A DNA stretch of 64,000 nt, from NCBI GenBank assembly GCA_032595685.2, contig CP159373.1:765001-829000 (forward strand), written 5' to 3'. This document shows, in pieces, positions 1 through 64,000 of this stretch. The notes beneath the pieces were generated by a model. The model saw only the letters and a program-made list of their open reading frames with translations, made no database searches and was not told where the DNA came from. How positions within the stretch are numbered: the first letter of the stretch is position 1; each line of letters begins with the position of its first letter. The translations under genes were made by a program, and so were the position numbers. The stretch comes from Candidatus Electrothrix aestuarii (GTDB lineage: Bacteria > Desulfobacterota > Desulfobulbia > Desulfobulbales > Desulfobulbaceae).

Positions 1-1340
1 TTCTTTACCAAGCCATCACATTTCTCCTGAAAGCCGGTACCCCGCTCCATCCGCAAGGCCAGCTCTTCCGGCGCACCATCCCAGCTTTCCACCACCGAGT
101 AACGAAACTCGTGCCCCTTCACCTGCGTACCCACAGGGTAGAACGCATTTTCCTGCTCAACAATAAAGGTGGAATAGCCGTGGGCCTGGGGTTTCGTTGA
201 CATGCTGAAGGTCACCGGAAAGACCCCGGCAAGGGGAAATTCCTCTCCCTCAAGAATAATGGAGCGACCAAGGAAGATCAGCCCACCGCATTCCGCATAG
301 ATGGGAAGCCCCTGTTCTGCGGCCTGCCGTACTGAATCCCGGAAGGAGACATTATCCGCCAGCTGCCGGGCACTGGTTTCAGGGAACCCCCCTCCGATAT
401 ACAAGGCATCCAAATCATCAGGCAAGGCTTCAGCGCTCAGGGCATTGATCATGACCAGCTCTGCCCCGCCCTCTTGCAAGGCATCCAGGTTTTCCTGGTA
501 GTAAAACTGAAAGGCTGCATCGCGCAGGACGCCGACCCGCACCCTCTTCGCTCCTGGAGCAGGCCCTGTCGATACAGGAGCCGGTGAGCTGAAACGCCGT
601 TGTTCCATCAAACCTGTAATTCGCTCCAGATCAAAATGTTCTTCTGCAAGAGCAGTCAGGCGGTCCACAGCCGCATCACTTGCGGCGGCCCCGTACTCCT
701 GATGCGGAGTCACCCCGAGATGACGCATGGGGAAGATATCCGTCTGCATGCGCGGGATAATTCCCACCACTGGAATACCGGTGTCTTTTTCCACTGCTTC
801 GGTAATAATCCGCTCATGGCGAGGAGTGGCAATCTGATTAAGGATCACCCCGGCAATGCGCACCCGCCTATCCAGCTCCCGGCAGCCCAGGACCATCGCA
901 GCAACCGTGCGGGTGGTCTTACTACAATTCATCACCAGCAGGACCGGCAGATCCAGGAGCACAGCCAGCTCAGCGGTAGAGAAACCGCCATCAGCGGTCA
1001 CCCCGTCATATAGACCTCTATTGCCCTCAATCAAGGCAAAATCAGCAGCAGCTGCGTGCTGCTGAAAGGAATCCGTCAGAGCAGCATCCGTCATGAGATA
1101 GGGGTCCAGATTATAGCAGGGACGTCCGGCAGCAGTACTCATCCAGCCTGCATCGATATAATCTGGTCCCTTTTTAAAGGGCACCACAGCATATCCACGG
1201 CGTTGCAGGGCAGCGGTCAGGGCCACTGAGGCCACGGATTTCCCGGAGCCGCCGCTCAACCCGGCAATAACGAGGCATCCTGTACTGTCCTCATCTTTTT
1301 GGCCTGTTCCGCTCACCTCGTGTTCATCTAACGCTGTCAT
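1..1340 (-). CDS. cbiA: Cobyrinate a,c-diamide synthase (CbiA/CobB), 3' end cut by window
   Basis: ATP-dependent amidation of the a and c side chains of (hydrogeno)cobyrinate with glutamine, in cobalamin synthesis. About 446 codons are visible and no stop is reached before base 1, so the C-terminus lies outside. The N-terminus carries the CbiA/BioD-type P-loop GLSGGSGKS, then KKGPDYIDAGW and NCSKTTRT. The second half shows the class I glutamine amidotransferase signature YIGGGFPE and the nucleophile loop YAECGGL. The start ATG (1338-1340) overlaps the stop of the upstream Ppx/GppA gene as ATGA, so the two are probably translationally coupled. The family and fold are clear. Whether the substrate is the Co-containing (CbiA) or Co-free (CobB) form cannot be decided here, but an anaerobic lineage would favour CbiA. 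Confidence 0.9.
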   Translation of the reverse strand, partial: MTALDEHEVSGTGQKDEDSTGCLVIAGLSGGSGKSVASVALTAALQRRGYAVVPFKKGPDYIDAGWMSTAAGRPCYNLDPYLMTDAALTDSFQQHAAAADFALIEGNRGLYDGVTADGGFSTAELAVLLDLPVLLVMNCSKTTRTVAAMVLGCRELDRRVRIAGVILNQIATPRHERIITEAVEKDTGIPVVGIIPRMQTDIFPMRHLGVTPHQEYGAAASDAAVDRLTALAEEHFDLERITGLMEQRRFSSPAPVSTGPAPGAKRVRVGVLRDAAFQFYYQENLDALQEGGAELVMINALSAEALPDDLDALYIGGGFPETSARQLADNVSFRDSVRQAAEQGLPIYAECGGLIFLGRSIILEGEEFPLAGVFPVTFSMSTKPQAHGYSTFIVEQENAFYPVGTQVKGHEFRYSVVESWDGAPEELALRMERGTGFQEKCDGLVK

Positions 1341-2839
1341 GAAGAAAATCTCAGAGTAAAATCCACATTCTGTAAATAGAAGGCCTCATGCTGGAGGCTG
1401 GCAAGCTGGAGGGGATGGCGGTCCAACTCGCCTTCTGCAAAACAAAGAGAAAGACCATCTTCCTGGGCAACAACCTCCTCAAGGATGGCGGTCTCATCCT
1501 TGCGGGAACGGTGCAGAAGGGCAGCAAGACGCAGAAGGACAGCAAGGCGGAGGATGGTTTTCCGCTTTGCCCTAGGTATCTTTCGTAAAAGTCTTTTGGA
1601 TATCTTTTTCCGATGACAACGCACCAGCGTGCTCATCCAATCCTGCTCCGAATAAGAAAAACCTGGCAGATCTGCATGGTCCAGGAGATAGGCCCCGTGT
1701 TTCTGATAGCCACTCAGGGAAACAGCCAAGCCAATCTCATGAAGGCTGCCAGCCCAGTAGAGAAGCTCCGCATCATCAGATTGTAAGCCCCAAGTCTGTT
1801 CACAGGCACTGAACAGGCGATGAGCCGTCCGATTCACCCGTTTCGCGTGCTTGGTGCTGATCTGAAAACGTTGCTGCACCGTTTCAACTGTTTTTAGACG
1901 ACTATCCTCGCAACGAATCCGCCCCAGACGCTCATAGAGTAATCCCTCTCGTAAGGCTCCATCAGAGACCCGCATCTTCTCTATACGCAGAGCCTCAAAG
2001 GTGGCAATCAGAACCGCCAGCCCTCCGGCGATGACCGGCTTTCGTTCAGCCTTGAGGCCGGGCAGATCCAGCTTATCCAAATGCCCTGCTGCAATCATCC
2101 GCTCCCGTATGGCATAAAGACTGTCCAGGGTAATATGATAGGGGCTCAGTTCCAGGGCCTGCACTATACTTCCCACGGTCTTAATGGTACCGGATGCCCC
2201 GGTGGCTGAAGAGAAGTCCGCTCTCTGAAAATACTTCCTGACCGGGCGGAGTTCCAGATGGGCAGCTGTTTTGGCCTTTGCCCATGCTGCCTTGTTCAGG
2301 TCCCCGTTGCGAAAATATTTCAGGCTCATGCTGACACAGCCCATACTCAAACTACGCAGGTACTGAGGCTCAAAGTTCTCGCCGAGAATCAGCTCCGTAC
2401 TACCACCGCCGATATCCATAACAAAGCGTTTTCCGTCCTCAGCAACGAGAGAGTGGGAAACCCCGAGATAGACCAGACGAGCCTCCTCCTTACCACCGAT
2501 AACGAAAATGGGGTGTCCCAGGGCCTCGCTGGCCTTTTCAATAAAACGACGGGATCTCCTGGCCTGACGCAGGGTTTTGGTACCTACAGCTGCCACGGTT
2601 CCGGGCGGAAAATTGCGCACCCGCTCGCCAAAGCGCTGGAGACAAGCAAGAGCACGCTCCCGCGCCTCTTTGGAAAGCCGGTTCTGCTCATCAAGGCCAG
2701 CACCCAAGCGCACCATCTCCTTTAATTTATCCAGGATATGGATATGGCCGTCTTCGATCCGGGCCACCACCATGTGAAAGCTGTTGGAGCCAAGATCAAC
2801 GGCGGCCAGGTATTGGGGGGTAGGACTTGACTCACTCAC
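1337..2839 (-). CDS. Ppx/GppA family phosphatase (exopolyphosphatase or pppGpp phosphatase)
   Basis: 500 aa, the usual length for a full Ppx/GppA protein. Ppx removes terminal phosphate from polyphosphate and GppA converts pppGpp to ppGpp; both belong to the ASKHA phosphotransferase fold. The first phosphate loop AAVDLGSNSFHMVV is near residue 12 and the second, MDIGGGSTELI, near residue 141. The C-terminal third is the helical HD-like region typical of the long members, with a conserved SLHEIGL segment and a SGYQKHG segment. It sits directly upstream of cbiA with a 4-bp overlap. No signal peptide is seen, so it is cytoplasmic. Sequence alone does not separate Ppx from GppA, so no symbol is given. 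Confidence 0.9.
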   Translation of the reverse strand: MSESSPTPQYLAAVDLGSNSFHMVVARIEDGHIHILDKLKEMVRLGAGLDEQNRLSKEARERALACLQRFGERVRNFPPGTVAAVGTKTLRQARRSRRFIEKASEALGHPIFVIGGKEEARLVYLGVSHSLVAEDGKRFVMDIGGGSTELILGENFEPQYLRSLSMGCVSMSLKYFRNGDLNKAAWAKAKTAAHLELRPVRKYFQRADFSSATGASGTIKTVGSIVQALELSPYHITLDSLYAIRERMIAAGHLDKLDLPGLKAERKPVIAGGLAVLIATFEALRIEKMRVSDGALREGLLYERLGRIRCEDSRLKTVETVQQRFQISTKHAKRVNRTAHRLFSACEQTWGLQSDDAELLYWAGSLHEIGLAVSLSGYQKHGAYLLDHADLPGFSYSEQDWMSTLVRCHRKKISKRLLRKIPRAKRKTILRLAVLLRLAALLHRSRKDETAILEEVVAQEDGLSLCFAEGELDRHPLQLASLQHEAFYLQNVDFTLRFSS

Positions 2840-2875
2840 TGGACAAAATGTGGTGAATTTTCAGGCATGCTGATT

Positions 2876-3274
2876 TCATTTGCTTTCCTCACCTTTTTCT
2901 TTGAGGGTTGCCAGATAGCTGATGATGTCAGCCCGGTCCTGATCGTTTTTCACGCCGATAAACTCCATCTTTGTTCCGGGAATGAACGCCTTAGGATTTT
3001 TGAGGTAAATATCGAGCTGTTCTTTATCCCAGACAGCATGGTGTGTCTTTTTCTGGAATTCATTTGAGTAGATATACTCTTCAGCTGTTCCGGCTACCCG
3101 CCCGACAACACCGAACAGATACGGCCCGATATTATTTTTCTTCGCGGGTGTCAGATCGTGACAAACAACGCATTGGGATTCAACGATGTTCTTTCCTCGT
3201 TCCTGGGCTTCCTCTGCCTGGGCAGAATTGAGGAGGAAGAGAGAAAACAAACAGATTGGAATGACTTTTTTCAT
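2876..3274 (-). CDS. Small periplasmic class I cytochrome c
   Basis: 132 aa from the chosen ATG at 3274, which follows a good AAGGAG site. A longer in-frame ATG at 3340 would hide the signal peptide behind 22 polar residues. Residues 1-20 are a signal peptide (MKKVIPICLFSLFLLNSAQA). The single haem site CVVCH is near residue 36. NNIGPYLFGVVGR follows it, as in cytochrome c2/c550 proteins, and a Met in GTKMEF near residue 105 is the likely axial ligand. It should be a soluble periplasmic electron carrier. It lies between the conflict module and the ppx/gppA gene, with about 125 bp separating it from the receiver gene, and may have its own promoter. Confidence 0.88.
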   Translation of the reverse strand: MKKVIPICLFSLFLLNSAQAEEAQERGKNIVESQCVVCHDLTPAKKNNIGPYLFGVVGRVAGTAEEYIYSNEFQKKTHHAVWDKEQLDIYLKNPKAFIPGTKMEFIGVKNDQDRADIISYLATLKEKGEESK

Positions 3275-3399
3275 AGCACTACTCCTTTCGGTGTTTTTAA
3301 GGAACATTTCATGTTGATTTTCCCCTTTTTTTAAAAACAAGCAACAGAGAGAGGATCAAAAAGCCTTTTACAACTACTTCTACACACGATTTAGAAAGA

Positions 3400-5034
3400 T
3401 TATTTAGCTCGCAAACGGAGCCATTCAGATTCAGTTAATCCAACCCGGCTCAACTCACGAGCAAATTTTTCCGCAGCCTGTTGAGCATGATCAGGTTTAA
3501 GTTGTGCAATCCACTTGTACTTATTCTGCTTATCATCTAAAAAGATACCAGTACCTTTCTTTTCAGAGACCGTCTCTTTGTGATTAGCAGAAAAGGCAAT
3601 TAGTAATCTGTTCTCCTTGCAAGGATTAAATGACAGCTCACAATACTCTTCTCCTTCAGGGATAATATGAGTAACTTTTTTATTATTTGAAGAAACGTCC
3701 AAGTAGCAAAAAAGAAAAGGCTTGCTTCCACTCAGGCGGACACTATCGCATACAGGCTGAAGGCAAAGCAGATATCTTTCACCTCCCGAGCATTCTCTTA
3801 GAACGGTTCCCAGTTTCAGACAGTTGCGTTTACTCTTGTAGTGAGCTTTCTGGCTCATCAAAATTGCCAGCTCCGACATTGATGATTGATCGGCTGACGG
3901 GGGATTTGCCTTGTTATCTGGACACAGCGTATTTGGAAGTTGTTTTTTTGCTGGCTTATTCTGTAATCCTCGAATATTAAGAACTTCATAGCCTGTGCAA
4001 CAAAACCGATATGTAAATTCGTGAATGTCTACTCCGCTTATCTTGTTCTCTATATGTTTTCCAACTACATGATTGTCACACCAATCTTTTAAGACACCGT
4101 CATTAACAAGGGGTGTTTCTAAGCTGTCCTCCAATATCGCTTCCAACTCCGCAACGAGCAAAGGCGTAATATGATCAAACGCTTCTTCGTGGGGAAGTCC
4201 TAAGGCTCGGTGGGTTAAAAACGCCCCATCCAAGCCGGAATGAAACCTTGTCAAAACCTTCCTGCTGTTTTTTCTTATCGCAGCAAGCCCCTGTAAAATG
4301 CAACCCTGCAGCATGCCGTCGGCTAATTTGCAAAATTCGGCAATAGCCCTGTCTGCAAGGTCTTTCTCCTCAACCTCAAAATCCTTGAATTCTGGAAGCC
4401 TTTGTGTCGGTTTTCCAAAAACAACGACACGAGCACTTGAAGTGTGAAAAGCCAGCCCTTTATCCGCAGGATTATCTTCAATTTCATCAGGGACCTTCTC
4501 AGATAATCTCTCGGAAAGTTGATCTGCAATATGAAATAAATTCGGGGTATCGGTGTAAACCAAAACTAATCGTAGTTGATGTGGATTTTCCTTCAGGCTC
4601 TGAACAACGAGATTTTCAACAAGAGTCTTTGCTCGCTCAATATCACCGTGAAGATTCCAATCAACGATGACAATATCAGCAGCTGAACATAATTTATAAA
4701 CAATTGAAGTTTCACTTACTGTATCGGTCTTACGGGGCTGATGCAACGAGCAGACAATGCGCTTTTTTGCAAAGCTGGCTTGAATATCATGAGGTGAAAA
4801 ATTCGGATTATCCTCGGAGGATGCAAGAGATTGCGCTGATGGATCTTTTTTTTCTGCCGCACTCTTTGTCGCGGGTTTTCTTCTTCCAGGGGATGTTACT
4901 TGTTTCTTTTTTTCATCATTAAGAGAAAGATCAGAGTAGGAAGTATAAATTTTGTCATCAATAAAGACCACAGTCTGTATAAAGTCTTCGACCGCCTTTC
5001 TGGTAAAATCTCCCAACGTCGAAACCTTATTCAT
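3400..5034 (-). CDS. Receiver-domain protein of a methyltransferase/ATPase conflict module
   Basis: 544 aa from ATG 5034, preceded by GGAGG six bases upstream; a TTG start at 5061 has no comparable site. The N-terminal ~215 residues contain a divergent receiver (REC) domain with every key position: acidic pair D26-D27 in VVFIDDKI, phospho-acceptor D125 in IVIVDWNLHGD, T161 in VLVYTDT and K208 in VVVFGKP. A low-complexity Lys/Ser/Pro insert (about 40-90) interrupts it after beta-1. Residues ~220-544 match no family I can name and are the natural place for an effector. The gene overlaps the upstream ATPase/kinase-like gene by 8 bp, so the two are coupled. I believe this type is the 'response receiver' family annotated beside GHKL ATPases in prokaryotic conflict systems. 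The effector function is unknown. Confidence 0.72.
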   Translation of the reverse strand: MNKVSTLGDFTRKAVEDFIQTVVFIDDKIYTSYSDLSLNDEKKKQVTSPGRRKPATKSAAEKKDPSAQSLASSEDNPNFSPHDIQASFAKKRIVCSLHQPRKTDTVSETSIVYKLCSAADIVIVDWNLHGDIERAKTLVENLVVQSLKENPHQLRLVLVYTDTPNLFHIADQLSERLSEKVPDEIEDNPADKGLAFHTSSARVVVFGKPTQRLPEFKDFEVEEKDLADRAIAEFCKLADGMLQGCILQGLAAIRKNSRKVLTRFHSGLDGAFLTHRALGLPHEEAFDHITPLLVAELEAILEDSLETPLVNDGVLKDWCDNHVVGKHIENKISGVDIHEFTYRFCCTGYEVLNIRGLQNKPAKKQLPNTLCPDNKANPPSADQSSMSELAILMSQKAHYKSKRNCLKLGTVLRECSGGERYLLCLQPVCDSVRLSGSKPFLFCYLDVSSNNKKVTHIIPEGEEYCELSFNPCKENRLLIAFSANHKETVSEKKGTGIFLDDKQNKYKWIAQLKPDHAQQAAEKFARELSRVGLTESEWLRLRAK

Positions 5035-7993
5035 CTGCGCCCTCCGGGCATAAAATTTCAAAAATGACTCCGCGTTCAGTGCCTGCGGAATCCCCGATGT
5101 TTAAATCCATCCCTTCTTTTTTCAATGCCTTTTTGGAAATAAACAACCCTAACCCTCTTCCACCGGGCTTACGAGAAAATCCCTGCTCAAAAATCGCTTC
5201 CATATCTCGTTTATGGATCGAAGGACCGTTATTACGGATCTGATATGCATTGCCAGAAAAATCCAAGGTAACATTCCTCCGACCTTGAATGTCTTTCAGC
5301 CAAAAAATGGCATTATCAATAATATTCACAAAAACTGGGTAAATAGCGGAAGGAAATCCTTGAATATTAGAATCAAGAAACTCCTGAGTGACACTCAACT
5401 CAATATCATGCCTTTTTAATCGAACAGTAAAAAGTGTCCTGACGTAATGATTAATTTCACTTCCTTTTATAAAAATTCGTTTCCGCTGTAACCTGCGTTG
5501 TAACGGAGTAAACAGATTCAAGTGAGCATCAAGATGATCGAAATTAGTCCGTATCTCCTGATAAAGAGGGACTAAGTCATCGTTAGCCCTTGCCCATGAT
5601 CCCAGTTCGCTCAACTTACGCCTAATCCCCTTTATTGCCGCCTCAAATTCATGGTTGATTACCGCAACAGCCAGACCAAGCTGCACCAGCTCCGCATCTG
5701 TATCGGCCTGCTCCTTGAGTTCCTGAAGTTCCTGGTCCATTGCCTCCACCACATCAAGATACTCAACCTCTCCACTATTCTGCAAATTTTCAGAAATACC
5801 TGTCAGCATTTCACGAACTCGACCTAAAGAATCGGTATTTTTCTGTCCGACTTCTTTAATTTGGAGTTCATATTTTTCCCGGATTGCTTCAGCTGATTGC
5901 GGAGAGAGATCAGAAAAATCCTGCTCGGCAAACTCAATTTCAACCTTCTTGACAATATTTCTGAATTCCTGAATGGATTTCCTGGCCGTATCAATAGCAA
6001 TACGACGTGTTTCCGCCGCTGTTTTCTCCAGCATTGCAGCTTCAGATTTGACTTTCGATTCTCGATTGTCTGAGACCTGTTTAATCAATTTTTTCAAACG
6101 ACGCCGCTGGTCTATATACAACCGGGCCTCTTCCGCCATTTTCCCAAGCCCTTCAGAAACTTCTTTGGAAAAAGGAGAAAAAACTTCCGATTCCAGCCGT
6201 TCCTGTTCCTGTTGATACGCTGTCCAGTCCCGTTGCAGCTGTTTGGTTAAACCAATTCCACGCGGCTTTGCGACCTGATAATTCTTTCTAATCTCATTTA
6301 AACGGCTGTTTGCCTCATTTTCCGCTTCCAATAGTTCCTCGGCGGCTTCATCCTGGTTTTCCATAGTCAAGGCGACCTTCATGCGTGCATGAATCTGCAA
6401 CCGTAAGACATCCACTTCTCCTTCCGGGAGTTTCTGTGTAATTTTCTGAAAAAACGAATCTAATGCTTTCGCCAAGTTCTTTTTTTTAGTTCCGGCCTGC
6501 TTATCACGCTTTTTCCGCGCTCTTTCCAAACGATCCAATTCTGCCTTTCTTTCGCGGAAGTAATCTCCAAACTCAGCCTCTTTTCTGAAGAAATCTGCTG
6601 CCAGTTGAATAAATAAATTCTCAAGAATTTCCTTTAACTGCCTATATGCCTTATCTTTCTGAAAGCCTTCACGTCCCGCTTTTTCCTTCAACTTTGTATT
6701 ATTTTCTCTCGAAAGACAAACAGCTCCATAAAGATTTCTGTATGAAAAAAAATAATGTCCTGCGTGCTTAGAACGTCTTAATTCCATATCCAACCAGTCT
6801 ACATCCGAATTACCATAGGGGAGGATGCGAATCCCATCTCTATAAACGTACAAGCCTGCAATACAATCAAGTTTTCTTCTTATTCTTACATATTCTTCAG
6901 CGGAGGTTCTACTTTCCCGTTGCGTTCCCTGAAGATAAGCAAATTCAATCTGAAAAGGCCCACAGAACGTAGGCTTCCCTCCTCCTTTTCCCCATGAGAT
7001 CACATGGTCTTTATATTCTTTTTCATAAACTCGAACGATTCCAGAAAACTGACCGTATTCATTGACTTCGCCTCGAATGTATTGATCACCACATGCAACA
7101 TCCTCCTTAGTAAAAAATTCACCAGAGCCTATCAGTTCTTCATAAGCAAGATCAGAGGCCCAATAACGAAATGACGGCTCAATTGGCGGAGGTGTATCGG
7201 TACAAAAAGTTGCGTTACAGAATCCCAAAAGAAACCTTGAGAATTCTTTTGTCTGCGTCTGCCGTTCCCGTTCTATCTCCGTCCGAATTTCCGGGTTGGC
7301 CGGGGCAATAAAAAAATGCGTACCTGTCCCGTTTTCTTTTAAAGAAAGCCCCTTTAGAAATTCATCCAAATCCATAGGGTCAAGCTGGAAGTCCTGCATG
7401 TCATTCGCAATGGCTGAGAAATCCGATTGCGGATATTTTTCCTGCAGCGACTCCACAAGGAAACGGTTCTGTGCAACTAATCCAACAACCTCTTTCTCAC
7501 TAGGCAGCTTACCTCCCGTTATAGATACAACGGGAAAGTCAAGATCATCTAAATTTAAGGAAGGAAGCTCAAAAAGCCCCCAATGGATAAAACACATTGT
7601 CAGATCACTTAGACCGCTTTCTCGCTTTCCTCTGGTTAAAACAAGGACCTGACTGCCGAGCAAGGCAATGGCTAGTCGTCCGATTCCCTTTTCTCCCATG
7701 ATTTGGCGTGGAGACTTGCCAGACGGCTTGAACATTTTATTATGCGATGCAGCATCAAGTTTGCTCTCTGTTCCCAATACCAGCCAACGATTCTCAAATT
7801 CTTCTTTCGTCATACCGATACCGTCATCACGAAGAACAAGCAGATTGTCGGAGCGAAAATAATCAACTTCTACATGATCAGCATAGGCATCATGAGCATT
7901 TTTAAAAAGTTCACTGATGGCAGTTGAGACATCAGCTATTTGCTGACGCCCGAGCATATCAACTGCTCGTGCCCGTGTCTTAAACAGAGCCAT
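5027..7993 (-). CDS. Dual GHKL protein: HSP90/MORC-like ATPase plus histidine-kinase-like core
   Basis: 988 aa. An N-terminal GHKL ATPase shows the N-box ELFKNAHDA (N32), DDGIGM (56-61) and the lid GEKGIGRLA (100-108), closest in style to HSP90/MORC/MutL ATPases. The middle (about 455-770) is strongly charged and probably coiled coil. The C-terminus looks like a histidine kinase core: an H-box-like VINHEFEAAI (H781), a second N-box NIIDNA (N894), IRNNGP, and the G-box GGRGLGL (944-950). One chain therefore seems to carry a sensing ATPase and a kinase. Its stop overlaps the receiver gene and its start overlaps the methyltransferase stop by 14 bp, so all three are one translational unit. MORC-like ATPases next to DNA methylases have been described as restriction-linked; defence is inference here. 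Confidence 0.78.
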   Translation of the reverse strand: MALFKTRARAVDMLGRQQIADVSTAISELFKNAHDAYADHVEVDYFRSDNLLVLRDDGIGMTKEEFENRWLVLGTESKLDAASHNKMFKPSGKSPRQIMGEKGIGRLAIALLGSQVLVLTRGKRESGLSDLTMCFIHWGLFELPSLNLDDLDFPVVSITGGKLPSEKEVVGLVAQNRFLVESLQEKYPQSDFSAIANDMQDFQLDPMDLDEFLKGLSLKENGTGTHFFIAPANPEIRTEIERERQTQTKEFSRFLLGFCNATFCTDTPPPIEPSFRYWASDLAYEELIGSGEFFTKEDVACGDQYIRGEVNEYGQFSGIVRVYEKEYKDHVISWGKGGGKPTFCGPFQIEFAYLQGTQRESRTSAEEYVRIRRKLDCIAGLYVYRDGIRILPYGNSDVDWLDMELRRSKHAGHYFFSYRNLYGAVCLSRENNTKLKEKAGREGFQKDKAYRQLKEILENLFIQLAADFFRKEAEFGDYFRERKAELDRLERARKKRDKQAGTKKKNLAKALDSFFQKITQKLPEGEVDVLRLQIHARMKVALTMENQDEAAEELLEAENEANSRLNEIRKNYQVAKPRGIGLTKQLQRDWTAYQQEQERLESEVFSPFSKEVSEGLGKMAEEARLYIDQRRRLKKLIKQVSDNRESKVKSEAAMLEKTAAETRRIAIDTARKSIQEFRNIVKKVEIEFAEQDFSDLSPQSAEAIREKYELQIKEVGQKNTDSLGRVREMLTGISENLQNSGEVEYLDVVEAMDQELQELKEQADTDAELVQLGLAVAVINHEFEAAIKGIRRKLSELGSWARANDDLVPLYQEIRTNFDHLDAHLNLFTPLQRRLQRKRIFIKGSEINHYVRTLFTVRLKRHDIELSVTQEFLDSNIQGFPSAIYPVFVNIIDNAIFWLKDIQGRRNVTLDFSGNAYQIRNNGPSIHKRDMEAIFEQGFSRKPGGRGLGLFISKKALKKEGMDLNIGDSAGTERGVIFEILCPEGADE

Positions 7994-9077
7994 ATTGGGA
8001 TAATTTTAAAAGGTGCCTGCCGATACGCTCGGCTAAGGCAGGAGGAACAGCATTGCCAATCTGCCGAGCTATAGTTGCCTGAGTTGGTGCTTTAAAAATA
8101 TAATCTTTTGGAAAAGTCTGAAGAGTGGCGCCTTCACGCAATGATAGGGCTCTATGTTCTTCAGGGTGACCAAAACGCCCATTGGAAAGGCTATTAAAAC
8201 GAGTAGTTATCGTAGGTGCTGGTTGTCCCCAAAACATTCGCCCATAAACATCTTTAAAGATATGATCCTTACCTACGTATGCAGGAAGCTGCAATTCTGG
8301 ATCATCTTTCCAACAGAAACGAGTGCCGCCATCAGGCTTCGTAATTTTAATTCGTTGTAAATTCTTTGTTGATAAACTAGCGGCTGTATGGAGATCTACA
8401 GAATAATCCTGCTGACCTGCTTCAATGGGTGGAAAACCATTATCAGGCCCAATAAAACCTTCCACTGTTAATCCCTCTTCCTTGACTCCTTTAGGAAGTT
8501 TGATTTTTTCCGAAAGACGACTAGCTATCAATAGATATCTCCGTCGATTTTGTGGTACACCAAACAGATTAGCATTTATAACCCCATGATCGTACTCATA
8601 CCCATTATGTTTTAAAAAAGTATGAAATTGGGGCAATAGATCATGTTTTTTTCTGGTTGCTAAACCAGGTACATTTTCAATAACAACAAAAGCTGGACGG
8701 AAATACTCAACAAAACGCTGAAATTCTTTCAACAAAAAAGCCGTATTGCTACTCTTTGTTTTATCAGTATTAATCTTACTCCAAAATTGACAGGGGCTAC
8801 ATCCCACAAAGATTAGATTATCCTCACCCTTTTTGAGAGAGAGCTTGTCTGCTAACTCACGGCAACCTAATTCAGAGATATCAGAGTTAATAAATTGTGC
8901 AGGCTTGTTGTTACATGCGTAAGTCTCTCGGCAAGAGGGATCATTATCAATACCTGCTAATACGTTGATATTGGCCTGAGACAGTCCGTAACTCATCCCT
9001 CCGGCACCGCAAAAAAAGTCAACTGCTTTGAGGAGACCTTTTTTATTACGGATAAGTTCAGATTTCTTAGTCACCAT
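7980..9077 (-). CDS. DNA (cytosine-5-)-methyltransferase of the conflict module
   Basis: About 365 aa from ATG 9077. TTG at 9092 and GTG at 9089 are also in frame, and none has a strong ribosome site. Transfers methyl from S-adenosylmethionine to C5 of cytosine. Motif I is AVDFFCGAGGMSYGL, motif IV GCSPCQ with the catalytic Cys, motif VI VIENVPG, motif VIII QNRRRYLLIA, and the C-terminal motif X region is ARQIGNAVPPALA. All are intact, so it should be active. The target-recognition region between VIII and X is short, so the site is not predictable. It overlaps the downstream GHKL gene by 14 bp. No restriction endonuclease gene adjoins it, so the ATPase/receiver pair may take the effector role. 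The name dcm is avoided because specificity is unknown. Confidence 0.9.
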   Translation of the reverse strand: MVTKKSELIRNKKGLLKAVDFFCGAGGMSYGLSQANINVLAGIDNDPSCRETYACNNKPAQFINSDISELGCRELADKLSLKKGEDNLIFVGCSPCQFWSKINTDKTKSSNTAFLLKEFQRFVEYFRPAFVVIENVPGLATRKKHDLLPQFHTFLKHNGYEYDHGVINANLFGVPQNRRRYLLIASRLSEKIKLPKGVKEEGLTVEGFIGPDNGFPPIEAGQQDYSVDLHTAASLSTKNLQRIKITKPDGGTRFCWKDDPELQLPAYVGKDHIFKDVYGRMFWGQPAPTITTRFNSLSNGRFGHPEEHRALSLREGATLQTFPKDYIFKAPTQATIARQIGNAVPPALAERIGRHLLKLSQYGSV

Positions 9078-9138
9078 TTTCGAGTACACCAATAACGCTT
9101 CTTTCTAGCTCTATTTCCCCTTGGACTCTTTAAAGAAT

Positions 9139-9729
9139 CTACCCATCATTCTTTATGAAGTCAACAGGCACAAACTCTGTCAGCCACACCCCATTGGCAG
9201 AAAGAAAAAACAGATGTCCGGTATCATTCATCCCCTTCGCATCAATCTCCAGCACAACAGGACGACCATGCCGCGCACCGACCCGATGTGCCTGCTCCCG
9301 CGCTGCGGAAAGATGAACATGCTGGCGACTCATCCTTTGTAGACCTTGAGACTCAATTGACGGAAGGAAACGCATTGCCGTGCCATGAAAGAGCACCGAA
9401 GGTGGAGTTACCGGGGGCAATTCGAGATCGATATCAACAGAGTGCCCCTGATTGGCACGAATCCGTAAACCGTCCGGGCTGAAGGCAAAGCGCTGTTTAT
9501 CATTCCTGAACACAACCTCGTCGAGTTGCTCCCTGAAGATCTCGGTTCCATGAGCCTTGGTAGCGCTCAACAGGTCATCAACGACAACCCACCCGTTTGC
9601 ATCAAGATGAATCCCTATTTTCTCCGGGGCATGCCGAAGAATCAGGCTGAGAAATTTACTGATTTTGACATTCGGATCAGGCATAAAGACATAACCCATC
9701 TCGCTGGCCGTTGCGGCCAGACGCCTCAT
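9139..9729 (-). CDS. kptA: RNA 2'-phosphotransferase (KptA/Tpt1)
   Basis: 196 aa. Transfers the 2'-phosphate of a spliced-type RNA junction to NAD+, giving ADP-ribose 1'',2''-cyclic phosphate and nicotinamide. Visible Tpt1 landmarks are KFLSLILRH near the start, LFHGTAMRFLPSI, RQHVHLSA and the RHGRPVVLEID strand, which hold the conserved Arg-His-Arg-Arg-type active-site pieces. The ATG at 9729 overlaps the panE stop as ATGA and has GGAG nine bases upstream. This supports the long start, although ATG codons at 9696 and 9684 would also give a full domain. The bacterial role is unsettled because bacteria lack tRNA ligase splicing; RNA repair or ADP-ribosylation is suspected in the family. It ends 61 bp before the methyltransferase module. 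Confidence 0.88.
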   Translation of the reverse strand: MRRLAATASEMGYVFMPDPNVKISKFLSLILRHAPEKIGIHLDANGWVVVDDLLSATKAHGTEIFREQLDEVVFRNDKQRFAFSPDGLRIRANQGHSVDIDLELPPVTPPSVLFHGTAMRFLPSIESQGLQRMSRQHVHLSAAREQAHRVGARHGRPVVLEIDAKGMNDTGHLFFLSANGVWLTEFVPVDFIKNDG

Positions 9730-10673
9730 TTCTGCTCCATAAACCTGATCATATTATAAAGCATGGTATTATAGGGCACCGCAACCCCAAACTTTTCCCC
9801 CAAGCGAATCACCGCCCCGCTCAGGGCATCAATCTCGGTTTTCTTACCAGCCTGGATATCCTGCAAGGTGGACGAGCGATGCTTGGCTGCCAGCGGAACG
9901 ATAGTCCCGTAAAAGGCCTCCAGATACTCCTCGGCACTGGCCCAGTGGGTGCTGTAGCCTGCCGCCTCCATCACCGCAAACACCTCGCGGATGACCTCAT
10001 CCATAATTTGACGGGAGTTCTCCTGCTCTGCCAAGGCACCATAGGGCACATTAAAAATCGCACCCAGGGGGTTCAGGGCACAGTTAAACAGCATCTTGGC
10101 CCAGAGGTCGCGGGCGATATCCGGGGCAGCCGCACAGGGAATGCCGCCCTGGTTGATCTGTTGACAGAGCAACTCTATGGCACCCAGCTCAGTACCGAAC
10201 AGGCTCCCGATATGGATGGGCTGCACATGGGCGGTGATTTCCACCTGATTTGCCTGCGGCCTGCAAAAACCAGTGATCACCCGTGCATTGAAAATACGAT
10301 CAGCCGGAAAATGCTCAGTAAAAATCTCTGCATTGCCCCAACCGTTCTGCACCAAGACAATCGCGGTCTGCTCATGCAGCAAGACAGGACACCCTGCGAG
10401 TTCCTGGGCCACAGCGGGTGAATCAAAGGACTTGGTCGAAACAAGGATGTAGTCGTAGGGCGTCCCTGACAATTCACCAATACTGGAAACACAGACAAAG
10501 GCCTGGGGCTCAGCATGATACTCCCCAAAAATACCGATCTGTCGTAATCCCCCCTCTTGCAGACGTTTCCGGGTGTTTTCCCTGGCCAGGATATCAACCT
10601 GTCCCCCCATCTTGAGCAGACAGGCTGCAAGACCAAGGCCAACCGCGCCACCGCCGTAAATCAATATTCGCAC
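9726..10673 (-). CDS. panE: 2-dehydropantoate 2-reductase (PanE/ApbA)
   Basis: 315 aa, normal length. NADPH-dependent reduction of ketopantoate to pantoate for pantothenate and coenzyme A. The N-terminal Rossmann fold shows GGGAVGLGLAACL (GxGxxG) at residues 7-19, with a typical VSTKSFDS segment. The C-terminal helical domain contains LWAKMLFNCALNPLGAI with the catalytic Lys, and the later LQDIQAGKKTEIDAL motif that marks ketopantoate reductases. It overlaps kptA by 4 bp (ATGA). No panB or panC lies nearby. Proteins of this family can also reduce other 2-oxoacids, so the pantothenate role is the default family assignment. Confidence 0.9.
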   Translation of the reverse strand: MRILIYGGGAVGLGLAACLLKMGGQVDILARENTRKRLQEGGLRQIGIFGEYHAEPQAFVCVSSIGELSGTPYDYILVSTKSFDSPAVAQELAGCPVLLHEQTAIVLVQNGWGNAEIFTEHFPADRIFNARVITGFCRPQANQVEITAHVQPIHIGSLFGTELGAIELLCQQINQGGIPCAAAPDIARDLWAKMLFNCALNPLGAIFNVPYGALAEQENSRQIMDEVIREVFAVMEAAGYSTHWASAEEYLEAFYGTIVPLAAKHRSSTLQDIQAGKKTEIDALSGAVIRLGEKFGVAVPYNTMLYNMIRFMEQK

Positions 10674-10762
10674 AACACCGCCTCTCCCTCTCCCATTATA
10701 CCTAAGATGCGCCGCAGTTCTTATAAGTTTTCTGATATAACAGATCTAATATATTTTCTCTA

Positions 10763-11257
10763 TCACTCAAGCGTTTTTTTCCACTCTTTAAATTCAGGAA
10801 AGCTATCTTCAAAGGCACACTCGAACCAATATATTCTTTTGGGATCAGCCTCTTCCAGCACCAACAACCAGGCCCGCAAAAGATTCAGGAATCTCTCCCG
10901 TTCCTCCTCGCTGGGCAGAATATCCTCATATTTTTCGGTTGGCTCAGCAAGTTCATGGATCTGTTTTTCTCCAGCAACAGAGCTGAGATAATCTCCATAT
11001 TCATCAGGCACTGAAGTACCTTTCGCGCCTTCACCTGCAAGGATCCACTCTGTGGAAAGATGATATTCCTTGGCAACCAAGTAAGCCCATTCTATGGGAA
11101 AATCCCCTGCTTTTTTTCGCGCAGATATACTCGGTTGTGTTTTCCCGATCACCTCCCCCAATTCATTAAAATTATTTATATCTGTCTCTTTCTTTATGCG
11201 CTCCCATGCCGCCGCAAAATTATTTTTATATTTTTTTATATTTTTCCTTGTTGACAT
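10763..11257 (-). CDS. CI-repressor-like HTH protein
   Basis: 164 aa. Residues ~12-75 resemble the N-terminal helix-turn-helix of lambda-type CI repressors (Phage_CI_repr): AAWERIKKETDINNFNELGEVIGKT is followed by the recognition segment QPSISARKK and then AYLVAKEYHLSTEWILAGEG, the usual end of that domain. The C-terminal ~85 residues are acidic and lack the S24 LexA-type Ser/Lys protease core, so cleavage-based induction is not expected. It is divergent from the small gene at 11450, across about 190 bp of AT-rich DNA that may hold its operator. It could be a prophage remnant or a domesticated regulator; no other phage gene is nearby. Confidence 0.75.
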   Translation of the reverse strand: MSTRKNIKKYKNNFAAAWERIKKETDINNFNELGEVIGKTQPSISARKKAGDFPIEWAYLVAKEYHLSTEWILAGEGAKGTSVPDEYGDYLSSVAGEKQIHELAEPTEKYEDILPSEEERERFLNLLRAWLLVLEEADPKRIYWFECAFEDSFPEFKEWKKTLE

Positions 11258-11449
11258 GTCTATCTTTTCGGAATATAGAAAATATGATATTATGTTTTAA
11301 ATATTATATGCCATCAATAAACTTTTTGCTTCAGGGCATCAGGCGAGACAAGCAGCTGGCATGTTTTCCCATACCATATCTTGCTCCTATGAAACACAGT
11401 TTTGCATCCCAAAGGAAGCACAAATAAAAAATATGCTCGGTAAAAAACG

Positions 11450-11752
11450 ATGACAACAACACCGACTGTCCCTTCAGATTTTTTTCTCAAGACCAGAATC
11501 AAAGGATGGGTGGCAGAGATCAAACACATCCAGCTGAATGTGGCCCAGGGATTTTTCCGTACCTTTGTCAGGGTTCCTGCCCGTTGCAAGTACGAGCACG
11601 TCTCAACCTTTATTGTCCACGGCTCCACACCGCTGGGGCAGGAAGGGCAGCATATAGACATCATCTGCCGGGTCAGATCTGTCGATATACCGGAACGGTA
11701 TACAGTACAGCTTTGGTTTGATGAGACAGTTGAGCCCGCAGACGGTTATTGA
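11450..11752 (+). CDS. Small hypothetical protein
   Basis: 100 aa, no family recognised. It is cytoplasmic by appearance: no signal peptide or membrane segment. The middle reads as a small beta-rich domain (FFRTFVRVPARCKYEHVSTF, then DIICRVRSVDIPERYTVQLWF), which loosely recalls a PilZ- or OB-like barrel but lacks the PilZ RxxxR and D/NxSxxG motifs. The ATG at 11450 has only a weak ribosome site. It faces away from the CI-like gene and converges on the acyltransferase gene, whose stop is 16 bp away. Coding status is supported by length and composition only. Confidence 0.5.
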   Translation: MTTTPTVPSDFFLKTRIKGWVAEIKHIQLNVAQGFFRTFVRVPARCKYEHVSTFIVHGSTPLGQEGQHIDIICRVRSVDIPERYTVQLWFDETVEPADGY

Positions 11753-11767
11753 AGCGCCCCTTCTCGC

Positions 11768-12442
11768 TCACACATGTCCGTCCCGCCCAAACTCCTGCCA
11801 AAGCTCCTGGTACATGCGATTCATGGCCTCCTCCACCTGTAACCGATATGCCTCTATCTTCTCGGCGTTCAGTTTGGGCTCGACGTATATCAAATCACCG
11901 TATTGCAGAATAATGGGACTAAAAGGTATGGGAAGAACAGAATGATCCCAGGAATTAAAGGCCTTATAGCGTTTTGTCGCCCAGACTATGGGCATAATTG
12001 GCGAGCCGGATTTTGCCGCCAGCATGATGGCACCAGGCTGCATCTTGAGAGCTGGCCCTTGGGAACCGTCAGCCACGATTCCAGCATTCTTTCCCTGTTT
12101 CACATGATCCACCATGCCCTTCAAGGCCCTGACCCCGAAACGATTGGCGGAGCCACGCACTGTCTCAAAACCCAGAAGTTCAGCCACCCTGGCTATATAT
12201 TCGCCGTCCTTGCTGGCACTGACCATTGCAACACCAGGATATTGCCGCAGATGGTAGAGCATGTAAAAAACCGAATAATGCCAGAATGGCACCACCGCAG
12301 CACCCTGCTCCAGCACCTTCTGCAAATTTTCCTGCCCCCGAATCTGTACCGGGCAGGTACCGAACCAACACGCTGTCAGAGAGACATAGAGCCTTGGAAC
12401 AACAGCAAGAGAAGCTTTATAAAGAAAATCAGAAGAACTCAC
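11768..12442 (-). CDS. DUF374-type lysophospholipid/lipid A acyltransferase family protein
   Basis: 224 aa, the usual size of the DUF374 family. Members resemble LpxL/PlsC acyltransferases and are thought to acylate lipid A or phospholipid at the inner membrane. Visible are VVPFWHYSVFYMLYHL with the catalytic-type His after a Phe-Trp, VSASKDGEYIA, LLGFETVRGSANRFG, then GIVADGSQGPALKMQPGAI, MLAAKSGSPIMPI and the closing YEQ-type region. These blocks match the DUF374 pattern. The N-terminus contains a weakly hydrophobic anchor (LYKASLAVVPRLYVSLTACWF). The substrate is not predictable. It stands alone between a convergent small gene and the secreted sialidase-like gene. Confidence 0.82.
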   Translation of the reverse strand: MSSSDFLYKASLAVVPRLYVSLTACWFGTCPVQIRGQENLQKVLEQGAAVVPFWHYSVFYMLYHLRQYPGVAMVSASKDGEYIARVAELLGFETVRGSANRFGVRALKGMVDHVKQGKNAGIVADGSQGPALKMQPGAIMLAAKSGSPIMPIVWATKRYKAFNSWDHSVLPIPFSPIILQYGDLIYVEPKLNAEKIEAYRLQVEEAMNRMYQELWQEFGRDGHV

Positions 12443-12536
12443 GAGAAGGACAATTATTGTCTGTCAGTAGTTAGATGAAAAAAAGGTGCCCGGAGTAATG
12501 CCCAAAGCATCCGCTCAACCGATCAACCGAAACAGC

Positions 12537-13979
12537 TCACTGAAATAACAGAAGCAGATAAATCGCTGGCAAAAAGGAGTCTGATGGCGGAGAAAACGGT
12601 GAATCAAAATAAACACTATCATGAGCATTGCGGGTATCTGTCCACACAACCGCCACCTCACTACCCACCGATAGAGTCGGGTTGACTGTCACCGCAGGAC
12701 GAACATATGTCAAGCTAGCGCTATTAGCCGCATCAACAAGACCTGTATTTATCCAGCTTTCTGGATTATTTATAGAAGCCATAGCGTATCGGACATTATA
12801 TTCCTGCCAATAGGTTGCATAAAAAAATCCTTCGCCAGTGCTCACGGCAAGATCAACACCTTCCTCACTGTCATATGACCAAGGCAAGAGAAAAGGGGCG
12901 CCCCACGTAGAGCCGCCATTTACAGATGAACACCCCTCTACATCTTTATCGCCTACATAATCAATAGTGTAAGCGACAAGAACTGTGGAAGAGTCTCCAT
13001 GACTAACAGCGACCCTGGGGTGATATTTATCCTCTACGTCAGTAGTCAGTTGCACAGGGGTACTCCAAACCTCCCCACCATCAGCACTTTTGGTTACAAA
13101 AATTTGATTGTCCCAGCTTGCTGAAGAATCTGTCCACCCAAGTTTCTTAAAGGTAATAAAAAGACCGGATGAACCATAGGCAATATCCGGCTGCGTCGCT
13201 GACGATGAATTTTCCGCACTGCCGGTTACATTGACAGGTGCCGACCAGCTCAGTCCTCTATCACTGCTTTTTGTAAAATATACGGGGGAATAATCAACTC
13301 CATATTGAGCATAAGTCAGATACAAATTTGGACTGGCTGCATTTTCTATATTATCCGTGGCGATCCTTGGATAGACATGGTCATCTGTACCAGCCATAGT
13401 GATACCAGACAGCACAGAAACGAGATCATAATCCGTGCTATTTCCCGGATTGATGCGCAAGAACCTGATTGTCCTGGCACTGTCACTCTCTACCCGTTCG
13501 TAGACGACACAAACCCACTTTTCCGAGCTGGTTTCAATATAAGTAAGCGATGGATTATGGCTCCCGTTTTCCGAAGAGGGGGAAGCCCAAAAAGCAGACC
13601 AGCTTTGCCCATTATTCGTAGATCGGTAGATAACTATCTTGGAATCAGTAAGCCGCTCCACAGCTACATACAGATCGCCACTCAGCGTGCTTACGATAGA
13701 GGGCTGTACTTCGTTATAACTCGGGTCCGTGACAAGAATATCATTTTCATCCCAATCTGCTTCCAAGCTGGCAGAAACAAGCAAGGGCTCCTGATCAACT
13801 CCCAGCCCAGTGAAGGAAGAAAGTGAAGGCGAAGTTAATATCGTTCTATCTCGCGCCAATGATGTCTCTGCCCCCAGCAACCCACCGGAAGAGATCACGA
13901 GACTACAGAAAAGGAAGACGGCCCACCGAATACCCTCGCTCATAAACTTAGAAAAAACACTTAAACCCCTCATCTTCAT
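12537..13979 (-). CDS. Secreted sialidase-fold (BNR repeat) protein
   Basis: 480 aa from ATG 13979, which follows an AGGAAGG site; the track of open frame runs to 14021 but without a site. A signal peptide is visible (hydrophobic AVFLFCSLVISSGGLLGA near residues 20-38). The rest is a beta-propeller with BNR/Asp-box repeats: SxDxGxxW-type motifs STNNGQSW, SSDRGLSW, SADGGEVW and SVNGGSTW, one per blade. The Arg triad of true neuraminidases is not obvious, so it may bind glycans or proteins without sialidase activity. The C-terminus ends in a short hydrophobic run (LPAIYLLLLFQ), which is odd for a soluble secreted protein and resembles a stretch in the 39.8-43.2 kb protein. It lies 42 bp after the second transglutaminase-like gene and may be co-transcribed. 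Confidence 0.75.
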   Translation of the reverse strand: MKMRGLSVFSKFMSEGIRWAVFLFCSLVISSGGLLGAETSLARDRTILTSPSLSSFTGLGVDQEPLLVSASLEADWDENDILVTDPSYNEVQPSIVSTLSGDLYVAVERLTDSKIVIYRSTNNGQSWSAFWASPSSENGSHNPSLTYIETSSEKWVCVVYERVESDSARTIRFLRINPGNSTDYDLVSVLSGITMAGTDDHVYPRIATDNIENAASPNLYLTYAQYGVDYSPVYFTKSSDRGLSWSAPVNVTGSAENSSSATQPDIAYGSSGLFITFKKLGWTDSSASWDNQIFVTKSADGGEVWSTPVQLTTDVEDKYHPRVAVSHGDSSTVLVAYTIDYVGDKDVEGCSSVNGGSTWGAPFLLPWSYDSEEGVDLAVSTGEGFFYATYWQEYNVRYAMASINNPESWINTGLVDAANSASLTYVRPAVTVNPTLSVGSEVAVVWTDTRNAHDSVYFDSPFSPPSDSFLPAIYLLLLFQ

Positions 13980-14021
13980 AATACACCTTCCTTTTCCCAG
14001 CACAGAGCAAAAGAGCCGCAC

Positions 14022-15491
14022 TTAGCTCCTTGAAAAAGCAATTAACTGTTCCACAATCGCAGCCAAAGGCGCCTTCTCATACTCCGCAGCCATAGAGGCG
14101 CTTTGTTGCCATTGCGCCTCCATAGGCTCTCCACTCTGCCATTTGCCAGGCAAAGGAATATGGCGTTCTGCCGCTGTCACAATCCGCTCGCCCTGAACCG
14201 GAGTCCAAAGAAAATCTGGATGCGCATTCTGATACCACTCGCCACCGATGATATTTCCGGCAAAATCAAGTTCCAGATCATAAAGATACACAACGGTTTT
14301 GACCTGATCATTGGCCTCACTATCTTTTTCCGAGTGCGTTGGGGGCGTCTCTACAATATAGGATACCTTCATCTCAACGCCTACGATGCTATCTGTCTCG
14401 TTACTACGGAACTGGGCAAACTTATCATTGCTAAATTGCCCCACAGGAACCCTGGCCTCAGCCAGTGCATCCGCATAATACATGCTTTGAGGATTAAAAT
14501 AGCGATAACTGTAGGAGAGAACAGGTTGATTCCAGACCTGATAATCATAGGTCGCATCCATCACCATGCTCCGTCTGGAAGCACCGATCTGGTTAACAAT
14601 CGCCAAGTGCCAAGTGCCAGGATTGGTATCAAAGCAAATCTGCGAAAGAATACGACCAGTCTGCGGATCTAAGGCAGGATTTTTGTCATTACAACGCCCC
14701 CCGATAAAACGGGAACGATACTTCACCTTTGCCCAGAGTAAGGTGGCCAAGGCCTTTATATCGGCGGGATAGAAAGTAATATATGTTTCTCCATCAGCAG
14801 CAAGCACCTTGGCGGTACCTGTCGGGCGGGGCAACATATAGGAAGCCGGAGCCCAGCCGTGACACAGCCCCATCCAGGTCTCAACATGTCCCTTATCAAC
14901 ATAATATTTTTTACCCAGCTCCCACATCTTTCGGGTCAGGGAATACTCACTATCACCAACAAGAATATCGTATTTTTCCGAGGGAGAGAGACAATTGATC
15001 TCCTCGCTATTGCCTTGTGCGAGAACCCGACCTGCCGGGTTGTTCTGGATGTAATCGTAGTTTGCCTTCCAATCAGCAGACCCAGGAAAATTAGGATCAG
15101 CATAGCGATGCCCTAACGCACCGAGGTACAGCCCCCAATAATCATCTGACCAGGGAGATACGTCCAGCTTGGCCTGCATCAGGCCATTTTCTTCCATACT
15201 CTGCAAACCGGAAAAGCTGAATTGGTCAACAAAGCCGTCAGCCTCATCGTTATCGGCAAAGGCGGCCCTGCCCACAGCAATTTCATCCTTCTCCGTAACC
15301 TTTTGGCGCAAGGCATCACGGGCATCCACATGGGCAGACTCCTCAATTCCTGCCTTATCAAAAATACTCGCGCCCGAGGAATCCAGTGCCTCCCCATCAT
15401 ACTTGGGTGGGATACTCTTCATGAACTCAACAGGATTCTCATGAAATGCCTGCACGCCTGTATTCATCTCTTTCCCCTGTTCTTCAGACAT
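14022..15491 (-). CDS. Transglutaminase-elicitor-like protein B
   Basis: 489 aa, preceded by a GAGGAGAG ribosome site. It resembles the TGase_elicitor family, named after the Phytophthora GP42 cell-wall transglutaminase. The catalytic candidates are C210 in WMGLCHGWAPASY, H295 in GTWHLAIVNQIG and D312 in MVMDATYDY, a Cys-His-Asp order as in transglutaminases. Immediately after the Asp comes VWNQPVLSYSYRY, which aligns with the Pep-13 elicitor peptide (VWNQPVRGFKVYE). No signal peptide or membrane segment is seen, so export, if any, would be non-classical. It is a paralogue of the protein at 17912-19570, with collinear blocks through the whole core. It is separated from the upstream beta-sandwich gene by 221 bp containing a hairpin repeat. 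The substrate is unknown. Confidence 0.72.
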   Translation of the reverse strand: MSEEQGKEMNTGVQAFHENPVEFMKSIPPKYDGEALDSSGASIFDKAGIEESAHVDARDALRQKVTEKDEIAVGRAAFADNDEADGFVDQFSFSGLQSMEENGLMQAKLDVSPWSDDYWGLYLGALGHRYADPNFPGSADWKANYDYIQNNPAGRVLAQGNSEEINCLSPSEKYDILVGDSEYSLTRKMWELGKKYYVDKGHVETWMGLCHGWAPASYMLPRPTGTAKVLAADGETYITFYPADIKALATLLWAKVKYRSRFIGGRCNDKNPALDPQTGRILSQICFDTNPGTWHLAIVNQIGASRRSMVMDATYDYQVWNQPVLSYSYRYFNPQSMYYADALAEARVPVGQFSNDKFAQFRSNETDSIVGVEMKVSYIVETPPTHSEKDSEANDQVKTVVYLYDLELDFAGNIIGGEWYQNAHPDFLWTPVQGERIVTAAERHIPLPGKWQSGEPMEAQWQQSASMAAEYEKAPLAAIVEQLIAFSRS

Positions 15492-15589
15492 AGTTCTCTC
15501 CTCGTGAAACTTATGAACGTTATAAACGAACTTTCCCCGCCCTTACCATTCACCAGAACGGGATCAAACAAAATTTCCGGTACATGCTG

Positions 15590-15657
15590 GAGGGGCTGCC
15601 CTGCGGGCCTACCCGACATCATAGGGGGAAACACACAGGTTTACCCCTACGACGCAT
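15590..15657. repeat. Intergenic REP-like double hairpin
   Basis: Between the two genes lie two inverted repeats. The first is GGGctgcCCTGCGGGcctaCCC (about 15593-15615). The second runs 15622-15649 with arms TAGGGG and CCCCTA and a purine/pyrimidine-matched inner part. The TAGGGG...CCCCTA tip recurs at 44618-44649, so this may be a dispersed REP/MITE-like element. No long T-run follows on the minus strand, so it is not a standard terminator, though it could pause or protect the transcript. Confidence 0.45.
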
Positions 15658-15712
15658 GACAACTTCTTACAATACATAATGAAAGCGTGATGAAAGCCTC
15701 TCCGCTTTTCCT

Positions 15713-16849
15713 TCACACTTCCTGGCTATCCAGACGATGGACAAGCCACAGAGAGGTCTTAATGACACCACCGGCAATCTGCGCAGTGAGAGAACCGGGT
15801 GGAACAATGACCTTTCTTTGCTCAAGCGCCTGTAAAATACGATCCCAACTGGAACGGAGCATAGGCGGAGTGGGAAAAACAGCTCGCATTTCAGCCGGTT
15901 GATCCAGTTCAAGAGCCTGAATATCAGGATGCTCAGCAAAATCACTGGGAAGCTTTTTCACTACAGCAGACAGCTGTGAGACATCAAGCTTACCCTGTCC
16001 TAAGAGGGAATGTGCTGTCAAAATAACCTGCATTGGGTTTATTTGCTCTTCCTTCAGCAAATCAGCCACAGCATTTTCTTTAACAACCTCCCGTCCATGC
16101 AACAGAGCGAGACGAAGTAATTCAACCTGACGTGTGACCTTATCGCTCGCATCAAACCCCTGCCCTGCCTCAGCCATCAACACCGAGACAGAAGGCAAGG
16201 CTGCCCGATATGCAACAACATCAGGAAGCCAAGCTGCTTCTGACAAGGCAAAGACCTGGGTCTGCCAGCCAGCAACCGCCTGTACATAGATCTCATAGAC
16301 CTCCCCTGGCTCTTCCTCCACCCGCAAGCGATAGGTCCCCGGATCCACCTCAATATGCAGGGCAAAGAATCCCTCGTGCTGGTTACAGATTCCCAGGCTC
16401 GGTTCCGCAAGCACCGTGCCATCAAGATCATGCAGACTAAAACCAGCCCAGGGAACCGTTTCAGCATCAGTGAGCGCTCGAATAAAAAGAAAGAGCCAAG
16501 CACCCTTTCCTTTCTTCTCACTAACTGAACGGGACAGCTCTTCCGCAGCCTTTCGGTGTGCTTGCCGCTCCGTACTGATCCCGGAAAAAGGAACCGGCGA
16601 GCTGAAATCCACAGGAAGCCCTTGAATATCCACTGCATCAGATCCAGGCTGCACCTCTATCAGCTGATCAACCTGCTGTTGCCCGATACGAAAGCGCGCC
16701 TTGTAGAGACCTGGCAGCACCGGGGTCTCCAGCTGCCCCACACCAATCTCTCGCAATTGGAACTGACTATTAACGAGAAAAACTTCACTCAGACTATCAT
16801 GTGCCCGGACAGTGAGCCTGACCCGCTTTTCAGACGATGATTCCTGCAT
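15713..16849 (-). CDS. Beta-sandwich partner of the metacaspase-like gene (unknown function)
   Basis: 378 aa, no family recognised. Two beta-sandwich-like segments can be seen, each ending in a Pro-Gly turn: TPVLPGLYKARFRIG (about 43-57) and EVDPGTYRLRVEEEPG (about 165-180). The same turn and strand (ELEPGLYKIAVKN) closes the neighbouring metacaspase protein, so the module is shared by the two genes. Residues 230-345 are helical. The C-terminus ends with an amphipathic or weakly hydrophobic stretch (IAGGVIKTSLWLVHRL) that could touch a membrane. There is no signal peptide. It overlaps the metacaspase gene by 20 bp, so the two products are probably made together and may form a complex. An adaptor or substrate role is inference. 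Confidence 0.6.
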   Translation of the reverse strand: MQESSSEKRVRLTVRAHDSLSEVFLVNSQFQLREIGVGQLETPVLPGLYKARFRIGQQQVDQLIEVQPGSDAVDIQGLPVDFSSPVPFSGISTERQAHRKAAEELSRSVSEKKGKGAWLFLFIRALTDAETVPWAGFSLHDLDGTVLAEPSLGICNQHEGFFALHIEVDPGTYRLRVEEEPGEVYEIYVQAVAGWQTQVFALSEAAWLPDVVAYRAALPSVSVLMAEAGQGFDASDKVTRQVELLRLALLHGREVVKENAVADLLKEEQINPMQVILTAHSLLGQGKLDVSQLSAVVKKLPSDFAEHPDIQALELDQPAEMRAVFPTPPMLRSSWDRILQALEQRKVIVPPGSLTAQIAGGVIKTSLWLVHRLDSQEV

Positions 16850-17861
16850 TATTGGGTACCTCGAATATTTGCTGACGTCCTGTATTTTTCACCGCAATTT
16901 TATAGAGTCCCGGCTCCAACTCCAGTGTCTGGCTTGAGGAATTCACCTTTTCTTCCTTAATTTTTTGGAAATTCCCATCGTAAAGCACCAAGGTTTCATC
17001 TCCCTGATAGGAGTCCAGCTGAACAGTGACAGGCATGGCCTGAGCAGATTTACGGTAAAGAAAGGTAATATCATTAGCAGAATCCAGTCTGATCTCAGGC
17101 GGCTCTATCTGAGCATCACCTGCAAAGCTCGCTATACTGTTATGGATCTGATTTTTGATCTGCTGTCCGGTGACCTTCCCTTCCAGAGGACGAGCTGTCT
17201 GCAAAGCATGGAGCAAAGCCTTGGTGAAGATACCAGAATTTCGCCCATCTTCAAATCCCCGTTCACGGGCTATTTGCCCCCTTCCCACAGCAAAGGCATA
17301 GAAATAGCGCACGTTGGCAGCGCCGGGTCGCTCCTTAACCGTCGGGTATTGAGGCTCTTTCACATCATGATAGGAGTTTATGGTGCGGCAACAATCCATC
17401 AGGAGAACAATTTCGTCAAAAACCGAATGACGCTGCAACCAATTCACATAATCGGTGATGGCCACATGCCAGGGAAACATCCTTTGGGCATTGGGGGCGT
17501 ACAGCGCTGTTGTCCCCATATCACCGGGATCTCCGAAACCGTGCCCGGCCACAAAGAGATAGAGCCGTTCACCTACTTTCCCCTGCACGCCCTTGATGAC
17601 AAAATCCTCAAACAGGGCTTCAATCTGATTCGGACGGATCAAGGCAGTGCCCTTCTCGACCTCCCTAGACAAGAGGCTCTGAATGTTCTTTTCCGGGACA
17701 TTACCGCCTTGCGTATCACGCAACCAGGCAAGAAAATCCTCGGCATCATTGGCAGGTCCCTTTAATGCGGCTAACCCACTCTCCGGATAATCATTGAGCC
17801 CGATAACGACAGCATAATGTTCGTTCTTCATCCGCCTCAGACATTTATGATGAAAGAGCAT
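16830..17861 (-). CDS. Metacaspase-like cysteine protease (peptidase C14)
   Basis: 343 aa from ATG 17861 (AGGAG ten bases upstream), or 333 aa from ATG 17831. In the shorter numbering the caspase fold begins at once (YAVVIGLNDYPES), with catalytic H97 in FVAGHGF and Cys in LLMDCCRT (C147/C148), the His-Cys dyad of caspases. Residues ~240-333 form a C-terminal beta-sandwich (PVTVQLDSYQGDETLVLY, then ELEPGLYKIAVKN) like the one in the next gene. The prodomain is missing and the protein appears cytoplasmic. Bacterial C14 proteases usually cut after Arg/Lys and several take part in abortive defence or gliding/secretion. It is flanked by two transglutaminase-like paralogues, so proteolytic activation of these is an attractive but untested idea. 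Confidence 0.85.
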   Translation of the reverse strand: MLFHHKCLRRMKNEHYAVVIGLNDYPESGLAALKGPANDAEDFLAWLRDTQGGNVPEKNIQSLLSREVEKGTALIRPNQIEALFEDFVIKGVQGKVGERLYLFVAGHGFGDPGDMGTTALYAPNAQRMFPWHVAITDYVNWLQRHSVFDEIVLLMDCCRTINSYHDVKEPQYPTVKERPGAANVRYFYAFAVGRGQIARERGFEDGRNSGIFTKALLHALQTARPLEGKVTGQQIKNQIHNSIASFAGDAQIEPPEIRLDSANDITFLYRKSAQAMPVTVQLDSYQGDETLVLYDGNFQKIKEEKVNSSSQTLELEPGLYKIAVKNTGRQQIFEVPNNAGIIV

Positions 17862-17911
17862 GGCAAATCTGCTCCTGGAAATTCCTGCTCAGTAGAGCTT
17901 AAGGGATTAAC

Positions 17912-19570
17912 TCAGCTATTAGCGAATTTGATCAGCTGTTCCACAATGGCAGCCAAAGGTGCGTGCTGATATTCAGAGGTTATGGTCGCAGCTTGACGCC
18001 AGTCCCCGGAAAGCGGCTCTTCACTCTTCCAGGATCCAGTGAGTCCGTACCTTTTTTCCCGAGTACTCACTGCCCTGGTACCTTTCTCAGGAGTCCAAAG
18101 GAAATCCGGATGGGCATTCTGGTACCATTCTCCACCGATAATATTTCCGGCCATATCAAGTTCCAGATCATAATAATACCGAACAGTATGCACCGCATCA
18201 TATCGATCACTGTCTGTGCTCCGTTGCGCAGGCTGCGTTTCCACTATATAAGAAACATCCATAGCAATGGCGACAATGGTCTCAGTTTCGCTGTCCCTAT
18301 ATCTTTTGAAGCGATCTGTATCAAATCCTGTTTTCGCAACCGAGGCCTCTGCCAAGGTACGGGCATACCGTCCCTTCTGCGGATTGAAATATCTGTATTT
18401 ATAGCCGACAATGGGCTGATTCCAGACCTCATAATCATAGGTAGCATCAAGGATCATGCTTCTCCGCGAAACCCCGATCTGATTCACCACAGCAAGATGC
18501 CAGGTTCCTGGATTGGTATCAAAGCATTTTCCCGCCAAAATCCGTCCAGTCTGAGGATCGATAGCTGGATTTTTTTCGTTACAGCGTCCGCCGATAAATC
18601 GTGATGGAGTGTGAACCTTTGCCCAAAGCAGAGTGGCTAAGGCCTTAATGTCGGAAGGATAAAAGGTGATAAAGGTTTTGCCATCCGCTGCCAGCACAGT
18701 GACAGGAGCCGTGGGCCGGGCAAGCATATAGGCCGCAGGCGACCAGCCATGACAGAGTCCCATCCAGGTTTCCACCCGTCCGTTACGGCTATAATATCTT
18801 TTTCCCTCTTCCCACATTTTTTCAGTCAGCGTCATATTGCTGTCGCCGACCAGAAGATCATATTTTTCCGAGGGAGAGAGTCGATTCACGGCATCTCTGT
18901 TTCCACTCTCCACGATGCGCTGGGCTGGATTACTCTGAATATAATCAAAATTTTCTTTCCAATCCCCTGATCTCGGGAAATGGGAATCTGCATAACGGTG
19001 CCCCAGCATACCGAGATAAATGGCCCAATAATCGTCAGACCAGGGCTGCACATCCAAACGGGCATTCATCAGGCCGTTGTCTTCCATACTCTGGAGACCT
19101 GAGTAGGAAAAGGTATCCACAAAGCCGTCCGCCTGATCATTTTCCGCAAAGGCAGCCCGTCCTGCGGCGACAACATCCAGCTCAGTTATATTCTGCCGCT
19201 TCCCATCCCGGGCATCGATAAAGGATTTTTCGCGAATAGCCTCCTCGTTAAAAAGGGAACTCTCCGAGCTAAGAGGTTTTCCCTGTTCGTCGTACTTCGC
19301 AGGCAGCTGAGCCATAAAGGCCACCGGATCGGCTTGCAGGGCCTCAAGGCCCTTATCATCCATCAACTCCTCAGCTGGTGGCACACTGCTGCTGGCTTCA
19401 CTGCTGTTTTCCGACGTATCCTGCCCGGAACCAGCAGATACCGGCCCCTCACTTGCTGACGCCTCTGAATTTCCAGATGGTTCAGTGGGCTCTGGTTTCG
19501 AGGACGCATCAGGCGTTCCTTTGAATAAATTCAACAAAAAGCAATTGTGTTTTCCTTCTGGTGTAGCCAT
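17912..19570 (-). CDS. Transglutaminase-elicitor-like protein A
   Basis: 552 aa, first gene of the operon, with GGGGGAT six bases before the ATG. Residues 1-75 are a Ser/Glu/Pro-rich disordered tail absent from paralogue B. The core resembles the TGase_elicitor family: C273 in WMGLCHGWSPAAY, H358 in GTWHLAVVNQIG and D375 in MILDATYDY form the expected Cys-His-Asp set, and VWNQPIVGYKYRY follows, aligning with Pep-13 of Phytophthora GP42 (shared V-W-N-Q-P, then G and K). Transglutaminases crosslink Gln to Lys or amines. It is followed 50 bp later by the metacaspase gene. No signal peptide is seen. The acidic tail could be a cleavable regulatory region; that is inference. Confidence 0.74.
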   Translation of the reverse strand: MATPEGKHNCFLLNLFKGTPDASSKPEPTEPSGNSEASASEGPVSAGSGQDTSENSSEASSSVPPAEELMDDKGLEALQADPVAFMAQLPAKYDEQGKPLSSESSLFNEEAIREKSFIDARDGKRQNITELDVVAAGRAAFAENDQADGFVDTFSYSGLQSMEDNGLMNARLDVQPWSDDYWAIYLGMLGHRYADSHFPRSGDWKENFDYIQSNPAQRIVESGNRDAVNRLSPSEKYDLLVGDSNMTLTEKMWEEGKRYYSRNGRVETWMGLCHGWSPAAYMLARPTAPVTVLAADGKTFITFYPSDIKALATLLWAKVHTPSRFIGGRCNEKNPAIDPQTGRILAGKCFDTNPGTWHLAVVNQIGVSRRSMILDATYDYEVWNQPIVGYKYRYFNPQKGRYARTLAEASVAKTGFDTDRFKRYRDSETETIVAIAMDVSYIVETQPAQRSTDSDRYDAVHTVRYYYDLELDMAGNIIGGEWYQNAHPDFLWTPEKGTRAVSTREKRYGLTGSWKSEEPLSGDWRQAATITSEYQHAPLAAIVEQLIKFANS

Positions 19571-19660
19571 CGGTTTATCCCCCTTTTTCTATAAACATCG
19601 CGTTGAATCCGACCAGATTAAGGCCATCTTTAATCAGCAGGCTGAATTTCTCCCTCTAAA

Positions 19661-19689
19661 AATATACAGACTATCCCTCTGCTGGTTAA
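19661..19689 (-). promoter_or_regulatory. Candidate sigma-70-type promoter for the transglutaminase/metacaspase operon
   Basis: On the minus strand, TTAACC (19684-19689) and TATATT (19661-19666) are spaced by 17 bp, upstream of the ATG at 19570 with a leader of about 85 nt. The -10 box matches 5/6 and the -35 box 4/6. It overlaps the end of the diguanylate cyclase gene, so the operon need not depend on read-through from the signalling block. Confidence 0.3.
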
Positions 19690-21452
19690 GCATTTTGGGT
19701 TTTGGAGTCTGATCCGGCGAGAAAACTTTGGCCTTTTCCCAGGCGCTTTGCAGAGTACATAGCATGATCTGCATGATGCAACAGCTCTTCCATAGATGTA
19801 CCATGATCGGGATACAGGGCAATACCAACGCTGGTTTGAATACGCTCACCTCCCTCTACCGAACAATCCATGTCATTCAAAGACGATATAATGCGTTCTG
19901 CTGTTGCAACAGCATCATCTATAGATTGAACATCATCAAGAATTGCCGAAAACTCATCGCCACCGATGCGAGCAACCACATCTTCCAGACGCAGGCACTC
20001 TCGCAGCCGGTCAGCAACCATCTGCAAAACCCGATCACCGGCAAGGTGGCCCAGGCTATCATTAATTGTCTTAAAATTATCCAGATCAAGATACAGCAAA
20101 GCGACCTTGCTCTTCAGACGATTGGCACGCGACAAGGAACCACGTAACCGTTCATCAAACATAACCCGGTTGGGAAGGCGGGTCAGCGGATCATGCATTG
20201 CCTGATGCCGAAGAATTTCTTCCGCCTGCTTGCGCTCACTGATGTCAGAAAATAATGCAACATAGTTGACAATATTCTTTTTCTTCGGATCACGGATCAC
20301 GGCGATGGAGAGCCATTGCGGATATTCCTCCCCATTACGGCGACGATTCCAAATCTCCCCCTGCCAATTATTATTCCGCAACAGAATCTTCCACATCTGG
20401 CGATAATACTCTTTATCCTGTCGCTCTGATTGCAGGAAAGAAGGATCTCTACCAATGGCTTCCTCACGTTTATAGCCGGTAATCCCTGTAAAGGCTGGAT
20501 TCACCATGATAATACGATTATCAGCATCTGTGACCAACATGCCTTCAGAGCTGGTCTCAAAAACCGTATGAGCCAAGCGCAACTCGTCCTCGGCTTTTTT
20601 CTGTTCAGTAAGATCACTGATTATACAGACAAAACCATTACAGGTTCCATATGCTGTCCGACGCGGGCTAAGCCAATGTCCTCCAGGAAAAATCGAGCCA
20701 TCTTTGCGAATAAATTTCTTATCTGCATAATGCTGGTCCAGCTGACCGTAACGGAGCAGCTCCATAGCCTCTTCGGTTCCGGCAACGTGATCAGGGACAA
20801 TAATATCCTGAAGCCGCATATATTGAAAATCTTCCCGTGAGTAACCAAAGACCTCTGCATAGAGTCCGTTCACCATTTCGTAGGTGCCATCAAGCGCAAG
20901 AAGGCCGATACAGACAGCGGCATTATTCAACACAGCTTCGTTGCGAGACTCACTATCCAACAAGGCCGCATGGGCCTTTTCTCTATAGCGGATCTCCTCT
21001 TTGAGCTCCTGGTTCTTACAGGCAAGTTCATGCTGAGCGCGACGCAAACTAATCTGGGTTGATACCCTGGCTATCAATTCAGAGGGCTCATAGGGTTTAA
21101 CCAGAAAGTCAGAGCCACCGACCTTAAAACCACGAATTTTGTCCGCCACATCGCTCATGGCAGTCAAAAAAAGGACAGGAATATTGGAGAGGAGAGGATC
21201 GTTTTTTAACTGAACGCATACCTGAAAACCATTCATCTCAGGCATGCTGATATCAAGCAGGACTACTTCAGGAGGAGCGGTTCGACAATGGGCATAAACT
21301 TTCGTAGGATCAGAAAGGGACTGGGAGACAAAACCATGAGAACGAAGTATAGACTCCAACAAACAGAGATCACTCAGACTATCATCAACAATCAGAATAT
21401 ACGGTGTTGTTCTGTCATTACAGAGATACTGTTTCTTTTCCGATTCAGGCAT
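19686..21452 (-). CDS. Response regulator with PAS domains and GGDEF (diguanylate cyclase)
   Basis: 588 aa from ATG 21452 (the open frame extends two codons to a TTG). Order of domains: REC at ~18-135 (ILIVDDS, acceptor Asp in VVLLDISMPEMNG, VLFLTAMS, LVKPYEPSE), a short coiled coil, PAS at ~160-285 (Y-N-Y type VNGLYAEVFGY), a second PAS at ~290-410 (TDADNRIIMVNPAFTGITGY), then GGDEF at ~415-585 with RIGGDEFSAIL. The inhibitory I-site RLED lies exactly five residues before GGDEF, so product inhibition is likely. It makes c-di-GMP from two GTP. It overlaps the preceding REC/PATAN gene by 8 bp. No EAL or HD-GYP domain is in the block, so degradation occurs elsewhere. Confidence 0.9.
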   Translation of the reverse strand: MPESEKKQYLCNDRTTPYILIVDDSLSDLCLLESILRSHGFVSQSLSDPTKVYAHCRTAPPEVVLLDISMPEMNGFQVCVQLKNDPLLSNIPVLFLTAMSDVADKIRGFKVGGSDFLVKPYEPSELIARVSTQISLRRAQHELACKNQELKEEIRYREKAHAALLDSESRNEAVLNNAAVCIGLLALDGTYEMVNGLYAEVFGYSREDFQYMRLQDIIVPDHVAGTEEAMELLRYGQLDQHYADKKFIRKDGSIFPGGHWLSPRRTAYGTCNGFVCIISDLTEQKKAEDELRLAHTVFETSSEGMLVTDADNRIIMVNPAFTGITGYKREEAIGRDPSFLQSERQDKEYYRQMWKILLRNNNWQGEIWNRRRNGEEYPQWLSIAVIRDPKKKNIVNYVALFSDISERKQAEEILRHQAMHDPLTRLPNRVMFDERLRGSLSRANRLKSKVALLYLDLDNFKTINDSLGHLAGDRVLQMVADRLRECLRLEDVVARIGGDEFSAILDDVQSIDDAVATAERIISSLNDMDCSVEGGERIQTSVGIALYPDHGTSMEELLHHADHAMYSAKRLGKGQSFLAGSDSKTQNA

Positions 21453-22134
21453 TGCCAACGGTTTCGTCTTTACGTGTCATGGCTTCCATAATAAGGCCCA
21501 TCAGGCTTGCGCTAATACGTTTCTTCACCTTCTGGGAACTTGGGATGTCTGTAAAACTTATACTTGCTCCCTCAAGAGCAATCAAGGAATAAGCTGCATC
21601 TTCTCCATTTAATCCTCTGAAAGCCGCATCAAAGACTTCACCATTTTCTATATAGAAGAATCCCTTTTCATTATTGGTCGAGGTAATTTCCAGTAAACAG
21701 GTCTTCTGCTCTAAGGCAATCATCTGGAGGAAATTAGCAACGGAGATTCCCTTCAGCATTCCTCCGGGAGGTTGCGGGGCGAGAGCAGCCTGAATAGCTT
21801 CAACCAGCTTGTTAATAGTAAAGGGTTTCTTCAGCAGACGCTGTCCGGTTTGGGCGAATTGTTTTTCAATCTCAGGGGTGGAGTGGGCAGTCATAATAAC
21901 GCAGGGCATTTTAGGAAAGGCATCATTAATATAGGCCAGCAGCGTCAACCCATCGATTTTAGGCATCTGTAAATCAGTAACAATAAGGTCAATAGACTTT
22001 CTGTTCAGAATACCTATAGCCTCCTCACCATTATTAGAGAGAATAACTTCAAAATCTTTTTTATATTTTTTAAGACTGATCCCCAGTAATCTCTGAAAAC
22101 CAAGATCATCGTCAACAATTAAAACATTTTTCAT
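21445..22134 (-). CDS. Response regulator with DUF4388/PATAN-type output domain
   Basis: 229 aa from ATG 22134; a TTG five codons upstream is possible. REC domain at residues 1-118: NVLIVDDDLGF, acceptor Asp in LIVTDLQMPKIDG, CVIMTAHS and RLLKKPFTINK. The C-terminal ~105 residues match the DUF4388 (PATAN) pattern: LKGISVANFLQMIALEQKTCLLEI, then GFFYIENGEVFDAAFRGLNGEDAAYSLI. This small domain sits on many delta-type response regulators and is thought to mediate protein contacts rather than DNA binding. It lies between the diguanylate cyclase gene, which overlaps its end by 8 bp, and the zinc-ribbon/REC gene. It should be phosphorylated by one of the nearby hybrid kinases; that pairing is inference. 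Confidence 0.85.
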   Translation of the reverse strand: MKNVLIVDDDLGFQRLLGISLKKYKKDFEVILSNNGEEAIGILNRKSIDLIVTDLQMPKIDGLTLLAYINDAFPKMPCVIMTAHSTPEIEKQFAQTGQRLLKKPFTINKLVEAIQAALAPQPPGGMLKGISVANFLQMIALEQKTCLLEITSTNNEKGFFYIENGEVFDAAFRGLNGEDAAYSLIALEGASISFTDIPSSQKVKKRISASLMGLIMEAMTRKDETVGNA

Positions 22135-22170
22135 TGTAATGCTGCCCAAAGGGGTTAAAAAGAAATTCGC

Positions 22171-23367
22171 TCACGATTCCTTATCCGTTTGCTGAAAGTC
22201 CAGCAGAGTACACACCATACGGTCCAGTTCTTCAGCCGCCTTGGTGACCGGACGACTGACCGTTTCCAGATCTTTATTCTCTCTGAGCAAACTGCTTACC
22301 GCATCAATCCCGAAAAGGATTGTTGCCAGATTATTGCGTATTGCCTTCCTGTTCTTATCAATAAAGCTGTTCACTGCTGACTCGGCTGCCTGACAGATCT
22401 GCTCCTTAGCAGGTACCCGCCCAACATTCTTTTCCCAAATAATATGTGCAAGCCCCTTGACCTCTTCGTTCTCATCAAAAAGCGGGATATGGATAACTTG
22501 CACCTGTGAATTACTCTGTTTAGGGTCAGGCGATGACGGATCAGTCTGAGCAAGGCATTCCTCACAATGAAAGCTAGGGTCTGTGAACACCTCATGGTAC
22601 AGAGATCCAACAAGTTCGGAAAGGCGCATATTGCAAAAATCGCGAGTTGCCTTATTCGCCCAAAGTATCTGCCGCTCCGCGTCTTCTATAACCACTCTAT
22701 CCTGAACAAAATCCAATAATGCAAGAAAGTTATTTTTCTCCTGCTGTAAGCGCTCCAGCTCACGTTCAATCTGAATATTATCCTGATGCAGTGAATTGAT
22801 AAGACTGTCCGCCTGCTTCTTCTGTTGATCCACAAGCTGTTTCAGGCGGAGCTGAGCTGTAATTCTTGCGTTAAGAATCTGGAGATTTATCGGTTTATTA
22901 ATATAATCTACAGCGCCAAGGGTAAAACCTCGGTATTCATCATCCTTATCATCACGAGCACTAACAAAGATAACAGCAATCTTCCTGGTCACCGGATTTT
23001 CTTTGAGCCGCTTACACACTTCATAGCCGTCCATTCCCGGCATGCTCAAATCAAGGAGAATAAGATCCGGCTTCCTCTCTGCTGCCAACTCTAGTCCATG
23101 CACCCCGGTAGAGGCGATAGACACGGTATACTCTCTCTCCAGAGTTGTCTTCATCAGCTGAAGATGTGCAAAATCATCATCAATCAGCAAGAGATGATAG
23201 TGAAGCGTATTAATAGGTTCCGATGAGCGGAGATGGGGAATGATTGTTTCCTGAGAGATAATATTTCCGCAAATCTGACATCCCAGCGGTTTATTATCAA
23301 TATGCTCCAGTTGCTCATCCGCAACTATATTCTTCCCTCCGCATTCTTCGCAAAAAATTACTTTCAT
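22171..23367 (-). CDS. Zinc-ribbon REC-PAS response regulator with kinase-like helical end
   Basis: 398 aa. Residues 1-45 carry two Cys pairs (CEECGG and CQICGN), a probable zinc ribbon placed before the receiver, which is unusual. REC follows at ~57-175 (LLIDDDFAHLQLM, acceptor Asp in LILLDLSMPGMDG, VIFVSARD, YINKPINL). A coiled coil leads to a PAS domain (~215-320) that contains a four-Cys set (CNMR, CEECLAQ) that could bind metal. The last 75 residues form a helical bundle resembling a DHp dimerisation domain (NRKAIRNNLATILFGIDAVSS), but no HATPase follows, so it cannot be a kinase alone. It abuts the hybrid kinase gene (7 bp), so co-expression is very likely. Confidence 0.78.
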   Translation of the reverse strand: MKVIFCEECGGKNIVADEQLEHIDNKPLGCQICGNIISQETIIPHLRSSEPINTLHYHLLLIDDDFAHLQLMKTTLEREYTVSIASTGVHGLELAAERKPDLILLDLSMPGMDGYEVCKRLKENPVTRKIAVIFVSARDDKDDEYRGFTLGAVDYINKPINLQILNARITAQLRLKQLVDQQKKQADSLINSLHQDNIQIERELERLQQEKNNFLALLDFVQDRVVIEDAERQILWANKATRDFCNMRLSELVGSLYHEVFTDPSFHCEECLAQTDPSSPDPKQSNSQVQVIHIPLFDENEEVKGLAHIIWEKNVGRVPAKEQICQAAESAVNSFIDKNRKAIRNNLATILFGIDAVSSLLRENKDLETVSRPVTKAAEELDRMVCTLLDFQQTDKES

Positions 23368-23373
23368 TTGCGA

Positions 23374-26300
23374 TCAGCTCCTGCTCTCACCAGCAGTCAG
23401 ATTCAACAATGGGGCAAGGTCAGCCTCCAGTTGCGACATCATGCCTTGATAATCTTCCTCCTGCCCTTCTTTACTGGCAGATTCAATTTTCCTGGCCTGT
23501 TCTGCTTCATCTTTAAGTCCTACCCCAAGCAGAATACCTTTTGCCTTATGCCCAGCTGCGGAGAGCAAAGCAAGATCATTATCCTGCACAGCCTGCCTGG
23601 CCTGCTCCAAGGTCTCAGATATGGATCGGGAGGAAAGCTGTATCATCTGCTCCACCTGCTCCGGTTCAAGACTGTAAATGTTTTTGAGGTGTTCAGCAAC
23701 ACTTGTGACAAGCGCATTATCGTTTTCTTTTTTCTCCATCATGTCCGTACCGTCCTCTTGTTTTTTTTCTATTGCGTTTTTTACAAGTCCGTCAACATAT
23801 CCTGTCTGTTGAAAGGCGTGATAAATCTCTTTTGTTTTAAAGGGCTTCACCGCATAGCCATCCATTCCGGCCTCCAAACAACGCTGCTTATCCTCCTTCA
23901 TGGCATGCGCTGTCAAAGCTACTACAGGCATATGACCACCTGTCAACCTATATTGCAATGCTTCTGTAAACTCCTGCGGCAAGGCATGCTCATCGGCTGG
24001 CTGATACTTTCTTTGTTCACAGGCCCGGATAATTTTTGTCACCGTGAGTCCGTCCATAATAGGCATCTGCACATCCATAAGAATAACATCAAAGTGATGA
24101 TCCAGAAGGATTTGCAAGGCTTCTAATCCATTTGCCGCTTCAACAATCTGATGGTTATCCTTCTGGAACATTGCCTTGGCCAGAAAACGATTCGACTCAT
24201 TATCATCAACCACTAAAATACGCAAGCCCTGGAGCTCTATTCCCTGATCTATCGCAGCATGTGCTACAGAAAACTCCGGACCAACGACCTTCTTAAATCG
24301 TGCAGTAAAGGTAAAGGTACTTCCCTGCCCCAGTACGCTACTCACACCGATATTGCCCCCCATCATCTTGCAGAGCCTGTAGCAAATTGTCAACCCCAGA
24401 CCAGTCCCTTCAAAATCCCTGCTGGTACTACTATCAACCTGAACGAATTCCTCGAAAATGTCATTAATTTTTTCCGGGGCGATCCCGATCCCCTTATCCT
24501 TGACCTGAAACTGCACCAACATTTCGTTATTATTGCTTTCCTGAAGAAAAACTCGAACAGAAATAGCGCCTTTCTCACTGAACTTTATACTGTTATTGAG
24601 CAAATTAACCAGGATCTGACGAACCCGCATGGCATCGCCATAGACAAACCGAGGCACCTTAGGGTCAATATTATAATGAAGACGCAGGCCTTTTTCTTCG
24701 GCCAAAAACTCCACCGTCCGAACAGCATCACCAATATTCTCTTCAAGGCAAAAAACCGCAGGCTCCAGCTGAAGCCTGCCAGCCTCAATTTTGGAGAAGT
24801 CAAGAATATCATTCAGCAAGCCCAGGAGAGATTCTGCTGCTTTACTCACCGTCCCGATATAGTATTGCTGCTGCTCATCCAGAGAGGTTTCCAATGCCAA
24901 TTTGGTCATCCCAACAATGGCATTCATAGGAGTACGCACCTCATGACTCATATTGGCAAGAAAATCGCTTTTCGCCTGATTAGCCTGCTCAGCCCTTTCC
25001 CGTGCCAGTTGTAGCTGTTGTTCTTCTTCCTTTTGTCGGCTGATATCTTTGGTGATCCAAATGGCCCCTTGTTCCGGGTCCGTACGATCAATAATCTTGG
25101 CTGTTAAAGAACACCAAAACTGACTGCCATCCCGGCGGCGCATTAAATGGTCTTCCTGAAAAATCCGATCAGACTCAAAGCAGAGTACAGCCCGTTCATG
25201 AGTTTGCTCAAAGAGCTTCTGATTGTCAAAGAGAACAGAAGGAGAAACGGCAATAAAGGCCTCTCTGCTTCCATAACCGAACATCTTGGCTGCCACCCCG
25301 CTTGCCCAGACAAACTCGGTTCCGATGACCCGGGCAATACCTATGGCTGCATGCTCAACAATCAACTCAAGCTTTGCCAACTGGGCCTTTAATTCCTTTT
25401 CTAAATCAAGCCGTTCGGTAATATCATTTTTTATCGCAAGATAATAGCTGATTTCCTGCGTATAACGGTCGTACAATGGATAGACGGTTTGTCCTTCCCA
25501 ATACTGCCTGCCATCCTTTCTTGTATTACGGAGAAAACCTTTCCAGGTTCCACCGTTTTTGACCATATGCCAGATTTCCTGACTGACCGGAGAATTACTT
25601 TCTCCAGCAGTCAAAACGTTTGGATTAGTTCCATACAGTTCCTCACGCTCGTATCCGGTTAACTCGCTGAAAAAAGGATTTGTATAGACTATATCGGCAT
25701 TCTCATCTGTAATAACAATGGCACTGGTACTCTGCTCAACTGCCTGTGAAAAGAGAAAAAGCTGTTCCTGCTCTTTTTTTCTCTCTGAAATATCGGTAAA
25801 AAAGGAAAAGCAGGTCTTTTTTTTCCTGCCAGGCGGGGTAATACAGGAAGAAGTGATGAGTACATCGAGAAGTCCCTTCTTACCCGTACGCAATCTTCCC
25901 TCATGTGAAACATCAAAGCACTCCTCATCTGCATACAAATCTCTTATTGCGAGGAATTCATTCACATCATGACCAATTATCTCTTCTGTCGATAAATCAA
26001 GGAGCTGACAAAGACTTTTATTGACCTCGAGAATGATCCCTGATTCATAGTCACTGAGCCAGAATCCCTGAGGATTACGGTTGATAATAGCCTCATATTT
26101 TTCTTTATCCTGGATTCGTTGTTCAGCCTCTCCTTCAAGTGTTGCAGCCACCAATAAGGCCTGACGATGTCGTCTATTCGCCATATAGAGCAGGGCAAGC
26201 ATGACAGCCAGCAACAAAAAAAGAAGTGTAATAAAACCTGAGGAGCCCAAAGAGGCTGGTCGGTAATTTTCCTCAAACCATGTCTTTTTTACAACATGGA

Positions 26301-27153
26301 TCAGGACAAAATCATCTCCCACCAGAGGCTGACAAAAGACATAATACTTGCTGCCATCCGATGTTTTTTTCGTCAAAAAACCAGCTGTTGCCAAAGAATC
26401 CAGCCCATCAGGTGTAAAACCCAAGGACTGAATATGATCCCGAGAAAACTGTTTATCGACAAGAGGACGCAGAGAGACAAGCCTTCCCCTTGTGTCAAAA
26501 AGAATATTGCTATCCGTGGATAAGCCGATACGCATCTCCTCCGGCTCTGGAGGAGTGGCCGTAAAGGCTGTACTGAAGGAACGGAGATGGAAAAAATCCA
26601 AACTGATTTTTAGCGCAACAAGCCCAAGAGGGATACTACCGTTCCTGATCGTTCGGGTATAATAAATTTCACTCTGCTGCGTAACAGTATTCATCACGGC
26701 ATACAGATCTGAATCTTCACTTATAGTATCATGAAAATAACCCGCAAAATCGTATTGCTTACCAAGAGCATCCGGCATTGTTCCATAGACACATTGTCGT
26801 TCAAGATCAAGCAGGAACACAGCTGTAATGTTTTCAACATCAGCAACCACTCCTAAATTTTTTTCAACAATCTGCTGCGCTACCGGCGATGGGGCAATTC
26901 CATGTATCTGCTTGCCCATCGTATTCACAACCAGAGGATTTGTAGCTAACAGATCAGAAACCGTTGATATTTGATCAAAAATCTGTCTAATACGTTCAGC
27001 TTCCTGGGCTAAAGAGTACCGGTATGTCTTGATATCTTCCCGAACGAGCTCCTGTTGATGCATATAAAAAACAGAAGCACCTCCCAGAATAACGAGCATC
27101 ACCAGACTGATCGCCATCACGATGTACAACAATATTATATTACTGTACTTCAT
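23374..27153 (-). CDS. Hybrid sensor histidine kinase: dCache-PAS3-HisKA-HATPase-REC-HPt
   Basis: 1259 aa inner-membrane sensor. TM1 is ~7-30, a dCache-like periplasmic region ~35-300, TM2 ~306-325. Three PAS domains follow (~350-455, 465-580, 595-705). HisKA holds H737 in NMSHEVRTPMN; HATPase has LLNNSIKFS, KDKGIG and EGTGLGL (to ~955). REC at ~976-1115 has D1027 in VILMDVQMPIMDG, and the C-terminal HPt has H1202 in AAGHKAKG. A complete His-Asp-His relay is therefore on one chain. The REC carries an insert before GGH that is also found in the second hybrid kinase, so the two are probably duplicates. It lies 42 bp after that gene and 7 bp before the zinc-ribbon regulator. The periplasmic ligand is unknown. 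Confidence 0.9.
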   Translation of the reverse strand: MKYSNIILLYIVMAISLVMLVILGGASVFYMHQQELVREDIKTYRYSLAQEAERIRQIFDQISTVSDLLATNPLVVNTMGKQIHGIAPSPVAQQIVEKNLGVVADVENITAVFLLDLERQCVYGTMPDALGKQYDFAGYFHDTISEDSDLYAVMNTVTQQSEIYYTRTIRNGSIPLGLVALKISLDFFHLRSFSTAFTATPPEPEEMRIGLSTDSNILFDTRGRLVSLRPLVDKQFSRDHIQSLGFTPDGLDSLATAGFLTKKTSDGSKYYVFCQPLVGDDFVLIHVVKKTWFEENYRPASLGSSGFITLLFLLLAVMLALLYMANRRHRQALLVAATLEGEAEQRIQDKEKYEAIINRNPQGFWLSDYESGIILEVNKSLCQLLDLSTEEIIGHDVNEFLAIRDLYADEECFDVSHEGRLRTGKKGLLDVLITSSCITPPGRKKKTCFSFFTDISERKKEQEQLFLFSQAVEQSTSAIVITDENADIVYTNPFFSELTGYEREELYGTNPNVLTAGESNSPVSQEIWHMVKNGGTWKGFLRNTRKDGRQYWEGQTVYPLYDRYTQEISYYLAIKNDITERLDLEKELKAQLAKLELIVEHAAIGIARVIGTEFVWASGVAAKMFGYGSREAFIAVSPSVLFDNQKLFEQTHERAVLCFESDRIFQEDHLMRRRDGSQFWCSLTAKIIDRTDPEQGAIWITKDISRQKEEEQQLQLARERAEQANQAKSDFLANMSHEVRTPMNAIVGMTKLALETSLDEQQQYYIGTVSKAAESLLGLLNDILDFSKIEAGRLQLEPAVFCLEENIGDAVRTVEFLAEEKGLRLHYNIDPKVPRFVYGDAMRVRQILVNLLNNSIKFSEKGAISVRVFLQESNNNEMLVQFQVKDKGIGIAPEKINDIFEEFVQVDSSTSRDFEGTGLGLTICYRLCKMMGGNIGVSSVLGQGSTFTFTARFKKVVGPEFSVAHAAIDQGIELQGLRILVVDDNESNRFLAKAMFQKDNHQIVEAANGLEALQILLDHHFDVILMDVQMPIMDGLTVTKIIRACEQRKYQPADEHALPQEFTEALQYRLTGGHMPVVALTAHAMKEDKQRCLEAGMDGYAVKPFKTKEIYHAFQQTGYVDGLVKNAIEKKQEDGTDMMEKKENDNALVTSVAEHLKNIYSLEPEQVEQMIQLSSRSISETLEQARQAVQDNDLALLSAAGHKAKGILLGVGLKDEAEQARKIESASKEGQEEDYQGMMSQLEADLAPLLNLTAGESRS

Positions 27154-27195
27154 CTGCTATGCTCCGCTGTTATTCCAACCATGGCCCCGCATGGG

Positions 27196-30100
27196 TTATG
27201 TCGTGGTCGTGAGCCCCTTCAGAGACTCAGCAAGTTTTTCCAGCAGATCAAAATGTTTTGTTTCTATTCCCTGAGGCAGCTCTTTTTCAAGAGTAAATGC
27301 GCTTTCTGCAAGCTGATTCAATCCAAGATTAAGCAATCCACCTTTCATGGCATGGGCCTGACGACCTCCTTCAGTTCCCTCGCCATTCTCCATATGCTTC
27401 CTCAAGTCAATAAGCCCTTGCGCAAGAGATTCAGCATAAGTAACAAGGACAGTTTCAGCATCTTCTGTTTCCAGCTCAAAATGCTTCATCAGGTGTTGCA
27501 AGACGTCGTCCCACAAAACAGCTACTGTTTTTTCTTCCTCTTTTTCTGGCTGGGAAGAAAGCTGGGCAGCATGCTTTTCATCAAAATTATATAATACCTT
27601 CAAAAGAGAATACTTTTTATACGGTTTACTCAGATACTCATCCATTCCTGCCTCAAGGCACTGCTTTCTGTCCTCATACATAGCATTGGCAGTTACCGCA
27701 ACAATATAGACATGCCCGCCTACCAGCCGGTCATGCAACTGATCTGAAACAGCATCCAGCTCCGGCAAATCAATGGCTACTCCTTGTTCAACCTGCCGTA
27801 TATAACGGGTTGATGTCAAACCATCCATAACCGGCATCTGCATATCCATAAAGATAAGATCAAAATGTTGGCGACTTAAATAGGAGAGGGCCTCAAGTCC
27901 ATTATTAGCTACCGTAACCTTCTGGTCTTGTTTTTCAAGAATTATTACGGCCAAACGCTGATTTGCCGGATTATCTTCAACAAGAAGAATATCAAGGCTC
28001 CGTATAGAGGAACCAATCATTTCCTGTTGTTGCTCGGTATCACGCACCGGGTGTTTTGCTTCTTCTAAGAGGAGATTGAAAGAAAAAACACTTCCAACTC
28101 CTAAGGTACTCTTCAGGTAAATTTCACTTCCCATCATCTGGAGGAGACGATTACTTATAGCCAAGCCCAGACCAGTTCCTCCAAAATCTCGGGTTATTGA
28201 GCTGTCCGCCTGGGTGAAGTTGGCAAAAATATTTTCCTGCTGGTCCTGAGATATACCTATACCAGTATCGCTGATCGTGAAACTCGCAGAGCAATAATTA
28301 GCATGAGTGGAACGAATACTTACTTCAAGCGTCACATTCCCCTGATGGGTAAATTTAATAGCATTACCAAGCAGATTCAGCAAGACCTGTCTGATACGTA
28401 AAGAGTCTCCTAAAGGATAGCAGTCGTCATCCTGAATAATATCCAGACGGAGATCAATCCCCTTCTGCTCCGCCAGTATTTTCAATGTCCCAACAACCTC
28501 CTCAGCAAGATCTCTGGGTTTGAAAGGACGATAATCAAGTTCCAATTTTCCTGCCTCAATCTTTGAAAAATCTAAAATGTCATTTATAAGTGACAAAAGG
28601 ACACTAGCCGAGCTGTTTACATTCTCAACATATCCTTTTTGTTCAGGATATAATTCCGTATCAAGTAGGAGCTCGGTCATTCCTATGATGGAATTCATAG
28701 GCGTACGAATTTCATGGCTCATATTGGCAAGGAACTCACTCTTGGCCTTATTCGCACTGTCTGCCTGCTGCCGGGCTTTTTTCAGATCGGTTATATTTTC
28801 TTTCGTAACAATAATATGCGTTATTTCATTCTCTTCATTACGAATAGGAGAGGCAACAACATTTTCCTCATAGCGAACGCCATCTTTCTTTTTATTAACC
28901 AATTCACCTGTCCACTCTTCACCAGCCCGGACAGCTAACCACATTTTTTTATACACATCGGCTTCAGCCTGACTGGGGGCTAAGATTTCCAGACTCTGGC
29001 CGATAATCTCATAGGCATGATAGCCGGTTGTAGTGACAAAGGTCCGATTGACATACTCAATTATCCCATCGGTACTGGTAATAACAACCGAGTTCGAGCT
29101 CTGTTCTACAGCCTGACTGAGACGTTGTATCTTCTCAAACATCTCATTTTGGCTGCTCATATCCTCAAAAAGGTACAGCTCTCTTTTGCTTTCCTTATGC
29201 CTGTCACTGTCAATAGAGACCTGCCGAACCTTGCTCCAGAAGGGCTGTTGCTCCTTCATGCCAGGTTCAGTTTTTTTCACCATAGAAAACATCCGGCCAC
29301 TACCGTCCCAACATTCCGCTTCTTTTCCGGCAAAAATCGCTGATCGAAAATCAGACCAAGGCATCTCCACTATCTCGTCAAAAGAATAGCCGAACATACT
29401 CTCAAAGGTCGTATTCACCCGGATGACACGTTCGTCCTGGACCAGGATAAGTCCAAGCATAGTATTATCGAGAATCACCTTTAATTCCGCCAATGCAGAA
29501 TGGAGACGCTCGTCCATCCGCCGGGCAGCAGTGATATCCTGAGCCATCAACATGAGCCCGCTGGCGATCTCCCGGCCTTGCTCGCTCTTTGCTTTGATTG
29601 GAGAAAGATAGACTTCAATAATACGCTGATCCTTTCTTTCTCCCCCCCCCTCGATTGTCAGCTCACCTGTTGTATCATACGGAAAATTCGACGTCCCAAC
29701 AGTAAAGGTATGAGAGCCTTTGCGCAGAGCGTTATCAATGAGACTATTAAACTGATCTTCACGATTTTTTATTTGGGGATGAAACTCCGTGACCTTTTGG
29801 CCAATAACCTCCTCAGCCTTAAACCCAAAGAGTTTTTCCGCAACCGGATTAAAATAGGTCACTACCAGATTCATATCCGTGGCCACGATGCCCATCACCT
29901 GGGAAGACCGCAAGAGATTATCTATAAAAACATTCCGTTGTCGAAGCTCAGTCGTCTTCGCCTCAACGATATCCCACAACTCTTCATCTTTGCGCTGAAT
30001 CAAATTCAGCATATTATTGAATTGATTGATCAGCGGAGTAAACTCATTCGTGACATTAGACTCAATCCTGTTGCTTAAATCGCCCTCACTGATTTTATGC

Positions 30101-31095
30101 ACGAGCTGTTTCAATTCTTTTATAGGATTAAGAACCGAGCCCGTGATAAAGAAAATCAGCATAATGGAACAACAGAGCCCTACAAAAAGGATAATAATAA
30201 AATGTTGACCGAATTCCTTTTTGGTGGCCAGAACAAGTCTGGAGGGATGAGAAAAAACGATAAAATTACTGGTGCTATTTTCCATCCCAGGAATATATTT
30301 GATCTTCACATACATCTTCTCTTTAAAAAAAGAGCTTTCATGGATGAGCTCAATTGCCCCGGGAAGTAATATAGATGATTTTAAATAAGGATATGTATCC
30401 CCTGCCTGGTGAAGATATTGCGGCGAAAGAGTGGTTGCAATAACAGTATTCTCACTCACCAGGGTTATATCCATATGGGAATATATTGGAAAGCGGAGCA
30501 AAAATGAACTATCCATAAGGTCGCAACTCACCACGAAAAAACCCTGAGAAGAAGAGAGCGAGCGGAGAGGAACAGCGGCAACCATATAAAAACGTTTTTT
30601 CTCCATCTGTTCAGTACCTGGGCCAGAGGCAACCTGCACGATAGTACTGAACGATTGTCCCGTAGCCATTTGCCCCTGAACAGTCTGATGCCGGGACAGA
30701 AGTGCTGCAAGGGCCAGATCCTTAGCAGACGAGGTAATAACCGGACCATTGGGACGGGCAAGAAAAAGCGCATCAACATTTTTCTTCCCTACCAGCGAAC
30801 GAAATAACTCATCCAAAGGTTGTTGCCCATCCCTATCCTGCATCTGGCGGAGAGCCAGTTCATCTGCTACACCTTGAGAGACAAAAGAAAGCTGGCGTTT
30901 AAACAGCTCAAAACATGTATTTGCTACACTCTCAGTATTAAAAAACTCTGTTGTAACGTCCCTTTCTATTTTCTGACCAGTCACATAATAACTTATCAGG
31001 ATACTGGTTCCGCTGATTAACGTAACCAGAACCAACACGGTAAGCATCATGCTGAAACGGAGCCGTCTGTAAAAGGGAACGCTTTCGCTTTGCAT
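27196..31095 (-). CDS. Hybrid sensor histidine kinase: Cache-HAMP-PAS3-HisKA-HATPase-REC-HPt
   Basis: 1299 aa from ATG 31095; the frame is open upstream to TTG codons but none has a good ribosome site, so the start is uncertain. TM1 ~14-37, Cache-like periplasmic region ~45-295, TM2 ~299-321, HAMP ~322-375, PAS domains at ~385-525, 535-650 and 660-770. HisKA has H794 in NMSHEIRTPMN; HATPase shows LLGNAIKFT, SDTGIG and GGTGLGL. REC has D1084 in LIFMDMQMPVMDG, and HPt has H1248 in QAHAMKGG. Unlike the next kinase it has a HAMP linker. Both share the receiver insert before GGH. It is the first gene of the signalling block. The stimulus is unknown; the adjoining hemerythrin hints at oxygen or redox. 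Confidence 0.9.
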   Translation of the reverse strand: MQSESVPFYRRLRFSMMLTVLVLVTLISGTSILISYYVTGQKIERDVTTEFFNTESVANTCFELFKRQLSFVSQGVADELALRQMQDRDGQQPLDELFRSLVGKKNVDALFLARPNGPVITSSAKDLALAALLSRHQTVQGQMATGQSFSTIVQVASGPGTEQMEKKRFYMVAAVPLRSLSSSQGFFVVSCDLMDSSFLLRFPIYSHMDITLVSENTVIATTLSPQYLHQAGDTYPYLKSSILLPGAIELIHESSFFKEKMYVKIKYIPGMENSTSNFIVFSHPSRLVLATKKEFGQHFIIILFVGLCCSIMLIFFITGSVLNPIKELKQLVHKISEGDLSNRIESNVTNEFTPLINQFNNMLNLIQRKDEELWDIVEAKTTELRQRNVFIDNLLRSSQVMGIVATDMNLVVTYFNPVAEKLFGFKAEEVIGQKVTEFHPQIKNREDQFNSLIDNALRKGSHTFTVGTSNFPYDTTGELTIEGGGERKDQRIIEVYLSPIKAKSEQGREIASGLMLMAQDITAARRMDERLHSALAELKVILDNTMLGLILVQDERVIRVNTTFESMFGYSFDEIVEMPWSDFRSAIFAGKEAECWDGSGRMFSMVKKTEPGMKEQQPFWSKVRQVSIDSDRHKESKRELYLFEDMSSQNEMFEKIQRLSQAVEQSSNSVVITSTDGIIEYVNRTFVTTTGYHAYEIIGQSLEILAPSQAEADVYKKMWLAVRAGEEWTGELVNKKKDGVRYEENVVASPIRNEENEITHIIVTKENITDLKKARQQADSANKAKSEFLANMSHEIRTPMNSIIGMTELLLDTELYPEQKGYVENVNSSASVLLSLINDILDFSKIEAGKLELDYRPFKPRDLAEEVVGTLKILAEQKGIDLRLDIIQDDDCYPLGDSLRIRQVLLNLLGNAIKFTHQGNVTLEVSIRSTHANYCSASFTISDTGIGISQDQQENIFANFTQADSSITRDFGGTGLGLAISNRLLQMMGSEIYLKSTLGVGSVFSFNLLLEEAKHPVRDTEQQQEMIGSSIRSLDILLVEDNPANQRLAVIILEKQDQKVTVANNGLEALSYLSRQHFDLIFMDMQMPVMDGLTSTRYIRQVEQGVAIDLPELDAVSDQLHDRLVGGHVYIVAVTANAMYEDRKQCLEAGMDEYLSKPYKKYSLLKVLYNFDEKHAAQLSSQPEKEEEKTVAVLWDDVLQHLMKHFELETEDAETVLVTYAESLAQGLIDLRKHMENGEGTEGGRQAHAMKGGLLNLGLNQLAESAFTLEKELPQGIETKHFDLLEKLAESLKGLTTTT

Positions 31096-31306
31096 AGGTG
31101 TGATGGGTCCGTAATAGAGAAGCAATAGGGACAACTCTCCTGATCCGTCTCAACTCCGAACAGGTCCAGGAATGGACAGGACAAGAGAGATCAAAAGCTG
31201 TCTACAACAATGGTGCAGAAACTCAAACCAGGGACAGCCACCAACGCATCAGGAAAACTGTCCCACATTCTCTGAAAAAGAGCTTTTCAGACGGTCACGA
31301 AAGGGG

Positions 31307-31714
31307 TTAACTTATCCCTGCTGCGTTCATCTCCGCAGTATATTTCTGATCGACAACAAAGATATGATCAATCAACCAGTCAATAACCGTTTTTGAGACC
31401 TTAACAACGACGAACTGGGCACGGCCTTTTTCTATTTCAACTAAAGCTCCATTCAATTTCTCAGTAAAAATAGAATGAGCCCTCTTATGAGAAGAGATAC
31501 CGGAGTAGGCAATTCTTTCCATTGCCTTTTCTTCTTCATCAAGATGATATTTCGTATAATCAATCAACTCCCTGAGCGTAGGCTCAATAACTTCCGCCCC
31601 TTTACCACTTTTCATCATTTCATGTAGCTGATTGGCGATATCGAAAAGCTTTTTATGATGATTGTCAAACCGTGAAACCCCTACGCTGTATTCATTTTTC
31701 CAAGTATAAAGCAT
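31307..31714 (-). CDS. Bacteriohemerythrin
   Basis: 135 aa, standard single-domain length. Binds O2 at a non-haem di-iron centre. Ligand positions are visible in order: H in DNHHKKLFD, H and E in YHLDEEEKAM, H..H in SHKRAHSIF, and H with D in DHIFVVDQKY, inside the four-helix bundle. The N-terminal TWKNEYSVGVSRFDNHH is the normal family opening. It precedes the signalling block on the same strand with a ~210-bp gap, so separate transcription is likely. In delta-type anaerobes such proteins store, deliver or detoxify oxygen. The pairing with the sensor kinases suggests oxygen-linked behaviour, which is inference. Confidence 0.93.
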   Translation of the reverse strand: MLYTWKNEYSVGVSRFDNHHKKLFDIANQLHEMMKSGKGAEVIEPTLRELIDYTKYHLDEEEKAMERIAYSGISSHKRAHSIFTEKLNGALVEIEKGRAQFVVVKVSKTVIDWLIDHIFVVDQKYTAEMNAAGIS

Positions 31715-32247
31715 CTTTTTCTCCGTGAGATATGGTTATAACATAAAGAATGTAATCTACATTCCACTCCAGCTTTTTTTACCAACGAAGACTACGCATC
31801 CCTTTATCCCCCCAACTCTCCTCTAAGAAAAGAATAAAGGCAAAACATATATCCAATTCTACACAGAGGTATAGAAAAACACAACTTAATATTAACGAGT
31901 TGCACGATTCACTCTCAACCTACAAACAAGGGGATAACGCAAACATAAAAAAATGAACATTTAAAAATCACCTTGTAACATATCGTTGCGATGAGCATAT
32001 CATGTTCCTCTCACCTGTTCAAGAATGGAGTGAAGCAAATTCGATAATGGGAATCTATTTCATAAATCCAATAGAAGTTCCGCTCCTTACTTACTGCCCA
32101 TCAACTCATTATTCTCTAACAAAGATTTTGGTTGAAAAAGGAAGAAAAATTCGTGATATTAATTTCCTGGTTACGTCAGATACAGTGTCAAAACTCACAT
32201 CTGCAACAGAGTCACTTTCTATAGAATATTTATCTCAGGAGTTCTTC
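31715..32247. other. Intergenic region between bacteriohemerythrin and rhodanese/MBL gene
   Basis: About 530 bp, AT-rich, between divergent genes, so it should hold both promoters. The frame of the downstream gene stays open back to 32002, but a strong AGGAG site and ATG at 32248 mark the real start, leaving this stretch non-coding. No structured RNA or convincing inverted repeat was seen. Confidence 0.4.
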
Positions 32248-33423
32248 ATGGCAATTAGCAGCTATCAAGCAATCGATCTTTTTCGCTGGCTTATGGATAA
32301 GGAAGATATTGTTGTTCTTGATGTACGTAACGAAAAAGACTTTTCCCGTTCCCACGTAGAATCCCCCTATCCCTTTGAGCTCCATAACATTTCTTATTAC
32401 GATTTCATGGAAGGCGAGCAGGAAGCAATCGCCCGAGTTCCGGCCAATCGCCGCATCCGCATTGTCTGCGCCAAAGAAGGCTCTGCAAAATATGTCGCAG
32501 AAATTCTGGACAACAACGGATTTGCCGATGTGGGATATTTATCAGGAGGCTTTAAAAGCTGGGGCAACATGCTGGTCCCGAAATTGGTCGCTGATGAAGA
32601 AGGATATCAACTCTATCAGTTTATCCGCCCAGCCAAGGCCTCATGTTCCTATGGCCTCCTCTACAACAAAGAAATGATGGTGTTCGACCCTTCGCGGAAT
32701 ATAGATTTCTACCTTGATTTTGCCGCAGAAAAGGGATGTACTCTTACTAAGACTTTTGAAACCCATCTCCAGGCAGATTATATCTCGGGCTCCAGGGCCA
32801 TTGCTGAAAAAACCGGAGCAACATTTTACGCGAATGAGGGAGACTTTGGCGGCTCAAACAACCCCTACACGCCGGTTAACGACGGAGAGAGCCACTGTTT
32901 TACAGACAGTGACAGCGGACCGAAGGTGAAGGTGCTGTTTACCCCCGGTCATACGCCAGGCTCAACCTCCTACATCATTAATGAGAAATATATGATCTCC
33001 GGCGACACGGTTTTTATCTCCTCCGTAGGACGACCTGATCTTGGCGGCCAGGCCGAATCCTGGGCAACTATGCTCTACACAACGATAGGCATGATACAGC
33101 AGCTTGATAAAAATCTGGCCATCCTTCCGGGTCACTATATGAATTGGGAAGAGGCAAATGATGCGCTGCTATTTACAACCTCTCTCGGAGATGCCATCGA
33201 GCGCAATAAAACGATCTACTCGATTGCCAGTGAGAAGGAATTCATCCAGTTCATCAAAGAAAATATGCGTCCCCAGCCGGAGGAGTACGCCGTCATAAGG
33301 CTCGTAAACGCCAACAAGGAAGAGGTAGACAGTAATCGGGCTGAAGTACTTGATATCGGCAAAAACGAATGTGCCGCAACCGCTTATGCCAAGGCGCAGG
33401 CTGAAAAAGAGGCGGCCTCCTAA
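32248..33423 (+). CDS. Rhodanese-MBL fold protein, persulfide dioxygenase-like
   Basis: 391 aa from ATG 32248, preceded by AGGAG at ideal spacing; 82 upstream in-frame codons are judged non-coding. Residues ~1-110 form a rhodanese domain with active-site Cys in IRIVCAKEGSA. A metallo-beta-lactamase fold follows: THLQADYISG, then FTPGHTPGSTSYI, MISGDTVFI and LPGHY. The ETHE1-type mononuclear iron is held by the first His of THxHxDH, the GHT His and the SGD Asp; those three are kept while the other two (Q and Y here) are lost. This fits a sulfur dioxygenase of persulfide oxidation rather than a dinuclear hydrolase. A sulfide-linked bacterium would use it for sulfane sulfur handling. The ldt gene follows 42 bp downstream. 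Confidence 0.78.
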   Translation: MAISSYQAIDLFRWLMDKEDIVVLDVRNEKDFSRSHVESPYPFELHNISYYDFMEGEQEAIARVPANRRIRIVCAKEGSAKYVAEILDNNGFADVGYLSGGFKSWGNMLVPKLVADEEGYQLYQFIRPAKASCSYGLLYNKEMMVFDPSRNIDFYLDFAAEKGCTLTKTFETHLQADYISGSRAIAEKTGATFYANEGDFGGSNNPYTPVNDGESHCFTDSDSGPKVKVLFTPGHTPGSTSYIINEKYMISGDTVFISSVGRPDLGGQAESWATMLYTTIGMIQQLDKNLAILPGHYMNWEEANDALLFTTSLGDAIERNKTIYSIASEKEFIQFIKENMRPQPEEYAVIRLVNANKEEVDSNRAEVLDIGKNECAATAYAKAQAEKEAAS

Positions 33424-33464
33424 ACTGCCCCCCTCATGTGCGTCAACTAGGAACAACAAAGATC

Positions 33465-34319
33465 ATGCGTATGCTAATAGACTCTCTCACTCGTTATATT
33501 CTCCTGCTCCTTTGCGCTTCAGCAGGCATGACCTGTATCACCTGGATGGCGCCCATCCCTCCTTCCGCCGCTGCCAGCTCATTGAGTCCGCTGACAGAGG
33601 AAGTACCTCCGCCAACAACGCCAAAGGCGGATCGACTCATGATCCAGGCAGAACCCAGAGTAAGAAAAGAGCTTGCCCGCAAAGGAATGCGGCTGGGCCA
33701 GCCCGTTTTCATGCGCATCTTCAAGCTCTCAAAGCAACTTGAGGTCTGGATCTATAGCAAGGGGAAATTCAGACTCTTTAAAAACTATCCTATATGTAAT
33801 TATTCAGGATATGTCGGCCCGAAACAGGCAGAAGGAGATTGGCAAAGCCCAGAGGGTTTTTATACGGTCTCTGCGGCCCAGATGAATCCGAGGAGTAGAT
33901 TTCATCTCTCCTTTAACATCGGCTACCCTAACCGATACGATTCAGAGCAAAAATGCACAGGCAGTGCCATCATGGTGCATGGTAATTGTGTTTCGCAGGG
34001 CTGCTTTGCAATGGGCAATGACCAGATCGAGGAAATCTACCTCCTTGCTTACCAGGCCTTTCTCAACGGACAGGAAGAATTCAGCATTCACATTTTTCCC
34101 TTTCGCATGACCCGAAAAAACATGGTCAAATTTCGCTACTCACCCTGGTACGACTTCTGGTCCAACCTTGCGGCAGGGTATAACGCCTTTGAGCAGACAC
34201 GTCAGGTCCCCACAATCTCCACCTCTGGAGGAAGATATGTCTTTGAGGACGAAAAAGAGCAGTGGATACGAAAGCGTTGGGTTTTAATCCAGAAGCCAGA
34301 CGACCCGCAAGAAAGATAA
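33465..34319 (+). CDS. YafK-type L,D-transpeptidase family protein
   Basis: 284 aa from ATG 33465; the frame opens further upstream and ATG 33471 is also possible. An N-terminal hydrophobic segment (YILLLLCASAGMTCITWM) acts as signal or anchor, followed by a Pro-rich linker. The YkuD/YafK catalytic region is clear: IFKLSKQLEVWIYSKGKF, then TPEG-like SPEGFYTV and the active-site motif MVHGNCVSQGCFAMG with catalytic Cys. Such periplasmic enzymes remodel peptidoglycan crosslinks or, for YafK (DpaA), release lipoprotein from it. The protein may be co-transcribed with the upstream rhodanese/MBL gene. A strong terminator follows at once. Confidence 0.85.
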   Translation: MRMLIDSLTRYILLLLCASAGMTCITWMAPIPPSAAASSLSPLTEEVPPPTTPKADRLMIQAEPRVRKELARKGMRLGQPVFMRIFKLSKQLEVWIYSKGKFRLFKNYPICNYSGYVGPKQAEGDWQSPEGFYTVSAAQMNPRSRFHLSFNIGYPNRYDSEQKCTGSAIMVHGNCVSQGCFAMGNDQIEEIYLLAYQAFLNGQEEFSIHIFPFRMTRKNMVKFRYSPWYDFWSNLAAGYNAFEQTRQVPTISTSGGRYVFEDEKEQWIRKRWVLIQKPDDPQER

Positions 34320-34323
34320 AAAA

Positions 34324-34355
34324 AAAGCTGTTCCGACGATCATCAGAACAGCTTT
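34324..34355. terminator. Bidirectional Rho-independent terminator
   Basis: Perfect 10-bp inverted repeat AAAGCTGTTC (34324-34333) and GAACAGCTTT (34346-34355) with a 12-nt loop, flanked by A-runs on the left and T/A on the right. It sits between two convergent genes whose ends are 5 and 27 bp away, so it probably stops both. Confidence 0.8.
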
Positions 34356-34381
34356 AACAAAAAACTTCAATCCAGCCCGCT

Positions 34382-34750
34382 TTAATTATTTCTATAAAAA
34401 ATATGCTCACCATACTGGGCTACATAGGTTTTTTCTCCGGCCCATTTCGGATGCACATCCTCACGGTGGTAAAAAGTCGCACCGTCCGTAAAATCATCTG
34501 TTGTCATAGCCTTCATGGCCGTCTGAAGACAATCGACAAAGGCACCTGTCTCCTTTGGCATATATGACTTTTGCAGAAAGGTCCAACTGAACTGGCGCGG
34601 TGCTGTAACAGCCTGCTCGACGGTCTGATTATTTTGATTTGCCCTGTTTAAGGTAACGTGAGCAACGGCAAGCTGGCCGATTTGCGGTTCGCTACGGGCT
34701 TCGTGATAAACGTTAAGAGTGAGCCAAAGTAATCCCTCAAGAAAACTCAT
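34382..34750 (-). CDS. SleB-type cell wall hydrolase (Hydrolase_2)
   Basis: 122 aa. Matches the SleB/CwlJ catalytic domain: LTLNVYHEARSEP with the key Glu, GQLAVAHVTLNRA, then FSWT and DGATFYHREDVHPKWAG near the end. This lytic-type domain cuts peptidoglycan glycan strands. No signal peptide is present; the frame starts at MSFLEGLLWL. It may reach the wall by another route or act in lysis, as in phage-like or spore-type relatives. It is convergent with the L,D-transpeptidase gene, across the shared terminator. Confidence 0.85.
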   Translation of the reverse strand: MSFLEGLLWLTLNVYHEARSEPQIGQLAVAHVTLNRANQNNQTVEQAVTAPRQFSWTFLQKSYMPKETGAFVDCLQTAMKAMTTDDFTDGATFYHREDVHPKWAGEKTYVAQYGEHIFYRNN

Positions 34751-35225
34751 ACCTCTTCCTCGTGTAATATTGATTAAATTGATTGAACTGTAAAAAGCCG
34801 CTCCTTTTTAACCGATCATCCAACACAAATCAAGCGTCTATTTGTTTTACTGTTCTTTTTCATCGCCAACCCCTTGGATTCATAAAAAATAAAAAAATCA
34901 TTTTTCGTCATCTTTTTGTCATCTTTCCATACCAAACGCTCTGCTTTTACCTAAAAATCCCTCTTTTCAGCCTCTTTCCTCTCCTCATGCGAGGCATTTT
35001 CCTGTATGGTATATTCGCATTGTTCATATGCATTGTTCGCACGAACAAATGCTGGTCTTTGCACTGTCACCAGCAGGGGCAGCAAGTAAAAAAACAATAC
35101 CTTTGTATGAAAGTAGTCGGTGCAACCGGCCACGCTACCTTGCGTCTTTCTGTTTTTTTGCCTCTGCCCACGGGACCGAGATGGAAGTTAGACAATATAT
35201 TTTTCTCCAGAGGAGTCGTAACAGA
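34751..35225. promoter_or_regulatory. Upstream region of LivH-like gene with palindromic operator candidate
   Basis: About 475 bp, AT-rich, between divergent genes. At 35035-35046 is a perfect palindrome GTTCGCACGAAC, and GCATTGTTC occurs twice (35017-35025, 35030-35038) with a 13-bp period, the second copy running into the palindrome. This could be an operator for the permease gene. No regulator gene is adjacent. Confidence 0.35.
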
Positions 35226-36140
35226 ATGGATTATTTCCTCCAGAATCTCATCAACGCCCTGCAATGGGGAAGCTTTTACGCCGTTATCTCTATCGGCTAC
35301 TCAATGGTCTACGGCGTCCTGATGCTGTTCAACTTTGCGCATGGGGATATTTTTATGGTGGGGACCTATATAGGTTTCGGGATTGCCACTCTGCTCTTAG
35401 CGCTGTTCGGCGCCATAATGCCAGGCTGGGCAATCTTCCTGCTGACTGTTGCCGTGACCATGTTTCTCACCGCCTGGGTTGGTGTTTTTGTTGAAGTGGT
35501 GGGCTATCGCCCTTTACGGGGAGCCCCCAGGGCCTCTGCGGCTATCACTGGCCTGATGATCGGCATCATCTTTGAGACAGGAAACCTGATTATCCTCGGC
35601 GCCAAGCGGCTCAGTTTCCCCAGCCTCATCGAATCGGTGAGCTATAATATAGGAGGAGTCTATTTCACCAACGTGAAGGTACTGATTATCGTCGTCTCCC
35701 TGATCCTCATGCTCGCTTTGCATACCTTTATTCAAAAGAGCAAATGGGGAATGGCGATGCGTGCCATGTCCTACGATTTCCAGGCCGTGCCGCTGATGGG
35801 TATTTCCATCAACATCCTTGCACCGTTAACCTTTGCTGTTGGAGCCGGACTCGCCTCGGTGGCTGGTGTCTTATACGGACAGGCCTATCCGGTGCTCGAC
35901 CCCTACATGGGTATCCTCCTTGGCTGGAAGGCCTTTGTGGCGGCAATTCTCGGCGGTAGGGGCTCTATTATGGGGGCAGCTCTTGCCGGGTATCTCCTGG
36001 GAGCAATCGAGATATTTACTGCAATGGTCTTTCCTTCGACCTTCCGGGATCTCATTTCCTACACCATCATCCTGATTATCCTGACCTTCCGACCACGGGG
36101 ATTTTTCGGTATGGCGCATAGCACCCAGCTCAGGTTGTAA
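35226..36140 (+). CDS. LivH-like branched-chain amino acid ABC transporter permease (orphan)
   Basis: 304 aa from ATG 35226 (GGAG ten bases upstream); the longer frame to 35028 is non-coding in appearance. Eight or so membrane helices are visible. The LivH signatures are present: LQWGSFYAVISIGYSMVYGVLMLFNFAHGD near the start, and late GWKAFVAAILGGRGSIMGAALAGYLLGAIE. LivH forms the membrane channel with LivM, powered by LivG/LivF, and takes substrate from a periplasmic binding protein. None of those partners lies next to it; the next gene is an unrelated phosphatase. Either the operon was split or this permease serves a system encoded elsewhere. Substrate may be amino acids, urea or related compounds. 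Confidence 0.88.
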   Translation: MDYFLQNLINALQWGSFYAVISIGYSMVYGVLMLFNFAHGDIFMVGTYIGFGIATLLLALFGAIMPGWAIFLLTVAVTMFLTAWVGVFVEVVGYRPLRGAPRASAAITGLMIGIIFETGNLIILGAKRLSFPSLIESVSYNIGGVYFTNVKVLIIVVSLILMLALHTFIQKSKWGMAMRAMSYDFQAVPLMGISINILAPLTFAVGAGLASVAGVLYGQAYPVLDPYMGILLGWKAFVAAILGGRGSIMGAALAGYLLGAIEIFTAMVFPSTFRDLISYTIILIILTFRPRGFFGMAHSTQLRL

Positions 36141-36158
36141 GGAAACTTTTTAAGCACG

Positions 36159-36515
36159 ATGAACCTCCTCTTTGTTTGCAGTAAAAATAAACTTAGAAGC
36201 CCGACCGGTGAAGAGGTTTTCTCCGGCTATGAGGGAATACTGGCTATAGGTTGCGGAACCAATGCCGATGCTGCTACACCGTTAAGTGGAGACCTCGTGG
36301 AATGGGCTGATATTATCTTCGCGATGGAGAAAAAGCATCAAAGCAAGATACGAAAAAAATTCAGTAAACTGGCAAAAGACAAGAAGATAGTTTGCCTTGA
36401 CATCGCTGACAACTACGACAGAATGGATCCTGTGCTCATCCGCCTCTTGAAAAAGAAAGTTGCCAACCATTTCACCTTACCGAAAAAAAATGACAAGCCC
36501 TCCTGCACTCTATAA
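36159..36515 (+). CDS. Small low-molecular-weight protein tyrosine phosphatase-like protein
   Basis: 118 aa, shorter than classic LMW-PTPs (about 150). The phosphate loop CSKNKLRSPT (C-x5-R-S) is at residues 7-16, right after the first strand, as in LMW phosphatases. A late acidic DRMDP resembles the DP loop that supplies the general acid. WADIIFAMEKKH is typical of the family. Soluble and cytoplasmic. It begins 19 bp after livH and its end overlaps the next gene by 26 bp. Substrate unknown. Confidence 0.8.
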   Translation: MNLLFVCSKNKLRSPTGEEVFSGYEGILAIGCGTNADAATPLSGDLVEWADIIFAMEKKHQSKIRKKFSKLAKDKKIVCLDIADNYDRMDPVLIRLLKKKVANHFTLPKKNDKPSCTL

Positions 36516-37557
36516 AAGAGTCTTTCTGGCAGCCATCCTCCTCTGCGCATCCTGCTCAGCATGTACACCTTTAAAAGCGGCCACACCTTCTCCCCCTGTT
36601 CCTAGCCCGCAAACAGAACAACAACAGGGCATACAGTTTATCGCCATTGGCGATACTCCCTATTCTGCTGATGAGGAGCAACAGCTCCGGCAGGAAGTCA
36701 CCAAGGCCATTCAAGCTGCGAATCCACCTTTTCTTGTGCTCCACGGAGATCTGCAAGGTGGTGGAGAAAGTTGCTCCGATGCCTTACTTGCCAAACGAAA
36801 AGAACTCTTCTTCAGCTTGCTGCCTGGCCGGGTCTTTTACACACCTGGAGATAATGAGTGGGCCGACTGTGACCGCTCTTTTCTGGATGCCCCGGTTTCC
36901 GAACTTGGACGCCTTGATAGTATTCGGCGCGTCTTCTTTACCGATCCACCAACTCTTCCTGAGGACTGGCAATATGCCCGTCAGCCCAATTTCCCGGAAA
37001 ATGCCCGTTGGCTATATGATGGGATCTTTTTTATGACCGTGCATCTGGTATCCACCAATAACGGACGAGTCGATATACAGCTGGATGATATTGAAGCGGC
37101 CTTAGCCTTGGTTGAGGCCCGGGACCAGGCCAATAGGGTGTGGATGCAGAAATCCTTTGCAGCAGCTCTGAAGACGGGCGCCAAGGCAATGGTGGTTATT
37201 ACACAGGCAGACGTGACTTCACCGGAAGCGGCTGGACCATGTACGGCTACAAATCGCATGAACTGCGATGCCTTCCTGAATTTTCGTGAGAATCTGGTTC
37301 GTAATGCCCGTAGATTTGCCAATTGGGGAGAAAAGCCCAGACCAGTTCTCCTCCTGCATGGCGACACAACGCCCTTTTGTATGGATAAAAATTTTGGTGG
37401 GACCAAAGCACCAAATCTCTGGCGCCTCAATGCCTGGGGAGACTTCAAGGTGCCAGCTGATGCGACCTTGGTTACGGTACAACCGGGAAATCTACAGCAG
37501 CCCTTTCGTGCAGAGAGCCTCGTAGGGCATGAATTTACTGATGAAGGATGCGAATAA
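36490..37557 (+). CDS. Secreted calcineurin-like metallophosphoesterase family protein
   Basis: 355 aa from ATG 36490, overlapping the phosphatase gene. A signal peptide of hydrophobic character (VFLAAILLCASCSAC) is followed by a Pro/Thr-rich linker; Cys residues sit near the cut but no clean lipobox is present, so soluble or lipoprotein form is uncertain. Phosphoesterase-type motifs follow: FIAIGDTPYS, LVLHGDLQGG and YTPGDNEW, i.e. GD, GDxxxx and GDNE, the metal sites of calcineurin-like enzymes, and late LLHGDTTPF. Probable periplasmic phosphatase or nuclease-like enzyme of unknown substrate. Confidence 0.7.
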   Translation: MTSPPALYKRVFLAAILLCASCSACTPLKAATPSPPVPSPQTEQQQGIQFIAIGDTPYSADEEQQLRQEVTKAIQAANPPFLVLHGDLQGGGESCSDALLAKRKELFFSLLPGRVFYTPGDNEWADCDRSFLDAPVSELGRLDSIRRVFFTDPPTLPEDWQYARQPNFPENARWLYDGIFFMTVHLVSTNNGRVDIQLDDIEAALALVEARDQANRVWMQKSFAAALKTGAKAMVVITQADVTSPEAAGPCTATNRMNCDAFLNFRENLVRNARRFANWGEKPRPVLLLHGDTTPFCMDKNFGGTKAPNLWRLNAWGDFKVPADATLVTVQPGNLQQPFRAESLVGHEFTDEGCE

Positions 37558-37576
37558 GCATCTCTTCCCTCGTGTT

Positions 37577-38521
37577 TCACTCGGCGTTATCGGCCAGATT
37601 ACTGAGGTAATGTTCTGCTGACAGCTCTGCGGTTGCGCCCTCACCGGCGGCATTGATGATCTGCCGGGAATTCTTGCTCCGGATATCGCCAGCCGCGTAG
37701 ACACCGGTTTGTTTGGTGGCCATTTCAGCATCTGTGACCACAAAGCCCCCTTCATCAATACCCAGCTGATCCAGGGGCAGCATTTCATTATTCGGGACCA
37801 CGCCGATCAAAACAAAAATACCAGTCACCGGCAAAGTAGAAGTAGCACCGTCATTATGTTGGATATTCAATGAGGTGACACTTTCTTGATCACCCAGGAT
37901 CTCGCTCACCTGCGCATCCCAGATAAACTGAATTTTTTCCGAGGCAAAGGCCTTTTCCTGCAAAATAGCCGTTGCCCGCAGGGTATCGCGCCGATGGATC
38001 ACCGTGACCTTGGAGGCGAATTTGGTGAGATGAAGGGCCTCCTGGACAGCCGTGTTGCCGCCGCCAACCACAGCTATCTCCTGATCCCGATAAAAAGGAC
38101 CATCGCAGGTGGCGCAGTAAGAAACGCCCTTTCCTTGCAATTCCTCTTCACCAGGCACGCCAAGCTTTCTCGGTTTGGCACCGGTGCTGATAATAACGCT
38201 TTGGGCCGTGAGTTCTTCTCCCGACTCCAACGTGATGACCTTCTGCTCACCTTGAAGATCCATAGCGGTCACGTTGGCGAATTTCTTCTCCAGACCAAAA
38301 CGATCAACATGGGCGGTCATCTTGTCCATCAACTCAAAACCCGTGATGCCATCGTAAAAACCAGGATAATTATCCACCCAATCTGTCAGCAGGACCTGCC
38401 CTCCGGTAGCCCCTTTTTCAATGAGTAATGCATTGAGACGGCCTCGTGCAGCATACAACCCTGCGGTCAAACCGGCGGGTCCACCACCGACAATGATCAG
38501 TTGATAATCTGTTTTCTTCAT
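37577..38521 (-). CDS. trxB: Thioredoxin reductase
   Basis: 314 aa, normal length. FAD/NADPH-dependent reduction of thioredoxin. N-terminal FAD loop GGGPAGLTAGLYAARG, redox pair in SYCATCDG at about residues 132-138, NADPH loop GGGNTAVQEA, and C-terminal FAD block GVYAAGDIRSKNSRQ. All catalytic parts are intact. It is downstream of trxA on the same strand, separated by about 80 bp that holds a terminator, so trxA may be expressed more strongly with partial read-through into trxB. Confidence 0.95.
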   Translation of the reverse strand: MKKTDYQLIIVGGGPAGLTAGLYAARGRLNALLIEKGATGGQVLLTDWVDNYPGFYDGITGFELMDKMTAHVDRFGLEKKFANVTAMDLQGEQKVITLESGEELTAQSVIISTGAKPRKLGVPGEEELQGKGVSYCATCDGPFYRDQEIAVVGGGNTAVQEALHLTKFASKVTVIHRRDTLRATAILQEKAFASEKIQFIWDAQVSEILGDQESVTSLNIQHNDGATSTLPVTGIFVLIGVVPNNEMLPLDQLGIDEGGFVVTDAEMATKQTGVYAAGDIRSKNSRQIINAAGEGATAELSAEHYLSNLADNAE

Positions 38522-38546
38522 AGCGAGTCTTTTGAAAAAGAAGAAA

Positions 38547-38567
38547 GGGCGGTTTCAGAAACCGCCC
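38547..38567 (-). terminator. Rho-independent terminator between trxA and trxB
   Basis: Nine-bp perfect stem GGGCGGTTT/AAACCGCCC with a 3-nt loop. On the minus strand it is followed by a T-rich tract (TTTCTTCTTTTT). It lies after the trxA stop and 26 bp before the trxB start, so it should attenuate transcription between them. Confidence 0.75.
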
Positions 38568-38601
38568 CTATAAAACCTACTGGAAAAGCTACTTAAGATG
38601 C

Positions 38602-38928
38602 TTATGCCTTACTCATCAGCTCTTTGAGCTGAGCTTTGCCTACAGCACCGGTGATACGATCAACTGCTTCACCGTTCTTAAACAGAATCAGAGTAGGGAT
38701 AGCCTTGATGCCGAACTTACCTGGGGTTGTAGGGCTATCATCTACATTCATCTTTGCAACCTGCACTTTACCGGCAAACTCATCAGCCAGCTCGTCAATG
38801 ACCGGACCAATGGCCTTACAGGGACCACACCACGGGGCCCAGAAATCCACCAGACAGGGCAATTCGCTTTTTTCCACCTTTGCTTCAAAGTCACTGTCAC
38901 TCACAGCGATGACATTATCACCAGCCAT
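38602..38928 (-). CDS. trxA: Thioredoxin
   Basis: 108 aa with the full thioredoxin fold and active site WAPWCGPCKAI (Cys pair at about 33 and 36), cis-Pro loop IKAIPTLILF and the C-terminal GAVGKAQLKE helix. Reduces protein disulfides and is itself recycled by TrxB. AGGAG lies eight bases before the ATG. No signal peptide, so it is cytoplasmic. Partner trxB follows after the hairpin terminator. Confidence 0.95.
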   Translation of the reverse strand: MAGDNVIAVSDSDFEAKVEKSELPCLVDFWAPWCGPCKAIGPVIDELADEFAGKVQVAKMNVDDSPTTPGKFGIKAIPTLILFKNGEAVDRITGAVGKAQLKELMSKA

Positions 38929-39250
38929 AATACAATCTCCTCACTCAACTTTTTCTGTTCAAGTAGTTAGGTTTAACGTATATTAGGGTAAAAACTAATA
39001 CGGAACTCTGTTTCAGTCAACCGACTGAGAATAATTCACAGTATCTTTTCCTTAGAAGAGCAACTGATCTCTCTGATATACCACATTCTCGTTAACGAAG
39101 CACCGGATTTTCCCAGTCTCGGGTCGAGCAGCATTCTTTTAGTTGCTCAAATTTTCAAACCTGGAGAGCAAAAAATAGACGGAGGACACCCTCGCTCACC
39201 AAAAAACTCCCTGCTCGTAATTTATTTCCAGCCAGTCATTTCCTTGAGAA
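38929..39250. other. Intergenic region upstream of trxA
   Basis: About 320 bp between two same-strand genes. It must hold the trxA promoter in its left part. No RNA gene, repeat or clear operator was found; only short frames are present. Confidence 0.35.
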
Positions 39251-39538
39251 TCACTCGTCTTCATCCTGACTACAGGATTCAGATTTATGGACCGCCTCGA
39301 TATATGCTTCTAAACTCCCGAATAAGACGTAATCCCTTACTCGATCCCAGGCTACGCCACCAATTTGATTCCCAGTCCAACCTGAAACGGTTGCCATCTC
39401 AGGAATTATACCAATGATGAACAAACGTCCGCCCTGATACTCGAAATAAGGATCATGCAAGTCATGGCTGTGTTCCTCATCAATCAGCATCATTGAAATA
39501 CATTTTCCAGAGAAGTCCGGTATAAAATCTTTATTCAT
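39251..39538 (-). CDS. Small hypothetical protein
   Basis: 95 aa from ATG 39538; GTG 39670 would give 139 aa with a low-quality N-terminal extension, so the short form is preferred, with low certainty. Acidic, soluble, no recognised family. The C-terminal half (GVAWDRVRDYVLFGSLEAYIEAVHKSE) has the shape seen in small immunity-type proteins, but this is only an impression. It is isolated, with the trxA promoter region on one side and 300 bp to the heparinase-type gene on the other. Confidence 0.45.
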   Translation of the reverse strand: MNKDFIPDFSGKCISMMLIDEEHSHDLHDPYFEYQGGRLFIIGIIPEMATVSGWTGNQIGGVAWDRVRDYVLFGSLEAYIEAVHKSESCSQDEDE

Positions 39539-39837
39539 TTTTGATGGTGACCCTTTGAAGTGTTGTTTAAGCTGACAGTCAATCATAGTCCAATGAAACT
39601 GCTCATTTCTTGATACGAAAGGCTGTTTTTGCAACTTACTGTTATTGTCCGTCTTTATGTATAGCAACACTCAACAGGGCGACCATTGAAAATCGTAACT
39701 ACATAAAATCATGATAAATATCATTTTAAACGGCCCCGGAGTGATATCCGAAGAAAAACATGTCAATGACAGCATTATTAATACATAGAAAACATCACGT
39801 TAGAGCGGAAACAAAATCCGTTACAAACAGAAAATTC

Positions 39838-42800
39838 TTATTTTTCCCAGCTGACACCTTGACTGTTCACTGTAATCGGTTGGATACCATCACGTAACGC
39901 TGTAAGCTCAACCTGACTACAATCTGTAGCATCCACAGCATAGCCAAACTGACCTCCTGAACTGTGAAGCCCTTTATCCAGAACAACTTTAGCGCATCCG
40001 GGTGCTCCCTGTTTCAACAGATTGATGACAAAGGATGTTTCGTTTTCTTCAAAGGTAATATCAAGATCCGAAGCACTGCTGTCTCGTGCCTGAACCACAT
40101 GAAGAAAATACTGGATACCTGTCCCGCTTGTCTCCACCTCAAGCCTGTAGGAATACGGATACTTGGCATTGCGCTGATCTATAACCCGATATATCGGTTC
40201 AGCTGGCACCAAAGTGGTCAAACGTACCGTCTGATCTCCGTTGACATTCAGATAGGAATTACTTCCTGATGTCTGCAGAGTATTCTGCACATGCATGAGA
40301 AAGGTCTTGGCTGTATTCGTATCAGCTGATTCCATACGGTCCAGAATAATCAGACTCTCCAGAGGTCGGACAAAGAGGAATTCTCGTTCCGCATGGGCTA
40401 TATGTTCGTTTCCATAGCGTTCGTTGTCAATTGATGAATGATAACCGGGCGTCAAATCGCTGACCGCAAAAAAGAAATCATCTCGGCTCTCCAATCGCAA
40501 GAGTTCGGGAACTCCAGAGCCGGTAGTGGCCTGCCCCTCTCCCCCGAACAGCAAGGTATTATGCGCGATTGTTTCCTGAACATCTACAATATCTTGACCT
40601 GCATATCCCGGAATATTCCAGCCACTGTTATTACCGCGACCAGATATTTCCCGTACCAACCAACGTCCTTTTCTCCGAAGCTGCCAGTTACCGCTGTCAC
40701 GATGCTCGTGCCCCAGAAGAGGCGGTGATATGAGCTGAAGATGAAGAGCTGTGTTGTTATTCGAATCCCAACTGCTGCGGGCATACGCTTGGGCCATGCA
40801 GGAGGAGGCTCCATAATAGTCCAAAGGAAGTAAACTGAAGTCAAGCTGCTCTTCTCCTCCCTGTCCCAACGAAGCAAGATAATACTGGACCAATTCTTCC
40901 GAGAGTCCCTGTTCGGCACGGGCAATCCAGCGTCTGGCGAATCCCGCGATAGGATTGCTGCCGAAATGTTGGGCTGTGTACGTCATAAATTCAGCCAAAC
41001 GAGTATCCTGAGCCGGTCCAGCTGCCCCCCCGGAATATGATGTCGGATTGTAATCTTGGGCAAAAGGAGCAGCATCTCCGTACGGAAACAGGCTAAACTT
41101 TGCTGTTGTAGCTCCCGGATTGAGAAAGGTATCCGGTAGGGCTTGGTAAATTGTAGAAAAAACAGCCTTTGCATAAAAATCGGAGTCGCCGAACATCATA
41201 TCCCGACCGAATAATTCCATACTGGCAAACGGGATAAGCGGATAGTGCAGAACATAGGGGCCATACGAAGTGCCCTCGGCCGGAATGCCTGAACCGTTAC
41301 AAGACGCTATATGAGGAAGAGAGATTCCCTCCCAACGACCCTGCAAGGCATGCTCGACAAAAGCAGGGGCCTCTGGATTTTCTCCGTGACTGGCTATTCC
41401 CCACATCAGACTGTTGCGCAGGTACCCCCAATAGTAGTTACTTTCCGCAAAGCTCTGGCCGTCCTCAGTTGTACCGGTTCCTCCCCAATAAGCAGTATTC
41501 CAATATGCCACAGTTTCATTCATTCTATCACGTATCAAGTTAAGGTCATCCTGTGACAAGGCATCATAGCACCAGTCGTATACAGTGATAATATTTTCAC
41601 CGTGCCACCGACATTCATCGCAGGTCAATCCGTCCATGGGAAAAGTGTCGAGAGCAGCGTTGACATACCCCATAGCAACACCGCAATACTGTGTCTCGCC
41701 AGTGAGCAGATACTTGAAGGCATTACCGAGCGGATCGCCATACAGACCAGTATCGCTCGAAGGCTCAAAGAGGTGGGTCGCATACCACTCCTTGGCTTGG
41801 TCAAGTCGGTCCGCGTTCCACCACAGGCGCGGATGACCTTCGGGAATATTCAGGTCGTTATTTTTGTTATTCAACAACAACAACAGACTGATTATCGGTG
41901 CAAGAGCATTACTGTTTCCTCCGCTTTCCGTGAAAATATAGGCGGAGCCGGAGTCAGTACCATCATCGTCGTTCGAGTTGGCCCCTATCAGGGCTGTGTC
42001 GCCAGACAAAGAGACGAAAACACCAAATCGGTCTTCGGCAGTCTCGTCTGGTGCGGTCAGTTTCTGCTGCTGGGTCCATGTCGTGCCGTTACGAGTGAAG
42101 ACATACGCCGAGCCTGAGTCAGTACCTCCATCGTCATTCTGGTAGGCACCTACCAAGGCTGTATCACCGTCCACGACCACGGATCCGCCGAATAGATCAT
42201 TGGTGGCCGAGTCTGAGGCGGTCAGTTTCGCCTGCTCACTCCAAGTTCCGTCTCCAGCGCGGACAAATACATATGCCGAGCCTGAGTCAGCGCACCCATC
42301 GTCGTCCAAATAGGCCCCTATCAGAGCTGTGTCGCCAGATAACGATACGGAAATGCCGAACCAATCCGAGGCTGCCGCATCCGAGGCAGTCAATTTAGTC
42401 TGCTCGGTCCAGACACCTCCCGAACGGGTGAAAACATAGGCCGCTCCAGAGCGAAGTCCGTCGTTGTTATCGTAGTCAGCCCCGACGAGGGCTGTGTTAC
42501 CGGACAGGGACACGGACCTTCCGAAATTGGCTTGAGTGGCCGGATCCGAGGCAGTCAGTTTCGCCTGCTGCGTCCAGACACCTCCCGAACGGATAAAGAC
42601 ATAGGCCGCGCCGGACCAATCTCCACCGTTGTCGTCTCCCCAGGCCCCGATCAAAGCTGTGTCGCCGGACAGGGACAGGGACTGGCCGAAATAGTCTAAG
42701 GATGTTGCATCCGAGGCAGTCAGTTTCGCCTGCTGCGTCCAGACACCTCCCGAACGGGTAAAGACATAAGCCGCTCCAGACCAGTCTCCAGCGTGGTCAT

Positions 42801-43158
42801 TTCGCGAGGCCCCTATTAGGGCGGTATCGCCAGATAGGGCTACCGCCCCACCGAAATAGTCCCAGATGCTCGCATCCGAGGCTGTAAGTTTGGCCTGCTG
42901 AGTCCAGACACCTTCCGAACGGGTGAAGATATATGCTGATCCAGACCGATCTCCACCGTCGTCATCTCCCCAGGCCCCGATCAAAGCTGTATCGCCGTCC
43001 ACGGCCACAGAAAAACCGAAATAGTCCGAGCTGACTGCGTCCGAGGCCAGCAGCTTCTGCACAGCATTCGAATCAAAAGCACTGTGAGCTGTCCGTACGG
43101 CTGGTAGAACAAAAAGAACTCCTGTCAGCAATGTCCTGAGCAAAATTTTTATCAGCAC
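39838..43158 (-). CDS. Secreted seven-repeat FG-GAP propeller fused to heparinase II/III-like region
   Basis: 1106 aa from GTG 43158 with GGAGG five bases upstream. A signal peptide opens it (LLTGVLFVLPAVRTAHS). Residues ~30-410 hold seven repeats of ~53 aa of the form YFGxSVALSGDTALIGAxxDDxxxxxSGAAYVFTRSGG, i.e. FG-GAP/integrin-alpha-like blades with Asp-rich Ca2+-type loops. They should close as one seven-bladed propeller. A hydrophobic stretch (ALAPIISLLLLLNN) is followed by a second region beginning EGHPRLWWNADRLDQAKEWY, with the alpha-barrel plus beta-sandwich pattern of heparinase II/III polysaccharide lyases (YAGQDIVDVQETIAHNTLLF, HRDSGNWQLRRKGRW). Likely an exported polysaccharide-binding or degrading protein. 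The repeats are also tandem repeats in the DNA, at 41.94-43.08 kb. Confidence 0.8.
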   Translation of the reverse strand: MLIKILLRTLLTGVLFVLPAVRTAHSAFDSNAVQKLLASDAVSSDYFGFSVAVDGDTALIGAWGDDDGGDRSGSAYIFTRSEGVWTQQAKLTASDASIWDYFGGAVALSGDTALIGASRNDHAGDWSGAAYVFTRSGGVWTQQAKLTASDATSLDYFGQSLSLSGDTALIGAWGDDNGGDWSGAAYVFIRSGGVWTQQAKLTASDPATQANFGRSVSLSGNTALVGADYDNNDGLRSGAAYVFTRSGGVWTEQTKLTASDAAASDWFGISVSLSGDTALIGAYLDDDGCADSGSAYVFVRAGDGTWSEQAKLTASDSATNDLFGGSVVVDGDTALVGAYQNDDGGTDSGSAYVFTRNGTTWTQQQKLTAPDETAEDRFGVFVSLSGDTALIGANSNDDDGTDSGSAYIFTESGGNSNALAPIISLLLLLNNKNNDLNIPEGHPRLWWNADRLDQAKEWYATHLFEPSSDTGLYGDPLGNAFKYLLTGETQYCGVAMGYVNAALDTFPMDGLTCDECRWHGENIITVYDWCYDALSQDDLNLIRDRMNETVAYWNTAYWGGTGTTEDGQSFAESNYYWGYLRNSLMWGIASHGENPEAPAFVEHALQGRWEGISLPHIASCNGSGIPAEGTSYGPYVLHYPLIPFASMELFGRDMMFGDSDFYAKAVFSTIYQALPDTFLNPGATTAKFSLFPYGDAAPFAQDYNPTSYSGGAAGPAQDTRLAEFMTYTAQHFGSNPIAGFARRWIARAEQGLSEELVQYYLASLGQGGEEQLDFSLLPLDYYGASSCMAQAYARSSWDSNNNTALHLQLISPPLLGHEHRDSGNWQLRRKGRWLVREISGRGNNSGWNIPGYAGQDIVDVQETIAHNTLLFGGEGQATTGSGVPELLRLESRDDFFFAVSDLTPGYHSSIDNERYGNEHIAHAEREFLFVRPLESLIILDRMESADTNTAKTFLMHVQNTLQTSGSNSYLNVNGDQTVRLTTLVPAEPIYRVIDQRNAKYPYSYRLEVETSGTGIQYFLHVVQARDSSASDLDITFEENETSFVINLLKQGAPGCAKVVLDKGLHSSGGQFGYAVDATDCSQVELTALRDGIQPITVNSQGVSWEK

Positions 43159-43282
43159 AACCTCCTCCTTTTTTTAAAGTTGTTCCCGTAACCGTATCAA
43201 ACGGCTTCAACAGACTCAAAGATGACCAGATACACTGTCAATATTCAACCCTGCAGAATGCACCATATTGTACAGAAGCCTC

Positions 43283-44560
43283 CTACCCCACCATCCCCTC
43301 AAACCTCTCCCAAAAATCAGGAAAGGACTTCGCCACACACTCCTCACCATGCACCTTCACCCCGGCGACCCGCAAGCCAGCCACGGCAAAGCACATGGCG
43401 ATGCGATGATCCTCATAGGTTTCAATATCCGCCCCGTGTAGATTGGCTCCGCCAGCCTGCCCATGAATGATCATCCGATCCTCTTCCTCTTCCATATCAG
43501 CCCCCATCTTGCGCAGCTCACTGACCATGACTGCCAAGCGATCACATTCCTTGATGCGCAGATGGGCAATATTATTAATCACCGTGGTTCCTTCGGCAAA
43601 GGCAGCCACCACAGCCAAGGTCGGGGCCACATCCGGCATATCGCCCATGTCCACTTCTATCCCCTGCAATTTTGCCGGTCCCTGAACAGCAATCCCCCCC
43701 TGAAAGCGCTCCACCTCGCAGCCCATGCGCTCCAGCAGCGGCACAAGCTGGGCATCTCCCTGCAAAGAAGGTACCGGCACATTAGCAACCGTCACCTTGC
43801 CACCAGTCACCGCAGCAGCGGCCCAAAAATAGGAAGCACCAGAGGCATCGCCCTCAACCTGATAGCGGACGCCACGATAGCAGCCTTGTGGAATTTGGAA
43901 ATAATCCATATTAGGAGACACCTCGCACCAGATGCCAAAATCCGCCATAACAGCCAGGGTCATCTTGACATAGGGCTGCGAAAAGACCTCGCCTTCCACC
44001 AGCAACTCTGCTGCCTCAGCAGCATAGGGCGCAACCAGCAGCAGAGAGGAAAGATATTGACTGGACTTCCCTTCCGGCAGAATCGTCTTGCCCCCGTAAA
44101 GCCCTGCCGCATCTATGGACAGGGGAGGACAACCATTGGCTGCCTCGCTCTGAATCTGTACTCGCCAACCGCGCAAGGCATGGATAAGCGGCTCAATGGG
44201 GCGCTCGGCCATGCGCTCTCCACCGGTGATGCGGAAGCGGCCTTTGCCCAGAGCAGCCACTGAGGTGAGAAAACGGGTGGCGGTTCCGTTATTACCGAGG
44301 AAAATATCCTCCGTCGGTGTCTGCATCCTCCCCCCTGCCCCCTGCACGACCCAGGCACAAGGATCACTCTCATCGACCGCTATGCCCATCTGGCGCAGGG
44401 CTTTCATGGTATAGGCAGTATCCTCACTGGCAAGCGGGCCGATAAGGGTGGATTCCCCGCAGGCCAAGGCAGCAGCAATCAGAGCGCGTTGGGTCAGGCT
44501 TTTTGAGCCAGGTACTTGGACAACAGCATCTAAGGTATGAACCGGAGTTATTTCTTTCAT
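43283..44560 (-). CDS. aroA: 3-phosphoshikimate 1-carboxyvinyltransferase (EPSP synthase)
   Basis: 425 aa, usual length. Joins shikimate-3-phosphate and phosphoenolpyruvate in the sixth step of the shikimate pathway. Visible blocks: VPGSKSLTQRALIAAALA at the N-terminus, LGNNGTATRFLTSVAAL (the LGNAGTA-type loop has Asn for Ala), and late RIKECDRLAVMVSELRKMGA. Gly and Pro positions of the glyphosate-sensitive loop are LGNNGTATR, with Asn in the usual Ala site. It is the last gene of the aro/pyr cluster, preceded by aroE at 110 bp with a hairpin repeat between. Confidence 0.95.
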   Translation of the reverse strand: MKEITPVHTLDAVVQVPGSKSLTQRALIAAALACGESTLIGPLASEDTAYTMKALRQMGIAVDESDPCAWVVQGAGGRMQTPTEDIFLGNNGTATRFLTSVAALGKGRFRITGGERMAERPIEPLIHALRGWRVQIQSEAANGCPPLSIDAAGLYGGKTILPEGKSSQYLSSLLLVAPYAAEAAELLVEGEVFSQPYVKMTLAVMADFGIWCEVSPNMDYFQIPQGCYRGVRYQVEGDASGASYFWAAAAVTGGKVTVANVPVPSLQGDAQLVPLLERMGCEVERFQGGIAVQGPAKLQGIEVDMGDMPDVAPTLAVVAAFAEGTTVINNIAHLRIKECDRLAVMVSELRKMGADMEEEEDRMIIHGQAGGANLHGADIETYEDHRIAMCFAVAGLRVAGVKVHGEECVAKSFPDFWERFEGMVG

Positions 44561-44617
44561 TATTTTCGAAAATATTAGGGATTCAACAAGAAAACCTTAC
44601 CTTTTGTGTATCCCGGC

Positions 44618-44649
44618 CTGTAGGGTCACGGCATGCTGTGCCCCTACAG
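44618..44649. repeat. Hairpin repeat between aroE and aroA
   Basis: Inverted repeat CTGTAGGG...CCCTACAG (8-bp outer arms) with an inner GGCATGCT. The GTAGGG/CCCCTA tip matches the hairpin at 15622-15649, suggesting the same dispersed family. It lies inside the operon and could affect mRNA stability. Confidence 0.4.
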
Positions 44650-44669
44650 ACTGGAAAAACATGACAGAC

Positions 44670-45512
44670 TCAGATAACAGCCCGTCGGCGCAACTCCTCT
44701 TCCAAGGCTGAACGCATGATAAGCTGGGGAGGCTTTTCCCCGGTCCAAATCTCGAATTGGGCCGCGCCCTGATAGAGTAGCATGGCCAGACCATCAATGG
44801 TCTGGCAGCCAGCAGCCTTGGCCTCACGGAGCAATCTGGTCTCTAAAGGGGCATAGACGATGTCCATGACCACGGAGAAACCGGGCAGGAGCGCGGGAGG
44901 GACCACGATTCCCTCCCTATCCGGCTCCATTCCCACGGAAGTGGTATTGATCAACACATCTGCGGAGACGCCAGCTACCTCATCCAGGGGAACAAAGTCA
45001 CAGCCGAGCCAATCAGCAAGGGCCTGACCGGATTTCACCGTCCTGTTGGCGATAATCACCTCTGCCCCGGCCTCAAGCAGACCGAATCCTACAGCCTTGG
45101 CGGAACCACCTGCTCCGATAACTAAGACCCGGCTCTGCTGTAAGTTGACCTTTTCCTCTAAAGCGGTATTGGCACCCAGCCAGTCGGTATTCAGGCCGCG
45201 CAGAATCACCCGCCCATCCTGCTCCTGACGAAAAACCAAGGTGTTGACTGCCCCAATCTTTTCTGCAATCGGATCAATCTCGTCCAAAAAGGGAATAACT
45301 GCCGCCTTATGGGGCACAGTGACACTGACGCCTTGGAAGCCCAGGGCCCGCAGGCCTGCGATCCCCTGTTCAACATCCTGGACCTCCATCGGAACATAGA
45401 CCCGATTCATTCCCAGCTCGGCAAAGGCAGCATTATGCATGGCCGGGCTCATGGAATGGCGAACCGGATTGCCGATTATCCCATATAATTCTGTTTTTCC
45501 ATCAATAGCCAT
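44670..45512 (-). CDS. aroE: Shikimate dehydrogenase
   Basis: 280 aa. NADPH-dependent reduction of 3-dehydroshikimate to shikimate. Substrate-binding start YGIIGNPVRHSMSPAMHNAAFAELG, catalytic SVTVPHKAAVIPFLDEID with the Lys, Rossmann loop VIGAGGSAKAVGFGLLEAG, and NTTSVGM plus the C-terminal DGLAMLLYQGAAQFEIWTG, all characteristic. Second-to-last gene of the aro/pyr cluster, preceded by aroD 44 bp upstream. Confidence 0.95.
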   Translation of the reverse strand: MAIDGKTELYGIIGNPVRHSMSPAMHNAAFAELGMNRVYVPMEVQDVEQGIAGLRALGFQGVSVTVPHKAAVIPFLDEIDPIAEKIGAVNTLVFRQEQDGRVILRGLNTDWLGANTALEEKVNLQQSRVLVIGAGGSAKAVGFGLLEAGAEVIIANRTVKSGQALADWLGCDFVPLDEVAGVSADVLINTTSVGMEPDREGIVVPPALLPGFSVVMDIVYAPLETRLLREAKAAGCQTIDGLAMLLYQGAAQFEIWTGEKPPQLIMRSALEEELRRRAVI

Positions 45513-45556
45513 AATTTTTTCTCAAAAAATCTCTTAAAAATGACAGAACAAAGGGC

Positions 45557-46240
45557 TCAGGCAAGCAGGGAGGTCAACGCTTTCAGCTTCTCAAGCGATA
45601 ACTGGCCAGGGGCCGTGGCCTGGGCATCATTCAGACAGGCATAGGTCATATAGCCACCAAGATAGAGGGTAGCAAGACGGGAGATGCGTCCCGGCGTCCC
45701 CATACAGAAACAACTGAGGGGAAAATCTGCTTCCTTGGCCTGCTCCTGCAAGCGGAGAACCCGCAGGGCATCTTCCATGCAATGTGCCGTGGTCACGAGC
45801 TTGCCGATATGCGCACCACTCTCCATCATCTCCACCAGCACCTGCTCTAATTCAGCCTGTGACGGGGTATTGTCAAAATTATGCCAGGAAATAATCATCT
45901 GGGTCGAACTGAGCTCCATACCTGCCAGCAGCCGCTTACGCAAACGTCGATTCGCCCGCAGTTCAAAATCAACATAAGCGGCATCACGCCGAACAGCCTC
46001 AAGCAAAGGAAGAATCCGCCGTTCTTCAGACCCCTCAAAGGCCCCGCCTTCCCAAAGTGGTCGATAGGTAAAAAGTAGCGGTTTATCGAGGGCAACGCAG
46101 CAACCCGCCACATCGGGACGCAACATACTGTCCAGACGCACCTCAATCACATCGGCCCGATCCCCCGCCTGTCGGGCCTGCTCAACAAGAGCAGCCACAT
46201 CGCCTCCAGCCAGGGATACGCAGATCTTTCCGTTTTTCAT
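45557..46240 (-). CDS. aroD: Type I 3-dehydroquinate dehydratase
   Basis: 227 aa. Schiff-base dehydration of 3-dehydroquinate to 3-dehydroshikimate. Family features: VIEVRLDSML near the start, LLFTYRPLWEGGAFEG, DFELR, MIISWHNFDNTPS with the catalytic His, and the Lys-containing IGKLVTTAHCMED (Schiff-base Lys). The C-terminal SCFCMGTPGRISRLATLYLGGYMTYA is typical. Its ATG follows the pyrD stop without a gap, so the two are coupled. Confidence 0.93.
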   Translation of the reverse strand: MKNGKICVSLAGGDVAALVEQARQAGDRADVIEVRLDSMLRPDVAGCCVALDKPLLFTYRPLWEGGAFEGSEERRILPLLEAVRRDAAYVDFELRANRRLRKRLLAGMELSSTQMIISWHNFDNTPSQAELEQVLVEMMESGAHIGKLVTTAHCMEDALRVLRLQEQAKEADFPLSCFCMGTPGRISRLATLYLGGYMTYACLNDAQATAPGQLSLEKLKALTSLLA

Positions 46241-47221
46241 TTAGTCTGTCCCGATCTTTAAGGTACCTATAATATCAACCAAACGATCCTCTCCCTGCTC
46301 CTGCAGATACCCTTTCAGCCCCTGCACAATATTACCTGTGGAGGACGGATCATAGAAATTCGCAGTCCCTACCTGGACCGCTGTGGCCCCGGCCAGGAAA
46401 AATTCCAGGGCATCGTTTGCTGTGGTAATGCCACCTATCCCGATCACCGGCAGGGAAACCGCCTGGGCAACCTGCCAGACCATGCGCAGGGCCACCGGTT
46501 TAATGGCCGGACCGGAGAGCCCACCGATCACATTCGCCAATTTCGGCCTGCGACTGACCGGATCAATAGCCATGCCGATCAGGGTATTAATCAAAGAAAC
46601 CGCATCGGCTCCTGCTCCTTCAACCGCCTTAGCCATCAAGACAATATCAGTGACATTTGGAGAGAGTTTGACGATCAAGGGAAGTTGGGAAGCCTGACGT
46701 ACGGCTTCGGTTACCCGAGCCGCCATCTCCGGCACGGTCCCAAAGGCAACACCGCCCTTTTTCACATTGGGACAGGAGATATTCACCTCCAGAGCAGCAA
46801 CCCCTTCCACTCCGTCCAGTTTGCGGGCGATCTCACTGTACTCCTCCACGGAATCACCGAGGATATTCACCACAACCGGGGTAGAGAGTTTCCGCAGATA
46901 GGGCATCTTTCCCGAAATAAACCGATCAACCCCGACATTCTCCAGACCAATGGCATTAAGCATCCCACAGGAGGTTTCTACGATTCTCGGCGGAGGATTT
47001 CCCGGTTTGGGTTGCAGCGAGATTCCCTTCACAATGATGCCACCCAGTTGATCAAGATCAACCAGATTCTCAAATTCACGGGCATAGCCAAAGGTACCTG
47101 ACGCGGTCATGACTGGATTGCGCAGGACCAGAGAACCGATCTGCACCCGCAGATCAGGCGCATTGCAATTTTCCGGGCATCCTGTGCCTTCTCCATACGA
47201 TTCTCTCATTCCAGACTCCAT
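46241..47221 (-). CDS. pyrD: Dihydroorotate dehydrogenase B, catalytic subunit
   Basis: 326 aa. Oxidises dihydroorotate to orotate with FMN, in class 1B paired with PyrK. The ATG at 47221 has GGAG eight bases upstream and overlaps the pyrK stop by 16 bp. Blocks seen: LRNPVMTASGTFGYAREF, GIIVKGISLQPKPGNPPPRIVET, NISCPNVKKGG with the catalytic-type Cys region, PLIVKLSPNVTD, GGLSGPAIKPVALRMVW and GIGGITTANDALEFFLAGATAVQVG. All FMN-binding elements are intact. Pyrimidine synthesis step, feeding UMP. Confidence 0.95.
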   Translation of the reverse strand: MESGMRESYGEGTGCPENCNAPDLRVQIGSLVLRNPVMTASGTFGYAREFENLVDLDQLGGIIVKGISLQPKPGNPPPRIVETSCGMLNAIGLENVGVDRFISGKMPYLRKLSTPVVVNILGDSVEEYSEIARKLDGVEGVAALEVNISCPNVKKGGVAFGTVPEMAARVTEAVRQASQLPLIVKLSPNVTDIVLMAKAVEGAGADAVSLINTLIGMAIDPVSRRPKLANVIGGLSGPAIKPVALRMVWQVAQAVSLPVIGIGGITTANDALEFFLAGATAVQVGTANFYDPSSTGNIVQGLKGYLQEQGEDRLVDIIGTLKIGTD

Positions 47222-47991
47222 TCCAGGTTCTCCGCCTTAAAGACAGGTCCCTGTTTACAAACATGAACCAAACCTCTTTTTCCATTGACCGTACAGCCAA
47301 GACAGGCCCCTATGCCGCAGGCCATATGGGTCTCCAGGGAAACCTGGCACTTCACCTCTGCCTGTCGGCATTGGCGAACAACATTTTCCATCATGAGATG
47401 AGGGCCACAGGTGTAGACCTGGGTCATCTCCGGCAGGATAAAATCAAGAAGATCCGGAATAAAGCCCTTATGCCCGATACTACCGTCATCTGTTGCACGC
47501 TGAACCGTATAGCCCAAGGCGGCGAATTCCTCATCCAGGGGCGTCAGTTCATCTTGGGTACGGGCACCGAGCAGCACATAATCATTCCCGGTCTCCCGCC
47601 CGGTCATGTGCAATTGCTCAGCCAAAAAAAGTAAGGGGGCGATTCCCATCCCGCCGCCGATCAGACAGACAGGTCCTTCATCAGGAAGGACAAAACCATT
47701 CCCCAGGGGGCCAACCAGATCCAGCTCATCACCGAGACAACAGTGGGCCAGCATCTCGGTTCCCTTACCAATTATCTTGAAAAGTAAGGAGATATCACCA
47801 TTCGCAAAGACACGATGGATAGAAAAAGGACGACGAAGCAGGGGATCAAGGCCATCAGAAACCCGCACCATAACAAACTGACCTGGCTGGGCATGAGCAG
47901 CAATCCTCGGGGCCTGTAAGGTGAGACGATATACATCGTCCGCCAAGCGATCCCTCCCGACAAGGCTGCATTTTTGCTGGAATTCAGACAT
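47206..47991 (-). CDS. pyrK: Dihydroorotate dehydrogenase B, electron transfer subunit
   Basis: 261 aa. Carries FAD and a [2Fe-2S] centre and passes electrons from PyrD to NAD+. FAD-binding RRPFSIHRV near residue 60, GPLGNGF, NAD-binding GGGMGIAPLLFLAEQL, and the four-Cys iron-sulfur site METHMACGIGACLGCTVNGK with a later VCKQGPVF. First gene of the cluster pyrK-pyrD-aroD-aroE-aroA. No carbamoyl-phosphate or aspartate carbamoyltransferase gene is close by. Confidence 0.93.
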   Translation of the reverse strand: MSEFQQKCSLVGRDRLADDVYRLTLQAPRIAAHAQPGQFVMVRVSDGLDPLLRRPFSIHRVFANGDISLLFKIIGKGTEMLAHCCLGDELDLVGPLGNGFVLPDEGPVCLIGGGMGIAPLLFLAEQLHMTGRETGNDYVLLGARTQDELTPLDEEFAALGYTVQRATDDGSIGHKGFIPDLLDFILPEMTQVYTCGPHLMMENVVRQCRQAEVKCQVSLETHMACGIGACLGCTVNGKRGLVHVCKQGPVFKAENLEWSLE

Positions 47992-48135
47992 GAAAAAGGC
48001 TACAAGTAAGCATTAACAAAGAAAGGCGATACAACAGAGGGCGCGCTGCCCACTGGTCCGGCTATAATAACCGGCACAGCTTTTTGATTCAAGGAAACAA
48101 TATCTTCAACTCCAAAAGCAGCTCTAACCATCATC

Positions 48136-48918
48136 ATGGAATCACTCTTTCTTCTTTACAGCTTCATTTTCGGCGCCCTGATCGGCTCATTCCTCAATGT
48201 TGTGATCCTCAGACTCCCTGACGAGGAACAGTCTGTGGTCTTTCCTGCCTCTCATTGCCCGAAATGCGGGACCGATCTCCACTGGTATGAAAATATTCCT
48301 ATCTTCAGCTACCTTGCCCTGCGGGGAAAATGCCGCTCCTGCAAGGAACCCATCTCTCTTCAATACCCTGTGGTGGAACTCTGCATGGCCCTGCTCTCCC
48401 TGGCCCTGTATAACCTCATCGGATTTTCTTTTCTGCTTCCCTTTTACTTTCTCTTTCTTGCTGCCCTGCTGGCTATCATCTTCATTGATATTCATTTGCA
48501 AATTATTCCCGATAAAATCAGCCTGCCCGGAATCCTGATTGGCTTTGCCAGCTCCTTTTTCAATCCCCTGGTCAGTTGGCAGGAGTCAGGATTGGGCATT
48601 CTCCTTGGCGGAGGCATTCTCTATGCGGTTGCTGCTGGATACGCCCTTCTTACTGGCCGTGATGGCATGGGCGGCGGAGACATTAAACTTCTGGCCATGA
48701 TCGGAGCCTTTCTCGGCTATCAATGCCTCCTCTACGTTATCTTTTTCAGCTCACTGACCGGCTCTATTATCGGCATTGCCGCCATGATCCGCCAAAAAAA
48801 GGGAGGACAGGCCCGTATCCCCTTTGGCCCCTTTCTCTCTCTGGGGGCCATATCCTGGCTTTTCTTCCAAGCAGACATCCTCTCCCTCTGGGCCTGGTAT
48901 ATCTCCGTGTCTGGATAA
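48136..48918 (+). CDS. Prepilin peptidase (A24, PilD/GspO type)
   Basis: 260 aa inner-membrane enzyme. Cleaves type IV prepilin or type II pseudopilin leaders and N-methylates the new end. N-terminal FGALIGSFLNVVILRLP, the cytoplasmic zinc-binding pair CPKCG...CRSCKEP (two Cys pairs at about residues 39-69), the first catalytic Asp in FIDIHLQIIPD, and the GMGGGDIKLLAMIGAFLG motif with the second Asp. Eight-helix pattern complete. The methylase part is present by the zinc site. It is divergent from pyrK, 144 bp away, and no pilin gene adjoins it. Confidence 0.93.
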   Translation: MESLFLLYSFIFGALIGSFLNVVILRLPDEEQSVVFPASHCPKCGTDLHWYENIPIFSYLALRGKCRSCKEPISLQYPVVELCMALLSLALYNLIGFSFLLPFYFLFLAALLAIIFIDIHLQIIPDKISLPGILIGFASSFFNPLVSWQESGLGILLGGGILYAVAAGYALLTGRDGMGGGDIKLLAMIGAFLGYQCLLYVIFFSSLTGSIIGIAAMIRQKKGGQARIPFGPFLSLGAISWLFFQADILSLWAWYISVSG

Positions 48919-49661
48919 TTACCGACAAGACCTGGAAATCTGGCTAATCTGGCTAATTTGGATAGGCATACACCAATACACACGACAAGACTCCATAGAA
49001 GCGCCTGCACAAACTTTCTTTCCTCTGCTATGCATACCAAGCTCTTCACCTCTTACCTGCCCATGTCAGCAATTTCTCTTTGTCAACTTTTTTCTTCACA
49101 TTAAATAAAATTTATTATCATCAGGCAATGTTATGCAAATATCGCCCTCGATAACTGTTTAAAAAAAAATGCCCTCACAAAGCAAAAATATTTTTTTTTC
49201 CTTGCTATCACGCTAAGCCCCTCAGCAAGAGGGTTTTAGATATGCCAAGCTTTACTAAGCTAAAAATGGCGGTTTTTCAAGATCTGTGGAGTTCTGGAGA
49301 GTATGAAGGAATTTTCCTATCTGCTCATTTGGGCCCCAAAAAACAAAAAACACACGCATCACATTAAAATAAAAGAACATAAACAAAGTCAGTACAAAAA
49401 GCATGTTGTTATGCACCGTTCCAACCCCTATTCCCCGGAACCCCTCATTATTCGCAATATGCTTTCCCCCTTGCTCTCTATCGAAGCTTGTGAAAAAATC
49501 AGGCATAATCATTTTTGACCAGTAAACTCGTTTTCAGTTAAAAGATGGTCACTCCAGAAAAAACAATACAATAAGGTAGCTACCACTTCAGCAACGCAAC
49601 CCCCTTAAAACACCTTAATTAAATACTCATTAACCCCTCACGCAATTCAAACACAAGCTTT
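48919..49661. other. Large AT-rich intergenic region upstream of dnaA
   Basis: 743 bp. The most AT-rich stretch near dnaA, with A/T runs (49089-49125, 49150-49200) and a 5-bp-stem hairpin CCCTC/GAGGG (49219-49233) followed by TTTT. No convincing DnaA-box cluster was found: the only near-match (TTATCCACT) is inside dnaA at 49689-49697, plus a weak TGTGGA at 49276. A minus-strand frame (49255-49512) looks spurious. An origin here cannot be excluded but is not shown. Confidence 0.3.
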
Positions 49662-50993
49662 ATGCTCTGGGATACCGTTAAGAATTCTTTATCCACTTCA
49701 CTTTCCGAGAGTGAGTACAGCCTATGGATCAGACCACTGTCCTGCATACAGGAAGACGACAAGGTTCTGAAAATTTCCTGCCCGGATCGTTTTTTCTGCG
49801 CCTGGGTGAAAGAGCGCTACTTGGGGATCATAGAAACAAACCTGAAGACAATTACCCATAATCCCCCTGCGGTCTCGCTGACGGTGTCAACTGCTGCGCC
49901 AGCTCCCCAGCAGGAAGCAAACGGCTCTGGCCAATTGCGCCTCCCAGGGATGGACACCTTCAAGTCCACCGTCCGATCCCTGCACCCGGCCTATACCTTT
50001 GAGCAATTTATGGTCGGTGAATCAAATATGCTGGCACGTTCGGCCTGCAATGCCATTGCCTCGGCAGACTACACCTTTGGCAATAACCTGTTCATGACCT
50101 CGGGTACCGGTTTAGGAAAAAGCCATCTCACCCAGGCCGTGGTGCATCAGGTGATGCAGAGCGCACCGGGAACCCGCATGCATTATCTGACAGCTCAGCA
50201 ATTCTCCGCAGAAATGGTCAAGAACCTACGCAGCAACAGCATGCAGCAATTCTCCCAACGTTTTATCCACGGTTGTGACCTCTTGCTCGTTGAAGATGTA
50301 CATACCCTGGCAGGAAAGACAAAAACCCAGGAAGAGCTGAACAATGTCCTTGATTACCTGATAAAATCAGGCAAGCGGGTTATTATGACCTCTGCCGTAC
50401 CGGCACGGGATATCAAGGGACTGGATGAGGACTTTCGTTCCCGCATGACCTCAGGCTTAATTACCGATATCGAGGCCCCGGAATACAAGACACGGGTTTC
50501 TATTATTCGCCATAAGGCTGCCCACAGCAAACTGAGCCTCCAGGAAGAGCATGTTCATTTTCTTGCGGACAAACTGCAAGGGGATATTCGCCGGATTGAA
50601 AGTGCCCTGATGGGCATCAAGGCCAAGGCCAGCATGTATAATGCCCCCCCTGACATGAACATCGTGCGAAGCGTACTGGAGGGATTCGGAGAGCTACAGC
50701 AGCAGATGCAGTTGAATGGCAGAGCCATTCGCGATGTCATTTCCAGCCAATACAAGATCTCAGTAGACGAGCTGACCTCACGCTCCCGCAAACGTGCTGT
50801 TTCCTTTCCCCGCCAGATCGCCATGTATCTGACCAGGAAATATACCGAAGAATCCTTAGCGGACATCGGCAACCTCTATAATCGGGACCACTCCACGGTG
50901 CTGTACGCGATCAAGGTTATTAACCGGGATATCGCGCAAAAAAATACCGTGCGCCAGCAGGTGGAGATGCTCAAAGACAAGCTGCAGAAATAA
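49662..50993 (+). CDS. dnaA: Chromosomal replication initiator DnaA
   Basis: 443 aa. Binds DnaA boxes and opens the origin. Domain I starts LWDTVKNSLSTSLSESEYSLWIRPL; a short linker follows; AAA+ domain with Walker A TSGTGLGKSHL (Ser in place of the usual Thr after GK), Walker B LLLVEDVHTL (the second acidic residue of DD is VED, acceptable), sensor and box VII FRSRMTSGL; C-terminal domain IV with RDHSTVLYAIKVI, the DnaA-box contact motif. Domain IV and the ATPase are complete. The initiator gene is flanked by prepilin peptidase and a transporter rather than dnaN, so this is not the classical dnaA-dnaN locus. Confidence 0.95.
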   Translation: MLWDTVKNSLSTSLSESEYSLWIRPLSCIQEDDKVLKISCPDRFFCAWVKERYLGIIETNLKTITHNPPAVSLTVSTAAPAPQQEANGSGQLRLPGMDTFKSTVRSLHPAYTFEQFMVGESNMLARSACNAIASADYTFGNNLFMTSGTGLGKSHLTQAVVHQVMQSAPGTRMHYLTAQQFSAEMVKNLRSNSMQQFSQRFIHGCDLLLVEDVHTLAGKTKTQEELNNVLDYLIKSGKRVIMTSAVPARDIKGLDEDFRSRMTSGLITDIEAPEYKTRVSIIRHKAAHSKLSLQEEHVHFLADKLQGDIRRIESALMGIKAKASMYNAPPDMNIVRSVLEGFGELQQQMQLNGRAIRDVISSQYKISVDELTSRSRKRAVSFPRQIAMYLTRKYTEESLADIGNLYNRDHSTVLYAIKVINRDIAQKNTVRQQVEMLKDKLQK

Positions 50994-51009
50994 CAGATCA
51001 CGATCCATC

Positions 51010-51043
51010 GGGGGGCAACAAAGGCAAGCCTGTTTTCGCCCCC
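51010..51043 (+). terminator. Candidate terminator after dnaA
   Basis: Inverted repeat GGGGGGC (51010-51016) and GCCCCC (51038-51043) with a 21-nt loop, followed by TTTCC. It lies 17 bp after the dnaA stop. The loop is long and the T-run short, so it is moderate at best. Confidence 0.4.
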
Positions 51044-51243
51044 TTTCCTGCCATTCTGCCACACCTCTGCCACACCTCTGCTCCACAGATTTTCCAGGCG
51101 GCCAAAAGACTCCGCAGTATGTACGTATCACCCCTTGTTTCCTTCCGGGTTATCTGTTATTCTTCTGGCACAGGATGAGTCCCTCGCCTGTCCGGCAATT
51201 CTGCCAAACCGTTTCCTAAGGTCCAGCGTCTTACTGTCCTGCT

Positions 51244-52386
51244 ATGCATAACGAAATGCCACAACAACAAGAGACCGCATACTCCCCGGAGGATGGAACG
51301 AACTCACGCTATTTCACCGTGGTCTTCCTTATCTCTGTGCTCCTGCTCGGCCTGGTGCTCTCGCCCTTCTGGCAACTCCTTATTCTGGCCTTTTTGCTGG
51401 CAGGGATCTTCCGCCCCATTTATAACTGGCTGAGCAAATGGGTTTCTCCCTGGATGGCCTCCACCTTAACCTGTGTCCTTATCGCCCTTATCGTTTTTAT
51501 TCCCTTAACCTTTTGTATCGGTGCGCTCTCCTCAGAGGCCCTGAGTATCTATCAACTGGGAAGGGACAGTAATGTGCTGCTCAAAATGCAGCAGTTTATC
51601 CAGAACAGTAAATGGATTGTCCATAGCCAAGAGACCCTTCTCGGCTTCGGTATCGATTTTCAGCCATCAGACATTACGGAGATATTTTCAGCACTCAGCA
51701 AGGATGCCGGGCTCTTCATTTACGGCAAGGCCTCTGTCTGGGCCGCAAATATCATGAGCTTTGTGCTCCAGTTCTGTTTCCTGATCCTGATGATCTATTT
51801 CCTCCTGATTGAGATGGATCGCCTGATTCATTTCATCACCTGCCTGTCGCCACTCCCTGAAGTGCAGAACTCTCTGCTCTTGAAAAAGTTCCTTGACATC
51901 TCGGGGGTTATCCTGGTGGGAAACGGAATCAGCGGGGTGTTTCAAGGGGTAATGGGGGGCATTCTCTTTGCAATGCTGGGAATCAAATCACCAGTGCTGT
52001 GGACAGGGGTGATGGCGATACTGGCCTTTCTCCCCATCTTTGGTATCGGCCTGGTGCTGATCCCCGCCTCTGCCATTCTCTTCCTTAATGGAGCAACAGG
52101 CCAGGCCGCAATAACCTTTATCTTTTACATCGTGCTTTCCTTTAGCGTGGAGTACCTGCTCAAGCCCAAATTTGTCGGTGATCAGGTCAAGATGCATACC
52201 CTGTTGGTCTTTCTTGCCATCCTGGGTGGGATGTCCGTGTTCGGGGTTCTTGGTATTATTTACGGCCCCCTGATTGTGACCGCCTTTCAAACCCTCTCTG
52301 ATATCTACCTGAAAGAGCAGCGGTCTGCCGCAAAGACGCCTCTTATCACCGCTGAAGTAGCTGAAGAGCAAGCACCCAACCATTAG
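51244..52386 (+). CDS. AI-2E family transporter (PerM/YdiK type)
   Basis: 380 aa polytopic membrane protein. Members are exporters or permeases with eight or so helices; AI-2, solutes and Na+(Li+)/H+ exchange have been proposed for different members. Visible: FLISVLLLGLVLSPFWQLLILAFLLAGI, TCVLIALIVFIPLTF, ILMIYFLLIEMDRLI, GVLGIIYGPLIVTAF and the family core GIKSPVLWTGVMAILAFLPIFGIGLVLIPA. The N-terminal 25 residues are polar. Not linked to neighbours in function. A short G/C hairpin terminator follows. Confidence 0.85.
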   Translation: MHNEMPQQQETAYSPEDGTNSRYFTVVFLISVLLLGLVLSPFWQLLILAFLLAGIFRPIYNWLSKWVSPWMASTLTCVLIALIVFIPLTFCIGALSSEALSIYQLGRDSNVLLKMQQFIQNSKWIVHSQETLLGFGIDFQPSDITEIFSALSKDAGLFIYGKASVWAANIMSFVLQFCFLILMIYFLLIEMDRLIHFITCLSPLPEVQNSLLLKKFLDISGVILVGNGISGVFQGVMGGILFAMLGIKSPVLWTGVMAILAFLPIFGIGLVLIPASAILFLNGATGQAAITFIFYIVLSFSVEYLLKPKFVGDQVKMHTLLVFLAILGGMSVFGVLGIIYGPLIVTAFQTLSDIYLKEQRSAAKTPLITAEVAEEQAPNH

Positions 52387-52404
52387 ACCTCCTCCACAAC
52401 TAAC

Positions 52405-52421
52405 AGAGGCCGCAGGCCTTT
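52405..52421 (+). terminator. Rho-independent terminator after AI-2E transporter
   Basis: Stem AGGCC/GGCCT (52407-52411, 52415-52419) with a GCA loop, extended by a G-T and an A-T pair, followed by TTTCTTTC. It is 19 bp past the transporter stop. Confidence 0.6.
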
Positions 52422-52477
52422 CTTTCGTAGCGTTTCTGATCTCTGCTCCTCCAGAGGGGTATCCTGCAAATGCATGG

Positions 52478-52661
52478 TTGCGGTCTGATCCTGACGAGTG
52501 TCACCGTCCAACGATCAGCATGCTCACCGTTCGATCCCCAGCATGCTCACCGTCCAACCCTCAGCATGCTCACCGTCCAACCCTCAGCATGCTCACCGTC
52601 CAACCCTCAGCATGCTCATCGTTCGATCCTCACGAGTGTCAGCGTCCGACGATCAGCATGC
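52478..52661. repeat. 23-bp tandem repeat array (8 contiguous units)
   Basis: Eight head-to-tail 23-bp units with consensus tcaccgtccaaccctcagcatgc. Units at 52547, 52570 and 52593 are identical; the first (52478) and seventh (52616) share the variant end GACGAGTG/CACGAGTG; the last is at 52639. Each typical unit ends in GCATGC, and AGCATGCT is formed at junctions. There are no spacers between units, so it is not CRISPR. Since 23 is not a multiple of three and no unit holds a stop, all three forward frames stay open, producing repeats of Ser/Pro/His-rich peptides; none looks like a real protein. Confidence 0.9.
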
Positions 52662-53168
52662 CTTCCGCAAGACAAAAGGCATAGGCTTTGCTTTCCAAAA
52701 GGCAGAGGGTTTGTCTTCCAAAAGGGTACCCTTTTGATTCTCAAAAAATCGACATTTATCAACGTCTGTATTTATCCTTTTGGTAAGGAATACTCTTTTT
52801 TTGTCAAAGAGGGCGCCTGTGCCAGTCAGGGAGCTTGAGACAAGCGCAGCGAATCCCGCCGGGGGAGTACCTTGGGGTTTGCAAACCGCCCATGCGGAAT
52901 GATCCTGACTCCGGTCAGATAGTTTACGATTGCGAGGCTTCGTGTGCAGGGAAACTGGTGGAACGAGGGAGCGTCGTTCTCCCCGAGTCGCCTGTCTTGC
53001 CTTTTGAGTTTGCAATGGTAATCGATTACAGTATGATACGGGGAGAGGAGCAGGCGAAGCGTGATAAGTGGAAATGTTTTCCTTTTTTTCGCCTTAATAT
53101 CGCAATAAGCGGAAAACACCGCAACCTATTACAGTCAATAGCATGGAAAGTTTCCTCTTATTAACACT
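52662..53168. other. Non-coding region with perfect palindrome and no confident gene
   Basis: About 500 bp between the tandem repeat and the first integron-type cassette. A perfect 18-bp palindrome CAAAAGGGTACCCTTTTG is at 52719-52736, followed by T/A-rich DNA. The part 52820-53010 is more GC-rich and has frames on both strands, none with a family match. It could be a decayed element. No integrase gene is seen. Confidence 0.35.
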
Positions 53169-53175
53169 GTTATGC
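53169..53175 (+). other. Possible integron core site (GTTATGC) before first cassette
   Basis: GTTATGC at 53169-53175 matches the 7-bp core-site pattern and is complementary to the GCATAAC of the attC below. It lies 17 bp before the first cassette gene, the usual layout. No matching GCATAAC arm was found upstream, so the site before it is either an attI-type half site or a decayed attC. Confidence 0.4.
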
Positions 53176-53191
53176 GCGGCAAAGGAGTCGC

Positions 53192-53572
53192 ATGAAAGTA
53201 CTGTTCGAAAAAAACGAAATTGCTGAAGTAAATGTTGAACAAGTGATGAATCGGTTGGAGCAAGTTGGCAAGTCCGTCAATTTTGAATTCGATGAATCTA
53301 GAATATTAACAATCGGCCGACTTGCGGTTAAAGATTTGTTCATGGTTACGTTTATATCGTCACAGAACTCCATTCGACGCGATATGCCTTTTCAAGATGT
53401 TGAAACTGTACGCAACATTGTTGAGATGACACTTGCAGGAAATACATCTTGGGAATCCAATTTTGATTGGAGTGAAACAAATGTTAGCAAAAGCGCAATG
53501 TTTTTAAGAGTCTCAGCGGTTTTGTTGATTTTTGTTGCGTTACTTTTTTTGATAGTTCTGATGGCTAACTAG
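53192..53572 (+). CDS. Small cassette-borne protein with C-terminal membrane anchor
   Basis: 126 aa, no family recognised, AT-rich. GGAG lies near the first ATG. The N-terminal ~95 residues are soluble alpha/beta (KVLFEKNEIAEVNVEQVMNRLEQVGK), the last 25 a single membrane helix (LRVSAVLLIFVALLFLIVLM), so the protein is a tail-anchored type with the body in the cytoplasm. It sits alone between a GTTATGC core and a full attC site, which marks it as an integron gene cassette. Cassette products of this size are often of unknown function. Confidence 0.6.
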   Translation: MKVLFEKNEIAEVNVEQVMNRLEQVGKSVNFEFDESRILTIGRLAVKDLFMVTFISSQNSIRRDMPFQDVETVRNIVEMTLAGNTSWESNFDWSETNVSKSAMFLRVSAVLLIFVALLFLIVLMAN

Positions 53573-53627
53573 TTGAGAATATCGGCTAGAATGATTTGGC
53601 AAAACTGACAGAACATTAAGAATATGC

Positions 53628-53704
53628 GCATAACATGCGCTTCAACGAGGACAACCAACCGCCGGGTTCGGCGGCTGGTCGCCCGTTAAGCGCGTGCGTT
53701 ATGT
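53628..53704 (+). other. Integron attC recombination site
   Basis: 77 bp with all four boxes: R'' GCATAAC (53628-53634), L'' ATGCGCTTCAAC (53635-53646), L' GTTAAGCGCGT (53685-53695), R' GTTATGT (53698-53704). R'' pairs with R' except a terminal G-T. L'' pairs with L' except for one extra base in L'' (the C of TTCAA), the extrahelical-base hallmark of attC. The centre forms a hairpin ACCAACCGCCG/CGGCGGCTGGT with a GGTT loop. It lies between the two small cassette genes in the same orientation. Confidence 0.82.
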
Positions 53705-54072
53705 TTTCGATGGATATGAAGAACCAATTCACAGAACAGGAAAAAGCCTTTTTTAAACTGTATCGAAACAGTGATTCCATATTAAAAAGAATTTTAATTG
53801 GGTTAAGCCTATTATTATTTTTTGGTCTCTTGTTAGATGCTTTAAACGGCTTTATGATTCTAAGAAATTCCAAATCTGTTGTTCATGGTATTATTGGTTT
53901 GCTCATACTCACGGTCATATACATCACTGGCGAAGGTTTTACTGGCAAGGTGGCTGCCAAAGATAGTGTTGATCATCCGTTATATAAAAGGATTTATCAT
54001 TTATTTTTGCTTCTTCTCGTAACAACTTCGTTTACAGGGGTTTGTTTTTTAGTTTTCAATCTTATGTGGTAG
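53701..54072 (+). CDS. Small cassette-borne membrane protein
   Basis: 123 aa from ATG 53701 inside the attC end; ATG 53710 or 53716 are also possible since cassette genes often lack a ribosome site. Three membrane helices are visible: ILIGLSLLLFFGLLLDAL, HGIIGLLILTVIYITG and LFLLLLVTTSFTGVCFLVF. No family recognised. N-terminal ~25 residues are charged (NQFTEQEKAFFKLYRNSDS). Cassette gene by position right after the attC site. No attC follows it in clear form, only a nested inverted repeat. Confidence 0.58.
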   Translation: MFSMDMKNQFTEQEKAFFKLYRNSDSILKRILIGLSLLLFFGLLLDALNGFMILRNSKSVVHGIIGLLILTVIYITGEGFTGKVAAKDSVDHPLYKRIYHLFLLLLVTTSFTGVCFLVFNLMW

Positions 54073-54165
54073 CCTTATGCGGTGCATAACCATGCACCAT
54101 TTTCGGTATGGAACCGTACCCTGCCCGGCTGCCGCATTCATCCTGCCCCGCTTTCCCGCATAAGG
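54073..54165. repeat. Nested inverted-repeat structure after the second cassette
   Basis: Outer arms CCTTATGC (54073-54080) and GCATAAGG (54158-54165), 8 bp and perfect; inside are hairpins GGTGCAT/ATGCACC (54081-54098) and CGGT/ACCG (54104-54116). The first hairpin contains GCATAAC, the same 7-mer as the attC R'' box, but no matching GTTATGC follows. It may be a decayed or atypical attC, or a structured terminator. Confidence 0.4.
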
Positions 54166-54241
54166 TAATATCCTATTAAGTGTTTCAGGGACGCTTCATC
54201 AATCTGTTCAGCGATCAGGAAGTTATCAAGGAGAGCACATA

Positions 54242-54469
54242 ATGCCGCAATGCACAATAACTATACCGGAGCGTTTACAGCTCAATGTACGGGAGACTAA
54301 GAGGTTTCTGGCTGCAAAGATGTATGAGGCAGGGAAACTGTCCCTGGGTCAGGCTGCTGAACTTGCCGGACTTTCCACAAGGGCCTTTGCAGAGATTCTG
54401 GCGGATTATAATGTCTCGCTGATCAATTATCCTCCGGCGGATATCCTGCGCGATGCGGCACAGTTCTGA
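54242..54469 (+). CDS. UPF0175 family antitoxin
   Basis: 75 aa. UPF0175 proteins have a ribbon/short helical form and serve as antitoxins to PIN-like DUF3368 toxins. LGQAAELAGLSTRAFAEILADYNVSLINYP is the core of that family. A GGAG site is present 8 bp upstream. The next frame starts inside its 3' end (ATG 54453), the usual overlap with the toxin gene, but the toxin is truncated. The antitoxin itself looks complete. Confidence 0.8.
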   Translation: MPQCTITIPERLQLNVRETKRFLAAKMYEAGKLSLGQAAELAGLSTRAFAEILADYNVSLINYPPADILRDAAQF

Positions 54470-54551
54470 AATTATCATTTCCGACACAAGCTGTCTGATA
54501 TATGTTACTCAACGAGTATCTGACTCCCGGTCCCTGACAGCCCTTGCATAA
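54453..54551 (+). pseudogene. Truncated DUF3368/PIN-type toxin remnant
   Basis: 32 codons overlapping the antitoxin end by 17 bp: EIIISDTSCLIYVTQRVSDS then stop. The ISDTSCLI start is the first strand of the PIN-type nuclease with its catalytic Asp, as in DUF3368 partners of UPF0175. A full toxin has about 150-160 residues, so the rest has been lost. The loss point lies where the frame enters CTTGCATAAC, which again includes GCATAAC; integron-type recombination is possible. Confidence 0.6.
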
Positions 54552-54565
54552 CATCACGCCTCCAC

Positions 54566-54596
54566 CAGCATCAGCACCGCATGGGTACTGATGCTG
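54566..54596 (-). terminator. Hairpin downstream of the M16C peptidase gene
   Basis: Nine-bp perfect stem CAGCATCAG (54566-54574) and CTGATGCTG (54588-54596) with a 13-nt loop, 28 bp past the peptidase stop on the minus strand. No T-run follows, so its role as terminator is uncertain. Confidence 0.4.
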
Positions 54597-54623
54597 ACAC
54601 CGGTTCTCAACTCCTCATCCGCA

Positions 54624-57548
54624 TTACAGCCCAAGGATATCATCAAAGAGCTCGGCATGGGCCTTGATCTTCTCGCCACTGCCGATCGTTGCCCGAAAGC
54701 CCTTGGTACTGAGATTCTCGAACAAGGCTGCATAGGAACGCATATCCTCCACCTCCGTATCAATCACCCGACTAATCCGCTTCTGCTTATACTCCGGGGT
54801 AATCGCGCACAGATACTCATTTCGGGCCGCAAGCCCCTGCACTGCCGGGGACTGGAGTGGGTTCAAGGTACCGTAGGTCCCGATGATGAGCTGATCCAGC
54901 TTTTCCCGGCTGAGCTCCAGCTTGCTCACTGCATCGGCAATGGCATCATAGGCGGCATAGGTCTTGCTTACCTGGGGATCACGATAGCTGACCAGGGCAA
55001 CATTACCTGTTAATTGATGGAGCTGGACAAAACAGCCATAGGCACCACCCAGCTGCCGGACTGTATTCCAGAGGTAATCACGGGACAACCAGGTCTTGAG
55101 TACCTCAAAATCGCCTCGATATTGCTCCAGCTCAGTAAACAGACTGCATCCCTGCACGTTATAGACCACATCAGCAGAGGTGGTGAAGGCTTGATTGGCA
55201 GGGAATGGAGGAAACTCTACATCCTCAAATGAAGGTCGGGTTCCCTTCAGAGAAGCACGCAAGGTCTTTGTGCTTTCCTGGATCGTCCCAATATCCTGAA
55301 GCGAACCTGTCACAGCGACCTTGAGATATTCGGGCTGAAAGACCTGAGAGCGCAGGGTTTCAAGACGGGCAAGAAAGGCATCTTCCTGCTCATCATAAGC
55401 AGCAACCAGTTCCTTCAGCTTCAGGTATGAGGTCACGCCGTGGACATGCTCGTTGATCATCCCGGATCGACTCAGCTGGGCCAAGACCCTGGAGGCAGCC
55501 AGATTATAGCCCTCGCTCTGGACCGTATGCTCTGCCCAGGTGAACTCCCGCAGGACAATTTCCCTGATGCGCTGCCGATTGGTCAAATCCAGATCCGCAA
55601 AGACCTCAGTAACCAACTCCAGGGCCTTAGGCAGATAATTGGACAGAGCCTTCACCTGAATCCAGAGGACAGGTTGCAGGGTTTCCGGCGCATTCATATG
55701 CTGATAGGTAGCAAAGGAATGACTGAAGCCCCCGGTGCAGATATTGATATCCTTGGCAAAACGCATATAGTCACGGGAGCCGGTACCGATCTCCGTGGCA
55801 ATGGTGGCAAAAAGGTCAAGCCAGGGCAACAGCTCCACAGAAATGGCCGAGCAATCCAAACCGATCTGCACATAAGCAATGGCATTGGTGTCCAGCTCAT
55901 TGGCAATGCAGGTCACTTCATTATAGTCCCCAACCTTTGCCCGGAGGAAATCAGGTTTCCGGTCCAGATCCTGGCGGGAGAGGCGAGGCAGCAGGGCCAG
56001 GGTTTCCTCGGAATTCGGGGTCTGCTGGAGCTGCATGAGTTCCTGGGTATTGGCAATCAGGGCTGCTGTTTTTTCCTGATCAAGGGTCTGCTCATAGGCA
56101 GCCAGGCGCTGCTGCTCTTTCTCCGCAGTCCGGGCAGCCTTTTCCGGGTCCGGGGACAGGGTCACCGCAACAAAGGCAGAATTTTCCAGGAGCTCCTTAC
56201 GGATAAGCTCTTCAAAATACTTTTCATCCAGGGCCTTTTTTCGAATCGAGGCAAAAAGGTCCTCAATGGCCAGGGCCTCAAAGGGATCAGAACCATGCTT
56301 CAGGGCAGGCAGGGACTTGCTGATGAGATCCAGGCCTCGCTGGGCCTTGGTCAGGTCCTCCCGAAAGGCGAACTCATACTTATTCAACTCCGACAGGACC
56401 AGGTCCCGGTCAATCCCCTGTTCAACAATCTCGCTCAGGGTCTGACGATACAATTCAAGGAAACTATCCCGCTTATCAGGCTCAGAACCGGCCAGATAGG
56501 TCATCATAAAGGTCTTATAACAGGAATCCGCAAGAAAGAGCCCGCCGAAATCCCGGCACAGGCCAGCCTCGACAATGGCCTTTTTCAAGGGAGAGGCATC
56601 AGAATTATAGAGAATATTGGCAATAATCTGAAAGGCGGTATTCTGCTGCCGATCAAGTACCGTGCCCACGGCTGTGCCCACAGCCAGATAGGTCTTGCCG
56701 CTTAGGTCGCTGCCTGGCTGCACAGCATAACCATCCTCGATAAAGACCGGCTCCGAGATATCCTCGCCTGGGACAATCTCGGCCTTGGTACCAGGGGCAT
56801 CGTAAGAGGAAAGGAAGTTGTCCTGGACCGCAGCCAGCTCCTGCTCCAGCTCTGCATCACCATAGAAAAAGAGCATTCCGTTGGAAGGATGGTAATGCTT
56901 GCGATGGAACGCAACAAACTGCTCATAGGTGAGATCAGGAATCACGGAGGGATCGCCGCCGGACTCATGGGCATAGGTGGAGCCGGGCATCAGACCGCCA
57001 AAGGTATGGTGGAAAATGGAGCGAATGGGATCGGAAAAGGCCCCTTTCATCTCGTTCAGCACCACGCCCTGGAGTTCCAGCGGGGCGTCTTCGGATTCCT
57101 TATGATAATGCCAGCCTTCCTGCTCAAAGGTGCTGCGCGGAATCAACGGGTTCAGGACCACATCGCAATAGACATCCATGATATTAAAATATTCCGTCAC
57201 ATTGCGACTGGCAAAGGGGTACCAGGTGGTGTCGGAACCGGTCATAGCATTAAGGAAGGTGGTCAAGCCACCCTTATTGATCTCCCCGAACACATCATGG
57301 ACCGGATATTTTTTCGATCCCATAAGTACGGCATGCTCCAGGATATGGGCAACACCAGTGGAATCCTCCGGCACGGTCTGAAAGGTGAAGCAGAAGGTCT
57401 TATTGGGATCCGCGTTCTTTATGGCCAGGGCTGGCGTGCCGAGAACCTCGTGCTCAAAGAGATAGACATCGGAATGAATATCAGCAACATGCTCTTTTCT
57501 TCGCAGGATGAATCCGTGGTAGATGGAACCGGGAGTGAAATCTGTCAT
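54624..57548 (-). CDS. M16C insulinase-family metallopeptidase (PreP-like)
   Basis: 974 aa, full length for the M16C presequence-protease group. Two clam-shell halves; the inverted zinc motif HILEHAVLMGS (HxxEH) is near residue 68, with downstream LNEMKGAFSDP supplying the third ligand Glu. The C-terminal half keeps the RGCY-like and NFPF folds seen in the family; FLRAKVGDYNEVTCIANELDTNAIAYVQIGLD starts the second half. Degrades short peptides in the cytoplasm. No signal peptide. Codon and base use is GC-richer than in the flanking accessory modules, so this is core genome. Dtd gene follows 69 bp before its start on the same strand. Confidence 0.9.
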   Translation of the reverse strand: MTDFTPGSIYHGFILRRKEHVADIHSDVYLFEHEVLGTPALAIKNADPNKTFCFTFQTVPEDSTGVAHILEHAVLMGSKKYPVHDVFGEINKGGLTTFLNAMTGSDTTWYPFASRNVTEYFNIMDVYCDVVLNPLIPRSTFEQEGWHYHKESEDAPLELQGVVLNEMKGAFSDPIRSIFHHTFGGLMPGSTYAHESGGDPSVIPDLTYEQFVAFHRKHYHPSNGMLFFYGDAELEQELAAVQDNFLSSYDAPGTKAEIVPGEDISEPVFIEDGYAVQPGSDLSGKTYLAVGTAVGTVLDRQQNTAFQIIANILYNSDASPLKKAIVEAGLCRDFGGLFLADSCYKTFMMTYLAGSEPDKRDSFLELYRQTLSEIVEQGIDRDLVLSELNKYEFAFREDLTKAQRGLDLISKSLPALKHGSDPFEALAIEDLFASIRKKALDEKYFEELIRKELLENSAFVAVTLSPDPEKAARTAEKEQQRLAAYEQTLDQEKTAALIANTQELMQLQQTPNSEETLALLPRLSRQDLDRKPDFLRAKVGDYNEVTCIANELDTNAIAYVQIGLDCSAISVELLPWLDLFATIATEIGTGSRDYMRFAKDINICTGGFSHSFATYQHMNAPETLQPVLWIQVKALSNYLPKALELVTEVFADLDLTNRQRIREIVLREFTWAEHTVQSEGYNLAASRVLAQLSRSGMINEHVHGVTSYLKLKELVAAYDEQEDAFLARLETLRSQVFQPEYLKVAVTGSLQDIGTIQESTKTLRASLKGTRPSFEDVEFPPFPANQAFTTSADVVYNVQGCSLFTELEQYRGDFEVLKTWLSRDYLWNTVRQLGGAYGCFVQLHQLTGNVALVSYRDPQVSKTYAAYDAIADAVSKLELSREKLDQLIIGTYGTLNPLQSPAVQGLAARNEYLCAITPEYKQKRISRVIDTEVEDMRSYAALFENLSTKGFRATIGSGEKIKAHAELFDDILGL

Positions 57549-57617
57549 ATGAGATCGTGTTCGGGTTGAATTGACGGGTACCGGGTAAGACCGGAAAAAA
57601 GCAACAGGTGCATTTTC

Positions 57618-58067
57618 CTAAAATTTCTTGTGAGAATCAAGCAGAATAGTGACCGGCCCGGAATTAACCAGGCTCACGTCCATCATGGCCTGAAATTCTC
57701 CGGTGGCAGTGGTGATGCCGGAATCGGCAATGACTTGAATAAACTCTTCGTACATTCGGCGAGCCTTGTCCGGGGGTGCGGCCTCAGACCAGGAGGGCCG
57801 CCGGCCTTTGCGGCAGTCGGCCAGCAGGGTGAATTGGGAAACGATGAGCATGGAACCGCCGGTATCTGTGAGGGAGTGGTTCATCTTGCCGTCTTCGTCT
57901 TCAAAGATACGCAGGTTGACAATTTTATCCGCCAGCCAAGCGATGTCCTTTGGTTCGTCGTCCTTATGCACGCCCAGGAGGACAAGCAGGCCTTCGCCGA
58001 TGGCCCCGGTTTGCCGGTCACCGACCATGACCTTGGCGGATGTTACTCTTTGGATTACTGCTCGCAT
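57618..58067 (-). CDS. dtd: D-aminoacyl-tRNA deacylase
   Basis: 149 aa. Removes D-amino acids and Gly mischarged on tRNA. N-terminal [15 protein letters not shown], active-site SQFTLLAD, and [11 protein letters not shown] with the cross-subunit Gly-cisPro motif that sets chirality are intact. Cytoplasmic dimer. It is upstream of the M16C peptidase on the same strand, by 70 bp, and may share a transcript with it. On its other side it borders the AT-rich radical SAM module, 30 bp away. Confidence 0.95.
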
Positions 58068-58097
58068 ACCCCCTATCCCTTTTATTTATCTACACAA

Positions 58098-60035
58098 TCA
58101 AACAAAAACGGACTCCTTTTCTGATAAAAAATGCTCTGTTTCTGCTATCAATTGATCATTTCTAAAGCCTTCTTCCCCAAGTTTCTTAGGAGAAACCTGG
58201 TAATGTTGAAGCAAGCATTTCACCCTATCGTTCATACAAATATCACCTATTTTACTAAAATCATTTCCTTCAATAATCGGTAAAATATCGTCTAACTCAA
58301 CACTAGATAACGACTGATAAAGTTTTCTCCAGGAGTCGGTTAATCCATTTTTTTCACACAGCCGCCGATGCAAAATATAGGCTTCCGGCATATACAGGAT
58401 TTCAAAAAATTCCTGCTCGTCCTTTCCAAAGGCTGCTTTGAAAAAATCTAACTTTGTACCGACCTTACCTTTAGTCGCATTCAGAACGGTCTGAATTGAA
58501 CGAATAAATTTTCGGGTCCAATATTTCCCAATATAAGTCCTGCCATGATGCAACTTGTTGTCATTCCAAATCGGACTGAAACGCATAGGAAAAGAATATA
58601 TCTGCAATTCAAGCTCATTGCTCAATTCGACATTTATTCTCATTCGCCGATACAGCTCAACAGGCCTATCCTTGTGATTAAAAAGCAAATAATTTGATAA
58701 TTGTTTGATATTATGTTTTGCGGCAAGTCGAACCGCCTTTTCGTACGGCTCTGCCAGCTTCATACTGTCAAAAGCTATCCTGAGCGGCTTGATTGGAATT
58801 GTCGCAAGAAGAGCCATTTTTTCATCTGTCAACAATCGCGCATCAACGCCCTGGTTGAAATCAACATACCTATATTTAGGCGCCTTATTACGCCGATCTT
58901 CATACAATTCTTTAACGTGCTCATAAACAAAAAACAGCTGTTCACTTTCTGGAAGTAACTCAGAACAAATATCATAATCCTCAAGCAGTTGTGAATAGTT
59001 CCGAAGCGTCTCTCCTACCAGTCTAGATTGAAATTTAATGAGAATTGAATGCGCCAAGCGACGATAAGCGAGTTCATTACTACCTAGTTTCAGATTTGTT
59101 ATGGCTATTTCTAACTCATTAGGACTTACGAATTTCGCTCCCTTATAAAATCCGTTATCACGTATTTCTTGAATAATTTCAGGAAACATCTTTAATGCCA
59201 GAACATTATTATCAAGCAATAACAAATTTCTTCTCGCACCATAGGTTTGGTCGATATATTCAAGCTGTTCGGATATTGAAAGGTATTCTTTAAAGACAGG
59301 CTCTAAAACAGGAACTGCGCAGAACTCGCATTTACGTATACAACCACGCGATGTATATCCGTAGTAGCCATCGTGCTCAGGATATGTATAATCAATTTCT
59401 TCAAGAATTGAATAATCTGGAGGTAATTGGTCAATTATGGCTGTATCTCCCTCGTCCAAAATACCGGGCGTATCTAGCAAGCCAACAATAGGTTCAATTC
59501 CTGTCGCTTCCTCAACCTCATCCGGTATCAAAGAGGCCATTACGCCACCGACGAAAACCATACTTTCATCTGAGACTAATTTTTTACTGTACTCAATTGT
59601 TTCAACAGTCTTTTTAAAATAGAAAGTAAATAAAGAGGTTACGCAAACCCGATCCCACATGGCGCAACTCTCAACACGACCTGCTCGATAGGCTTTATTG
59701 TAATATTTCAACCAATGAACAATGGACGGGGAAAAAATACCACTTAACCCCGAAATTCGAGCTAAAGCAGTTTTTCTTCCATATTGAATGAATTGCGCGA
59801 TAAGTGTAGCGTGGCACTTCCAATCTATCCGATTATCGATAGAGTAGAATTTTTCTATAATGGTCTCAGCATATAGCTCGACGACAAGCTTACGTAAGTC
59901 TCCTTTATAAAAACGCACATAATCACCCCGCTTCCGGTGATACGCCGCTAATTTCATCAATCCAAGAGGCGGATATTTGTTCCTGTATCCAGGTTCAACA
60001 AGAAGTACTCGCCTCTGCTTCGGCGAGTTACTCAT
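58098..60035 (-). CDS. Radical SAM protein with B12-binding-like N-terminus (accessory module)
   Basis: 645 aa. Residues 1-200 have the look of a cobalamin-binding-type Rossmann region (RVLLVEPGYRNKYPPLGLMKLAAYHR, then VFVGGVMASLIPDEVEE), but lack the DxHxxG cobalamin motif. The radical SAM cluster motif is at C232-x3-C236-x2-C239 (RGCIRKCEFCAVP). Domain then continues as a TIM-like barrel (LLLDNNVLAL, NQGVDARLL). The last ~120 residues are unassigned. Function unknown. Its start overlaps the HSP90-like gene by 8 bp, so it is part of the same translational unit. Low-GC DNA, unlike the peptidase and dtd genes beside it, suggests acquisition. Confidence 0.75.
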   Translation of the reverse strand: MSNSPKQRRVLLVEPGYRNKYPPLGLMKLAAYHRKRGDYVRFYKGDLRKLVVELYAETIIEKFYSIDNRIDWKCHATLIAQFIQYGRKTALARISGLSGIFSPSIVHWLKYYNKAYRAGRVESCAMWDRVCVTSLFTFYFKKTVETIEYSKKLVSDESMVFVGGVMASLIPDEVEEATGIEPIVGLLDTPGILDEGDTAIIDQLPPDYSILEEIDYTYPEHDGYYGYTSRGCIRKCEFCAVPVLEPVFKEYLSISEQLEYIDQTYGARRNLLLLDNNVLALKMFPEIIQEIRDNGFYKGAKFVSPNELEIAITNLKLGSNELAYRRLAHSILIKFQSRLVGETLRNYSQLLEDYDICSELLPESEQLFFVYEHVKELYEDRRNKAPKYRYVDFNQGVDARLLTDEKMALLATIPIKPLRIAFDSMKLAEPYEKAVRLAAKHNIKQLSNYLLFNHKDRPVELYRRMRINVELSNELELQIYSFPMRFSPIWNDNKLHHGRTYIGKYWTRKFIRSIQTVLNATKGKVGTKLDFFKAAFGKDEQEFFEILYMPEAYILHRRLCEKNGLTDSWRKLYQSLSSVELDDILPIIEGNDFSKIGDICMNDRVKCLLQHYQVSPKKLGEEGFRNDQLIAETEHFLSEKESVFV

Positions 60036-61770
60036 GAAACTTTGTTAATTTGAATCGTTCTTCGATTTTAGCAAACAAATTCTGCTGGAGATCAGGTGGT
60101 AAAATAATCCTGCTTATTTCAAGTATCTCTCCTACAATCTTTTGTTCTTTTTTAGTTAACTTAGTTAATCCACTCGTTATATATTTCCTTCCATTTTTTT
60201 TTGAGGGTATTTTTTTGTGAGCCTGTTCTTTCTTCTCTTGCTTATTAGCGTCAGGTTCACTGTAGTTAACTTGACCTGGAGAACACTTTACCGGCTCACT
60301 AGCCTTGGTATCTTTTTCAACATTTTTAGGATGCTTTTGCAACTGCTCCCCAGCTATCTCTAAGGAATTTCTCTTCTCTTTCTCTCTATTCTCATGACTT
60401 GGAACAATCTTTTCGCCAAGTCGGTATTCAATAAACCGTTTCAGGTCCTCGTCATCTTCGGCATATTTTTTAATACGTTCCAACTCCTTTTGAGCCTGTT
60501 TTGCCGCCTCCTCTAATAAATCTAGCTTGCTTTTTTCTTCCTTCTCATGATTTGGCCCATAGAATCCAGTGGTTTTCAGAAGGTCATTATATTTTTCCTT
60601 ACCAATTGCATAGGCACTCACTTGCTTTTCAAAACGGTTCCAATCGGATGCTTTACGACAAAGTTTATGAAGTTTATTTGTTAATTCATCCAGTTCTGCT
60701 TCGAATTCACTTAACAGCTCACACTCATCAAAGTAATCACGCTGCCCATTCGGAAATAATTCTTCATGCACCACATGAATTTCGCCGAAAAAATAGTGAT
60801 GAAAACGTTTATCCTGAAAAAATCGCTGTAGTGTAACTTCATCTCCGACCTGTATATTTCCTTTTCGAAATCGTATTCCCCGTGCTTCATTAACAACAGG
60901 TATTAGCTGCATATTCTTAGTCAGCGTATACCAGCCAACAGCAAGTAGTTTATTTTCTATTGAATACAAGTCAAAAAAACGAATATCAATAACATCATCT
61001 AGTCGTTTCTCCTGCTTCTTGGCCTCTTTATATACGCCGCCACGATAGGATTTAAACAATTGGCTTTCATTTACAAAGACTCGATAACTTTTAGGTGAAA
61101 TGCCTTTTTTAATAAGACCTTCCTTTATTTTAGGAGTCAGGATAAGCTTCGGAGAGCAAAAATCAACCGGGGCCACCATCCGTAAATATCTCTCAACCTC
61201 ATCGACATCAAGCAGCTTTGTGTTTTTTACCTCTTCTAATGTAACTTTAAAGTAGTGCTCTCCTTCTTGCTCCATCACCCCATCATCTATCGCCGTGATA
61301 GCCTCAATTACCTCAGATGCACGCTTTCTGTCCTTCTTATCAGCGATAATCTCTTTAAGCTTCTGTCCATCCCATTGCAGAACAGTTTTCGTTGCTTCCC
61401 CCTTAAACGAGGTTTCTATAATCAGCTCATCACAATAGGCCAATCCCGCCAGACGACCGATACCACGAAAGCCTAAATTCTTGGTTCTGTCTTTTCCTGA
61501 AGCAGCAATACTTGTGAGGATTTGCCAAGCATTCTTTCTTGAAACACCTACCCCATTATCTTCAAAAAAAATCCGTTTCTTTTCTTTATCAACAACAATC
61601 TGTACATAACCTTCAGAAACATCCTCTAAAATCCCTCTACTAACAGCCTCGTTAATTGCATCAACCGAATTTTGCACATACTCCCGAAAAATCACCAACG
61701 GATTATGGTACATCCCCGTTGTGAGGATTTCGATTATATTTTTTCCTATAATGACAGAGTCAGAACTCAT
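60028..61770 (-). CDS. HSP90-like GHKL ATPase (accessory module)
   Basis: 580 aa. GHKL ATPase of HSP90 type in the N-terminal ~230 residues: IFREYVQNSVDAI (N34 N-box), FEDNGVGV (70-77), and the ATP-lid loop NLGFRGIGRLAGLAYCDEL (98-116). The middle portion (to ~370) has the second HSP90-like fold (YFFGEIHVVHEELFPNGQRDYFDECEL). Residues 400-540 are Lys/Glu-rich and probably coiled coil or disordered. The C-terminal 45 residues form a helix. It follows the truncated HerA-like gene by 5 bp and overlaps the radical SAM gene. Cluster suggests a nucleic-acid or protein-remodelling conflict system; this is inference. Confidence 0.78.
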   Translation of the reverse strand: MSSDSVIIGKNIIEILTTGMYHNPLVIFREYVQNSVDAINEAVSRGILEDVSEGYVQIVVDKEKKRIFFEDNGVGVSRKNAWQILTSIAASGKDRTKNLGFRGIGRLAGLAYCDELIIETSFKGEATKTVLQWDGQKLKEIIADKKDRKRASEVIEAITAIDDGVMEQEGEHYFKVTLEEVKNTKLLDVDEVERYLRMVAPVDFCSPKLILTPKIKEGLIKKGISPKSYRVFVNESQLFKSYRGGVYKEAKKQEKRLDDVIDIRFFDLYSIENKLLAVGWYTLTKNMQLIPVVNEARGIRFRKGNIQVGDEVTLQRFFQDKRFHHYFFGEIHVVHEELFPNGQRDYFDECELLSEFEAELDELTNKLHKLCRKASDWNRFEKQVSAYAIGKEKYNDLLKTTGFYGPNHEKEEKSKLDLLEEAAKQAQKELERIKKYAEDDEDLKRFIEYRLGEKIVPSHENREKEKRNSLEIAGEQLQKHPKNVEKDTKASEPVKCSPGQVNYSEPDANKQEKKEQAHKKIPSKKNGRKYITSGLTKLTKKEQKIVGEILEISRIILPPDLQQNLFAKIEERFKLTKFHE

Positions 61771-61775
61771 AGCTA

Positions 61776-62909
61776 CTACTTCTCCTGAAAATAAATAGGT
61801 CGCGGAAAACGTATGTGAAGCGGTGAAGTGAAAACAGGATTTTGCACAATGTACTCTCCCTGACTCAATCGTACCATCATATTCTTGTATACTCTCGGGA
61901 TGTAGCTGTAATCTTTCTTTGACACTTCAATCGTATTTGTCCGACCATACGCATGTGTTGAGCAATTCCCTTTAACTCGTTCGTGGATAGCACTTTTAAA
62001 CTGTTCCGCTGAAAACAGAACTATCCCCAAGGAACGACCACGTTCTGATATATCAATTATCTGTCTTAGAATGGGTGAATTCTTCGGCAAATCTGACCCT
62101 GCGTATTTATTCAGCTCATCTATGAAAACAATAATTCTGGAAGGAATATTTTTCTCATTATCTGTGAGTTGCCCAAGCTTGAGATCATAAATTGTCCTGA
62201 TCACATCGCCAAAAACAAAAGATTGCAAGTTTTCGTCAAGTTTTGCAATATCAACTACAAAGACCTCGTTTTCCTTAATCTTCTCCAATTCGGAACTCAG
62301 TCGAACTTCGCCTCGTTCAGGTACCACCCGGTTTCCAAACATACTATTTTTCAGTGACTTGGAGATAATCCGCTTGAACTTTCTCCAGCTCTGCACGGTG
62401 ATGTCCTTGTCAGGGCGACCACTGTTTGCCTTACCATATTCGCTGATTTCATTTTCCAGCCTATCCCAATCACGAATTCCCGCAAAGCTTCCTTGTCTTG
62501 ACTGAATATAATGACACGCAGATTCCATTGTTCCTGTCGCATCTTCAATGTTTGCAAAAAGGAGATCCAGACTATCAAGATCTTCATCAAAAATGTACTT
62601 ATAACGAAATCCTTTCTTCTCTTCTATCAGTTCATCAACATAATTTTTCTGGGCGTATGTGTTGGAAAAGTCTTCCTGCTCATACGGAAAAAAATATTTT
62701 ACGTTTTCAAAAGGTTTCGGTTCAATACCAAGCTCCTCATATCGTTTGGCATCTGTTTCTGTAAATTGGTCAGAATCGGGTCTCTTGTCCAGCGTCAGCA
62801 AATCTCGACCTTTAACGTTGATGACAACAAACGCAACCGATTCGTCACCAAACGGTTTGTCCTCTCCAATTTGGCTCATTCGATGCTGGATACCTTTTAA
62901 CAAAAACAT
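61776..62909 (-). CDS. HerA-like (DUF87-type) ATPase, N-terminal truncated
   Basis: 377 aa of the C-terminal two-thirds of a HerA/FtsK-type hexameric ATPase. Walker B is RIIVFIDELNKYA (D264-E265), then SERGRSLGIVLFSAEQFKSA and STHAYGRT as in HerA. The frame opens with FLLKGIQHR, the helix that in complete proteins comes straight after Walker A, and VVINVKGRDLL follows. Walker A itself and the N-terminal HAS-barrel are missing; the DNA upstream belongs to an ISAzo13-type element starting within about 60 bp. The frame continues open upstream but with unrelated codons. So this is a 5'-truncated gene, unlikely to hydrolyse ATP. A piece about 150 residues long should have preceded it. Confidence 0.72.
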   Translation of the reverse strand: MFLLKGIQHRMSQIGEDKPFGDESVAFVVINVKGRDLLTLDKRPDSDQFTETDAKRYEELGIEPKPFENVKYFFPYEQEDFSNTYAQKNYVDELIEEKKGFRYKYIFDEDLDSLDLLFANIEDATGTMESACHYIQSRQGSFAGIRDWDRLENEISEYGKANSGRPDKDITVQSWRKFKRIISKSLKNSMFGNRVVPERGEVRLSSELEKIKENEVFVVDIAKLDENLQSFVFGDVIRTIYDLKLGQLTDNEKNIPSRIIVFIDELNKYAGSDLPKNSPILRQIIDISERGRSLGIVLFSAEQFKSAIHERVKGNCSTHAYGRTNTIEVSKKDYSYIPRVYKNMMVRLSQGEYIVQNPVFTSPLHIRFPRPIYFQEK

Positions 62910-62967
62910 TGGAATGTAAAAAAAATAACTTCCCGATTTGCTCCACTGCTGTAAAATATCCTGTATT

Positions 62968-64000
62968 ATGAAAACAGCACATTACACATCAGAAGTAGAG
63001 GAAGGCATGCAGCTATTTGCAGCAACACTTAATGAACGAGATTTTCGTCGCTATGCGGCAATCGAAGCTCTAAAGTTGGGGCACGGCGGTATTAGCTACA
63101 TTTCAAAGTTGTTATCCCTTGATCCCAAAACAATTTCTAAAGGAATCAAGGAGATTTTAAAAAAACATTAAATCATGAATATATCAGGAAGCCTGGAGGC
63201 GGTCGTTCGTATATTGATGAGAAATATCCCAATATTCACAAGGTTTTTCTGTCGATAATTAAAGAACATACCGCTGGATGCCCGATGAATGATGACATTC
63301 GCTGGACGTATCTAACCCACCACGAAATTGTCGAAAAATTAGCGAAGAAAAAAATCTTTATTAGCTCTCCCACTGTTGCTGATTTACTCAAGTTTCATGG
63401 CTTTAAAAAGCGTAAAATGAGCCAATGCAAGACAATCAAAGATGTTGAAAACAGAGATGAACAATTCATAAATATAGAGAGACTACGTAATATCTACACC
63501 CAAGCAGGAGAACCAGTTGTCAGTGTTGACAGCAAGAAAAAGGAACCGTTTGGCAGTTTGTATCGAGAAGGTGAAGTCTATTCAACAAGTTCCCCTGAAG
63601 TATATGATCATAGCTTTGCTTCCTTGCAAACCGGTTTATCCGTACCTCATGGCATTTTTGATATCAATAAAAATAAAGCATGTGTTAACATAGGGTTGTC
63701 TCGCGATACCGCCGAGTTTTTCTATGACAGTATGGTTTTGTGGTGGGAGACTTATGGAAAGATTGAGTACCCTGATGCTAGAAAATTGTTAATTCTTTGT
63801 GATGGTGGTGGTTCAAATGGTTGCAGACATTATGTTTTCAAGGAAGCTGTGCAAAAATTAGCCAATACGCTTGGTCTTAGTATTCGTATTGCCCATTATC
63901 CGGCCTATTGCTCAAAATATAACCCCATAGAACACAGGGTTTTCCCTCATATAACCAGAGCGTTATCCGGTGTTGTCCTGGATAGTGTACAGACAGTGAA
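62968..64000 (+). mobile_element. ISAzo13-family insertion sequence, right end beyond the window
   Basis: The element enters from the left end near 62910-62968, where the HerA-like gene is cut, and extends past base 64000. It holds the two-frame transposase described below. Terminal inverted repeats and target duplication cannot be identified from one end alone. Confidence 0.7.
62968..64000 (+). CDS. ISAzo13-family transposase, two frames joined by a -1 shift, 3' end outside
   Basis: Frame 1 (62968-63171, 67 aa) has a helix-turn-helix (KLLSLDPKTISKGIKEIL). It ends at TAA after a run of seven A (63159-63165). Reading back by one base continues as KPGGGRSYIDEKYPNIH and stays open to base 64000, giving the rest of the catalytic part: VSVDSKKKE, LLILCDGGGSN and HYPAYCSKYNPIEHR, the DDE positions of ISAzo13 (Rhodopirellula-type) transposases. 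The run of A followed closely by the stop resembles a programmed -1 frameshift site. A simple inactivating mutation is the alternative. The rest of the frame shows no other stop, which favours the programmed reading. Confidence 0.82.

Follow-up and report, generated by a model that had tools for sequence, protein, structure and literature searches.

Three adjacent genes near the end of the window (the whole 64,000-nucleotide stretch of Candidatus Electrothrix aestuarii DNA analysed here) combine a HerA-type ATPase, an HSP90-like ATPase, and a radical SAM enzyme, and they raise the question of which system they belong to and whether this copy still works. The initial annotation could name no described system with these three, suspected a role in defence, and regarded the copy as probably dead. 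That account was right but incomplete, as nurA and the first part of herA lay outside the window. HerA, the HSP90-like ATPase, and the radical SAM enzyme are encoded in the 3' part of an operon of four genes with the order nurA–herA–HSP90-like–radical SAM; the operon is defence-like and occurs in many phyla, and the window holds one transposon-broken copy of it.

Layout and state of the interrupted operon

The positions assigned earlier to the three genes (Table 1) were confirmed on the minus strand, as were the 5-bp gap between the herA part and the HSP90-like gene, the 8-bp overlap of the latter with the radical SAM gene, and the low GC content of the block (∼0.37–0.41, vs 0.51–0.54 in the 4 kb on its left). 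The nurA gene is an open ORF that lies upstream of herA and beyond the insertion element. This element was correctly recognized as ISAzo13-type (transposase PF07592, 1.9e-77); it is flanked by a target duplication and is present in three identical copies in the genome. The break in herA lies three codons beyond the lysine-threonine-serine of Walker A and leaves Walker A and Walker B on opposite sides of the element. The earlier description of a HerA truncated at Walker A needs correction: the gene is interrupted, and its 5' part persists beyond the element. Similarly, the verdict of a dead copy suits the nuclease arm, in which herA is split, but not the remainder: the three other operon genes are open, and dN/dS was 0.05–0.15 for all parts of the window copy compared with a relative (G001), in which homology to nurA ends at codon 250, ∼70 bp short of the contig end.

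Table 1. Positions of the operon genes and of the insertion element that splits herA
Feature	Position	Strand	Remarks
Radical SAM gene	58098..60035	-	645 aa, intact; cysteines C232/C236/C239; VDFNQGxD signature; predicted class-B (cobalamin-type Rossmann N-domain) fold
HSP90/GHKL-type ATPase gene	60028..61770	-	580 aa, intact
herA, 3' part	61776..62909	-	377 aa; C-terminal two thirds (Walker B DELNK and ERGRSLG stretch)
herA, N-terminal 181 codons	G000:C1:829203-829745		With Walker A; outside the window
Target-site duplication, left copy	62907..62911	.	5 bp
ISAzo13-type insertion element	62912..64000	+	1,291 bp in total; ends at equivalent position 64202, outside the window
Transposase ORF of the element	63285..63998	+	Runs beyond the window end; 296 aa in total

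An Eco57I-type methyltransferase gene adjacent to the block was considered as a modification partner and rejected. It occurs at 96% identity in a genome (G007) that has none of the four operon genes, where it adjoins a BsuBI/PstI-type restriction enzyme (PF06616, 9.6e-61) that the window's genome lacks, and it formed no conserved neighbour cluster at other loci.

HerA and NurA are homologues of the Deinococcus pair

HerA and NurA were identified through profiles and folds where Pfam failed, with no Pfam match for NurA and none above cut-off for HerA; a sequence search of the PDB with NurA gave a best E of only 0.068. The HerA profile matched Deinococcus radiodurans HerA (7f6d chain B) at 3.3e-49, in agreement with the first assignment, and the Walker A (GISGLA.KTS) and Walker B (DELNK) motifs are kept in all 71 full-length homologues. 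Three conserved NurA motifs, which we take to be the catalytic ones, are present in 69/69 homologues. The NurA model matched D. radiodurans NurA (7f6d chain G) with a Foldseek value of 8.5e-13 and a Z of 21.5 over 300 residues (rmsd 3.8), and chain G of TdpAB (8wfd) with a Z of 15.0 over 239 residues (rmsd 3.8). Both proteins are genuinely homologous to their Deinococcus counterparts, with an RNase H-like NurA fold and adjacent genes. The likeness extends to the HerA subfamily with its unusual Walker A (GISG-A-KTS), whereas the operon described here is patchy and lies among defence genes. The excerpts of PMC12977600 and PMC9960219 available to us describe the D. radiodurans proteins as end-resection machinery and name neither an HSP90-like nor a radical SAM partner for them.

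The HSP90-like ATPase groups with its effector module

The HSP90-like call was upheld by Pfam HATPase_c_3 (1.5e-13) and by the profile of the HtpG N-terminal domain (2e-13). No full-length HtpG/HSP90 match with middle and C-terminal domains was obtained, as the best stretches end by ∼residue 136 among the best 60 of 146 PDB sequences. The N-box is present in 74 of the 77 HSP90-like proteins; the G1 and G2 ATPase motifs, as written here, match 65 and 61 of them, respectively, so some of these proteins may be weak ATPases. The proteins group by the module that they accompany, with 7 label changes compared with 34.8 after shuffling. The gene is in two pieces at three loci (L026, L034, and L061), and L084 has the other three genes in place, with no HSP90 match between herA and the radical SAM gene. 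A single-sequence search of the genome contigs with the HSP90-like protein yielded 67 stretches that fit the pattern, none of which was confirmed.

The radical SAM protein has a predicted class-B fold

Pfam recognized the radical SAM protein weakly (6e-4, below cut-off), and a PDB search with its profile gave no meaningful match. The assignment made earlier was supported by a CxxxCxxC motif in 84/85 homologues (the exception is L026) and by fold comparison. The model (pLDDT 90) has a cobalamin-type Rossmann domain before the barrel and matched AprD4 (Z 13.9), MgmA (Z 13.7), and TsrM (Z 13.2), with MiaB also among the matches. According to this model the protein is a class-B radical SAM enzyme, which may or may not bind cobalamin: the fold matches span cobalamin-dependent and cobalamin-independent enzymes, and AprD4, the best of them, is not known to depend on cobalamin. 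RimO was a weak profile match (0.0024). The methylthiotransferases MiaB and RimO carry additional cysteines near the N-terminus that hold an auxiliary cluster, whereas C232, C236, and C239 are the sole invariant cysteines in an eight-sequence alignment of the family, and MiaB-like methylthiolation was rejected on this ground. Viperin was likewise rejected, because the radical SAM proteins of the window and of G021 had no PADLOC pVip match; a viperin-like enzyme stands far down the fold list (Z 6.8).

The four genes form a conserved, patchily distributed operon

Single-sequence queries proved too weak to find relatives. The eight-sequence radical SAM alignment, used as query, retrieved at least 530 relatives, the best 80 of which were retained, and 47 viral loci. 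Among the 69 of these 80 loci with ≥5 kb upstream (11 with <5 kb were excluded), 62 carry all four genes on one strand, a count of presence rather than intactness, with median intergenic gaps of 2, 1, and -4 bp along the operon. This association is far beyond chance, and the observation that the initial annotation had named as refuting its proposal, intact relatives with the three genes apart, was not borne out in these 69 loci. At some loci a further module is inserted between the HSP90-like gene and the radical SAM gene, and one radical SAM gene is common to operons with two HSP90 modules. The notion of a chance cluster or dead relic with no system behind it draws on the split herA in the window's genome; we give it next to no credence, as the conserved operon already contradicts it, uninterrupted operons are found across phyla, and the dN/dS values are low in all parts of the window copy.

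The radical SAM family was found in 18 of 1,090 genomes sampled from three phyla, or 1–2% per phylum sample. In Bacteroidota, a long radical SAM gene occurs in 5/395 genomes, and a strong HerA (>800 bits) is present in the same five, on the same contigs; three of them (G057, G059, and G493, whose contig is L039) were already within the 80 loci. Seven of 398 Bacillota genomes have the radical SAM gene, four with NurA–HerA–HSP90 and three with a trio of HKD/SF2, CxC-ABC, and DndE-like genes. Two loci, L047 and L048, are identical in sequence although their MAGs belong to two phyla, which probably reflects a binning error.

The early suspicion of a defence function agrees with this patchy distribution and with the company that the genes keep. 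In a PADLOC scan, 191 families were matched by 140 neighbours (scanned out of 212, which remained from 233 after removal of five conserved accessory clusters), compared with 24 matched by 128 control ORFs (out of 249, from six genomes only). Furthermore, the four-gene operon is missing from one genome with ∼97% identical flanks. These observations bear on a DNA-repair reading, in which HerA–NurA would resect ends as in Deinococcus and the radical SAM enzyme would repair lesions like spore photoproduct lyase. Despite the sequence and fold kinship to the D. radiodurans pair, we consider this very unlikely: a frequency of 1–2% is unlike that of housekeeping repair, and defence-rich neighbours, absence between near-identical flanks, and an exchange with methyltransferases, described below, all argue against it.

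The radical SAM gene sits where DNA-modifying enzymes sit

HerA was found in 12/398 Bacillota genomes, four with the radical SAM gene and seven with a ∼1,090-aa protein resembling adenine-type DNA methyltransferases (the remaining one was not fetched). Sequences not retrieved include G1041 and G613, the latter a fragment that contains one stop. The identity of the ∼1,090-aa protein rests on its DPACGSGTF and NPPW motifs, present in 7/7 (one with S for A); the one tried had no PDB match. Five of the seven genomes also carry a second methyltransferase-like protein of ∼420 aa, which matched a putative modification methylase at 2e-5.

At four loci (L182, L183, L184, and L189), the HKD/SF2, CxC-ABC, and DndE-like trio lies directly beside the radical SAM homologue; the DndE-like gene was assigned by its position, and the CxC hook was seen in 3/3 proteins checked. 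The trio is absent at the window's locus, no HSP90-like gene was seen near L182, and neither the DndE-like protein nor the DNA of its locus had a plasmid match. As the radical SAM gene mostly joins NurA–HerA or this trio, and sister NurA–HerA pairs carry methyltransferases in its stead, it occupies the place of DNA-modifying enzymes in the sampled relatives.

This pattern also bears on a protein-modifying role, in which the radical SAM enzyme would alter a side chain of a system protein (e.g., HerA, NurA, or the HSP90-like ATPase) and thereby mature or arm the nuclease, with the HSP90-like ATPase recognizing the invader. The protein glutamine methylase MgmA among the best fold matches, the RimO profile match, and the single radical SAM gene serving operons with two HSP90 modules are compatible with such a role, which we nevertheless judge unlikely, since it leaves unexplained both the same enzyme beside the unrelated CxC-ABC–DndE-like–HKD/SF2 platform and the DNA methyltransferases in sister NurA–HerA pairs.

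The nuclease module is exchanged among loci: modules found with the radical SAM family comprise NurA–HerA, AAA–CL3, CL0, PIN, HEPN, and DpdB. PDB profile searches with the accessory families CL0 and CL3 returned nothing, and some modules contain RNase-type domains (PIN_8 and Swt1-like HEPN). DpdB/DndB-family proteins occur near the radical SAM gene in G021, at L037, and on alphaproteobacterial plasmids, and one is fused to HEPN at a second locus of the window's genome; no DpdB-like gene is adjacent at the window's locus. The variety of effector modules (NurA–HerA, AAA–CL3, PIN, and HEPN), two of them with RNase-type domains, could suit an enzyme that makes a small antiviral or signalling molecule upon infection, viperin-like or CBASS-like, with HSP90-like ATPases gating the effectors. 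We regard this as distinctly unlikely: the two radical SAM proteins tried lacked a pVip match, the nearest folds are class-B with the viperin-like enzyme far lower, and no ligand sensor domain was recognized.

A radical SAM enzyme is possibly involved in phage thymidine hypermodification. Near the stand-alone phage homologues, N6_N4_Mtase (3), DNA_methylase (3), and Dam (2) matches were obtained among 120 neighbours, with no control set; the 120 were hand-picked from 163 listed, and short, opposite-strand, and near-duplicate ones were omitted. A single-sequence search of viral contigs with the phage-contig homologue gave 32 stretches, none of which proved to be a homologue.

A proposed restriction–modification-like function

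Our preferred reading, to which we assign a probability of about 0.55, is that the block is one instance of a mobile defence operon resembling restriction–modification, with its herA recently split by the insertion element and with a radical SAM enzyme that marks self DNA. The radical SAM enzyme would write a mark onto the cell's own DNA, and the HerA ring would pump unmarked DNA into the NurA dimer for degradation. The HSP90-like ATPase would dimerise and act as an ATP switch, loading or licensing the nuclease module to which it belongs; such a module-specific role is suggested because each module (NurA–HerA, AAA–CL3, CL0, PIN, and DpdB) tends to be accompanied by an HSP90 lineage of its own, with a single radical SAM gene shared among them. 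In the window's genome, the degrading arm is broken and the presumed marking arm is open, which would be the order of loss that restriction–modification systems tolerate. Several findings run against this reading: DNA marking would not by itself explain the RNase-type domains; the HSP90-like gene is missing in L084 and was not seen near L182, and in L190 the radical SAM gene has no partners; the radical SAM gene comes last in the operon, behind the nuclease, an awkward place for a protective enzyme; some HSP90-like proteins may be weak ATPases; and only some of the stand-alone phage homologues have DNA methyltransferases nearby.

Searches of an open-access library yielded no description of a nurA–herA–HSP90-like–radical SAM system. 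TdpABC is reportedly a phosphorothioation-linked anti-phage system of thermophiles that comprises a HerA-type ring ATPase (TdpA), a NurA-type nuclease (TdpB), and a PP-loop sulfur enzyme (TdpC). The present operon resembles it in coupling a NurA-type nuclease and a HerA-type ring ATPase to a presumed DNA modification, and in the NurA fold; it differs in its presumed modifier, a radical SAM enzyme, and in the additional HSP90-like ATPase. No TdpC-like enzyme stood out among the conserved neighbours, inspected without a TdpC model. The DpdB/DndB-family proteins recall the Dpd (7-deazaguanine in DNA) and Dnd systems, whereas no DpdA transglycosylase or DndC was recognized at those loci, without dedicated models for either. 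HerA–DUF4297 and HerA–Sir2 are anti-phage complexes of HerA with a partner effector. Here the partner nuclease, the HSP90-like ATPase, and the radical SAM enzyme differ from these, and the PADLOC HerA models match weakly.

A HerA ring ATPase with a partner effector acts in phage defence according to the excerpt of PMC11291478. BREX-related capture systems, as portrayed in passages of PMC12839542, pair a HerA translocase with TGT, a presumed base-modifying enzyme, to mark self against non-self; they differ in their PglZ, DUF6079, DUF4007, and STAND components, and NurA, HSP90, and radical SAM have zero occurrences in the main text. In the portion of PMC10853773 that was available, the CxC–DndE platform (CxC-ABC–DndE–HKD/SF2, PbeABCD) recruits DNA methylases or phosphorothioation (Dnd) genes and no radical SAM enzyme of the present kind; the likeness lies in the four sampled relatives with the trio.

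More tentatively, and at somewhat less than even odds, the predicted radical SAM self-mark may be read by at least two unrelated platforms (HerA–NurA and CxC-ABC–DndE-like–HKD/SF2), usually licensed by a dedicated HSP90-like ATPase, with the stripped-down stand-alone phage copies serving as counter-defence that copies the mark. Such a mark would represent a class of DNA modification new to immunity, and HSP90-type switches and effectors would pair one-to-one. If the preferred reading is right, a radical SAM DNA-marking enzyme joins the known restriction–modification writers, HSP90-like ATPases gain a testable role as effector-specific switches, and the orphan radical SAM genes in phages find a reason. 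The mark could then be sought at once in Bacteroidota, Clostridia, and Desulfobulbaceae; carrier strains include Roseburia faecis M72, Blautia luti MSK.16.34, Dysgonomonas macrotermitis DSM 27370, and Desulfogranum marinum DSM 2058.

A widespread four-gene operon, split by an ISAzo13-type element in the window

The initial annotation had described a cluster of HerA-like ATPase, HSP90-like ATPase and radical SAM (rSAM) genes, and these open reading frames were recovered at the stated coordinates on the minus strand, with one 5-bp gap and one 8-bp overlap, in a block of ~37-41% GC, compared with 51-54% in the adjoining chromosome (5.1 Mb, single contig, of which the window covers bases 765001-829000). 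An ISAzo13-type element does interrupt herA; the gene is not truncated as proposed, however, since its missing codons persist beyond the element, followed by the 392-aa nurA and an Eco57I-type DNA methyltransferase gene. The element spans 1,291 bp, carries inverted ends and is flanked by a 5-bp direct repeat; the genome has two further identical full-length copies of it elsewhere. The nurA, HSP90-like and rSAM genes are open reading frames. Comparison with G001, the nearest sampled relative with the operon and a member of the same genus, gave low dN/dS values throughout: HerA, 0.046 and 0.048 in its two parts; NurA, 0.072 over the 122 aa compared; HSP90-like protein, 0.147; rSAM protein, 0.087. 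The split therefore looks recent. The herA, HSP90-like and rSAM genes of G001 are whole, and its nurA homology ends at codon 250, ~70 bp short of the contig end. An interruption is therefore possible in G001 as well, by something other than the window's element, of which no trace was found. A 75-aa ORF elsewhere in the window resembles, we assume, a UPF0175-type antitoxin.

Coordinates of the operon genes and of related features
Feature	Coordinates	Remark
rSAM gene	window 58098-60035	minus strand
HSP90-like gene	window 60028-61770	minus strand
herA, C-terminal part	window 61776-62909	minus strand
herA, N-terminal 181 codons including Walker A	G000:C1:829203-829745 (window equivalent 64203-64745)	beyond element; G000 is the window's genome
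392-aa gene (nurA)	window equivalent 64760-65938	after herA N-terminal part
Eco57I-type DNA methyltransferase gene	window equivalent 66105-67637 (L002:9106-10638)	beside split operon, after 392-aa gene
75-aa ORF	window 54242-54469	
G001 nurA end	L016:9879-10380	
Second locus, whole stretch	G000:C1 ~2,170,690-2,176,131 (L018:7691-13132)	HSP90-like, short rSAM, DndB–Swt1-like-HEPN fusion; frames open
Second locus, divergent genes	G000:C1 ~2.1707-2.1735 Mb	
Marinitoga camini virus 1 rSAM, HerA and NurA genes	L146, 5998-9824	

Uninterrupted copies occur in G021 and in the faecal phage-labelled contig MT836743. An rSAM alignment search of genome contigs returned at least 530 relatives, and the best 80 were kept as loci, 69 of which had at least 5 kb upstream and were testable. 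Adjacency of the genes held up in intact relatives: nurA, herA, HSP90-like and rSAM genes all lie on one strand in 62 of the 69, with median gaps of 2, 1 and -4 bp, and 50 of the 80 loci have the order NurA–HerA–HSP90–rSAM without an insert. By record titles, the full-operon loci include Bacteroidota, Bacillota, Thermodesulfobacteriota, Acidobacteriota, Ignavibacteriota, Lentisphaerota and Melainabacteria. Among the seven exceptions, the rSAM gene adjoins a pair of the accessory cluster CL0 and HSP90 on the opposite strand in three (L051, L062, L096); the others read HSP90–CL0–rSAM (L052, an Altiarchaeales archaeon), AAA–CL3–HSP90–rSAM (L075), HSP90–rSAM (L098), and NurA–HerA, two other ORFs, then rSAM, with no HSP90 match (L084). 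A protein of 485-1,054 aa follows the operon in 11 loci with Bacteroidales-type titles (L044, L046, L059, L067, L070, L079, L080, L083, L086, L092, L094); the one checked, from L092, has an RNA-polymerase-alpha-CTD-like part and a weak sigma-region-4-like part.

Protein identities

The HerA profile matched Deinococcus radiodurans HerA at 3.3e-49. For the NurA model (pLDDT 88.6), D. radiodurans NurA was the single Foldseek match at E ≤0.001 (8.5e-13), and VIA-align gave Z scores of 21.5 with this protein (rmsd 3.8, 300 aligned), 19.2 with TM1739, 16.5 with Sulfolobus NurA and 15.0 with TdpAB. The rSAM model (pLDDT 90) matched class-B enzymes: AprD4 (Z 13.9, rmsd 3.8, 358 aligned), MgmA (13.7), TsrM (13.2), MiaB (11.6) and OxsB (11.3). 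Conserved motifs are kept in 69/69 NurA and 71/71 HerA proteins, and CxxxCxxC in 84/85 rSAM proteins; the HSP90-like proteins matched the N-box, G1 and G2 patterns in 74, 65 and 61 of 77.

Defence neighbourhood and modules

The suspicion of a role in defence was supported by the defence-rich neighbours and by the patchy distribution. The cluster is a real, widespread operon of defence type, undescribed as far as the open-access literature searched shows; we put the probability that it is a defence-type system at about 0.85. Neighbours of the 80 loci (140 of 212) matched 191 PADLOC families at 1e-10; a control set taken elsewhere in six of these genomes (128 of 249 ORFs) matched 24. Both figures count families, many with overlapping models, rather than proteins. 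CBASS-type cyclase, Lamassu, DarG and Cas3 models are among the 25 listed of the 191, and integrase, relaxase and conjugation genes are also present. In the window's genus the dtd–rsmE interval is empty in G006, holds the operon at the dtd side in G001, and in G007 (flanks ~97% identical) contains other genes and a complete BsuBI/PstI-type restriction pair, including a counterpart of the Eco57I-type methyltransferase, without the four operon genes. Because of this G007 arrangement, the Eco57I-type methyltransferase next to the window's operon can be read as the probable orphan of a lost pair of that type.

Some operons carry a second module ahead of the rSAM gene, and either kind of module brings an HSP90-like gene of its own: one consists of an AAA_15 ATPase with a 270-295-aa protein (CL2–CL3), the other of a ~330-aa protein (CL0). 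In a tree of 104 HSP90-like proteins, with labels taken from neighbours, two long branches and some unsure placements, grouping followed module: 7 label changes versus a shuffled mean of 34.8, with 0 of 200 shuffles as low. On alphaproteobacterial plasmids, DpdB/DndB-family, rSAM and HSP90-like genes form one unit; among four such regions, a PIN-like–HSP90 pair lies near in three and a further DndB-family gene in two. At a second, separate locus in the window's genome, a DndB–Swt1-like-HEPN gene and the HSP90–rSAM genes are divergent. The rSAM gene of G021 is followed by a DpdB-like gene (PADLOC DpdB, 2e-36) and one with a beta-lactamase fold.

The rSAM enzyme as a candidate DNA-marking partner

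The rSAM family was found in 18 of 1,090 genomes from three phylum samples (5/297, 6/395 and 7/398), five of them previously known or the search centre (G000, G057, G059, G064, G493 = L039). With the fragmentary G613 left out of the context counts, the gene accompanies NurA–HerA–HSP90 in 11, lies directly beside an HKD/SF2, CxC-ABC and DndE-like trio in four (G227, G764, G919, G1067), occurs with HSP90 and a DndB-family gene in G145, and is alone in G249. HerA of the operon's family is present in 12 of 398 Bacillota genomes (contexts from 11, one left out). Four of the 12 have the rSAM gene, and in seven a ~1,090-aa DNA methyltransferase-like protein takes its place, with a ~420-aa methyltransferase-like protein as well in five. 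The other two of the seven (L174, L175) read NurA–HerA–methyltransferase, a 239- or 300-aa gene, then a different rSAM gene (506-512 aa) that is only distantly related. In the Bacteroidota sample, strong HerA and the long rSAM gene mark one and the same set of five genomes, and a sixth, G536, has a distant HerA only. According to PMC10853773, the partners recruited by the CxC–DndE platform are DNA methylases or Dnd genes. Judged by genome context, the rSAM enzyme is shared by two restriction-type platforms that are unrelated to each other and whose usual partners are DNA-modifying enzymes. This is our main argument that the enzyme would put a mark on DNA within the defence-type operon, an assignment that we hold at slightly better than even odds.

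Homologues in phages

Short stand-alone rSAM genes in phages correspond to PHROG 9298. A DNA methyltransferase gene adjoins or lies within two genes of the phage rSAM gene in two of four annotated regions (L147, L148), and among 120 viral neighbours DNA-methylase families gave matches of 3, 3 and 2 members. Marinitoga camini virus 1 carries rSAM, HerA and NurA genes together, with no HSP90-like gene in the stretch examined; its HerA shares 31% identity with the G021 protein, and its NurA 24% with the NurA of the window's genome. These surroundings are compatible with a possible counter-defence by copying of the putative mark. The HSP90-like protein of the window weakly matches phage RIIA lysis-inhibitor families (1.3e-5), and a link between T4-type RIIA and the operon's HSP90-like ATPase family is possible.
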